From positions 1 to 38,788 of the forward strand of contig JAIQEZ010000032.1 in the NCBI GenBank assembly GCA_020073545.1: 38,788 bases of DNA, read 5' to 3'. The notes under the pieces were generated by a model, which was not told the DNA's origin, made no database searches, and was given only the letters and a program-made list of their open reading frames with translations. Positions 1 through 38,788 of this stretch are shown in pieces. Source of the stretch: Terriglobia bacterium. Lineage in GTDB: Bacteria; Acidobacteriota; Terriglobia; UBA7540. Position 1 is the first letter of the stretch. Each line of letters begins with the position of its first letter. The position numbers were made by a program, and so were the translations under genes.

Positions 1-817
1 TCTTCAAAGCGGCGACGAGGTCGTTCGCCGCCACTTGCGCCTTGACCAGCGCCGCTTGCTGGCGACCATCGAGCTTGACCGGCTTCGAGCCGCCCTTGCC
101 GCCACGGCTCTTCACAGTGCCACCGCCATCGGGGTTGCCGTCGGTCAGCCGGCGGGTGGCTCTCCCGCCCTGGCGGATGCACTGGTTCACGTACTGCGGG
201 GTGGCGTTCCACATGAGCTTGCACGCCGACTCCCAGCAGATGGTGCCGGGGAAGTCGATGCCGATTGAATGCCACGTCCGCTGTGCCCGTCCCTTGCTTG
301 GACGCCCGTTGATGCGAAGCACGTCCTTGAACTTCAGGATCATTGGGCGGTAGACCTGAAGGACCTCGTACATGTGCTTTGCGCCTATCATCGCCGGGGC
401 GATGACGGTCAGGGCTGCAAACTGGTCCTTCTGCCAGATGGCAGCCCACTCCCTGGTGCGAGCTTCCTCGGTCAATCCCGCCCAGCGGTCAAAGTCCTTG
501 GGCAGCAGCCCGAGGAAGGGCGCTTCGTGCTGCTGCCGGAACTCTTCCGGGGAGATAAGCTTTGTGGGCTGCGCTTCCGCCAGAACCGCTGCGGCTTCCT
601 TGTTCGGCTGCGGTGACAGCCCAGGCGAGCCGGAAAGGCGAAACTCAGTTTCGGGTTTTGGCGGGACCACCCGGGGCGTTGCTTGCTTTGGCTGCTTTGC
701 CTTGCTGTTCTTGCCAGGAATCTGCTTCGGCTGGACCACCGGAACGGTGTCGCCGAGCGGGTTGCGGTTTGGTGAGGGAACCGGGGCCTCTCGTCCTGTG
801 ATTGGGCTTGTAGCCAT
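1..817 (-). CDS. hypothetical accessory protein, 3' part outside window
   Basis: An open frame of 272 codons runs from an ATG at 817 leftwards off the window edge without a stop. An AAAGGAG ribosome-binding site lies about 8 bases before the ATG, which supports this start. The first 75 residues are rich in Pro, Gln and Lys (starting MATSPITGREAPVP) and look disordered. Residues around 90-200 are more ordered and contain many aromatic residues (FLGLLPKDFDRW, REWAAIWQKDQ, HMYEVLQVYRP). A basic Gly/Lys/Arg-rich linker follows, then an Ala-rich helix. I do not recognise a family. It lies on the inner side of the tRNA-Leu integrase, on the same strand, so it is probably cargo of that element; a DNA-binding or phage/plasmid-type role would be a guess. 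Confidence 0.7.
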   Translation of the reverse strand, partial: MATSPITGREAPVPSPNRNPLGDTVPVVQPKQIPGKNSKAKQPKQATPRVVPPKPETEFRLSGSPGLSPQPNKEAAAVLAEAQPTKLISPEEFRQQHEAPFLGLLPKDFDRWAGLTEEARTREWAAIWQKDQFAALTVIAPAMIGAKHMYEVLQVYRPMILKFKDVLRINGRPSKGRAQRTWHSIGIDFPGTICWESACKLMWNATPQYVNQCIRQGGRATRRLTDGNPDGGGTVKSRGGKGGSKPVKLDGRQQAALVKAQVAANDLVAALK

Positions 818-1136
818 TTGGCTGCTCCTTTTCTTTTGGTCTAGGGGGCGCGGCTAAGCACCCTGTCGCGTAAATACTGCCTCCAGACCTTTCCGCAGCC
901 CTGGGAAGCATCTTTTTCTTCTTTTTTTGGGGGGGAGGGGGAACGCCAGAAAAAATGTCCGAAGTTCTTAAAAGCTTGGTGGGGAGTTGCTTGGATTCCA
1001 ATACCAGCACCAGGGGGACTGTATCCCTGGGGAGCCACCGTGCTTAGGGGACTGGCCCCCGCACGCCGATCATGAGGGGGCTGCGGGAATGGCTGCCGTG
1101 CCCCCAACCTGGGGGGCCAACCATCTTCTTCATGGT

Positions 1137-1890
1137 GGGAGTTGCCGAAAATCCAGTATTGAGGTAATTGGGAGAGTGCGTCTGTGAAGAGGCATCATGC
1201 CAAGGGGGAATGTCAAGCGGACCATGTAACGGCCCTTACCCCTGTCCGGTCTCCTCAGTCGCTCTCAATCGGCAGTCGCCGCGCCATTGCCCGCCACCAG
1301 TCCGTTGCGCTTGAGGTTGAACGAGTTCACTTTGTCGAGCCGTTCCCGCAACACTCCCGCGACGAATCTCAATTGCCGCTTGCTCAGGCCTGGGCAGCCC
1401 ACTCCCGCACCCGGACTTGCTCATTTCTGACAACAGCGATGTAACGCTTAATGGGCCTCATGTTCTCGTCCCCATGTTGCTGGCGGACCCGAACGCGGCG
1501 CGCATAGGTAGCTGAAGACAAGGAATCCGACGCTGCGCTCGGTCGGGCAGTCTGCTTTGCGAGGGAGCATGGCTGGGGGAAAGCATAGCTTGGGCCAGGG
1601 ATCCCAGCCCCTGCCGAGTTCCTTGGGGGCTGCTCGAAAAATTCCCGAAGCTCTCGCAAATTCTCGAAAGGGAGTTGCCGGAATCGAGTATTGAAGTAAC
1701 TGATCCAGTGTATCTCGGGCGGGGCATCGTGCCCGGGGACGCTGTGCGAAGTCGGAGAATGCGCTTATCCCCCTCCGATCTCCTCAGTGCCCCTCAGTCG
1801 TCAGCCGCCGCCCCATTGCCTGGCATCAGCCCGTTGGACTTGAGGTTGAACGAATTTACCTTATCCAGTCTGTCCCGCAACGCCGTCTTC
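1137..1890. repeat. diverged tandem duplication of an integrase 3' end (copies 1137-1365 and 1671-1890)
   Basis: Two stretches about 530 bases apart align along their length, roughly 65-75% identical by eye. Each begins with GGGAGTTGCCG, continues through a shared (C/G)AGTATTGA(A/G)GTAA, and ends inside the last 35 integrase codons. The right copy is the true 3' end and downstream flank of the intact integrase; the left copy belongs to a decayed one. The remainder of 818-1793 holds no convincing gene. It contains an A/G/T homopolymer-rich patch at 911-945 and a further GGGAGTTGC at 982-990. Confidence 0.7.
1265..1510 (-). pseudogene. decayed tyrosine recombinase, C-terminal relic
   Basis: Reading leftwards, one frame gives GDENMRPIKRYIAVVRNE, a degraded form of the recombinase box around the catalytic tyrosine (compare GHKDMETTARYCAP in the intact neighbour). 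The Tyr is kept but the box His has become Asp. That frame stops at about 1384, and after a frameshift the sequence resumes as RERLDKVNSFNLKRNGL and ends at a TGA at 1265-1267. This tail matches the last 32 residues of the intact integrase at 1794-3014 closely (RDRLDKVNSFNLKSNGL). The N-terminal 300 or so residues are gone. It is a dead second integrase, probably left by an earlier or tandem element at the same tRNA site. Confidence 0.75.
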
Positions 1891-3014
1891 TTCATCGGAG
1901 CGCAATAGCGTGCGGTCGTTTCCATGTCCTTGTGCCCCATCATCGCCTGGATGCTAGGCAGGTCCACGCCCTCTCTCAACAGTTCCACACAGTATGTCGC
2001 CCTCCACTTATGCAGCCACGCCTCCTCACGCGGGATACCCGCACGGCGGGCTATCCGCTTGCACATCTCCAGCATCTGGTAGATGGGCTTGCCGGTGCGC
2101 GTGTGGAACACCAGTGGGCATTTCGAGTTCTCCTTCAGCCTCAGCAGGCTTGCCGCCAGCTCCTGGGAGATGGGGATGTCCCGCACATGCCACTTCTTGG
2201 GCTTCCAGCCGTATTCCGGGCGCTCGTCAATGTGGATGAACCGCTCCTTGAGATTAATGTCGCTCCATCGGAGCGTCTGTACCTCCCCAAGGCGCAATCC
2301 GCAGGAGTAGAGGACTGAAAACAGGACGAACTGGACCGTGTCGCACTTGGAAAAGAATGCGGCGACCTGCTCGTCCGTGTATGCTTCCGGGTCGCGGCGT
2401 CCGTACTTCGGAGCATCGCCCTTCATAAAGACATTGTGGTTGTACTCAGAGAGGAACTGCCGCAGGTGCAGGAACTTGTTCCACCGGGTGCGGTCGCTGT
2501 TCTCCTGCTCTTTCAGGTACGTGTTGATAAAGCGCAGAGCATCAACGCGCTGGATGTCTTCGACGTATTTGGGCTTTGTCCTCTTTCCATAGGAGTGTAA
2601 GAATTCGTCAAGAACCAGCTTCTTGACCCCGTAGCTGTCACCAGAGAATTTCTCTTTGATGATTTCCAGCCACTCGTCAATTGCCCCGCTGAGGTTCGTC
2701 CTCTGGGCAGGCACCCTGTTCTCGTTTCCGAGCACGCTACCGCCAGCCGCGATGTACGCGAGCCCGGTGCGCTTTTTCTCCAGCGCTCTTATTGCGCCGG
2801 ACGGGTTGTTGCCGACGTTCTCCCACATCTTGTGACCGCCGCTCCGATAGCTGAGGTAGTAATCAGCCTCGGTCTGGAGTTCCTCGGTCCCGTCAGGTCG
2901 CAACAGGACGTGGGGCTTAAGGTTTTTGTTCGCCCCGAAAGCAGCACGACAGTAGCGCCACCCGATTCCGGGGAGGTCTGCGTATAGGTAAAGCTGAACC
3001 GAACGATTGGCCAT
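1794..3014 (-). CDS. tyrosine-type site-specific recombinase (integrase)
   Basis: This 406-residue protein cuts and rejoins DNA at attachment sites to integrate or excise a mobile element. Catalytic motifs are visible in order: Arg in CGLRLGEVQTL (about 240), Lys in PKKWHVRDIP, the HxxR box LHKWRATY, His in MMGHKDMETT, and the nucleophilic Tyr in TTARYCAP. The N-terminal 115-210 region is the usual SAM-like core-binding domain. The gene starts 136 bases from the 3' end of tRNA-Leu and points away from it, the standard arrangement for a tRNA-targeted island whose body lies to the left. A decayed second integrase tail sits just downstream. The family is sure; the element's identity is unknown because its far end is outside the window. 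Confidence 0.93.
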   Translation of the reverse strand: MANRSVQLYLYADLPGIGWRYCRAAFGANKNLKPHVLLRPDGTEELQTEADYYLSYRSGGHKMWENVGNNPSGAIRALEKKRTGLAYIAAGGSVLGNENRVPAQRTNLSGAIDEWLEIIKEKFSGDSYGVKKLVLDEFLHSYGKRTKPKYVEDIQRVDALRFINTYLKEQENSDRTRWNKFLHLRQFLSEYNHNVFMKGDAPKYGRRDPEAYTDEQVAAFFSKCDTVQFVLFSVLYSCGLRLGEVQTLRWSDINLKERFIHIDERPEYGWKPKKWHVRDIPISQELAASLLRLKENSKCPLVFHTRTGKPIYQMLEMCKRIARRAGIPREEAWLHKWRATYCVELLREGVDLPSIQAMMGHKDMETTARYCAPMKKTALRDRLDKVNSFNLKSNGLMPGNGAAADD

Positions 3015-3149
3015 GAGGTCTCCTTCCCCAGGTAGATACTGAGTTCCGGGGAGTTTTTGAGGAGACCCCTGCGAAAAATGGTAGGAAATGGTAGGACGGC
3101 TTCCTTGAAGTCAAAAAAAACCGCATTTTTACTGGTGTTTTTGAACTGT

Positions 3150-3236
3150 TGGTGCCGAAGAGAGGACTCGAACCTCCACGCCCTGACGGGCACTACACCC
3201 TGAATGTAGCGCGTCTGCCAATTCCGCCACTTCGGC
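3150..3236 (-). tRNA. tRNA-Leu (anticodon CAG)
   Basis: The reverse strand folds as a class II tRNA. The acceptor is GCCGAAG/CTTCGGC, the anticodon stem CTACA/TGTAG encloses loop TTCAGGG (anticodon CAG, bases 3200-3202), a long variable arm is typical of Leu, and the T-arm carries TTCGAGT. The CCA end is encoded (3150-3152, with discriminator A opposite 3153). Its 3' half faces the integrase and is the likely attachment site, so the island uses the tRNA end without breaking the gene. Confidence 0.96.
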
Positions 3237-3390
3237 ACGTGTGCTGTTTGCTTTACTGAAGCGACCGGGCGCTCACAGGAGCCAGGGCAGGGCCAGCCGC
3301 AATTTTTCATCTTGCCATTCGGGCAAGTCGCCTGTCAAGGAGGGCGCGGCATCCGCACGACGCCGAAATTCCTCTATTTCTGAGATTGTA

Positions 3391-3639
3391 AACCCCGATC
3401 CCGAAGGTGCGATGGAGCAAGCCCCGGCCCTACGATCAAAACCGCAGGGTCAGGTTCTCAGCCTGCCGCTGCCTATCGTAGGGCCGGGGCAAGCTGGTCT
3501 AGGCTTCTTCTCATCATGGGCTGACGTTGTGAAAACCCAACTCCGCCGAAGTTGGAATTGTTCTGCATGACGTGCCTGCATGTTTCTCGAAATGCTCAGT
3601 TCAAGATCCCACCCCGGCTTCCTGCTTCGGGATCGGGGT
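3391..3639. repeat. dispersed palindromic element, copy 1
   Basis: The unit is bounded by a 15-base inverted repeat, ACCCCGATCCCGAAG (3392-3406) and CTTCGGGATCGGGGT (3625-3639). It contains an internal palindrome, CCAACTCCGCCGAAGTTGG (3537-3555). Copy 2 at 37968-38155 has the same ends and, on the opposite strand, the same internal palindrome with matching flanks (GAACAA.. on one side). Nothing in 3237-3855 looks like a gene. The size (about 250 bases) and lack of coding fit a non-autonomous MITE or REP-type element. Confidence 0.7.
3421..3490. repeat. perfect 16-bp inverted repeat inside the palindromic element
   Basis: GCCCCGGCCCTACGAT (3421-3436) is repeated exactly in reverse complement at 3475-3490, around a 38-base loop that can itself fold. 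There is no T-run, so it is not a typical intrinsic terminator. It is absent from the second copy of the surrounding element, so it may be a nested insertion. Confidence 0.7.
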
Positions 3640-3855
3640 AAACAGCGCTCCCGTCCGCGGGCCCGGCCCCTGAGCTCGCTCGCGCCACGCGACGTTGGCT
3701 TGGCTCTCGACCCCTGCGCGCTGCGAAATCTGTCGCCGGCAGCCCTAGTCGGCAGTAAACTTGCCCTGGTCACTCCAGCGCGGGAGGCTGCGGGCCGGGC
3801 GAAGGCGTTATCACGGCCGTCCCTGTCTCAGAAATCTCTGCCCAAAGAGGTTATC

Positions 3856-5901
3856 GTGAATCGCCTCATTGTCTTTAAGCAACAACTCTCGGTTGTTGCC
3901 GTCCTTTGCATCGCACTCGGTGTGAGCGCACCCGGCCTGCCAGTGGGAGAACCGGCGTGGAAATCCACGGGCATCGTGGATACGAGCGCCAGTCTCTACG
4001 CCAAGCTGCATCCTGTCCCCATCTGCGCCGTGAGCATGGGTGAGGGTTTCTGGGCGGCACGCATGCGGACGAACGTCGAGAAGAGTATTCCCAGCATGTT
4101 GCAGCTCTTGGAAAAGCACGGTGAGGTGGACAACTACCTTCGCCTTGCCGGCCGCTCCTCCGCGCCGCGCCGCGGGAGGGTCTCCACGGACGCCGACATT
4201 TATAAGTGGATAGAAGCGGCCGCGTTCGCGCTTCAGTCCGGCGATCGCCCCGAGCTTCGCGCCACGGTCAACAAGTTGATTGAAGACGTGCTGGCCGCGC
4301 AGGAGCCCTCCGGCTACCTGAACACCTATTACGTCGAAGATCATGCCCCGCTGCGTTTTGCCGAGATGTATCGAAGTCACGAGCTCTACTGTCTCGGGCA
4401 TCTGCTGCAGGCGGCGATCGCTTACTATCGGGCCACGGGTGACCGTCGCCTGCTCGAGGGCGGCACCAAATACGTGAACTTTCTCCTCGATACTTTCGGT
4501 CCCCAGAAGCGCCCCGGATTGACCGGGCATCCGGAATTCGAGATGGCGCTCGTGGAGCTCTATCGCACCACCGGCGACCGCCGCTACCTCGACTTCGCTC
4601 ACTATTTCCTGACCGGCGACGGCGTGCGGCTGGGTTTGACTGACGCGCAAATCACCTATCTATTCAGCGGGATCCCGTTCACGTCGCGCCCCGAGTTCGT
4701 CGGTCACGCCGTGCGCGCTCTCTACGCCTCCAGCGGCGCCACGGACTACTTCCTCGAGACCGGCGACCCCGCTTACCGTCAAACGCTGGACCGGCTCTGG
4801 CAGGACCTGGTCGACCGCAAGATGTACATCACGGGTGGAGTAGGGTCGCAGTCGGAACATGAATCGTTCGGCCCGGCCTACGATTTGCCCAACGCTCGCG
4901 CCTACGCCGAAACCTGCGCGGCCATCGCCAGCTTCATGTGGAATTGGCGCCTGCTGGCCGCCAGTGCCCAGGCGCGCTATGCGGACGTCATGGAGCGCGC
5001 TCTTTACAACGGGATCAACTCCGGCATGTCCCTCTCGGGCACGCTTTATTGCTACACCAACCCCCTGGAATCGAACGGAGACAGGGAAATCCGCAACCCT
5101 TGGTACGACACCCCCTGCTGCCTTTCAAATATCGAGCGTACTTTCGCCGCGCTGCCCGGCTATTTTTACAGCACTAGCCCCGCGGGTGTTTACGTGCATT
5201 TCTTCCACGCCTCTACGCTTAACTGGCACCTGGAAGACGGAACCGGTCTGAAACTGAGCCAAGAGACGAATTACCCCTGGGGTGACGCCGTCACGCTGAA
5301 GGTGAACCCCGCCGTGCCCTCCACGTTCAGCGTCTTTGTGCGGATACCCGGTTGGTCACGCGAGACGAAGGTTTCCGTCGATGGCCAGCCGCTCGCGGGG
5401 CTGGCCAGGCCGGGCGAGTACTTGGAAATCCACCGCGAATGGAAACCCAGCGACACGGTGCGCGTGCAATTCGACATGACTCCGCGGCTCACCGTGGCCA
5501 ATCCTCGCGTACGCGATGATGTGGGCAAGGTGGCGGTCGAGCGCGGGCCGCTGGTCTATTGCCTCGAGCAGGTGGATCTGGGCGCAGAGACTGCGGTCTT
5601 TGATGTGGTTCTTCTCCAGGAAGGTCCCGACGCCGGCAAGGCGTTCCGTTCGGAGTACCGCGCTAATCTGCTGGGAGGGATTGTCATCCTGCGTCATCCC
5701 GGAGTTGTTTTGCGGAAGCCGTCTTCGCAAGAACCTTTGTACACTACCTTTGAAATGGGGGATCGGGCGTCCGCGGAGACGATCGACCTGACCCTTGTTC
5801 CGTACTATGCGTGGGGAAATCGCGGGCGCGGCCCGATGGAAGTGTGGGTGCCGGTTGTCGGCTCCGTGGACAGCGCGGCCGGGCGCACCGGCAGCCGCTG
5901 A
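3856..5901 (+). CDS. secreted GH127-family glycosidase (beta-L-arabinofuranosidase-like)
   Basis: About 681 residues. I chose GTG 3856, behind AAAGAGG, because it gives an immediate signal peptide (VFKQQLSVVAVLCIALG) and the usual length; the frame is open further upstream but that part is not protein-like. The family is an (alpha/alpha)6 barrel with a C-terminal beta sandwich that removes terminal L-arabinofuranose using a zinc-bound cysteine. The family acid/base Glu is kept at 336 (TGGVGS..HESFG). The zinc ligands are Glu352 and Cys354 (AYAETCAA) and the pair Cys421-Cys422 (DTPCCLSN), Cys421 being the expected nucleophile. The CxCC seen in the best-studied members is here PCC, so the extra upstream Cys is missing. 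It probably works outside the cytoplasm on plant polysaccharide or glycoprotein arabinose. Substrate is not certain: the family also contains 3-C-carboxy-5-deoxy-L-xylose enzymes. Confidence 0.88.
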   Translation: MNRLIVFKQQLSVVAVLCIALGVSAPGLPVGEPAWKSTGIVDTSASLYAKLHPVPICAVSMGEGFWAARMRTNVEKSIPSMLQLLEKHGEVDNYLRLAGRSSAPRRGRVSTDADIYKWIEAAAFALQSGDRPELRATVNKLIEDVLAAQEPSGYLNTYYVEDHAPLRFAEMYRSHELYCLGHLLQAAIAYYRATGDRRLLEGGTKYVNFLLDTFGPQKRPGLTGHPEFEMALVELYRTTGDRRYLDFAHYFLTGDGVRLGLTDAQITYLFSGIPFTSRPEFVGHAVRALYASSGATDYFLETGDPAYRQTLDRLWQDLVDRKMYITGGVGSQSEHESFGPAYDLPNARAYAETCAAIASFMWNWRLLAASAQARYADVMERALYNGINSGMSLSGTLYCYTNPLESNGDREIRNPWYDTPCCLSNIERTFAALPGYFYSTSPAGVYVHFFHASTLNWHLEDGTGLKLSQETNYPWGDAVTLKVNPAVPSTFSVFVRIPGWSRETKVSVDGQPLAGLARPGEYLEIHREWKPSDTVRVQFDMTPRLTVANPRVRDDVGKVAVERGPLVYCLEQVDLGAETAVFDVVLLQEGPDAGKAFRSEYRANLLGGIVILRHPGVVLRKPSSQEPLYTTFEMGDRASAETIDLTLVPYYAWGNRGRGPMEVWVPVVGSVDSAAGRTGSR

Positions 5902-5915
5902 GCGCAGTTCCCCGC

Positions 5916-6434
5916 TTACCGGAAGATCCAGCGGAGGAGCAGGCCGAGCCCGGCGAGGAATTTCACGCCGTCCAGTCCGGTGAACGACCCGTGCAGCGCC
6001 CAGAAGCGCGGCATGACGGGCGGAGGAGGATTGCGCGGAACGAAGTCCATGCTCCGTCCCAGCGAGATAATCAACGGCGTGATCACGAACGTCAAAATCG
6101 CCGACAAGGCCAGCATGGTCGCGGCTACGCCGATGCCCACCGCATCGCGCGGCGTCTGACGCCAGAGCAGTAGAAACAGAATCACTCCCAGCGCGATCTG
6201 CAGCGCGCCGTAGCCCCAAAAGAGGGTGCGATTGATTTCGGAAGCCAGATAGTGCAGCACCACGCGTGTCGAGCCTTCGCCTAAGGGCTTGGTGGCCTCC
6301 AGGAATTGCGGGTTCGCCCGCCTGAGCACGCGATCGACGGTTGCGAAGCTCTTGGTCGCCGCGAACCACATCGACAGCGTGGCCACCAGCCACGCACTCA
6401 GAATCGCCACTGCCAACACCTGTGTCCGTCCCAT
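5916..6434 (-). CDS. four-helix integral membrane protein, DUF4149-like
   Basis: 172 residues with hydrophobic helices at about 5-25, 72-92, 98-120 and 150-170. The start ATG follows GCGGAG at good spacing. A motif near the end, FWALHGSFTGLDGVKF, resembles the RFxxLHGxS region of DUF4149/TMEM205-like proteins, but the match is by eye and weak. It converges with the GH127 gene, only 14 bases separating the stops, and diverges from the oxidoreductase at 6600, so it is its own transcription unit. Function unknown. Confidence 0.8.
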   Translation of the reverse strand: MGRTQVLAVAILSAWLVATLSMWFAATKSFATVDRVLRRANPQFLEATKPLGEGSTRVVLHYLASEINRTLFWGYGALQIALGVILFLLLWRQTPRDAVGIGVAATMLALSAILTFVITPLIISLGRSMDFVPRNPPPPVMPRFWALHGSFTGLDGVKFLAGLGLLLRWIFR

Positions 6435-6599
6435 CAGATTCTCCGCCCGGAAGGCTTGATTCTACCGCTTTCGCTCGGGTAAGCTTGCGCCCGCATTATA
6501 GCGCAAGGCTTCGGGAACCTCGCCTCGCGGGCGCGAGTCCATTGCGCCGCACGCGAAGCCTCCGCGAAGCGCGCATCTTCTCAACCCCACAGGTGTCAC

Positions 6600-8213
6600 A
6601 TGCCCAGCGAATACGATGTGGTCATCATCGGCGCCGGCCACAACGGCCTGGTCACGGCAGGTTATCTCGCGCGTGCGGCCCTGCGCACGCTGGTGCTGGA
6701 ATGCCGTCCCGTGGTGGGCGGCGCCTGCGTGACGGAAGAGATTTTTCCGGGCTTCAAATTCTCCACGACCTCTTATCTCTGCAGCCTGCTGCAGGAGAAA
6801 GTCACTAAGGACCTGGAACTCGAAAAGTTCGGCTTCGCGGTCTATCCCAAAAACCCTGCCTTCTTCAGCCCTTTTCCCGACGGCCGCTACCTGATCCTGT
6901 GGTCCGACAGTGGGAAGACTTGCGACGAGATCCGCAAGTTTTCCGCGCGCGACGCCGAGCAGTACCCGCATTATGAGGAGTACCTTGATCGCCTGGTGCG
7001 CTTCATCGAGCCGCTGCTGCTCGAAACCCCGCCGGACGTCGCCCGCCGTGGCCTCGACGACTGGCAGAAGCTGGCGGGCCTGGGCCGCCGCGTGGCGAAG
7101 ATGCCCGCCGAAGAACTGGTCGGCCACTTGCGCATCCTGTCGCAGAGCGCGAAGGATTTTCTCGACCCGTGGTTCGAATCGGAGCAGCTCAAGGTGGTGC
7201 TTGCCACCGACGGTGTGATCGGCACCAAAGGCGGCCCTTATACGCCCGGCACGGCCTACGTGCTCTTCCATCACTGCATGGGCGGCGTGGGCGGCAAACG
7301 CGGTCTGTGGGGATTTGTGCGCGGCGGCATGGGCGGCCTCACGCAGGCAATGGCCGCTTCGGCCCGGTCCGCGGGGGCCGAGATTCGCACCGGCGCGCGC
7401 GTGGTGCGCATCCTCACGAAGGGTGGCCGCGCGCACGGCGTGGCGCTGGCAAGCGGGGAAGAAATACGCGCCAAGGCCGTCGCCTCGAACGCCGACCCCA
7501 AAGTCACTTTCCTAAAGCTCCTCGAGGAGCGCGAGCTTCCCGGGGATTTCTTCGCCGCGATTCGCGCCCTCAAGAGCGAAGGCGTCTCGATGAAGATCAA
7601 CTTGGCGCTCGACGGCCTGCCGGACTTCACCTGCCTGCCCGGCGCGGCCGTCGCGCCGCATCACAAGACCACCATTCACATCTGCCCCACGCTCGAGTAC
7701 ATTGAGCGCGCCTACGACGATTCCAAGTACGGCCGCCCGAGCGCGCGGCCCATGCTCGAAATCACCATCCCCACGACCTACGACTCCAGCCTCGCGCCGC
7801 CGGGCAAACACGTGATGAACATCTTCCTGCAATACACGCCTTACACGCTTTCGCCCGAGGTGGCTCCGAGCTGGCACGCCATCAAGGAAAGCTACGCCGA
7901 CCGCGTGATGGAGATGATCGAAGAGTACGCGCCGGGCTTCCAAAGCCGCGTCCTGCATCGCCACGTGGTGACGCCCCTCGACCTGGAAGAGGAGTACGGC
8001 ATGACGGGCGGCAACATCTTCCACGGCGAGATGAGCGTGGACCAGCTCTACTTCCTGCGCCCCGTGCCCGGCTGGGCCAAGTACCGCACGCCGATTCGCG
8101 GGCTCTACCTGTGCGGCTCGGGCACGCACCCGGGAGGCGGCGTGATGGGCGCGCCCGGCCACAACGCCGCGCGCGAAATCCGGAAGGATTGGAAGAAGCT
8201 GAAGCGCGGGTGA
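6600..8213 (+). CDS. FAD/NAD(P)-dependent oxidoreductase, phytoene desaturase / PYROXD2 type
   Basis: 537 residues. The N-terminus has the dinucleotide-binding Rossmann motif VVIIGAGHNGLV (Gly11, Gly13, Gly16), followed by an acidic strand end (LVLECR) and the GGACVTEE loop that contacts FAD. The C-terminus has the second FAD contact, LYLCGSGTHPGGGVMGAPGHNAA. This layout and the overall length are typical of the bacterial PYROXD2-like branch of the carotenoid isomerase/desaturase superfamily, rather than of true CrtI. It is predicted to be a cytoplasmic flavoprotein. The substrate cannot be told: no carotenoid gene (crtB, crtY) lies nearby. It is divergent from the membrane protein at 5916-6434 and appears monocistronic. 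Confidence 0.88.
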   Translation: MPSEYDVVIIGAGHNGLVTAGYLARAALRTLVLECRPVVGGACVTEEIFPGFKFSTTSYLCSLLQEKVTKDLELEKFGFAVYPKNPAFFSPFPDGRYLILWSDSGKTCDEIRKFSARDAEQYPHYEEYLDRLVRFIEPLLLETPPDVARRGLDDWQKLAGLGRRVAKMPAEELVGHLRILSQSAKDFLDPWFESEQLKVVLATDGVIGTKGGPYTPGTAYVLFHHCMGGVGGKRGLWGFVRGGMGGLTQAMAASARSAGAEIRTGARVVRILTKGGRAHGVALASGEEIRAKAVASNADPKVTFLKLLEERELPGDFFAAIRALKSEGVSMKINLALDGLPDFTCLPGAAVAPHHKTTIHICPTLEYIERAYDDSKYGRPSARPMLEITIPTTYDSSLAPPGKHVMNIFLQYTPYTLSPEVAPSWHAIKESYADRVMEMIEEYAPGFQSRVLHRHVVTPLDLEEEYGMTGGNIFHGEMSVDQLYFLRPVPGWAKYRTPIRGLYLCGSGTHPGGGVMGAPGHNAAREIRKDWKKLKRG

Positions 8214-8471
8214 CACGCCGCCAGACGCAAGCTCGTCTGCGCCCTGTCGTCCGTGGCCCCCGCGGCGATCAGGAACCCCTGTCAAATCAGAATCTTAGCG
8301 CCTCGCTACGCGAGACGGCAATCTTGGCGGAGGTTTCTCGATACCGACCGGTAGCCGGAAATCCAGAGCTCGCCCGGGGCCGCTCACGGCGCAGGACTTC
8401 GCTCGTCTAAACTCTGAGACGGTCTTTTACGTATAACCGATGAGAAACGAGTTTGAAAGGAGAAGGCCTAT

Positions 8472-9455
8472 ATGAAGTCGCACCGCATGCTCCCTATGGG
8501 GATTCTGACGCTTGTTGCCATGTCTTTGTGTCTCACCGCGCCCGCCCGCGCCGTGGAGGGACATTTCGAGCGCACTTTGCAGGTTTCTGGCACCGTGGAT
8601 CTCGACGTCCAGACGGGCTCCGGAACCATCGACGTGCACACGGGCGACAGCTCGACCGTACGCGTCTCCGGCGCCATCCGGACCGCGGGCGGCTGGCTCG
8701 ACGGCGCCGGCGCGGAAAAAAAGGTCCGCTACCTCGAAGCCAACCCGCCCATCGAGCAGCACGGCAACATCATCAAGATCGGCCGCATTGAAGACGAGGA
8801 ACTGCAGCGCAACATCTCCATCAGTTACGAGATCGTGGTTCCCGTCGAGACGCGCCTGCGCTCGAACTCCGGGTCCGGCGAACAGAATGTGAGCGGTCTG
8901 CGCGGCCCGGTGGAAGCATCCTCCGGCTCCGGCAACCTCCGGCTGACCAATATCGGGGACATGGTCAGAGCCTCGACCGGCTCCGGGCACATTTCCGTCG
9001 ATGGGGTGAAGGGAACCGTGCGCGCCACGACCGGCAGCGGCGAGATCCTTGCCATAGGCGTGGCGGGCGGCCTGCATGCCTCGACGGGCAGCGGCAGCAT
9101 CACACTTCGCCAGACCGCGCCGGGCGATGTGGAGGTCAGCACCGGCTCCGGCACTCTGCAGCTCGAGGGCGTTCACGGCGCCGTGCGCGCCCAAACCGCC
9201 AGCGGCAACATCCTGGTGGAGGGCGAGGGCGCAGGTTCCTGGCGGCTCTCGACCGCTTCCGGCGGGGTCACCGTGCGCCTGCCCAGCCAGCAGGGATTCG
9301 CGCTCCACGCGCGCACGGTTTCCGGCAGCATCCACACCGCGCGCGAGATGACCGTGCAGGGCACCTTCGGCAGACACGAACTGGAGGGCAAGGTCGGCAA
9401 CGGTGGCTTCCTGCTGGATGTGAGCACCGTCTCCGGGAACATCCGGGTCGAGTAG
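8472..9455 (+). CDS. secreted DUF4097-family beta-strand repeat protein
   Basis: 327 residues with a signal peptide (hydrophobic 9-25, cleavage near ARA-VEG) and a strong AAGGAGAAGG upstream. From about residue 40 on, the protein is built of short repeats of the form x-TGSGx-I-x-V-x-G-V-x-G, with at least eight TGSG/SGSG/TASG turns between 45 and 320. This is the parallel beta-helix-like DUF4097 (putative adhesin) fold. It is probably surface-exposed or periplasmic. Family members often sit near anti-sigma factors or PspC-type regulators, but none is seen here. It stands alone between the oxidoreductase and a gene-free stretch. Function is unknown beyond the fold. Confidence 0.87.
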   Translation: MKSHRMLPMGILTLVAMSLCLTAPARAVEGHFERTLQVSGTVDLDVQTGSGTIDVHTGDSSTVRVSGAIRTAGGWLDGAGAEKKVRYLEANPPIEQHGNIIKIGRIEDEELQRNISISYEIVVPVETRLRSNSGSGEQNVSGLRGPVEASSGSGNLRLTNIGDMVRASTGSGHISVDGVKGTVRATTGSGEILAIGVAGGLHASTGSGSITLRQTAPGDVEVSTGSGTLQLEGVHGAVRAQTASGNILVEGEGAGSWRLSTASGGVTVRLPSQQGFALHARTVSGSIHTAREMTVQGTFGRHELEGKVGNGGFLLDVSTVSGNIRVE

Positions 9456-9606
9456 CTGCGCCGCGGACAAGGTCTTTCGAGTCGGTCGCCCCAGCCGTCG
9501 CAGGTTCGGCGCGGTTGAATGGCCACAATCCCGCAAGGTGTGATTGCGCCACCTTTTTCTTGCCGCCCTCACTTCCCCGGGATGGGTACGATCGCTTCCC
9601 GCCCTG

Positions 9607-9696
9607 TCACACGGTCGCGAAATTCCCGGTGATGCTAATGTCGTTGAGGGGGTTCGCGCCGAGCGCCAGGAGATCCGCGCGCTGGCCGGGCTCTTC
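9607..9696 (-). pseudogene. relic of an amidohydrolase 3' end
   Basis: On the reverse strand 30 codons read EEPGQRADLLALGANPL then NDISITGNFATV and a TGA (9607-9609). This is the standard C-terminal signature of imidazolonepropionase-like amidohydrolases (xIEPGKxADLLxLDxNPLxDI). Homology stops abruptly upstream, so only the end survives. The rest of the 340-base gap 9456-9796 shows no gene apart from the SD of the next one. Confidence 0.72.
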
Positions 9697-9796
9697 AGGT
9701 AAGGATCGCCGCCGGCCCTGCCATGGTGATTCGATCGGGCGCGTGGCATAATACCCCAATTATTCGTCATCCCTGTTCCCAGCAAGGAGGTCTTGC

Positions 9797-10468
9797 ATGA
9801 AGCGCTGGGCGGTTCTGGTCGTTTTTGTCTATTTCCTCATCCTCGTTGCCCTGACTTCGCCGATGCTCCTCGCTGCCTTCTATCCACAGATGAAGGCGCA
9901 TGACTCGCTCGGGGTTTTTTCAGAGTGGATGTACTGGGCCGGGTTGGGAGTGATGATTGTGGGGCAGGCGGTCATGTTGCTCATCCCGGTTGACGTGGCG
10001 ATGCAGCGACCCACGACCCGCCGGTCCGTGCTCTGGCCGTTGCTAGCTTCCGGACTGATGGTGGGCGTGCTCGGCGCGGGGGCGGGGGCTTCCATCCTCG
10101 AATTCATCCGGCGAGACAAAGCCCTGAACCTGGTGGGCAAGGGAGTGCCTCTGCTCGCGGTGATCGTGCCCGTGTGGGCGGTGTGGAGCATAGTTTTCTA
10201 CCGGACCGGCCGCGGCGCTGCGGCGATGGACGTCATCACGAGACAGTGTCGCTATCTCCTGAGGGGGAGCGTCCTGGAACTGCTCGTCGCCATACCCACC
10301 CACATCGTGGCCCGCGCGCGGCAGTACTGCTGCGCGGGTTTATTGACCTTCCTGGGGATAGCTTTCGGCGTGTCCGTGATGCTCTTTTCCTTCGGGCCGA
10401 GCGTGTTCTTCCTTTTCGTCCAACGTTGGAAGCGGTTGCAGCCTCAACCCGGGCGGGAAGCTGACTGA
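9797..10468 (+). CDS. polytopic membrane protein of unknown function
   Basis: 223 residues preceded by a strong AAGGAGG. Five hydrophobic segments are visible, at about 5-27, 42-66, 79-105, 116-138 and 178-203. The C-terminal tail is short and basic (QRWKRLQPQPGRE). There is an odd CC pair in ARQYCCAGLLTFLG. I recognise no family. It is followed by a perfect 9-bp hairpin, so it is probably transcribed alone. Confidence 0.8.
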   Translation: MKRWAVLVVFVYFLILVALTSPMLLAAFYPQMKAHDSLGVFSEWMYWAGLGVMIVGQAVMLLIPVDVAMQRPTTRRSVLWPLLASGLMVGVLGAGAGASILEFIRRDKALNLVGKGVPLLAVIVPVWAVWSIVFYRTGRGAAAMDVITRQCRYLLRGSVLELLVAIPTHIVARARQYCCAGLLTFLGIAFGVSVMLFSFGPSVFFLFVQRWKRLQPQPGREAD

Positions 10469-10476
10469 ACTTTTCG

Positions 10477-10502
10477 CCTGCAACCCGCGCGCAGGTTGCA
10501 GG
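10477..10502 (+). terminator. hairpin after the membrane protein gene
   Basis: CCTGCAACC (10477-10485) pairs perfectly with GGTTGCAGG (10494-10502) around an 8-base loop, 8 bases after the stop at 10468. There is no clear T-run, so termination is likely but not certain. Confidence 0.5.
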
Positions 10503-10558
10503 GGCGGACCCAAGCCTAAATTGACAGGCCTGCCCGCAAGGCGTAGCATCGTTACAAC

Positions 10559-10873
10559 ATGGCTCAAACCGCACGCGGTCACAGAAAACTCGAAGTGGTT
10601 TGCCCGTGCTGTGGCGCGGTCCTGAGTGTGGACGCCGAACTGGGCAAAGTGCTGCACCATCAGGCGCCGCCCAAGCACGAAAAGGCTCCGGACCTGAGCC
10701 ACGCCGCGCAGCTCCTCAAGAAAGAAGCCGAGCGCCGCGAAGCGCTCTTCCGTCACAGCGCCGACGAAGAGAAGGTCAAATCGGAATTGCTCGACCGCAA
10801 GTTCAAAGAGGCGTTCGAGAAGACCAAAGACCAGCCCACCGGCCCGCCGCTCAGGGATATTGACCTCGACTGA
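10559..10873 (+). CDS. small zinc-ribbon protein of unknown function
   Basis: 104 residues. The N-terminus carries one CxxC knuckle (VCPCCGAVLSVD) typical of a half zinc ribbon, which suggests it dimerises or binds a partner to complete the site. Residues 45-90 form a highly charged Lys/Glu helix, probably a coiled coil (AAQLLKKEAERREALF). It precedes the fatty-acid operon but is separated from it by a short tandem repeat and a strong promoter, so it is not part of it. No recognisable ribosome-binding site is seen. The function is unknown. Confidence 0.72.
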   Translation: MAQTARGHRKLEVVCPCCGAVLSVDAELGKVLHHQAPPKHEKAPDLSHAAQLLKKEAERREALFRHSADEEKVKSELLDRKFKEAFEKTKDQPTGPPLRDIDLD

Positions 10874-10902
10874 GTCTTCGCAGACAATCGCCCATCCCCC
10901 AT

Positions 10903-10934
10903 TGGCCCAATCTCCCGATGGCCCAGATTCCCGA
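10903..10934. repeat. two tandem 16-base units
   Basis: TGGCCCAATCTCCCGA (10903-10918) is followed directly by TGGCCCAGATTCCCGA (10919-10934), 13 of 16 bases matching. It resembles the short tandem repeats seen at 22300-22331 and 36435-36469 in this window. Confidence 0.65.
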
Positions 10935-11009
10935 CTATCTCTTTTCCCCTCAGCCACTTCCATTCGCAGGAAAGGCCGGAAGCCCATGGCGTTCCGCCCT
11001 TCGCCTTCC

Positions 11010-11037
11010 TTGACAACCCCCCCACGCAAGCTATAAT
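11010..11037 (+). promoter_or_regulatory. sigma-70-type promoter of the fatty-acid operon
   Basis: TTGACA (11010-11015), a 16-base spacer, and TATAAT (11032-11037): both hexamers are consensus. The start would be near 11044, giving a leader of about 20 bases before the GTG of yceD. It is the best promoter in the window, as expected for ribosomal-protein and lipid-synthesis genes. Confidence 0.8.
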
Positions 11038-11063
11038 TAACAATTTGTGTTGACGAGGCCGGG

Positions 11064-11573
11064 GTGCGCATAACCCTCGCAGAACTTGAGGTCCACCGGG
11101 TCATTGCCTCTGAGAACTATGTCCCGGGCGCGCTCGATTTTCACGGAGCCGAGTTCCGGCAAGCGGCGGCGCTCAAGATTGGCGCCACGGCGGAGCTGCT
11201 AGGGGCGGAGATTCGCATTCGAGGGCACCTCGCGACGCGCCTCGAGGCCAGTTGCGACCGCTGCTTGGGTGCAGTGGTGATTCCGGTGGAGCGCGATTTC
11301 GACCTCTTCTACCGGCCGGTCAAGACCATTGCCAAGGAAGAGGAGATCGAAATCTCCGAGGACGAGCTGGAAATCGGCTTTTACTCCGGGGACGGGATCG
11401 AACTGGCGGAGGTGGCCACGGAGCAGGTGATCCTCTCCGTGCCCATGAAGGTGATTTGCCGGGCCGACTGCCGGGGCTTGTGCCCGGCCTGCGGGGCCAA
11501 TCGGAATCTCGTATCGTGCCACTGCTCGCCCCCGCAGGAAGATTCTCCTTTTGCTTCGCTCAAGGAACAGTGA
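11064..11573 (+). CDS. yceD: YceD / DUF177 family protein
   Basis: 169 residues, the family's usual length, from a GTG with a weak purine-rich site before it. Conserved cysteine motifs are clear: SCDRC near residue 62 and CRADCRGLCPACGANRN near 132-148. They are typical of DUF177, the family named for accumulation of large-subunit rRNA, whose gene nearly always precedes rpmF. The middle is strongly acidic (EEEIEISEDELEI). It lies 138 bases upstream of rpmF and heads the yceD-rpmF-plsX-fab operon, driven by the promoter at 11010-11037. The call is firm from motif plus context; the molecular activity of the family is incompletely known. Confidence 0.9.
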   Translation: MRITLAELEVHRVIASENYVPGALDFHGAEFRQAAALKIGATAELLGAEIRIRGHLATRLEASCDRCLGAVVIPVERDFDLFYRPVKTIAKEEEIEISEDELEIGFYSGDGIELAEVATEQVILSVPMKVICRADCRGLCPACGANRNLVSCHCSPPQEDSPFASLKEQ

Positions 11574-11711
11574 TCCCGGGGTGGCTCGGAGGAGCGATAC
11601 CCACCCGAGCCGTTCCCGTCGGAAGCTAACGAGCCGGGAGTGATTGCCTGCCGGGCCGCGAGGCTTCATCCCCGCGCGGGCTTCCGTATTTGACAAAAGA
11701 AAAGGAAAGCT

Positions 11712-11897
11712 ATGCCGAATCCCAAACGACGACATTCCAAAGCGCGGCGGAATCGCCGGCGGGCGCACGATCATCTGACGGCGCCAGCGATGGCCGAGTG
11801 CCCGCACTGTCACGAAATGAAGCTGCCTCACCAAGCCTGCCCGCACTGTGGTTACTACCGCAGCCGGGAAGTGATCCTGGTGGAGGAATCAGCTTAA
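11712..11897 (+). CDS. rpmF: 50S ribosomal protein L32
   Basis: 61 residues. The N-terminus is the usual MPNPKRRHSKARRNRRRAH, followed by a four-cysteine zinc ribbon (CPHCHEMK... CPHCGYY). This is the zinc-binding (C+) form of L32. AAAGGAAAG lies before the ATG. It is second in the operon, coupling ribosome and fatty-acid gene expression, as in many bacteria. Confidence 0.97.
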   Translation: MPNPKRRHSKARRNRRRAHDHLTAPAMAECPHCHEMKLPHQACPHCGYYRSREVILVEESA

Positions 11898-11984
11898 AGT
11901 GTCAGGCGATGGCCCCTCGGAAGCTCGACCCGGCGCGACCATGCTTCCCGCGCCGGCCATATTTCACCGTTTGAATTGACCACC

Positions 11985-13001
11985 ATGCGACGCATCGTCG
12001 TTGACGCCATGGGCACCGACGCGGCACCCGGGCCGGAAGTCGAGGGAGCAATCCAGGCCGCGCGGGAGGGATACGCGGAAGTCCTGCTGGCCGGGCCGCA
12101 AGACCGGCTGAGCCGCGAGCTCAGCCGGCGCGACGCCCAGCGCCTGCCCATCGAGATCGTCCACGCCAGCGAAGCGGTTACCATGGCGGACAAGGCGACA
12201 AAGGCCTTCCGCGCCAAGCGGGACTCCTCCCTGCGCGTGGCGGCGCGGCTGGTGCACGAGGGCAAGGCCGACGGCATGATCAGCGCCGGCAACACCGGCG
12301 CCGTGATGACCACGGCCAAGATCGTGCTGGGAGCCCTGGAAGGCGTGGACCGCCCCGCGCTGGCGCAAGTTTTCCCCACCTCGAAAGGCACTGCCGCCGT
12401 GCTGCTCGACGTGGGCGCCAACGTCGACTGCAAAGCTCACCACCTGGTCGAGTTCGCGGTGATGGGCGAAATCTATTACCGCGCCATCTTTGGCGTGGAG
12501 CGGCCGCGCATCGGCCTGCTCTCCATCGGTCAGGAAGAGCACAAGGGGAACGATCTGACGCGCGAGGCGCTGGTCCTGCTCAAGCAGCTTGACGCGAATT
12601 TTGTTGGCAACGTGGAAGGCCGCGACCTTTACAATGGTCGCGTGGAAGTGGTCGTTTGCGACGGCTTTATCGGCAACGTGGCCCTGAAGATTAGCGAAGG
12701 ACTTGTGGAAGCGGTCTCCAGCCTCCTGAAGGAAGCCCTTTCCAGCACGCTCTCCTCCAAAGTTGGTTACGTGCTGGCCCGAAAAGCCTTCCAGAATTTC
12801 AAGAAGCGGGTGGATTATTCCGAGTACGGCGGCGCGCCCCTGCTGGGCGTGAAAGGCGTGTGCATCATCTGCCACGGCGGATCGAACGCCAACGCCATCA
12901 AGAATGCCATCCGCGTCGCGGCGGAATTCGCGACCGGAAAAGTGAACGAGAAGATTGAACGCGACTTGGCGGGTGCTTCCCTGGGCAATCTCAAAGGGTA
13001 G
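11985..13001 (+). CDS. plsX: phosphate acyltransferase PlsX
   Basis: 338 residues. PlsX makes acyl-phosphate from acyl-ACP, the first step of the PlsX/PlsY route to phosphatidic acid, and acts at the inner face of the membrane. The start is the ATG at 11985 ([10 protein letters not shown]), which matches the family; an in-frame TTG nine bases earlier is less likely. The N-terminal motif reads DAMGTD instead of the usual DAMGGD, a small change in a very conserved loop. Other family hallmarks are present: [17 protein letters not shown], and the C-terminal [12 protein letters not shown] with [13 protein letters not shown]. It lies in the fab operon 87 bases after rpmF. Confidence 0.95.
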
Positions 13002-13070
13002 TCAAGGGTTCCAGTCTTCGTCGGGCCTCCCCTCCGTCAACGCAAGTGTACGGCCACCTGAGGAGTCTCT

Positions 13071-14051
13071 ATGTATGTAGCAGGCGTGTTAGGAACCGGC
13101 TCGGCGCTGCCGGAGAAAGTCATCACCAACTTCGATCTCGAAAAAGTGGTGGACACCTCCGACCAGTGGATCACCTCGCGCACCGGCATCAAAGAGCGTC
13201 GCCAGGCCGCTCCTGACGAAACCACCTCCACACTCTCGGTGCAGGCTTCCCGCAAGGCTCTGGCGAAAGCGGGGATCAAAGCTGCGGATCTCGACCTGAT
13301 CATCTGTTCTACCATTTCGCCAGACATGCCGCTGCCTTCCACCGCCTCGCTCATCCAGCACGCGCTCGGCGCGCGCGGGTGCTGCGCCTTCGACTTGGCC
13401 GCCGCCTGTTCCGGGTTTCTTTTCGGCATGACCGTGGCCGAGCAATTCATCCGCACCGACGCGGCGAAATACGTGCTGGTCATCGGCGCCGAGCTGCTCT
13501 CGCGTTATCTCGATTATAAGGACCGCGCCACATGCGTCATTTTCGGAGACGGCGTAGCTGCGGCGGTGTTCGGGCCCGTCGAGCCGCCTTCGGGAATCTT
13601 GGCGCACGAGCTGCACACCGAAGGCCAGTACGCAGATCACCTCTTCATTCCCGCCGGTGGTACCGCCCTGCCCGCCTCCCGCAAGACCGTTGAGGAGGGC
13701 GCGCATTACATCAAGATGCGCGGCAACGAGTTGTTCAAGGTGGCCGTCCGCAGCCTGGAAGACGTGTCGCGCCAAGTGCTGAAGAAAGCCGGGCTCACGG
13801 CCGATGACCTCGACCTCTTCATCCCGCACCAGGCCAATCAGCGCATTACCGAGGCGGTTCGCGAGCGGCTGGGCGTGTGCCCCGAAAAGATCTATAACAA
13901 CATCAGCCGCGTCGGCAACACCTCCTCGGCCTCGATCCCCATTTGCTTGGATGAATGCGTGCAAAGCGGCCGCCTGAAAAAGGGGGATCTCGTGCTGATG
14001 TCCGCCTTCGGCGCGGGCGTCACCTGGGGAGCGGTGCTGATGCGGTGGTGA
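13071..14051 (+). CDS. fabH: beta-ketoacyl-ACP synthase III
   Basis: 326 residues. FabH starts fatty-acid synthesis by condensing an acyl-CoA (usually acetyl-CoA) with malonyl-ACP. The catalytic triad is complete: Cys113 (AAACSGF), His253 (PHQANQR) and Asn283 (RVGNTSS). GAGGAG precedes the ATG. The gene follows plsX by 69 bases in the operon. Chain-length or branched-primer preference cannot be told by eye. Confidence 0.96.
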   Translation: MYVAGVLGTGSALPEKVITNFDLEKVVDTSDQWITSRTGIKERRQAAPDETTSTLSVQASRKALAKAGIKAADLDLIICSTISPDMPLPSTASLIQHALGARGCCAFDLAAACSGFLFGMTVAEQFIRTDAAKYVLVIGAELLSRYLDYKDRATCVIFGDGVAAAVFGPVEPPSGILAHELHTEGQYADHLFIPAGGTALPASRKTVEEGAHYIKMRGNELFKVAVRSLEDVSRQVLKKAGLTADDLDLFIPHQANQRITEAVRERLGVCPEKIYNNISRVGNTSSASIPICLDECVQSGRLKKGDLVLMSAFGAGVTWGAVLMRW

Positions 14052-14137
14052 GGGAAACCCGTCCGTTGTCGGCCCCGATAGGGAAGCCGATGCAGGGGCG
14101 ACGGACGACTGACAACGGACCACGGACAGACTCGAAG

Positions 14138-15088
14138 GTGAGCTTGGCGAAGACTGCTTTCATCTTTCCCGGTCAAGGTTCTCAATACCCCGGCATGGGC
14201 CGCGAGCTGGCGGAAAACTTCGCCTGCGCGCGTGCCGTTTTCAAGGAAGCCGATGGTGCGCTGGGTTTCGCGATCTCCAAGCTCTGCTTTGAGGGCCCCG
14301 CGGAAGCGCTGCAGCTCACCGCCAACACGCAGCCCGCGATTCTCGTCGTTTCCGTGGCCGCAGCGATGGTCTTGCGCGAGAAAGGCCTTCAGGCGGACTA
14401 TGTAGCGGGGCACAGCTTGGGTGAATACTCGGCCCTCGTGGTGGCGGGCGCCTTACGCTTGGCCGACGCCGTGCGATTGGTTCGCCAGCGCGGCCAGTAC
14501 ATGCAGGAAGCTGTGCCGGTGGGCCAGGGCGCCATGGCGGCGATCCTGGGCCTAGACGCTGCCGCGCTCGAGGAAGTCTGCCGCGCCGCCGCGCAAGGCG
14601 AAGTAGTCTCTCCGGCGAACTTGAACTCCCCGGGACAGGTGGTGATCGCGGGAAGCGCCGCAGCCGTGGCGAGAGCTGTCGAACTGGCGAAAGCCCGCGG
14701 CGCCAAGCGCGCGATCATGCTCAACGTGAGCGCGCCTTTCCACTGCGCCTTGATGAAGCCCGCGCAGGACCGCCTGAGTGTTGATCTGGATGCCACCGAA
14801 GTGTATGACCCGCAAGTGCCGCTCGTGAACAATGTCAGCGCGCAGGTGGTAATTTTCGCACGCCTCATTCGCGAAGGGCTAAAACACCAGGTCACATCTC
14901 CCGTGCGCTGGGAGGAATCGATGCGCCGCCTGCGCAGGGAAGGCGTGGAGATGTTCGTGGAAGTCGGACCGGGCAAAGTGCTGTCGGGACTGCTTCGGCA
15001 GATCGATCGCGGGGCCGAGTGCCTGCGCGTCGAGGACGTCGCCACGCTCAGCGAAGTCCTGGCGCGGCTGGCGTCTGCGTCGGCGTAG
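14138..15088 (+). CDS. fabD: malonyl-CoA:ACP transacylase
   Basis: About 316 residues. It moves the malonyl group from CoA to ACP. The GxSxG nucleophile elbow is GHSLGE with Ser93, and the partner His202 lies in APFHCALM; FPGQGSQYPGMG marks the N-terminus. I chose GTG 14138 because the protein then begins MSLAKTAFIFPGQGS, the family pattern; TTG 14144 is an alternative and no strong ribosome-binding site decides. The upstream gap contains short ACGGAC/ACTGAC repeats rather than coding sequence. Confidence 0.94.
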   Translation: MSLAKTAFIFPGQGSQYPGMGRELAENFACARAVFKEADGALGFAISKLCFEGPAEALQLTANTQPAILVVSVAAAMVLREKGLQADYVAGHSLGEYSALVVAGALRLADAVRLVRQRGQYMQEAVPVGQGAMAAILGLDAAALEEVCRAAAQGEVVSPANLNSPGQVVIAGSAAAVARAVELAKARGAKRAIMLNVSAPFHCALMKPAQDRLSVDLDATEVYDPQVPLVNNVSAQVVIFARLIREGLKHQVTSPVRWEESMRRLRREGVEMFVEVGPGKVLSGLLRQIDRGAECLRVEDVATLSEVLARLASASA

Positions 15089-15194
15089 TAGGCTGAGGAA
15101 AAATGGATTCCGCGGCGGAAAGGCGGGGCGGCACCTGTCCCGATGGTTTGCATCGGGAACCCCGCCGCCTGAGAAGACAGGAGTCGGTAAGAAT

Positions 15195-15941
15195 ATGCTG
15201 AACTTCGAAGGACGCGTGGCGATCGTGACGGGCGGCGCGCAGGGAATTGGCCGGGCCACGGTGATGGCGCTGGCAGAGCGTGGCGCCAGCATCGGGTTGA
15301 CCAACATCCGCTGCGCCAAGCTCGATTCAACGATCAAGGAACTCGAGGACATGGGGCGCAAGGTGCTGAAGTTCTGCGTCGATGTCACCGATGTCGAGGC
15401 CGTCCAGGAGATGGTGGAACAGACCGTGGCCACTTGGGGCAAGATCGATATCCTGGTGAACAACGCGGGCATTACCAAGGACAACCTGGTGATGCGAATG
15501 AAAACCGACGAGTGGGAAGCCGTCCTCAAAACCAACCTGGATGGCGCCTTCTACTGCATCCGCGCCGTCCTGCCCACCATGGTCCGGCAGCGTTACGGGC
15601 GCATCATTAATATCGCCTCCGTGGTCGCGCAAGCCGGAAACGTGGGCCAGGCGAACTACATCGCTTCCAAAGCAGGAATTATCGGTCTCACCAAGGCCGT
15701 GGCTGCGGAGGTCGCCCGGCGCAACATTACGGTGAACGCCATCGCCCCGGGTTTCATTAACACGCCCATGACGGAGGGTCTTCCTCCCGAGGTCAAGGAG
15801 AAGATGCTCAGCATGATTCCCATGGGGCGCATGGGCACTGACAGCGAAGTGGCCCAGGGGGTGCTTTTCCTGGCCTCCCCGGAGACGAGCTACATTACGG
15901 GCCACGTACTCAATATTAACGGTGGCATGTACATGGCATAG
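15195..15941 (+). CDS. fabG: 3-oxoacyl-ACP reductase
   Basis: 248 residues, a short-chain dehydrogenase that reduces 3-oxoacyl-ACP with NADPH. Motifs: the nucleotide site VTGGAQGIGRA, NNAG, and the catalytic set Ser142, Tyr155, Lys159 (NYIASKAG). The C-terminus INGGMYMA is typical of FabG. It follows fabD by 106 bases; that gap has GC-rich inverted repeats and a GGAG site. Its place between fabD and acpP makes FabG the right member of a large family. Confidence 0.95.
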   Translation: MLNFEGRVAIVTGGAQGIGRATVMALAERGASIGLTNIRCAKLDSTIKELEDMGRKVLKFCVDVTDVEAVQEMVEQTVATWGKIDILVNNAGITKDNLVMRMKTDEWEAVLKTNLDGAFYCIRAVLPTMVRQRYGRIINIASVVAQAGNVGQANYIASKAGIIGLTKAVAAEVARRNITVNAIAPGFINTPMTEGLPPEVKEKMLSMIPMGRMGTDSEVAQGVLFLASPETSYITGHVLNINGGMYMA

Positions 15942-16033
15942 CGGGCGAGACCGGCTCGGTCGTATGTCGCTTGACGCTTGCCGGTAGCACAGTTAGAATG
16001 GGCGCCCCCATGTAACTTGAGGAGGATGGACTG

Positions 16034-16282
16034 ATGGCTTCGCCCGAAGAGAAGGTGAAACAGATCATTGTGGAACAGCTCGGAGTGGATGAGTCCGAAG
16101 TGACACCCACCGCGCACTTCGTCGACGACCTCGGCGCCGATTCACTCGACCTCGTGGAACTGGTGATGGCGTTTGAAGAGGCCTTTGAGATCGAGATCCC
16201 GGACGAGGACGCGGAGAAGATCACCACCGTCAAAGACGCGATCGACTACATTCAAGCCCACGTGAAGCCCGCGAAGAACTGA
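16034..16282 (+). CDS. acpP: acyl carrier protein
   Basis: 82 residues, very acidic, four-helix ACP. The phosphopantetheine attachment Ser37 lies in [23 protein letters not shown] site precedes the ATG. It sits 36 bases before fabF, as in most bacteria, and carries the growing chain for all fab enzymes in this operon. Confidence 0.97.
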
Positions 16283-16318
16283 CTGCCGTAGGGCAAGTCT
16301 CCACAGGAGGAGCACAGC

Positions 16319-17560
16319 TTGACGCGGAGAGTCGTCGTGACCGGTGTGGGATTGCTCACCGCCGTCGGCCTCGACACGGCGGAGTCGTGGCAGAATCTCC
16401 TGGCCGGCAAGAGCGGCGTGGCGCCCATCACGCATTTTGATACTACCGGCTTCTCCGCCACCATTGCGGCGGAAGTCAAGGGCTTCGACCCGCTGCAGGT
16501 CATCGAAAAGAAAGAACTGAAGAAGATGGGCCTCTTCATTCAGTTCGCCCTCGCCGCCGCGCAGCAGGCTGTGCAGCAGTCCCAGCTCCAGGTCACTCCG
16601 GACATCGCCGAGCGCGTGGGCGTCTATATCGGTTCCGGCATCGGAGGATTCGACGTCATCGAACGCGAGCACACGGCGCTCATGCAGGGTGGCCCGCGCA
16701 AGATTTCTCCTTTCTTCATTCCGGCGGCCATCGTCAACCTCGCTTCCGGCCACGTTTCCATCCGCTATGGCGCCAAGGGGCCGAACTCGGCCACCTGCAC
16801 CGCGTGCTCTTCCAGCGCCCACGCGGTGGGCGATTCTTTCAAGCTCATCCAGCGCTGCGCTGCCGACGTGATGATCTGCGGCGGCGCCGAGGCGGCCATC
16901 ACGCCCATGGGCGTGGGTGGATTTGCGGCCATGCGCGCGCTTTCGACGCGCAACCAAGAACCCGAAAAAGCCAGCCGCCCGTTCGACAAGGAGCGCGACG
17001 GCTTCGTGATCGGCGAAGGGGCCGGCATCCTCATCCTGGAAGAACTGGGCTTTGCGCTGAAGCGCGGCGCGCCGATTCTCGCCGAAGTCGTCGGCTACGG
17101 CATGTCGGGCGACGCCTTCCACATTACGCAGCCCGATGAAAGTGCCGGCGGCGCCGCGCGCGCCATGCAGGCGACGCTCGCGGACGCGGAGGTTCTCCCC
17201 GAGCAGGTCGGTTACATCAACGCCCATGGCACCTCCACGCCCTACAACGATCGCCTGGAAACCTTGGCCATCAAGAAAGTCTTCGGTGACCACGCCCGCA
17301 AGCTGGCGGTGAGTTCCACCAAGTCCATGACCGGCCATTTGCTGGGCGGTGCGGGCGGCCTCGAAGCAGGCATCACGGTGCTCGCCCTGCGCGACCAGAT
17401 GTTACCCCCCACCATCAATCTCGAACACCCCGATCCGGATTGCGATCTGGACTACGTCCCCAATCAGGCGCGCCAGGCCGAGGTCGAATACGCGCTCTCG
17501 AATTCCTTCGGCTTCGGCGGCACCAATGCCGCCTTGCTCTTGAAGCGGTATACGGGGTAG
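16319..17560 (+). CDS. fabF: beta-ketoacyl-ACP synthase II
   Basis: 413 residues from a TTG start, well supported by ACAGGAGG nine bases upstream and by the family N-terminus ([15 protein letters not shown]). It elongates acyl-ACP. The Cys-His-His triad is intact and has the E. coli numbering: Cys163 (TACSSSAH), His303 (NAHGTST) and His340 (MTGHLLGG), with Lys in KSMTGH. It is the last gene of the operon; a fold-back repeat follows. Confidence 0.96.
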
Positions 17561-17590
17561 TATCTGCCCTTTGTTGCGCCGGTCTGTCTT

Positions 17591-17735
17591 TCCCGATGGC
17601 CTGATGCTGTGAAGAAACGGCTGCCTTAACCGCAGAGGCGCCGAGACGCCGAGGAATGGCTTTTCACTTTCACATCTCAGCGCCTCCGCGGTGAGAAGGG
17701 TTTTGGGATTATTCCGCAGCTTCTCAACATCGGGA
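17591..17735. repeat. 145-base fold-back element after fabF
   Basis: The outer arms (CCCGATGGCCTGATGCTGTG from 17592 and the reverse complement near 17717-17735) and inner arms ACCGCAGAGGCGCCGAG (17629-17645) / CTCAGCGCCTCCGCGGT (17676-17692, 15 of 17 paired) form one long imperfect hairpin. It fills most of the 310-base gap between fabF and etfB. It has no coding content and could end the fab transcript or be a mobile repeat. Confidence 0.55.
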
Positions 17736-17793
17736 TGACCGGCGGTCGCTTGCTATCAGCTATCTCGGTGCTGCGCTATCTTGCGGATTCGCA

Positions 17794-17799
17794 TATAAT
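17794..17799 (+). promoter_or_regulatory. etfB: possible -10 box for the etf genes
   Basis: A perfect TATAAT lies 71 bases before the etfB start, but no good -35 hexamer stands 16-18 bases upstream. It is offered as the most likely promoter position only. Confidence 0.35.
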
Positions 17800-17870
17800 C
17801 ACACCCCCGCCGCCGACCCCTCGGCTGGCGGCAGCATCGTGGGAAGACTTCCTAGGAGTGAACACCAGCC

Positions 17871-18650
17871 GTGAAAATCGTCGTTTGCATCAAGCAAGTT
17901 CCCTCCCGTGACTCCGTGCTGCGGCTGAACTCGGCCGGCACGTGGGTGCAGGAAACCGATCTCAGTTTCGAAGTCAACGAGCCGGATATCTACGCGCTCG
18001 AGGAAGGCCTGCGCCTGAAGGAAAAGCACGGCGGCGAAGTAGTGCTCGCCACCCTCGGACCGGCGCGCGCCCAGCAGGCCATCAAGGAAGGTCTGGCCAA
18101 GGGCGCCGACCGCGCGCTGCATCTTGACGATCCGGCCTTCGCCACACTGGATGCTTTCGGCATCGCGCGCGCGCTCGCGAAGGCCATCGAGAAAGAAAAG
18201 CCCGACATCGTCCTGACCGGTCTGCAGTCCGACGATTTCGGGTTCGCCCAGACCGGCGTAGTCCTGGCGGAATTCCTCGGCCTGCCCCACTCGACGATCA
18301 TTATGGAGATCCAGGTGGAGGGCGGCGCCGTGCGTGTGAAGCGCGAGCTCGAAGGCGGTTGGTTCCAGTGGATCGGCCTGCCGCTACCTGCCGTGCTCAC
18401 CATTCAGTCCGGCATCAACAAGCCCCGCTATGCCACGCTGAAAGGCATCATGGCGGCGAAGTCGAAGCCCGCGCAGAAGCTCACGGCGGCCGATCTCGCC
18501 CTCAGCGCGGAGGACCTGGCGCCCCGCCAGCGGATCGCGAGGGTCTATGTCCCGGCGAAGGCTGCCCAAGCGGAGTTCTTGCAAGGTAGCCCCAAAGAAA
18601 TCGCCACCCGTCTCGTCGACAAACTCAAGAACGACGCCCGGGTGATTTAA
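17871..18650 (+). CDS. etfB: electron transfer flavoprotein, beta subunit
   Basis: 259 residues from a GTG with CTAGGAGTG upstream. EtfB with EtfA takes electrons from acyl-CoA dehydrogenases and passes them to the quinone pool; EtfB binds AMP. The N-terminus MKIVVCIKQVPSRDS, the segments EEGLRLKEKHGGEVVLATLGP and TGLQSDDF, and the basic ADP-contact end are all typical. It is followed after 19 bases by the ABM-fold gene and then etfA, so a three-gene operon is likely. Confidence 0.94.
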   Translation: MKIVVCIKQVPSRDSVLRLNSAGTWVQETDLSFEVNEPDIYALEEGLRLKEKHGGEVVLATLGPARAQQAIKEGLAKGADRALHLDDPAFATLDAFGIARALAKAIEKEKPDIVLTGLQSDDFGFAQTGVVLAEFLGLPHSTIIMEIQVEGGAVRVKRELEGGWFQWIGLPLPAVLTIQSGINKPRYATLKGIMAAKSKPAQKLTAADLALSAEDLAPRQRIARVYVPAKAAQAEFLQGSPKEIATRLVDKLKNDARVI

Positions 18651-18669
18651 CGGCACAAGGAGGCTCGCC

Positions 18670-19119
18670 ATGTTTGTGCACATCTGGAGAATGCGCGCCC
18701 GCAAAAAGCGCGTCGAAGATTACGAGAAATTCGGCCGGCAGGTGACTGTGCCCTCGCTCAAGAAAATCGAGGGCTGCCTCGGAGCCCACTTCATCCGGAC
18801 CTTCGAGGCGCGCAAGCCGGAATACCTCTGGCTGGTTTTTTGGAAAGATCAGAAAGCGCTGGAAGCCGCACGCACCAATCCCGTCTGGCGCGAGCAGATC
18901 AAGAAGTTCGAAGCCGGCAAGTTCTACAAGACAATTCCTCTCGAGCTCGTCTGCGAGTGCCTCGATTCCTTCGGCATGCCTGCGGAAAAACCCAAGCGGG
19001 CTGGCAAGGCGGAGACATCAGAAAAAGCGGAAGAGGCCGAGAAGCCACCGGCGGAGGAACCCGACGAGACGAAATCTTCCCGCCCGGCGACCCCGGGCCC
19101 GACCCCTGAAGGCGAGTAG
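18670..19119 (+). CDS. ABM-like (dimeric alpha/beta barrel) protein between etfB and etfA
   Basis: 149 residues with CAAGGAGG before the ATG. Residues 1-95 look like an antibiotic-biosynthesis-monooxygenase-type ferredoxin fold: a first strand MFVHIWRMRA, the helix YEKFGRQVTVPSLKKIEGCLGAHFIR, then strand YLWLVFWKD and helix ALEAARTNPVWREQIKKF. Residues 108-149 are a low-complexity Lys/Glu/Pro tail. Proteins of this fold may be small monooxygenases, heme degraders or simple dimers. The position inside the etf operon suggests a role linked to electron transfer, which is an inference. The active residues cannot be assigned by eye. Confidence 0.78.
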   Translation: MFVHIWRMRARKKRVEDYEKFGRQVTVPSLKKIEGCLGAHFIRTFEARKPEYLWLVFWKDQKALEAARTNPVWREQIKKFEAGKFYKTIPLELVCECLDSFGMPAEKPKRAGKAETSEKAEEAEKPPAEEPDETKSSRPATPGPTPEGE

Positions 19120-19170
19120 GCTAACATCTTTATCGGGAGCGCCGGCGCATGAGCCGGTACGGTTCACACT

Positions 19171-20160
19171 ATGGCTGATCACATTCTGGTTTTCGTAGAA
19201 CACCAGGGCGGGAAGCTGACCCGCCCCACTTGGGAGGCGCTGGCGGCCGGCCAGCGCCTGGGGCAGGACCTGGGCACGGCGGTCGCCGCTGTCCTCCTGG
19301 GCGGCAACCTCGCCTCGCTTGCCTCGGAGCTCGCTGCCGTTGCAGTCCAGGAAGTCCTTACCGTCGATTCCCCGCTGCTGGCGGAGTACACCGCGGACGG
19401 CTACTCGCTCGCTTTGCGCGCCGTCATCGAGCAGCAGAAGCCGCGCTTCGTCGTCTTCAGCCACACTTATCAGGTCCGCGACTTTGCGCCCAAGCTCGCG
19501 GCGTCGCTCGATCGCGGCCTGGTAAGCGACTGCCTGGGCTTTCGAAACGAAGGTGGGAAGCTGCTCTTCGTCCGGCAGGTTTTCCAGGGGAAATATTCCG
19601 CGGACGTCGAATTCGCGGGCGCTGCGCCTTACTTCGTCACGTTTCAGGCCGCGGCGTTTCGCGAAGATTCCGTCCAGCGCGGCGCCGGCGCGGCCGGAAT
19701 CACGCCCGTGGCGGTGGAGCTCGCCGCTGACTCCATTCGCGCCAAGCCCGGCGAGCGCTTCCGCGAAGCGAAGCAAGCGGTCGACCTGACTCAGGCGGAA
19801 ATCATCGTCGCCGTGGGTCGCGGCATCAAGGCTCCCGAAAACCTCGAGCTCGCCAAGAAGCTCGCCGAAGCCCTGGGCGGCGAGCTCGGCGCCTCGCGGC
19901 CCATCTGCGACAGCGGCTGGCTGCCCATGGACCGCCAGATCGGCAGCTCCGGGCAAACCGTGGCGCCCAAGCTCTACGTGGCGCTGGGGATCTCCGGTGC
20001 GATCCAACACATGGTGGGCATGAAAGGGTCCCATACGGTCGTGGCGATCAATAGAGACAAGGAAGCACCTATTTTCGAAGTCGCCACTTACGGAATTGTG
20101 GGCGACCTCTTCGAAGTCGTTCCGCCGCTGGTCGAGGAAATCAAGAAGGTGAAGTCATAG
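19171..20160 (+). CDS. etfA: electron transfer flavoprotein, alpha subunit
   Basis: 329 residues. The N-terminal half is the Rossmann-like domain shared with EtfB. The C-terminal half binds FAD, with [32 protein letters not shown], and [24 protein letters not shown]. This is the standard, non-bifurcating length. It is the last gene of the etfB-ABM-etfA set, separated by 51 bases from the ABM gene. A pair of perfect palindromes follows. Confidence 0.95.
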
Positions 20161-20221
20161 GGCGGGCGCGAATCGCGGGCCTCCGCGGGCAGTCAATTAC
20201 TCGGCGAATCGGAAGGAGTAG

Positions 20222-20326
20222 GGGCGACGCGGCGCGTCGCCCTTGCCCCGGAGACGCCTCGTACCGCCGATCCCCAATAATCTCGAGGAGGCCTTCCGTC
20301 GGGGCGAGGCGACGCCTCGCCCCGAC
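20222..20326. repeat. two perfect GC-rich palindromes, probable two-way terminator
   Basis: GGGCGACGCG/CGCGTCGCCC (20222-20242, one-base centre) and GTCGGGGCGAGGCG/CGCCTCGCCCCGAC (20298-20326, 14 bp, one-base centre). They lie between convergent genes (etfA and the secreted protein at 20388). They may stop transcription from both sides, or be REP-type repeats. Confidence 0.65.
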
Positions 20327-20387
20327 AATCTTCACCCGCTGTTATCGAACGATTGGGGAGCGTTGGTGGTGGGTCAGTTCGCCCCGC

Positions 20388-20903
20388 TTACTTCTTGGGA
20401 ACCCAGGTGAATTCCCCCCAGGTCGTCTGCAGCACCTGGCATTTGTTGACATCGAAATTCCTCAAGGTCTCCGAGTGGCCGGTGATCTTTTCCGGCGAAA
20501 TCGAGTCCACCTCAAATCGCACGGTGAGATGGCAGACCTTGGTATCTTTCCCGGCGGGCGCTCCGGGAACCGCGAAGAGCATGTTGATGCTCGACGAACC
20601 CACCCACTTCGGCCCCGCTCGGCGGCACTCCGTGCGGATATAAACCCCTTGCTTGGCGGCAGCGGGAGGAATGTTCACCCATTCGGCGCGAAACAGGTCA
20701 TTGGTTACGTCCACGCGGAAGTCGTGCTGGGAGGCGTCCGAGCGCCAGATCTTGGCAAGCTGGCCGGTCACGCCCTTGGTCGTTGTGGTCCCGGACTGCG
20801 CCGCCGCAGATGATTTTTGTGCGTTCGCTGCAAACTGCGGAATTGCCAGAAGGGCCGCTACAATCATCAAAGCAAGCTTGCACTGGATGCCCGTGGGTTT
20901 CAA
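20388..20903 (-). CDS. small secreted protein of unknown function
   Basis: 171 residues from a TTG start, supported by GGAGGA five bases upstream. It has a signal peptide (LALMIVAALLAIPQFAANA). The mature part is beta-rich with three cysteines (TECRR, KVCHL, NKCQV), and the end is KKCQVLQTTWGEF-like. I recognise no family. It converges with etfA and is divergent from the thiolase at 21130. Confidence 0.75.
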   Translation of the reverse strand: MKPTGIQCKLALMIVAALLAIPQFAANAQKSSAAAQSGTTTTKGVTGQLAKIWRSDASQHDFRVDVTNDLFRAEWVNIPPAAAKQGVYIRTECRRAGPKWVGSSSINMLFAVPGAPAGKDTKVCHLTVRFEVDSISPEKITGHSETLRNFDVNKCQVLQTTWGEFTWVPKK

Positions 20904-21129
20904 TGCGTCCTCCTCCCTGCTCGTTGCGACTAATCGATTCCTGCTTTCGCTTCCCTGCCGGAATTTTATTCGCTCAACGGAGCCGCCTCATTCTACCCGG
21001 CCCTTCCAAGTCAAGCCACCGAAAACCGCGTCATGGCAACCCGCTACTTCCCAAGAAGGGCCGGAGCGACCGCGCTGCCTTGACATTTCCATGGGCCGAA
21101 GCCACACTTGCCGCCGGGGGTAGAAAGCC

Positions 21130-22317
21130 ATGCGTGAAGCGGTCATCCTTTCGGCCTGCCGCACGGCCATCGGGAAATTCCAGGGTTCCCTCACACCTTT
21201 TTCCGCGGTGGATTTGGGAGCCTTCGCGGTCCGGGAAGCCGTGCAGCGGGCAGGCATCGAACCTCCCCAGGTCGATGAAATCATTATGGGCAACGTCGTG
21301 TCGGCGGGACTCGGCCAGAATCCCGCACGCCAGGCGGGACTGAAAGGCGGGCTCCATCCTCACGTCGCCGCCATGACCATCAACAAAGTGTGCGGCTCGG
21401 GCCTGAAAGCTGCGGCGCTGGCCGCGCAAGCCATCCAGACCGGCAATGCTGAAATCGTCGTGGCGGGCGGCATGGAGTCGATGACCAACAGCCCTTACCT
21501 CCTGCCGCAGCTCCGCGCGGGATTGCGTCTGGGGCACGGCAAAGTGCTCGACTCCATGATCACCGACGGCCTGTGGGACGCCTACGAGGATTTCCACATG
21601 GGGATGACGGGGGAACTGGTGGCAGAGAAATATCACATCACACGCCAGCGGCAGGATGAGTATGCGGTCGAAAGCCACTGCCGCGCCATCCAGGCCATCA
21701 AGAATGGCCGCTTCAAAGACCAGATTGTGCCCGTCGCGATCCCGCAGAAGAAAGGTGAGCCGATTGAGTTTGCGACCGATGAATCGCCGCGCGCGGATAC
21801 CTCGCTGGAAGCGCTCGCGAAGCTTCGGCCCGCCTTCAAACCGGAAGGCACCGTCACCGCTGGGAACGCTCCGGGCACGAACGACGGCGCAGCGGCGCTG
21901 GTCGTCACCTCGCTTGAAAAGGCGCGCGAGCTGGGTAAGACGCCCCTGGCGCGCGTCGCGGGGCAGGCGGTGAGCGGCGTTGATCCGAAGTGGGTGATGA
22001 TGGCGCCGGTCGATGCCGTGCGGATGCTGCTGAAAAAACTCAACTGGAAAAACGAAGACGTGGACCTCTACGAACTGAACGAAGCCTTCTCCGTCCAGGC
22101 CATCGCCGTGATCGAGCAATTGGGGCTCGACCCGGCGAAGACCAACGTGAACGGCGGCGCCGTCGCGCTTGGGCACCCCATCGGCGCCTCCGGCGCGCGA
22201 ATCCTTGTTACTCTGCTCTACGAAATGGCGCGACGCAACGTGAAGCGCGGCGTAGCGGCGCTTTGTCTGGGAGGCGGCAATGCGGTGGCCCTGGCCGTTG
22301 AGCGATTTAACGATTGA
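21130..22317 (+). CDS. acetyl-CoA acetyltransferase (thiolase)
   Basis: 395 residues. Thiolase condenses two acetyl-CoA or splits 3-ketoacyl-CoA. The catalytic Cys88 (VCGSGLKA), His349 (GHPIGASG) and Cys379 (CLGGGN) are all present. The last motif is [10 protein letters not shown] where most thiolases have CxGGGMGxA, a small deviation next to the active Cys. The 3' end of the gene runs into a 16-base tandem repeat, so the C-terminus (VERFND) may have been altered by the repeat. A dehydrogenase follows after 156 bases, consistent with a short beta-oxidation or acetoacetyl-CoA/3-hydroxybutyryl-CoA pathway. Confidence 0.94.
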
Positions 22318-22331
22318 GTGATTTAGCGACT
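22300..22331. repeat. two tandem 16-base units over the thiolase stop
   Basis: GAGCGATTTAACGATT (22300-22315) and GAGTGATTTAGCGACT (22316-22331) match at 13 of 16 bases. The thiolase stop codon (22315-22317) lies at the junction, so the first unit encodes its last residues. Confidence 0.6.
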
Positions 22332-22346
22332 GGGGGATGACGAGGT

Positions 22347-22422
22347 GAAACTCGAAAAGCGAAATTCGAAACTCGCCCTGGAAGCTTCGGTCGAGTTTCG
22401 ATTTTCCAATTTCGAATTTCGG
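22347..22422. repeat. imperfect hairpin after the thiolase gene
   Basis: GAAACTCGAAAAGCGAAATTCGAAACTCG-like sequence at 22347-22375 is echoed in reverse complement at 22392-22422 (CGAGTTTCGATTTTCC..). The arms are AT-rich in a GC-rich genome. It resembles a REP element or transcript end between two genes on the same strand. Confidence 0.5.
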
Positions 22423-22473
22423 GTGAACTGCCTAATCCTGGAACGGTTCCCGGTCTGAAGAGCGGAGAATAAC

Positions 22474-23328
22474 TTGGAAATCATAACCGTTGGTGTAGTC
22501 GGTGCGGGGACGATGGGGCACGGCATTGCGCAGGTAATGCTGCGCGCGGGGCATCGCGTCCTGCTGCTCGATATTTCTCAAGACTTCGTCGAGGCGGGCG
22601 CGAAAAGGATCGCGAAAGGGTTGGCTCGTGACGTCGAAAAGGCTCGCATGACGGCGGACGAGCGCGAGCAGGGGCTGGCGCGGCTGAAGCCCACGACCGT
22701 GGTGGCGGACCTTGCCGATGCCGATTTCGTCATCGAGGCGGTGACGGAGAAGTTCGACGCGAAGGTCGGCGTCTACCGCTCGCTCGAGCCACACTGCCGC
22801 CCGGAGGCGATCTTCGCGAGTAACACGTCTTCCATTTCCATCACCCGCCTCGCCGCCGCAACGCAGCGCCCCACCAAGTTCGTCGGGCTACATTTCTTCA
22901 ACCCCGTGCCTGTGATGAAGCTGGTGGAGGTCGTACCGGGCCTCCAAACGTCGCCCGAAACTGCCGATAAAGCCGTGACGCTTGCCGCGTCGGCGGGCAA
23001 GACTCCGGTGCGGGTGAACGACTTCCCGGGGTTCGTGTCGAACCGCGTGCTGATGCCGATGATCAACGAGGCCGTGTTTTGCCTGATGGAGGGGGTAGCA
23101 GACGCCCAAGGGATCGACAGCGTGATGAAGCTGGGCATGAACCATCCCATGGGGCCGCTCGAGCTCGCCGACCTGATCGGTCTGGACGTTTGCCTCGATA
23201 TCCTGAAGGTGCTTTACGAAAGCTTCCGCGACCCCAAATATCGCCCCTGCCCGCTGCTCGAGAAGATGGTCGCTGCCGGCCGGCTGGGCCGCAAGACAGG
23301 GAGGGGGTTTTGCGAGTATGCTAAGTGA
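22474..23328 (+). CDS. 3-hydroxyacyl-CoA (3-hydroxybutyryl-CoA) dehydrogenase
   Basis: 284 residues from TTG 22474, after GCGGAG. It oxidises 3-hydroxyacyl-CoA with NAD (or the reverse). The NAD site is VGVVGAGTMGHGIAQ, followed by the expected acidic residue in LLLDIS. Family motifs include ASNTSSISIT, GLHFFNPVPVMKLVEV with the catalytic His, NDFPGFVSNRVLMPMINEA, and the end GRKTGRGFCEY. The length is that of single-domain Hbd/PaaH enzymes without a hydratase fusion. It probably works with the thiolase upstream and the ETF pair. A diverged copy of its own 3' end follows at about 23486-23536. Confidence 0.94.
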   Translation: MEIITVGVVGAGTMGHGIAQVMLRAGHRVLLLDISQDFVEAGAKRIAKGLARDVEKARMTADEREQGLARLKPTTVVADLADADFVIEAVTEKFDAKVGVYRSLEPHCRPEAIFASNTSSISITRLAAATQRPTKFVGLHFFNPVPVMKLVEVVPGLQTSPETADKAVTLAASAGKTPVRVNDFPGFVSNRVLMPMINEAVFCLMEGVADAQGIDSVMKLGMNHPMGPLELADLIGLDVCLDILKVLYESFRDPKYRPCPLLEKMVAAGRLGRKTGRGFCEYAK

Positions 23329-23376
23329 CAGGACAAAGGGCCAGAGAGGGTCACGCAGGACCGGGATGTAGAGAAA

Positions 23377-23556
23377 ATGCCCACAGTCCTTCGAGAGGGA
23401 CCTTATCGGTTTTTCTTTTACTCTGCGGATGCTGCCGGGCCGCCGCACATTCAGGAGGTCGTCCGTCGCCTACGAGGGATCTTCTCTGCCGGTTGGCTGG
23501 ACCGCAAGACAGGAAGAGTTTTTTGTGTGTACCCGGAGGGAAGAGCGTCTCCGTGA
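23377..23556 (+). pseudogene. chimeric micro-ORF: DUF4160-like head joined to a 3-hydroxyacyl-CoA dehydrogenase tail
   Basis: A 59-codon frame starts MPTVLREGPYRFFFYSADAA and GPPHI, the clear N-terminal signature of DUF4160 proteins (MPTVLRxxxYRFFFYSxDxxEPPHIH), which are usually about 80 residues and partners of DUF2442. Right after PPHI the family sequence ends. The DNA from about 23486 is instead a diverged repeat of the 3' end of the dehydrogenase just upstream (GWLDRKTGRVFCVY against GRLGRKTGRGFCEY). It is a fusion of two gene fragments. An intact frame means expression is possible, but I treat it as a relic. Confidence 0.65.
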
Positions 23557-23669
23557 GTTAAGAATTTCCTCATGTACCGTGACGGGCGCGTCGATAATAT
23601 AGATAGAGCAGACAACCTGAGCTCGCTCGAACTTGCAGACTATCGACGTCCAAACAAGGGAGGTCTTAA

Positions 23670-24737
23670 ATGCCCGAAGAGCGAACGGAAAAGATCAAGG
23701 CCATTGACCTGGCGTTGACGCAGATTGAAAAACAATTTGGCAAAGGCTCGATCATGCGCTTGGGCACGAAGGACGCGCTCGTCCCCGTGGAGATCATCCC
23801 TACGGGCGCGCTTTCCTTTGACGCGGCATTGGGTGTGGGCGGAATGCCGCGAGGACGGGTGGTGGAGATTTTCGGCCCCGAGTCGAGCGGCAAGACCACG
23901 ATCGCACTGCACGTGGTGGCGGAGGCCCAGAAGCGGGGCGGGATGGCGGCCTTCATCGACGCCGAGCACGCCATGGACGCCGCCTACGCCAAGAGGCTGG
24001 GCGTGGATGTGGACAACCTGCTAGTCTCGCAGCCCGACTACGGCGAGCAAGCGCTGGAAATCGCCGAAGCGCTGGTGCGCTCGAACGCCATTGACGTGCT
24101 GGTGGTGGATTCCGTCGCGGCGCTCGTTCCCAAGGCCGAGCTCGATGGCGACATGGGCGATTCGCTTCCCGGCCTGCAGGCGCGGCTGATGTCGCAAGCG
24201 CTGCGCAAGCTTGCGGGCATTGTTGCCAAATCGAAGACCTGCCTGATCTTCATCAACCAGATTCGCGAGAAAATCGGGGTGATGTTCGGCAACCCCGAAA
24301 CGACCTCGGGCGGCCGCGCGCTCAAGTTCTATGCCACAGTCCGCGTGGACATCCGGCGCATCGCCTCCATCAAGGATGGCGACCGAGTCGTGGGGAACCG
24401 GACGAAAGTAAAAATCGTGAAAAACAAGATTGCCGCTCCATTTCGGGAGGCGGAATTTGATATCCTCTATGGTGAGGGGATCTCGAAAGAGGGCGACCTG
24501 ATCGATCTCGCCGCCGAGCACAACATTCTGGAGAAGAGCGGCGCGTGGTTCTCCTATGGGGGCGAGCGCATCGGCCAGGGGCGGGAAAACGCCCGGCAGT
24601 TCCTGCGCGACAACCCCGAGGTCTGCAAGAAACTGGAGGGGGAAGTTCGCAAGGCTTTGAATCTGCCCGTGCGCGCGGAATTGGCCGCCGCGGCGGCGTC
24701 CGCGGAGGGTGCTGCCCCGGCGCGGGGTAAGAAATAA
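23670..24737 (+). CDS. recA: recombinase A
   Basis: 355 residues. RecA forms ATP-dependent filaments on single-stranded DNA for strand exchange and for LexA cleavage. Walker A is GPESSGKT (69-76), loop motifs [15 protein letters not shown] and [28 protein letters not shown] are intact, and the acid-poor tail is Ala-rich and ends in GKK. The usual FIDAEHALD is FIDAEHAMD here, a mild change. AAGGGAGG precedes the ATG. I do not see a LexA box I can defend in 23557-23669. The tail lacks the strongly acidic end of the E. coli protein. Confidence 0.97.
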
Positions 24738-24779
24738 AAACTTGGGGGGCGGTTGCGGGGCCGGTCGCCGCGGCTGAAA

Positions 24780-24830
24780 GCCCGCCAATCCTAAAGGTGG
24801 GCCGAAGGTCCGCCGATCTTAATGGTGGGC
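24780..24830. repeat. two tandem 7-9-7 hairpins after recA
   Basis: GCCCGCC-loop-GGTGGGC at 24780-24802 and GTCCGCC-loop-GGTGGGC at 24808-24830. Each is 23 bases with a 9-base loop (AATCCTAAA and GATCTTAAT), repeating at 28-base spacing. It could terminate recA transcription or be a protein-binding repeat; there is no T-run. Confidence 0.55.
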
Positions 24831-24955
24831 GACCCGTACGCCCCCAGGTATGGAGCGTAAGTTGTCTTGCGTCGAGACCTTCCTTCGTTCACCAGCGCCA
24901 GGGGAGACGAAGTGAGGCCAGCGTCAACCACAAACGAGGAGGTCGGCAGAGAATC

Positions 24956-26092
24956 TTGTTGAAGCGACTTGCCATCCTGGCCTTGGCAACTGTCTGGTTG
25001 TTGGGGATCGATCCTGTCGTTGCACCGGGCGCGAACCCGAAGAGCAGCGACGCCCCCTCCACCACCTCCCCAAAGTCTTCCGCCAAATCCCCAGCCCGCA
25101 AGACGACCACCGCCCGCCGGACGCGCCGCTCGCGACGTGCGCGCAACCCCTGGCGAATCAGCTCCTTCGGCGAACCCACCGCATACGATAACCCCGCGGG
25201 CGATGACCCCGCCGTGCGGCAGGCGGCCGTCGAGGCCCTGGGGAACTGGAACGGCAGCATCGTGGTGGTCGATCCCACCAGCGGACGCATTCTGAGCATG
25301 GTGAATCAGAAGCTGGCGCTAACGAGCGGCTTCACGCCCTGCTCGACGTTCAAGCCGGTGGTCGCGCTAGCCGCGCTGAAGGAAGACATCATCACGCCCA
25401 CCACCAAGCTCTATGTGGGCGGGCGGACGCACATGGACCTTACCGACGCCCTGGCGCGCTCGAATAACGTTTTCTTCCACAAGCTGGGAGAGATGCTGGG
25501 CTTCCATCGTCTCACCGAGTACGCGCGCGAGTTCGGCCTGGGACAGAAAGCGGGACTGAATATTCCGGGTGAGTCGGTAGGCCGCTATCCTTCCGCGCCA
25601 CCCAAGGAAGGTGGCGTCGGCTACCTGGCTTACTACGGCCAGGACATCGAAGTGACGCCCCTACAGATGGCCGCCATCATTTCGACCATCGCCAACGGCG
25701 GCACGCTCTACGCGTTGCAGTACCCGCGCACGCCGGAAGAATTGGCGGCGTTCCGCCCCGTCGTGCGCCGGCGCCTGGACGCCTTGGCCGAGTTCATCCC
25801 GCAAATCCGCGACGGCTTGGCCGCGGCCGTCCTCTACGGGACGGCTCGCTCAGCCTACGATCCGGACCTTTCCATCTTCGGTAAAACCGGGACATGCAGC
25901 GAGAACGGCGCGCGCCTGGGCTGGTTCGTTTCCTACGCGGGCGGGCTCCAACCTCAATACGTGGTCGTGGTGTTACTGCGCGGCGGCCCCCTGATGTTTG
26001 GCCCGCACGCCGCGGAAATTGCCGGGCGCCTCTATCGCGAGCTGATCCCCAAGGAACACCCCACCCAGGCCAGCGGCGTTCCAGCTTTCTAG
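24956..26092 (+). CDS. short penicillin-binding transpeptidase
   Basis: About 378 residues from TTG 24956, behind AGGAGG (24937-24942, rather long spacing); TTG 24959 is equally possible. A membrane anchor or signal (LLKRLAILALATVWLLG) is followed by a basic, Ser/Thr/Pro-rich linker (about 25-70). The rest is a transpeptidase domain with all three active-site motifs: STFK (Ser130-Lys133), SNN (169-171) and KTG (310-312). It cross-links peptidoglycan or is a related acyl-serine enzyme in the periplasm. The N-terminal dimerisation domain of PBP2/PBP3-class proteins is absent, so it is unusually short; the linker resembles neither. It may be a class D beta-lactamase relative, but FTPCSTFKP and FGKTGTCS with the membrane anchor favour a PBP. 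Confidence 0.85.
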   Translation: MLKRLAILALATVWLLGIDPVVAPGANPKSSDAPSTTSPKSSAKSPARKTTTARRTRRSRRARNPWRISSFGEPTAYDNPAGDDPAVRQAAVEALGNWNGSIVVVDPTSGRILSMVNQKLALTSGFTPCSTFKPVVALAALKEDIITPTTKLYVGGRTHMDLTDALARSNNVFFHKLGEMLGFHRLTEYAREFGLGQKAGLNIPGESVGRYPSAPPKEGGVGYLAYYGQDIEVTPLQMAAIISTIANGGTLYALQYPRTPEELAAFRPVVRRRLDALAEFIPQIRDGLAAAVLYGTARSAYDPDLSIFGKTGTCSENGARLGWFVSYAGGLQPQYVVVVLLRGGPLMFGPHAAEIAGRLYRELIPKEHPTQASGVPAF

Positions 26093-26366
26093 GACTAATC
26101 CGCGTAAGCCCCATGGCGGGCGAATCCGGTGCAAAACAGAAGCGTAATGCATAGCCTCATTAAGCTGGAACGGCACCAGCCGCGATTCCTCCTCCACGCA
26201 AATAGTAACGAATCGACTTCGTCGCCCCTGGAGACCATCCCAGGGCTACCAGTTCACTTGAGCCAAGACTGGGGCATTCGCTCGGAGTGATTTGACTGCG
26301 TGACGACGCGCGACTTGGCCGTCGGAATGCTGGAACATTTGCAGTCTTCTCGGTGTCAGAAGGTAT

Positions 26367-26672
26367 ATGCGGATAAGTCTGTCCGGGCGATTCGGGATCG
26401 TTCTCATCCTGTTCGCAGCAGCGGCAGACGTCGTTCTGCGGCTAATCTGGTTATTTGACAACCCTCAATTCGGCGAATGGAGACCATCTGACGCTTACCT
26501 GCCGTTCGTCCTGCTCTTGGGACTAATTCTGTTTCTGCAATCCATCAGCATCGCAGTTCAAGGAAAACGGGCAGCGAGCCTGGCGAAGTTTCCGCTGACC
26601 ACAGTGGGACCGCAACCCCCAGAGTTGCGGCGGGAGGCAGGCCGAGTCGGATCGCGAGAGCACTACCCGTAG
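26367..26672 (+). CDS. small two-helix membrane protein, hypothetical
   Basis: 101 residues. Two hydrophobic helices are visible, FGIVLILFAAAADVVLRLIWLF (about 9-30) and YLPFVLLLGLILFLQSISIAV (about 44-65), then a charged tail. AGAAGG lies just before the ATG, at a short spacing. It is 58 bases before the ExbD-TonB fusion gene on the same strand, so the two may be co-expressed. I recognise no family, and coding status is likely but not sure. Confidence 0.5.
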   Translation: MRISLSGRFGIVLILFAAAADVVLRLIWLFDNPQFGEWRPSDAYLPFVLLLGLILFLQSISIAVQGKRAASLAKFPLTTVGPQPPELRREAGRVGSREHYP

Positions 26673-26730
26673 AAGTCCTGTTTACGGGGAAGAAATTCCC
26701 CCACTCAGGCTGGCCTTCGTTCCTTCCCGT

Positions 26731-28041
26731 TTGCACCGTAGCCTTCTCAAGTGGTTCGGGTACGCGTCCCTTCTGGCGGCAGTCATCCTGTACGGCGGCA
26801 TGCAACGCTGGATGGCGACCCGCATATTTGTTCCTCTCGACGTAGCCATCTCTCTCGTACATGACCACAACCGGACCGCCGAGTTCCGGACAAATCTTCG
26901 GGCCGTCCATTTGATTCACATGACTCTCCCCGATTCCGGCGAGCCAGGCTGCCGACTTTGGAACGGTCCCGCACCCCTGATCCGTTGGCAAGTGCTCAGG
27001 TCTGGACGCCCAGTGGCCGAAGGAGTTCACCACAAGCCGGAATGGTACAGTCGGGAGGCCCTCGGGAGGTTCGAGACCCCACAGGGTCTCTACAGCATTG
27101 ACCTCGATTTTCCGGCAAACTGCGCTATCGGCAAGTATGGGTATCCCAGGCTCAAGGTTGAAGTTGATCGGCACTCCATCGGGGTCTACAAAGTCGCGGA
27201 TTTACTCTTCTACACACTCGTCGCGGCGGGCATCGCCTTGATGCTTTGGCCCGCCATCGCGGAAATGGATGAGCTGAGGTTACAGGGCGAGATCCGCGCG
27301 ACCTACAGGGGCATGGCGCGCGCCGGCCGCACCCTCCAGCCGTTGATTGCGCTCACGCAGCCACTCTCGAGTCTCCGAACATTCTCGTACTTGGCCGTAA
27401 TGCTTCTAGCGACCGTGTGGTGGTTTTCTGTAATCTTGTCCCCGCTGACTCCCAACGGGTTGAAGGTCTACGTCCCGAAGCACGGAACCTACGCCCGGGC
27501 GGAGGATGAGCTGTGGAACGAACCGTTGGTCTTGCGCATCGATGCCCAACGCCGTTTGTATTTGAACCGGCAACCCGTGCCGCGGGCCGACCTGGAGAAG
27601 CGTTTGCGAGGTGCCCTGAGCATTCGCGCCGATTGGACTGTCTTTTTGGAAGGGGACCCAAGCCTTCCGGTCGGCGATCTCATCGCGCTGGTGGACGAAA
27701 TTGAAGGGGCATTTAAAGCCAAGGTGGTTTTGGTGACGCCAAGCATGGCGAAAGAAAACCCCACCCTGTCTGCGCCGCCTTTCTGCGTAGCCGTTCCGCT
27801 TCAGGCAGGGACGTTGGAGCTCCCGGGGCGGTGGCGGCGCACACGCTACGGCGAAGGGTATTACCATGTTTCGTTTACCCTCAACGAGCGAGGAGAGGCA
27901 TCGAACGCCAAGTTAGGGGGGAGTTCGGGAATTCCCGGCATCGACGAGTGGATCGTTCGCTCGGTCGAGAAGTGGAAATACCAACCCATGCCCAACTGCG
28001 GCAAACAAGAAGTAGCGACGTATATCTGGATCGATCATTGA
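26731..28041 (+). CDS. membrane protein fusing an ExbD-like domain with a TonB C-terminal domain
   Basis: 436 residues from a TTG with no clear ribosome-binding site. Order of parts: helix 1 (about 7-24); an outside beta-rich domain (about 45-150, unknown); helix 2 (154-173); helix 3 (217-236) running into SPLTPNGLKVYVP. Helix 3 plus that motif is the pattern of ExbD, whose periplasmic domain follows (LVLRIDAQRRLYLNRQPV, to about 337). Residues 375-436 are a TonB C-terminal domain, ending WIVRSVEKWKYQPMPNC.. ATYIWIDH. ExbD needs an Asp in its helix for proton flow; the equivalent part here (RTFSYLAVMLLATVWW) has none. No exbB lies nearby. Normally ExbB, ExbD and TonB are separate proteins that energise outer-membrane transport. 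Function here is open. Confidence 0.75.
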   Translation: MHRSLLKWFGYASLLAAVILYGGMQRWMATRIFVPLDVAISLVHDHNRTAEFRTNLRAVHLIHMTLPDSGEPGCRLWNGPAPLIRWQVLRSGRPVAEGVHHKPEWYSREALGRFETPQGLYSIDLDFPANCAIGKYGYPRLKVEVDRHSIGVYKVADLLFYTLVAAGIALMLWPAIAEMDELRLQGEIRATYRGMARAGRTLQPLIALTQPLSSLRTFSYLAVMLLATVWWFSVILSPLTPNGLKVYVPKHGTYARAEDELWNEPLVLRIDAQRRLYLNRQPVPRADLEKRLRGALSIRADWTVFLEGDPSLPVGDLIALVDEIEGAFKAKVVLVTPSMAKENPTLSAPPFCVAVPLQAGTLELPGRWRRTRYGEGYYHVSFTLNERGEASNAKLGGSSGIPGIDEWIVRSVEKWKYQPMPNCGKQEVATYIWIDH

Positions 28042-28329
28042 AGTTGCCCGCGGCAGGGCCAGCGGCTGGTTGGGGCAAACCGCTGATTGATGCGTTCTGC
28101 GATCTCGCGGAAACCCAAGAGCTGCGGACTTCCGGGACAAGTCCTCGCTACTCGCTGTCGAGAACCCGGCTACCAGTCCACTTCTTGGATTGCAGATGAA
28201 GCGGTGTCTATCGCGATCCATATGCTCTCCAACACGATGCCTAGCCGCATCAGGCTCCACCCGCGCTCCGCTAGGAACAGAGGCGGACGCAATGGTGGGG
28301 ACTTGGCGGGGCCAAGAGGTTCAATTGTT

Positions 28330-28824
28330 TCAAGGCATCCGGGTGAGGCGGGGAATCCAGCGCGGAACTGCCTGGCAGTACTCCTCGTACTCCCGCCCAA
28401 ACCTCTTCCGCAGGCCGGGTTCTTCCGCGGCTACGACGAAGATATGGACAAGTAGAAATGCTGCCAACCCGAGCAAGGTAATCGCGGCGGAGGCGAGGTA
28501 AAGACCAAATCCGAGCAGCAGAAGGATGCCGCCGACGTACATGGGATTTCGGACCAGTCTGTAGGGCCCGCGCGGAACAAATTTCTTCGGAGGATCGAAT
28601 GGCGCCGGCGTGCCGCGGCCCTCGATAACGAACAGTCCGGCCGTGGCGAGTCCGAGGGCGGCGCCTGCCACGATTAGCACGACGCCGGGGGCAATCAGCC
28701 AGGCAGGAAACCGGACCGGAATGTACTTGTCGAGCGCGCGAAGTTTCCACGCGACCCAGCCCCACAACGCCAGGAAGCCCGTCATATAAACCATCGCCCG
28801 CAGCGTTACCAAAAGCCGACTCAT
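28330..28824 (-). CDS. isoprenylcysteine/phospholipid methyltransferase-like membrane protein
   Basis: 164 residues from ATG 28824, behind CAGGGAGC at good spacing. Four or so membrane helices lie in the first 130 residues. The ICMT/PEMT signature is present: GPYRLVRNPMYVGGILLLLG, then EEPGLRKRFGREYEEYC near the end, the region that binds S-adenosylmethionine. It would methylate a lipid, a prenylated or a small-molecule carboxyl group at the membrane; substrates of bacterial members are mostly unknown. A TATAAT on the reverse strand (28882-28887) may start the transcript. It would also allow a leaderless GTG start at 28872 that adds 16 residues. Confidence 0.85.
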   Translation of the reverse strand: MSRLLVTLRAMVYMTGFLALWGWVAWKLRALDKYIPVRFPAWLIAPGVVLIVAGAALGLATAGLFVIEGRGTPAPFDPPKKFVPRGPYRLVRNPMYVGGILLLLGFGLYLASAAITLLGLAAFLLVHIFVVAAEEPGLRKRFGREYEEYCQAVPRWIPRLTRMP

Positions 28825-28991
28825 CAGTTTGCTCCCTGGATTGGTCGTCCCCCGAGGAAGAGCGTTGAGCACGGGAAAGCGATTATAGAGATTTCCGTAT
28901 CGCCCTTCCTTTTGATATGAGTGTACACCCGTTTGCGCCCTGCGAGCCGCTTCCCCCGCCGCGGAGGCGGTCGGTTAGGGTACTCGCCCCA

Positions 28992-29012
28992 CGGAAAGGC
29001 GAAGCCTTTCCG
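28992..29012. repeat. 9-bp hairpin in a GC-rich intergenic block
   Basis: CGGAAAGGC/GCCTTTCCG around a GAA loop. It lies between divergent or unlinked reverse-strand genes in 28825-29114, a stretch without a visible gene. It may end the M64 peptidase transcript, which stops at 29115, though no T-run follows. Confidence 0.5.
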
Positions 29013-29114
29013 CACAGCGGGCGGCTGAGCCGCAGGTCACCGCCTGCCGGATCTATCACAATTTGGACAAGCCCGATCGCGCCTGGTGCCTTCCACGCAG
29101 GATGGAGCTCCTCC

Positions 29115-30518
29115 TTATGGACGTGTGTAGAGATTAATAATCTCCTCGATGGCCCGTTGGCAAACGGCGCAAAACTCCGCTCCGGAAATCATGATGCAGC
29201 GCTGCTGGGGCCGATAGTAAATGTCTTCGTACTTCGCACCCTGGAACGCGCCCACCTTGTTCGCGTAGGGTCCTCCAGATAGGCAGTGCGCTTGTGTTTC
29301 GCGTGCATGGCGCCGGAACTCGTCGATTTCGGCAGCGGGGCGCCCTTCCGAACGCATCTGCTGGATGCGGCTTTGCGAATCGCGAATACTCTGCTCGTAG
29401 CAATCCTTGGGCCAGGGAGTGGGAATCGGCGTTTCGGGCGCCACTAAAGCCTTCCACTTCAGATTTTGCGGGTCGAGCAGGGCCGTAATATTGGGCTCCC
29501 ACGGCTCGACGCGAGTGCTGGCAGGCGCATAAGCCACGTTCGCATTGAAGTAGTACTCATCCCCAAGGTCTGCGAAGTGGTGCCCGAATTCATGGATGAA
29601 AACGGAAATGGCACTGGGATAGTCGATGCTGACACTGGCGTAGAGCCCAAAGATCCCTCCGTTGCCGTACTCCTGGGAGTTCATCACAATCCCCATCACG
29701 TCATAAGGGGCAAACGATGCCACAGTGCGAATGGCGCGGTTGTGGAACGAGAGGGCGTAACGCTCGGTGCCGAAAACATCAAATTGCGAACCGAAAAGGG
29801 TGCTGCGGTGGATGCCCGCGGAGGGATGCGACACGCCTGAGTCGGGAGAAGGGGAGCAGATCCCGCGCACATCGAAATCCTTGCGGCGCTCCTTGAAAGG
29901 CGAGACGCTGAAAACACCCTCGGCGAGCCGGCGCACATCTTTCTCGCACTTGTCCAGCTCGGTCGCGGTATAACCATCGCCGAGAAACAGCAAATCCACC
30001 TTCAGCGCGGGATCGCCGTTTCTCTCGATTTCGAGGACGCGCCCGGGGGAGGGAGGTTTTGACGTGTCGATGTACTTATCATGGGGATCGATGTTGGTTG
30101 ACCAAACCTCGCGGAAGAGGTTCTGCACGTCGCGCTTCTTGACGACAATTTGAACGGGAGCCTCCGGAGCGGGGAAACGCAGGGACTCGTGGAAAGTCCG
30201 GTTCGCCTTCTTCGCTTCGTCGGTGGTTACCCATTCGCCAAAGATGGATGAAAAGCCGCGCGAGTACAAAACCCGTTGGCTCGTGAGGTCCTTCACTTCG
30301 AAGTAGTACACGCCCCGATTGGCAGTGTCGATAGGCTTATGGGGATTCCCCGGCCAGGGCAGGGGTTCGATGACGACGCGGTCGACACTGAACAACTCCT
30401 GCGTGACGTTGCCGGTATGGAAAAAATCCAGCCGCATCGTCGCCGGGGTGGCGGCCATCGCCCCGATCGCCCAAACCGTGGCAAAGCAAACCGCGATAGC
30501 AAGATTCTTCAGCCGCAT
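29115..30518 (-). CDS. secreted M64-family metallopeptidase (IgA peptidase-like)
   Basis: 467 residues. ATG 30518 is preceded by GGGAGG and opens a signal peptide (MRLKNLAIAVCFATVWAIGAMA). Residues about 25-150 form the N-terminal beta domain found before M64 catalytic domains. The zinc site HEFGHHFADLGDEY (His309, Glu310, His313, then the DEY motif) matches the M64 pattern HExGHxxxxLxDEY exactly. CIMISGAEFCAVCQ near the end has three Cys. The family is named for an IgA-cleaving protease, but soil relatives are of unknown substrate; here a general secreted protease is more likely. The gene seems to be alone. Confidence 0.93.
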   Translation of the reverse strand: MRLKNLAIAVCFATVWAIGAMAATPATMRLDFFHTGNVTQELFSVDRVVIEPLPWPGNPHKPIDTANRGVYYFEVKDLTSQRVLYSRGFSSIFGEWVTTDEAKKANRTFHESLRFPAPEAPVQIVVKKRDVQNLFREVWSTNIDPHDKYIDTSKPPSPGRVLEIERNGDPALKVDLLFLGDGYTATELDKCEKDVRRLAEGVFSVSPFKERRKDFDVRGICSPSPDSGVSHPSAGIHRSTLFGSQFDVFGTERYALSFHNRAIRTVASFAPYDVMGIVMNSQEYGNGGIFGLYASVSIDYPSAISVFIHEFGHHFADLGDEYYFNANVAYAPASTRVEPWEPNITALLDPQNLKWKALVAPETPIPTPWPKDCYEQSIRDSQSRIQQMRSEGRPAAEIDEFRRHARETQAHCLSGGPYANKVGAFQGAKYEDIYYRPQQRCIMISGAEFCAVCQRAIEEIINLYTRP

Positions 30519-30762
30519 AAACACCTCCCGAGCTCCCAGAGTAGACAAGGCGAACCCAGCCATCGATGAGCGCCTGTTGCGAGTTCGCTACCAGCTAGCC
30601 AACAGGGTATTCCACCTCGACAGGGCTTCTCATCATAGGAAGTCGAGCGCAGGGCCTCAAGCCTCGTACAACAGGTCACATGTCAAAACTGCGAAATGGC
30701 CTAGAACTATAGGCCGTGGAGTTTGAAATACCCAAACTCTGCGCTTGTATCTATCCGCCACC

Positions 30763-30807
30763 TCACTCCACGGTCAAGCTCTTGGCCAGGTTGAGGGGCT
30801 TATCGAC
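30763..30807 (-). pseudogene. relic of the glmS 3' end
   Basis: The reverse strand reads VDKPLNLAKSLTVE then TGA (30763-30765). This is the invariant C-terminus of glucosamine-6-phosphate synthase (DVDKPRNLAKSVTVE). Upstream of VDKP the similarity ends, so only 14 codons remain. The rest of the 371-base gap 30519-30889 has two small hairpins (GGCCTA/TAGGCC, GAGTTT/AAACTC near 30697-30739) and no gene. Confidence 0.7.
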
Positions 30808-30889
30808 GGCACAGGGGACTCTGAAGCCCCGCTCCTCCATGGACGGAGAAAATTCCCTCGTTTACCACAAGTTCGCGACCCCAGGAGAT

Positions 30890-31918
30890 CTAGGACCCGA
30901 TGTAGCGGGCGTAGAGGCCGCGCGCCACGGCGGGGTCCTGCGTTCCCTTGACGATGGCACGGCCATCCGGAAAGACCGTTAACTCGAACGGGTCAAGAAA
31001 GCATTGGAGCAGGAACTCATTCGCGCGTACGGGTCCGAACCGCTCGAGTCGCGTCTTCAGCGCCGCGAGGTCCAGGGCCCGCGACTCCGTTTGATGAATT
31101 TGGACGGAATTCCGGCCGCAAAGGCTGATGTGCGTTGGCCCGCCTTGCTCCAGATAGGCGAACTCGCGCGCCACGCAAACCCGGCATTGGGAATCCCGCG
31201 CGAGCTTCACTTGCTGAAAACGATTGCTCCAGAGGTCGTAGGCAAGCAGCGAACCGTGTAATTCGGCTTCGCGACCGACCAGAATCTTGAGGGCCTCCGT
31301 GACCTGGATGGCTGCCGCCCAGGAGACCGCGGGGCCGATGACGCCCACCGTGTCACAGGTTTCGTGCATCCCCCGCGGCGCTTTCGGAAACACACAGGCG
31401 AGACACGCGGTGCGGCCGGGAAGGATCGTCATGGTCGTGGCGTAACTGGCGACGACGGCGCCATAAGTCCACGGGATTCCCATTTTCACGGCAGCGTCAT
31501 TCAAGAGGTAACGCGTTTCGAAATTGTCCGTGGCGTCGAGGACGACGTGGAAGCCCTCGAGGAATTCTTCGATATTGCGGCTGTCCGCGTCGGCAACGAT
31601 TCCTTCGACGCGCACCTCCGAATTGATCTCACTGAGCTTCCGCTCCGCCGCCACGGCCTTGGGCAAGCACGCGCGCACGTCGGCTTCGTCAAAAAGCATC
31701 TGACGCTGCAGGTTCGACTCCTCGACAAAATCGCGATCCACAATCCGCAAGGTTCCCACGCCCGCGCGCACCAAGGCATTGGCCTGCGCTGTGCCCAGAG
31801 CGCCACAGCCGAGGACCACGACCTTGGATTGCAGCAATCTTTCCTGCCCTTCTCTGCCGATGGGCGAAAAGAGAATCTGCCGCGAATACTTCTCAGAATT
31901 CACCAGTGGCCTGTCCAT
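30890..31918 (-). CDS. ThiF/MoeB-family adenylyltransferase
   Basis: 342 residues. Such E1-like enzymes adenylate the C-terminal Gly-Gly of a sulfur-carrier protein (ThiS or MoaD) for thiamine or molybdopterin synthesis. The ATP site is VVLGCGALGTAQANAL (Gly37, Gly39, Gly42), the conserved NLQRQ and DATDNFETRYLLND are present, two CxxC pairs (CLAC, CRVC) bind zinc, and HETCDTVGVIGP contains the candidate catalytic Cys. A C-terminal domain (about 280-342, with DGRAIVKGTQDPAVARGLYARYIG) is as in the long ThiF-type proteins. No thi or moa gene is nearby, so ThiF versus MoeB cannot be decided. A GTG five codons in is an alternative start. Confidence 0.88.
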   Translation of the reverse strand: MDRPLVNSEKYSRQILFSPIGREGQERLLQSKVVVLGCGALGTAQANALVRAGVGTLRIVDRDFVEESNLQRQMLFDEADVRACLPKAVAAERKLSEINSEVRVEGIVADADSRNIEEFLEGFHVVLDATDNFETRYLLNDAAVKMGIPWTYGAVVASYATTMTILPGRTACLACVFPKAPRGMHETCDTVGVIGPAVSWAAAIQVTEALKILVGREAELHGSLLAYDLWSNRFQQVKLARDSQCRVCVAREFAYLEQGGPTHISLCGRNSVQIHQTESRALDLAALKTRLERFGPVRANEFLLQCFLDPFELTVFPDGRAIVKGTQDPAVARGLYARYIGS

Positions 31919-31981
31919 CCCGGAAATCCGGACTCAGCTTGCTCGCGCGCGGGAGCCGTGCTTCCGCACCTCGCCCCCACA

Positions 31982-31987
31982 ATTATA
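31982..31987 (-). promoter_or_regulatory. possible -10 box for the ThiF/MoeB gene
   Basis: A perfect TATAAT on the reverse strand, 64 bases before the start. The matching -35 region is poor. Confidence 0.35.
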
Positions 31988-32208
31988 CCCTTCCCACCAC
32001 AAGGTTGTGCGGAGCGGAACAACGCGCATCCGGTGTGACGGGGCCGCGGGTCCATCTCCCCGGTTCAACAAGCAGAATCCCCGTGCAAGATTATGGACTG
32101 GACGTGCTCCTTTCGCGGAGCGATGATAGGGATCAGCCGAATGTCTCCGGCGAGCGAGTCGGTCCACGCAAGCCGGCAAGCGGTTAGGTGTTTCCCTCAG
32201 TTCCGAGC

Positions 32209-32880
32209 ATGGTATTCGCCATGCAGTTCCAAGTTCGCGCCCGCGACATGATCGAAACCCAGCTTCGCAGGCGAGGCATCCGCGACGAGCGCGTGCTGGA
32301 GGCCATGCTACGAGTTCCTCGCCACGAATTTGTCCCGGCGGAGCTGGTCACGGCCGCCTACGACGACCGCCCCTTGCCCATCGGGGAAGCGGAGACAATT
32401 TCGCAACCTTATATCGTCGCGGCCATGACCGAAGCAGCGCGCGTGAGTCCCGGCGATAAAGCGCTGGAAGTCGGCACGGGCAGCGGGTACCAGGCCGCGA
32501 TCCTTGCTTACCTGGGAGCAACGGTTTACACCATTGAAAGGAATCCCCGGCTCACCGTGGGTGCGCGCGAACGCCTGACGCGCTTGGGTTACCTGAACGT
32601 CCAGGTGTTCTCGGGCGACGGCAGTGAAGGTCTTCCTGCGAACGCGCCCTATGACGTCATTCTGGTGACCGCGGCCGCGCCGAGCGTGTCACCCGTTCTG
32701 CTCGGCCAACTCGCCGATGAGGCCCGTCTGGTGGTGCCGGTAGGAGACCTGTACCACCAGGATCTCCTGTTGCTCTTCAAACACGGCGGCGAGATGGCGA
32801 CGCGCTTTCTCGACCCATGCCAGTTCGTTCCCTTGATTGGAAAAGGCGGTTGGCCGGAGAGATCGGCGGGGTTCGATTAG
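32209..32880 (+). CDS. pcm: protein-L-isoaspartate O-methyltransferase
   Basis: About 223 residues. It methylates L-isoaspartate in damaged proteins, starting their repair. The SAM motif I is ALEVGTGSGYQAAILAYLG, and family motifs MLRVPRHEFVP, YDDRPLPIGEAETISQPYIVA and PVLLGQLADEARLVVPVG are in order. Starts at 32209, 32221 and a GTG at 32188 are all possible: no ribosome-binding site decides. It is divergent from the ThiF/MoeB gene, and a glycosyltransferase follows 99 bases later behind its own promoter. Confidence 0.93.
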   Translation: MVFAMQFQVRARDMIETQLRRRGIRDERVLEAMLRVPRHEFVPAELVTAAYDDRPLPIGEAETISQPYIVAAMTEAARVSPGDKALEVGTGSGYQAAILAYLGATVYTIERNPRLTVGARERLTRLGYLNVQVFSGDGSEGLPANAPYDVILVTAAAPSVSPVLLGQLADEARLVVPVGDLYHQDLLLLFKHGGEMATRFLDPCQFVPLIGKGGWPERSAGFD

Positions 32881-32941
32881 GGAAGCCATCTTGGCGCTGG
32901 GGTCTGAGGAAAACAACGCGGGTCAGGCGGCCGTTGCCCTT

Positions 32942-32971
32942 TTGACTCCCCCGGCTCGGTTCTCGTATAGT
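32942..32971 (+). promoter_or_regulatory. promoter of the glycosyltransferase gene, near-leaderless
   Basis: TTGACT (32942-32947), an 18-base spacer, and TATAGT (32966-32971). The ATG at 32980 comes 8 bases after the -10 box, so the transcript would start about 2-3 bases before the start codon. No ribosome-binding site is present between them. Confidence 0.65.
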
Positions 32972-32979
32972 GTCGCTCC

Positions 32980-33702
32980 ATGCCAGAGCCGTTTCTGAGC
33001 ATCGTGATCCCCGCGTACAACGAGGCTCGTCGCATTGAGAGCTCGCTGGAGGCCATCCAGGGTTACGTCCGATCGAAGAACTTCTCGGTCGAGGCGATCG
33101 TCGTGGACGACGGCTCGACCGACAACACCGTGGAGGTCATTTCGCGCCACCCGGAAGTCCGCGTGCTCCGCAACGACCGCAACCGCGGCAAAGGTTTTTC
33201 GGTTCGGCACGGAGTGCTCGAGGCGCGCGGCGAACTCATCCTTTTCACCGACGCCGACCTTTCCGCTCCTATCGAGGAGGCCGACAAGCTGCTGGCCGCC
33301 CTCGAATCCTCCGGCGCAGACGCGGCGGTGGGTTCAAGGGCGCTCGAGCGAGAGCTGATCGGCATTCACCAATCGTGGTTTCGCGAATGGGGAGGACGAT
33401 TCTTCAACCTGTTGGTACGTCTCTTCACCGGGCTACGAATCCACGACACACAGTGCGGGTTCAAACTCTTCCGGCGCGGGACCACCCGCCGCGCCTTCGA
33501 GCTCCAGCGCGTGGAAAGGTTCGGGTTTGATCCCGAGGTCCTTTTCCTCATCCGCCGCCTGGGCGGCAAGGTGGTCGAGGTTCCCGTGCGCTGGAACGAC
33601 AATCCCGCCTCCAAGGTGCATTATCTGCGCGACTCCCTCCGCATGACGCTGGACTTGGTAGTTCTCCGCTGGCGCGCCTTGAGGGGTCAGTACCGCGCCT
33701 GA
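32980..33702 (+). CDS. family 2 glycosyltransferase, dolichyl/polyprenyl-phosphate glucosyltransferase type
   Basis: 240 residues, a single GT-A domain. It has the family's features: SIVIPAYNEARRI, the nucleotide-sugar site VDDGSTDNTV, the metal-binding TDADLSAPIEE, GSRALE, and the acceptor region TQCGFKLFRRG with FGFDPEVLFLIRR. This order is that of ALG5-like enzymes, which move glucose (or a related sugar) from UDP-sugar to a polyprenyl phosphate at the membrane. It lacks a C-terminal membrane segment. The gene is set apart from its neighbours by promoters on both sides. Confidence 0.9.
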   Translation: MPEPFLSIVIPAYNEARRIESSLEAIQGYVRSKNFSVEAIVVDDGSTDNTVEVISRHPEVRVLRNDRNRGKGFSVRHGVLEARGELILFTDADLSAPIEEADKLLAALESSGADAAVGSRALERELIGIHQSWFREWGGRFFNLLVRLFTGLRIHDTQCGFKLFRRGTTRRAFELQRVERFGFDPEVLFLIRRLGGKVVEVPVRWNDNPASKVHYLRDSLRMTLDLVVLRWRALRGQYRA

Positions 33703-33741
33703 TTCTTCATCGTTTTCGCCCCACTTTCGCCCTTTTTCTGC

Positions 33742-33770
33742 TTGACTCACCCAAGACCGGGTTTTATTAT
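33742..33770 (+). promoter_or_regulatory. promoter of the small RNA unit
   Basis: TTGACT (33742-33747), exactly 17 bases, TATTAT (33765-33770). The start is expected near 33777, 22 bases before the micro-ORF ATG. Confidence 0.75.
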
Positions 33771-33798
33771 CGCCACATCGCTAGAAAGGAGGTGATCC

Positions 33799-33846
33799 AT
33801 GTCGATCGAAAGTGATTGTAACCTTAGCGAGGGTGCTGAGGCTTAG
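33799..33846 (+). CDS. 15-residue leader peptide
   Basis: ATG to TAG encodes MSIESDCNLSEGAEA. It is preceded by TAGAAAGGAGGTGATCC (33782-33798), a full 17-base complement of the usual 16S rRNA 3' tail, with AGGAGG at an ideal 6 bases from the ATG. That is one of the strongest ribosome sites possible. There is no run of one amino acid, as in amino-acid attenuators, and the ORF overlaps the competing stems of the RNA, so translation could control its folding. Confidence 0.55.
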   Translation: MSIESDCNLSEGAEA

Positions 33847-33964
33847 GCGCTAAGCACGCGCCCGCAAGTGGGTCCCTCTCTCTAGCGTGGAGAGGGTTAG
33901 TGGCAAGGCGCTGCTGGGCGCCGTCCCGTTCGACAACGGGAAGCCAAACCCATCAGTATCCCGG

Positions 33965-34000
33965 GCCCCTGGTCCCGCACGGGCGGGACCAGGGGCTTTT
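33965..34000 (+). terminator. intrinsic terminator of the small RNA
   Basis: GCCCCTGGTCCCGC (33965-33978) pairs perfectly, 14 bp, with GCGGGACCAGGGGC (33983-33996). An ACGG loop joins the arms; TTTT follows at once and TTTTT again two bases later. Confidence 0.92.
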
Positions 34001-34044
34001 GATTTTTGTGGCGGGATTGACTCTGTTTCCCGGAATGACTGGAT

Positions 34045-34050
34045 TATAAT
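34045..34050 (+). promoter_or_regulatory. -10 box of the ATPase-nuclease pair, probable leaderless start
   Basis: A perfect TATAAT ends 6 bases before the ATG at 34057, so transcription would start on or next to the start codon, and no ribosome-binding site is present. The -35 is unclear: TTGACT at 34017-34022 is 22 bases away, longer than usual. Confidence 0.55.
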
Positions 34051-34056
34051 GGCGAC

Positions 34057-35379
34057 ATGTTAAAGAGCATCCGGCTCAAGAACTTCAAGCTCCATGAGGA
34101 CACTCAAATCGAGGCCGCGCCGATTACTGTCTTCATCGGGCCGAATAACAGTGGGAAGTCGAGCATCTTTCAGACGCTGCTGCTGATTCGACAAGCGGCC
34201 TCCCGAAACGACCGGTTTCTGTGCCAGCCCTCTGCCGCCCACCTGCCGGCGGCATCGGAACCATATCAGTACCCGGCACAAGTGAGTGTTGATGTTGGTG
34301 GATTTGCCGAGATTGCTCGCAAAAGCGGGAAAGATATTCAGATTGACTTCTCGGGGATCGTTCAGGCGAGAAAGCCGCTTCACGAGGTGGAGCACGCGTC
34401 CGTGAGCGCCCAGTTGCGAGTCAGAGAAAACCAACTCGTGTCCCACAGCGGCGCGGTCGCTTTTCTGGACAGTCAGGCTAAGTGGGAATTCACTCAGGGC
34501 AATCCGGCCCAGCCAAACTTGGTCCCCCTGCGCTTGGGCCCGCAACTCACCTATCAACTTCAAATAACCGACACATTCAGATTGACTCAGCCCGGGGGCT
34601 ATTTGACCGACACTCGTGGACTGTCGCATGAGACCGTGCTGATGTACAACGAGTTTTCCCAATGGATTGGCGCTAGTCCCAATGACCTGTTAGCTTCCAT
34701 TCATCCCGTCTATGCCCTTCGGGGTTTTGAAGAGTGGGGATACCCGATTACTGACTTTCCCCCGGCCAACCTTGAATTGATGACGCTTCACGACCGGGCG
34801 CTTGCGTTGCCAAATGCACTGGCGTCAGACCGACGGCTCAAAGAGAGGTTGTCCAATCGGCTCGAAAAGCTTCTCCACATCTCCATCGATTTTGAAACAG
34901 TTCCTGGGAAAAGGCTCAAGATTTGGGCCAAGGGTTCCGGCAATAACGCCGGCGAAACTCTGTTCGTGAATGAGGGTACAGGCGCAAATCAGGTCCCGTT
35001 CATACTTGTCCCCGTCCTTCTTACCCCACCCAATGAGACGGTCCTGCTCTCGGAACCCGAGGCCCACCTGCACCCCAAGGGGCAGTGCGAGCTCACGCGC
35101 ATGTTACTCACCGTAGCCAAAGAAGAAGACATTCAGTTCTTTATCGAGACCCACAGCGAACACGTTTTGCACGTGATCCTCAATGCCATCGGCAAGCGAG
35201 AGTGGGAACCAAACCAAGTTGCCATTTATTCCTTCGAGAATGTCAACGGAACTGCAAGAGTCACGCCGCTCGAAGTGGACGAGCGAGGTGGCGTTAAGGG
35301 TGGGCTCCCTGGATTTTTTGACCAGAGCCTTGATGAATTGACCGAGTACCTCGAGACCCTCAAGAAGACGCCCGCGTGA
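34057..35379 (+). CDS. AAA ATPase, DUF3696 / OLD-like family
   Basis: 440 residues. The ATPase is of the SMC/ABC-like type: Walker A GPNNSGKSS (Gly28-Ser36) after the strand PITVFI; Walker B and its Glu-His region VLLSEPEAHLHP (329-340); and the switch His in ETHSEHVLH (about 364-371). The C-terminus (DERGGVKGGLPGFFDQSLDEL) resembles DUF3696. Such ATPases, like OLD and Gabija GajA, occur mainly in defence modules and are paired with or fused to a nuclease; this one has no fused TOPRIM domain. It overlaps the next gene, a PIN-like nuclease, by four bases (GTGA), so they are translationally coupled. The codon use looks less GC-biased than that of the neighbouring genes, in line with transfer. 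Confidence 0.87.
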   Translation: MLKSIRLKNFKLHEDTQIEAAPITVFIGPNNSGKSSIFQTLLLIRQAASRNDRFLCQPSAAHLPAASEPYQYPAQVSVDVGGFAEIARKSGKDIQIDFSGIVQARKPLHEVEHASVSAQLRVRENQLVSHSGAVAFLDSQAKWEFTQGNPAQPNLVPLRLGPQLTYQLQITDTFRLTQPGGYLTDTRGLSHETVLMYNEFSQWIGASPNDLLASIHPVYALRGFEEWGYPITDFPPANLELMTLHDRALALPNALASDRRLKERLSNRLEKLLHISIDFETVPGKRLKIWAKGSGNNAGETLFVNEGTGANQVPFILVPVLLTPPNETVLLSEPEAHLHPKGQCELTRMLLTVAKEEDIQFFIETHSEHVLHVILNAIGKREWEPNQVAIYSFENVNGTARVTPLEVDERGGVKGGLPGFFDQSLDELTEYLETLKKTPA

Positions 35380-35834
35380 AACATAAATTCCTGCTCGATA
35401 TGAATGTCATCTATTATGCGGTCAGTGGCGTCGACGAACGCGGTGCTCCGGACCTAACATGCACAGAACTGATTCTCCTTATCGCGACGAACTGCCATAG
35501 CATCATCATGAGCGAGAATCTCATTGAGAGGTACATCGAACATATCCAATGGCTCCAGCGAAAGCCAACGCCGGCGCTACCGCCTCTCAGGGTTTGGAAT
35601 GAGTTGATCGTTAATTCCCAGAAAGCCGTGTGGGAGAAGAACGCCCCGCCGGACCTTCCGCAAGGGGTCAGGGTTCCTCAGAATGACATGTACATTGTCA
35701 GGGCCGCACTCGCCTCACGACCATGGGTAGTTACGTGCGACAACACATTGGCCCAGAGCATCAGGGAACAACCGCTTTTGGGGTTGCACGCAATCCGCCC
35801 AACGGAGGCCCTTAAACTCGCCCAAGACACGTAA
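35376..35834 (+). CDS. PIN-like nuclease partner of the ATPase
   Basis: 152 residues, start GTG 35376 inside the stop of the ATPase gene. The fold and acidic residues suggest a PIN RNase domain: FLLDMNVIYYA (Asp8), ENLIERYIE (Glu47 or Glu51), NDMYIVRAAL (Asp104) and VTCDNTLAQSI (Asp122). PIN domains use three or four acids to hold Mg2+ and cut RNA; they are usually toxins of toxin-antitoxin pairs. No small antitoxin gene is present here; instead an ATPase comes first. I infer an ATPase-controlled nuclease, possibly for phage defence. The PIN call is from motif spacing alone. Confidence 0.75.
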   Translation: MKHKFLLDMNVIYYAVSGVDERGAPDLTCTELILLIATNCHSIIMSENLIERYIEHIQWLQRKPTPALPPLRVWNELIVNSQKAVWEKNAPPDLPQGVRVPQNDMYIVRAALASRPWVVTCDNTLAQSIREQPLLGLHAIRPTEALKLAQDT

Positions 35835-35863
35835 CGTTCCAGACATCAAAACGGGGTGTGCGA

Positions 35864-36298
35864 TTAGCGGCGGCGCTTCTTCATCTCGAATGCCCGCTGG
35901 ATCACTGCGGTGGCCATAGGGGCAAGGTGGTATTGCGGCAGGTCCTCGCGGCGCACCCAGCACGCGTCTACGACATCAGAAGCGGGGCGCAGCCGGCCGC
36001 GTTTCCTGCGGCAGAGATAATCCACGATGACGTAATGATATTTCACCCGCGAGCCTTCGCGCACAATTCGGTCAAACGGCAGAATTATCTCCAGAGGCTC
36101 GACCTCCAGGCCGGTTTCTTCCTTCAGTTCGCGCCGAACGCCCTCTGTGAGTTTCTCCCCCAGCTCCAGCAGGCCGCCCGGTATGGACCACTCACCTTTC
36201 AGCGGCTCGCTGCCGCGGCGAATCAGCAGGACGCGGTGGCGATGAATCACCACGCCACCCACGCCCACCAGGGGATGTTTTGGGTACTCGCGCTTCAT
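35864..36298 (-). CDS. Nudix hydrolase
   Basis: About 144 residues. The Nudix box GGLLELGEKLTEGVRRELKEE.. TGL fits GX5EX7REUXEEXGU exactly. It cleaves a nucleoside diphosphate linked to another group; the substrate is not known (ADP-ribose, NADH and oxidised nucleotides are typical). The core begins HPLVGVGGVVIHRHRVLLIRRG. I prefer ATG 36298 because the further 17 residues of the open frame, back to 36349, come from TCAGAAGTCAGAA-type repeat DNA; no clear ribosome-binding site supports either. The stop converges with the PIN gene. Confidence 0.88.
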   Translation of the reverse strand: MKREYPKHPLVGVGGVVIHRHRVLLIRRGSEPLKGEWSIPGGLLELGEKLTEGVRRELKEETGLEVEPLEIILPFDRIVREGSRVKYHYVIVDYLCRRKRGRLRPASDVVDACWVRREDLPQYHLAPMATAVIQRAFEMKKRRR

Positions 36299-36309
36299 AG
36301 TACCGTAGG

Positions 36310-36469
36310 AGTCAGAAGTCAGAATGGAACTGCTTTTCTCCTGACTCATTCCACACAGACCGAGCCTCCAGCTTCATGATCGGGGTTGAAGCCTCTTCCC
36401 GACACCGAACCGGGAAATGCGCACCCTGTTGCTGGTCACTTGTCACTCGTCACTTGTCACTCGTCACTG
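36310..36469. repeat. heptameric tandem repeats
   Basis: Five 7-base units at 36435-36469: GTCACTT, GTCACTC, GTCACTT, GTCACTC, GTCACTG, ending two bases before the M20 gene's stop. A smaller pair, AGTCAGA AGTCAGA, lies at 36310-36323. They resemble the short tandem repeats known from cyanobacteria and other large genomes. Confidence 0.75.
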
Positions 36470-36471
36470 TC

Positions 36472-37884
36472 CTATTGATTCGCGGCCCGCGCCACGACTT
36501 CATAAAGCATCTTCACCCCGCGCCGCAGTTTCTCCACCGGGACGCGCTCGTTGGCAGCGTGCTCGGCAGAGTCCAGCTCCTCGGTCACCTCGAGGGTGTT
36601 GAAACCGTAGCAGGTAATGCCCAGCGGCCGGTACATCTGACTTTCCGTGTAGCCGCTATTGAGGGTGGGCGCCACCAGCGCTTGCGGGTTGTACTTGTGC
36701 GCCACGGCTTCGATGATCTTATAAAGACTCGTGTTCGCGGAGGAAGAATTCGGCGGCTTGAGGCGGCTGATATTCTCGACCTGGACCCCCTCATCCGCCA
36801 CGACGTTGCGAAGCTGCGCGAGAAAAGCCTGCGGATCCTCGCCGGGCAGCAAGCGCACGTCCAGTTCAGCGTAAGCGGTATCGGGAATCACGTTGGTCTG
36901 CGAGCTGCCCTGGAGCACCGTCAGCGAAACCGTGTTGCGCAGAAGGTAATTGAAGTCTCCGTCCTGGCTCATCTGCCGGGCGAAGTTGGGGTCCTCGAGC
37001 GCCTTGCGGATGTCGCGGAACTGCGCGGCCCGCGGCTCCGGCTCCAACACTGCGATGACCTTGAAATACTGTTCCACGGAAGGCAACAGCCGCACGGGCG
37101 GCTGCCAGTCCACGACTCGTCGCAGGCCTCGGACCAATCGGTTGGGCGCGGAATCCGCGAGAGGGATCGAGCCGTGTCCGCCTCGTCCCGTCGCCGTCAC
37201 GCGAATCCAAAAGGGGGCTTTCTCGGCAACTCCCACCCCGTAGATTGTCCCGTGTCGGGGGAGAATCAGGTTTGCCCCACCTTCGGTAATCAAGTATTCG
37301 GCGTTGCGCACCAGATCGGCGTGATTCTGCAAAAACCAAGTGCTCCCTGTGCCGCCGACTTCCTCATCAGAGGTCGCAAGAAAGACCAGGTCACGTTTCA
37401 GTGGCAGGTGCTCGCGCGCGGCGATGATCATGACCATGGCTTGCAGCAGCCCTTCGTCTTTCATGTCGAGCGCGCCGCGTCCGTACATCTCGCCGTTCGC
37501 GATCTCGCCCGAAAAAGGCGGCTTGCGCCAGTTGTTGGAATCCGCTCGCACCACGTCCATGTGATTGAGCATGACGATGGGCCGCAAGCTGCCATCGCCC
37601 TTGAGAATCGCATACAGGTCGGCGCGGTCGGGCGCGTACTCGTAAATCGTGTTGGGGATGCCGGCCTCATCAAAAAACCGGTGGAAGAACTGCGCCGCCG
37701 CAAGCTCGTTGCCGGGCGGATTCGAAGTATTGATGCGCAGGTATTCCTGCATCATCTTCACGGTCTCATCTTGGTAAGCTCCCCAGTCCGGCGCCGCGAT
37801 CTTCGGCGCAAGCTGATCCTGCGCACGCGCTGACAGCGTGAACGCCAGAAAAAAGAAAATGACGCGTGACCACGAAGCTCGCAT
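36472..37884 (-). CDS. secreted M20-family metallopeptidase
   Basis: 470 residues from ATG 37884, after GAGGTGAGA; a signal peptide follows (RVIFFFLAFTLSARA). The two-zinc centre is complete by motif: MLNHMDVV (His), GRGALDMKDEG (Asp bridging), ATSDEEVGGTGS (Glu-Glu) and LDSAEHAANE near the C-terminus. GRGGHGSIP.. marks the dimerisation (lid) domain. M20 enzymes are carboxypeptidases or dipeptidases; signal peptide and length suggest a periplasmic or secreted dipeptidase. The open frame extends 16 codons further up, but those are not needed. It is the last intact gene in the window. Confidence 0.93.
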   Translation of the reverse strand: MRASWSRVIFFFLAFTLSARAQDQLAPKIAAPDWGAYQDETVKMMQEYLRINTSNPPGNELAAAQFFHRFFDEAGIPNTIYEYAPDRADLYAILKGDGSLRPIVMLNHMDVVRADSNNWRKPPFSGEIANGEMYGRGALDMKDEGLLQAMVMIIAAREHLPLKRDLVFLATSDEEVGGTGSTWFLQNHADLVRNAEYLITEGGANLILPRHGTIYGVGVAEKAPFWIRVTATGRGGHGSIPLADSAPNRLVRGLRRVVDWQPPVRLLPSVEQYFKVIAVLEPEPRAAQFRDIRKALEDPNFARQMSQDGDFNYLLRNTVSLTVLQGSSQTNVIPDTAYAELDVRLLPGEDPQAFLAQLRNVVADEGVQVENISRLKPPNSSSANTSLYKIIEAVAHKYNPQALVAPTLNSGYTESQMYRPLGITCYGFNTLEVTEELDSAEHAANERVPVEKLRRGVKMLYEVVARAANQ

Positions 37885-37967
37885 TCTCACCTCGAATGGA
37901 TATAGGGATGACCTCAGATCCTGCGCCGCCACAGGTTGCAGCCGTCGCAGTGCTCCGCGCTTCGATG

Positions 37968-38155
37968 AACCCCGATCCCGAAGTTGGCTTTGCCCGTGGG
38001 TTTTTTAGCCGAGCATTCTTAAGCTAATCCGAGCTGGTTTCGCTTTGCACTGCACGAACAAATCTAACTTCGGCGAAGTTGGATTCTCAGCGGGTAACTC
38101 CTTGATCTCACAAGAGAAAGTGTTCGTTAAGACCCTCCAACTTCGGGATCGGGGT
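37968..38155. repeat. dispersed palindromic element, copy 2
   Basis: Bounded by AACCCCGATCCCGAAGTTGG (37968-37987) and CCAACTTCGGGATCGGGGT (38137-38155), an inverted repeat of 19 bases. Inside lies the palindrome CTAACTTCGGCGAAGTTGG (38064-38082). It shares ends and the internal palindrome with copy 1 at 3391-3639; the rest differs. Confidence 0.72.
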
Positions 38156-38596
38156 GAAAAGAACCGCTACTATAGCAAATGTTGCATCCCTGGCAAGTCC
38201 AGAACGCCCTGTGGCATTGCCCTGGTACATCGTATCCCCCCGGAGAGGTTGCAGGGTTGAAACGACAGGCGGGGCAGGGATGCGCACGATCCGGTCTTCG
38301 ACCGCGTGGCAGCCGTTCAGACGCTGGTCCTGGACCAATGAACATCGTGATGCGTGCCCGAATCCTTCACCCCGGACTCCGCCTTTTTCCTGAATTCTGA
38401 CTCCTTTCCTGTTCCCTGTCACCTGTTCCCTGCTCTCTCCGCCCTTAGTCCCCAGCCCCTAACACCTAGCCCCTGCTCTAGGATAGCAATAAGCAGGGGT
38501 GTAACGCCAAGACGGTGCTATGCGACTTTTTCCTACCGGCAGGCAGAAAAGTGAAAGCCCTCACCGTGTCATTCCCGCGGAAGCGGGAAGGTGGAT
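38156..38596. other. gene-free stretch with low-complexity sequence
   Basis: No gene is visible. It contains pyrimidine-rich quasi-repeats (CTGTTCCCTGTCACCTGTTC; AGTCCCCAGCCCCTAACACC; around 38400-38480). Next to the transposase end is a small hairpin, TCCCGC/GCGGGA (38573-38588), within CCGTGTCATTCCCGCGGAAG, which probably lies near the insertion-sequence end. Confidence 0.5.
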
Positions 38597-38788
38597 TCAC
38601 GTTTGAAGTGCAACACTGGGGCAAGCATAAGCGAAGGCCTCATTGGGGGTCAAGAAGCGCAGGCACTTGCGAGGAGTGTTGTTGTAGCGTTGGACGCAGG
38701 CGTCGAGTTCCTGAGGGGGTAGGGTGGCCAAATCGGTTTTGCGGGGGAGGTGGCGGCGCATGCGGCCGATAGCGTTTTCGATGCCGCC
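38597..38788 (-). mobile_element. IS30-family transposase, C-terminal part, cut by the window edge
   Basis: The reverse strand carries an open frame entering at the right edge and ending at a TGA (38597-38599). It reads ENAIGRMRRHLPRKTDLATL, then PPQELDACVQRYNNTPRKCL and RFLTPNEAFAYACP..VALQT. This is the end of an IS30 transposase (typical xENxNGxxRxFxPKGTDL and LNNRPRKxLxxxTPxExF), including the final Glu of the DDE triad near the edge. Whether the copy is whole cannot be seen. The right inverted repeat should lie between about 38515 and 38596. Confidence 0.88.

Follow-up and report, generated by a model that had tools for sequence, protein, structure and literature searches.

The protein encoded at positions 26,731 to 28,041 of the window (the whole stretch of 38,788 nucleotides analysed here, contig JAIQEZ010000032.1 of a Terriglobia bacterium) belongs to a family with a conserved architecture, in which two transmembrane (TM) helices flanking a beta domain are followed by a third TM helix and an ExbD periplasmic domain (TM-beta-TM-TM-ExbD), and from which the proton-binding Asp of ExbD is absent. 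The TonB tail carried by the window copy is peculiar to it, whereas the loss of the Asp is a trait of the whole family and not of that copy alone. No description of such an Asp-less ExbD-domain family was found in the literature searched. The window protein contains true homologues of the periplasmic domains of both ExbD and TonB, yet by membership it is neither ExbD nor TonB. ExbD normally combines proton coupling with the capture of TonB, and a family in which the periplasmic fold and the dimer strand persist without the proton-binding Asp is a way to separate these two functions. We tentatively suggest, at a little under an even chance of being right, that these proteins are motor-uncoupled 'pseudo-ExbD' adaptors, clamps or regulators in the inner membrane, acting on a Ton motor encoded elsewhere in the genome.

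The main ORF of 436 amino acids was confirmed on the forward strand. Its chain runs from TM1 through a beta-sandwich with two cysteines, TM2, a loop that is probably cytoplasmic because it is arginine-rich, and TM3 to the ExbD fold and the TonB fold. A chance ORF was ruled out by curated-profile matches, structure and a pN below pS. The features are as follows:

26367..26672, forward strand: upstream ORF of 101 amino acids, which probably supplies the gene's N-terminal TM pair and lies out of frame with the main ORF (blastp to the N-terminus of the G004 homologue, E 6e-10)
26731..28041, forward strand: main ORF, 436 amino acids, with coding-type GC by codon position; the TTG start is doubtful and has no clear Shine-Dalgarno (SD) sequence
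26752..27267, forward strand: module of TM1, periplasmic beta-sandwich (about residues 35–146, Cys74/Cys131) and TM2 (profile match; AF2 module model, pLDDT 75)
27373..27450, forward strand: TM3, about residues 215–240, the equivalent of the ExbD transmembrane helix, without Asp or Glu (alignments to ExbD)
27451..27480, forward strand: equivalent of the ExbD dimerization strand (NIBS), around GLKVYVP (joint alignment with canonical ExbD)
27517..27741, forward strand: ExbD periplasmic fold, residues 263–337 (Pfam, hhalign, AF2 superposition)
27778..28038, forward strand: TonB C-terminal domain, residues 350–436 (Pfam, TIGR01352, AF2 superposition)

The original prediction had placed ExbD-like and TonB C-terminal domains in one protein, together with an extra helix pair and an outside domain. 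Both parts of this picture were borne out, as the Pfam matches lie above cut-off, the AF2 superpositions agree, and a TM/beta-sandwich/TM module precedes the ExbD part. It missed two things: that the TonB tail belongs to this copy and not to the conserved family architecture, and that the gene has a further N-terminal TM pair, encoded upstream in another frame. The AF2 model of the window protein was built from a five-row alignment and is of modest confidence (mean pLDDT 62.6).

The ExbD assignment is carried by profile, profile–profile and structural comparisons. Residues 232–336 match Pfam ExbD (E 8.2e-7, 29.6 bits against a cut-off of 25.4), and an alignment of 15 family members compared with canonical acidobacterial ExbD by hhalign gave a probability of 99.2% (E 8.9e-20). 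A structural match of the 265–337 region to ExbD, on which the original prediction depended, is strong, with model residues 263–337 superposing on the Escherichia coli ExbD periplasmic domain (8vgc) at Z 10.9 and an rmsd of 2.1 Å over 75 residues. TM3 and the helix-to-periplasm junction (TPxxGL) also align with ExbD. The NIBS, which comprises ExbD residues 44–49 (PMC10771500), is kept: in a joint MAFFT alignment with canonical ExbD, the Gly44 equivalent is present in 15/15 members and the Val47 equivalent is Val in 13/15, while the equivalent of Leu132 is Leu in eight of the 15. The family thus shares with ExbD/TolR (PF02472) the periplasmic domain fold, the dimerization strand and the helix-to-periplasm junction. 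ExbD and TolR, however, are small proteins with a single N-terminal helix, whereas in the family the domain is preceded by TM-beta-TM-TM, which adds two helices and a beta-sandwich, and both the membrane Asp and an adjacent exbB are lacking.

The missing Asp, already remarked for the window protein alone, extends to every member. The fetched loci hold 92 ORFs that match ExbD. Of these, 15 are family members, another 75 are canonical ExbDs whose sequence spans the helix, and the remaining two are truncated short of it. All 75 canonical proteins (75/75) have the Asp, and none of the 15 family members (0/15) has D or E anywhere in TM3, which rules out an Asp relocated to another position of the helix. 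The Asp column corresponds in the window protein to Ala222 (phmmer to PDB 7ajq), Met224 (profile–profile) or Ser219 (joint MAFFT); this uncertainty of a few residues is immaterial because the whole helix is without acidic residues.

The tail of the window protein matches Pfam TonB_C at residues 375–428 (E 6.5e-6, 27 bits against a cut-off of 24.6) and also TIGR01352, and model residues 350–436 superpose on the TonB C-terminal domain 1u07 with Z 7.7 and an rmsd of 2.4 Å over 83 residues. It runs in frame from the ExbD domain, and the coding GC pattern extends through it. Fold and sequence signature (SSG..iD..., WKYQP) are shared with the TonB C-terminal domain (PF03544). In contrast to TonB, the window protein has neither an SHLS-type N-terminal helix nor a long Pro-rich linker spanning the periplasm, and its TonB fold begins about 18 residues past the ExbD domain; because the two domains are linked by so few residues, reach to the outer membrane looks difficult. 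The SHLS motif (S...H......L...S) was absent from all family proteins, the window copy being represented in this search by its main ORF. Among 40 relatives, TonB_C matches to the window tail were weak and confined to one genome. The domain order asked about in other Acidobacteriota is shared in part: TM-beta-TM-TM-ExbD is present in 13 intact fusions, and the TonB tail was found only in the window copy.

The N-terminal periplasmic beta-sandwich had no Pfam sequence match. Its predicted fold resembles p24 GOLD, bacterial PPC and CBM35-type sandwiches, but the structural matches are weak (Z about 6.5–8.3, the best being 8.3), and no single known fold family stands out in the fold search, where many unrelated sandwiches tie. 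The beta domain alone also forms short, secreted-looking proteins in the same class (L057, L060, L076-L080).

A profile of the TM-beta-TM module, which includes the window sequence as one of its rows, found matches in 21 of 399 genomes of class Terriglobia. At the ORF level, 13 of these are fusions with the ExbD-like domain, two (G332 and G249) are split, their halves being separate ORFs, and the remaining six have a beta domain but no ExbD; the 15 homologues formed by the intact fusions and the split pairs span several families of the class. Members differ in length and composition. The sister protein in the same genus (G004) has 470 amino acids and 43% identity over residues 2–352, a second homologue in that genus (G003) has 606 amino acids with two tandem TM-beta-TM modules, and the homologue in another family of the class (G059) has 386. 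In a phylum-wide draw of limited search sensitivity, 8/396 genomes matched, seven of them within the class, and the sole match outside it is a 227-amino acid frame, too short for the fused form. Searching GTDB contigs with a four-row alignment gave three loci, in Acidobacteriota metagenome-assembled genomes, one of them labelled Terriglobia; the window protein alone as query found no relative there, and viral contigs held no family match. When 84 ExbD domains were placed in a tree, the family fell to one side of a branch with support 93/90 and had long branches, so that its members may, but need not, share a single origin. Best pairwise matches suggest that the family domain may derive from the second acidobacterial ExbD paralogue, a question on which the tree, with few columns and long branches, gives no resolution.

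The original prediction also noted that no exbB is next door. This was confirmed by a Pfam MotA_ExbB search, which found none on the 38.8-kb window contig; the nearest matches lie on other contigs of the same genome, where C33 carries a tonB-exbB-exbD-exbD cluster, C232 an exbB-exbD pair and C6 a weak match. No exbB or tolQ stands beside any family member, and canonical ExbB and ExbD are present in every genome examined. Neighbours on the window contig include recA, a penicillin-binding transpeptidase-domain protein, a PEMT-type methyltransferase and an M64 peptidase, and no TonB-dependent receptor was seen among the larger ORFs scanned. An AAA_15/AAA_21-type ATPase, possibly OLD-like, lies at 34057–35379, and a recombinase of the phage integrase family at 1794–3014 on the reverse strand, near the contig start. 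No conserved operon was found across the family: the genes are orphans with differing neighbours, and the link to the Ton system consequently rests on homology and one adjacency. The latter is found in G059, where, on the same strand, a canonical exbD with its Asp (L035:8705-9178) precedes the Asp-less fusion (L035:7325-8485) by 219 bp, with no exbB nearby. In members from two bacterial families (genomes G235 and G332), homologous genes of metallo-beta-lactamase fold (L064:8826-9764 and L072:2335-3336) come immediately after the family gene, two instances being too few to build on.

The 5' end of the window gene calls for separate treatment. The upstream ORF has an SD-like AGAAGG before its ATG, both conserved with G004, and homology (LAFVPS) continues between it and the TTG at 26731. 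DNA alignment with G004 places a net 2-nt frame change near 26656, followed by a stop at 26670, at which no classical slippery site for programmed frameshifting was seen by eye. From these alignments the gene probably starts at 26367 rather than at 26731. The TM pair of the upstream ORF is apparently what remains of a first module after loss of the beta domain, the tandem module being intact in G003. Since this ORF is homologous to the N-terminus of G004, the window copy either carries a frameshift, which a mutation or an error in the sequence could have introduced, or is a genuinely split gene, and given the frame change it may or may not be produced as a single chain. Decay or mis-assembly of the gene, the frameshift having cut off the first TM pair and the TonB tail being an accidental fusion, would account for the interrupted frame, for a TTG without an obvious SD and for a tail that other members lack. 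We nevertheless regard it as very unlikely, given that 436 codons stay open with coding GC through the tail, that the TonB_C match exceeds curated cut-offs, and that G332 and G249 likewise read as two ORFs. In addition, pN against G004 is below pS in both parts (0.39 against 0.70 in the 101-amino acid ORF and 0.36 against 0.63 in the main ORF; uncorrected, with synonymous sites near saturation).

Two further explanations concern the family as a whole. One is a hetero-dimeric stator, in which an Asp-less ExbD-like chain and a canonical ExbD would sit together inside the ExbB pentamer with a single proton site. The G059 adjacency, the ExbD-like alignment of TM3 and its junction, and the canonical partners in all genomes examined are what it would lead one to expect. 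Such an arrangement is nonetheless unlikely: no other intact member has an exbD neighbour, TM3 comes after a beta domain and two further helices, and in the rest of its sequence this helix does not resemble that of ExbD. Somewhat less improbable, but still doubtful, is a sensor or structural envelope protein with no Ton link, for which the ExbD fold, and in the window protein the TonB fold too, would be no more than a unit for dimerization or peptidoglycan binding. Orphan genes without conserved neighbours fit such a protein, as do beta-sandwich modules that exist singly as secreted or two-TM proteins, and TonB_C domains that are diverse and numerous (13 in the genome itself, 32–37 in two relatives). 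On that view, however, it would be a coincidence that the ExbD fold has been preserved entire, dimer strand included, and that the chain has also gained a TonB_C domain.

The adaptor, clamp or regulator reading takes its cue from canonical ExbD. ExbD periplasmic domains capture the D-box of TonB (PMC10907165) and bind peptidoglycan (PMC10771500), the disordered TonB segment being captured by periplasmic dimers and peptidoglycan bound transiently (PMC10907165, PMC10771500, PMC11658791). A regulator, clamp or sensor is probable, rather than a motor part, because the proton-binding Asp is lacking, and a family protein would itself form no proton channel with ExbB. Its ExbD domain would pair with itself or with canonical ExbD and/or, by analogy with known ExbD periplasmic domains, grip the disordered TonB segment or peptidoglycan glycan, and the beta-sandwich would sense a ligand or bind a partner, thereby governing the clamp. 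In the window copy, a TonB C-terminal domain would have been added onto such a protein. Because the family ExbD domains have long branches, they may also have lost TonB or peptidoglycan binding. The original prediction of a sensor, or of a structural variant of the TonB machine, thus remains the preferred interpretation, though as an inference.

Non-standard proteins made from Ton/Tol parts have a precedent in the vWA force transducers, which have a TolR/ExbD-like pore helix (PMC12204202); those keep the Asp and adjoin tolQ genes, whereas the present family keeps the periplasmic ExbD fold, lacks the Asp and has no exbB or tolQ near it. A more specific proposal, which we hold less firmly than the adaptor reading, is that ExbD periplasmic domains were here freed from the proton motor and set on a sensory membrane module, where they might brake, gate or anchor TonB, a TonB-gripping domain and a TonB C-terminal domain being joined in one chain in the window copy. 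The family also hints that inactive copies of motor subunits may serve to regulate the Ton motor in Acidobacteriota, whose genomes are rich in proteins with TonB domains.

Other arrangements of ExbD domains were also seen. A 301-amino acid protein of G011 (L040:2579-3484) has two tandem ExbD domains, with similar two-domain frames in G258 (C51) and G175 (C10), and in G235 (C1:86716-87378) Pfam matches to ExbB and ExbD fall in one reading frame, each in a 330-amino acid open frame, a possible ExbB-ExbD fusion.
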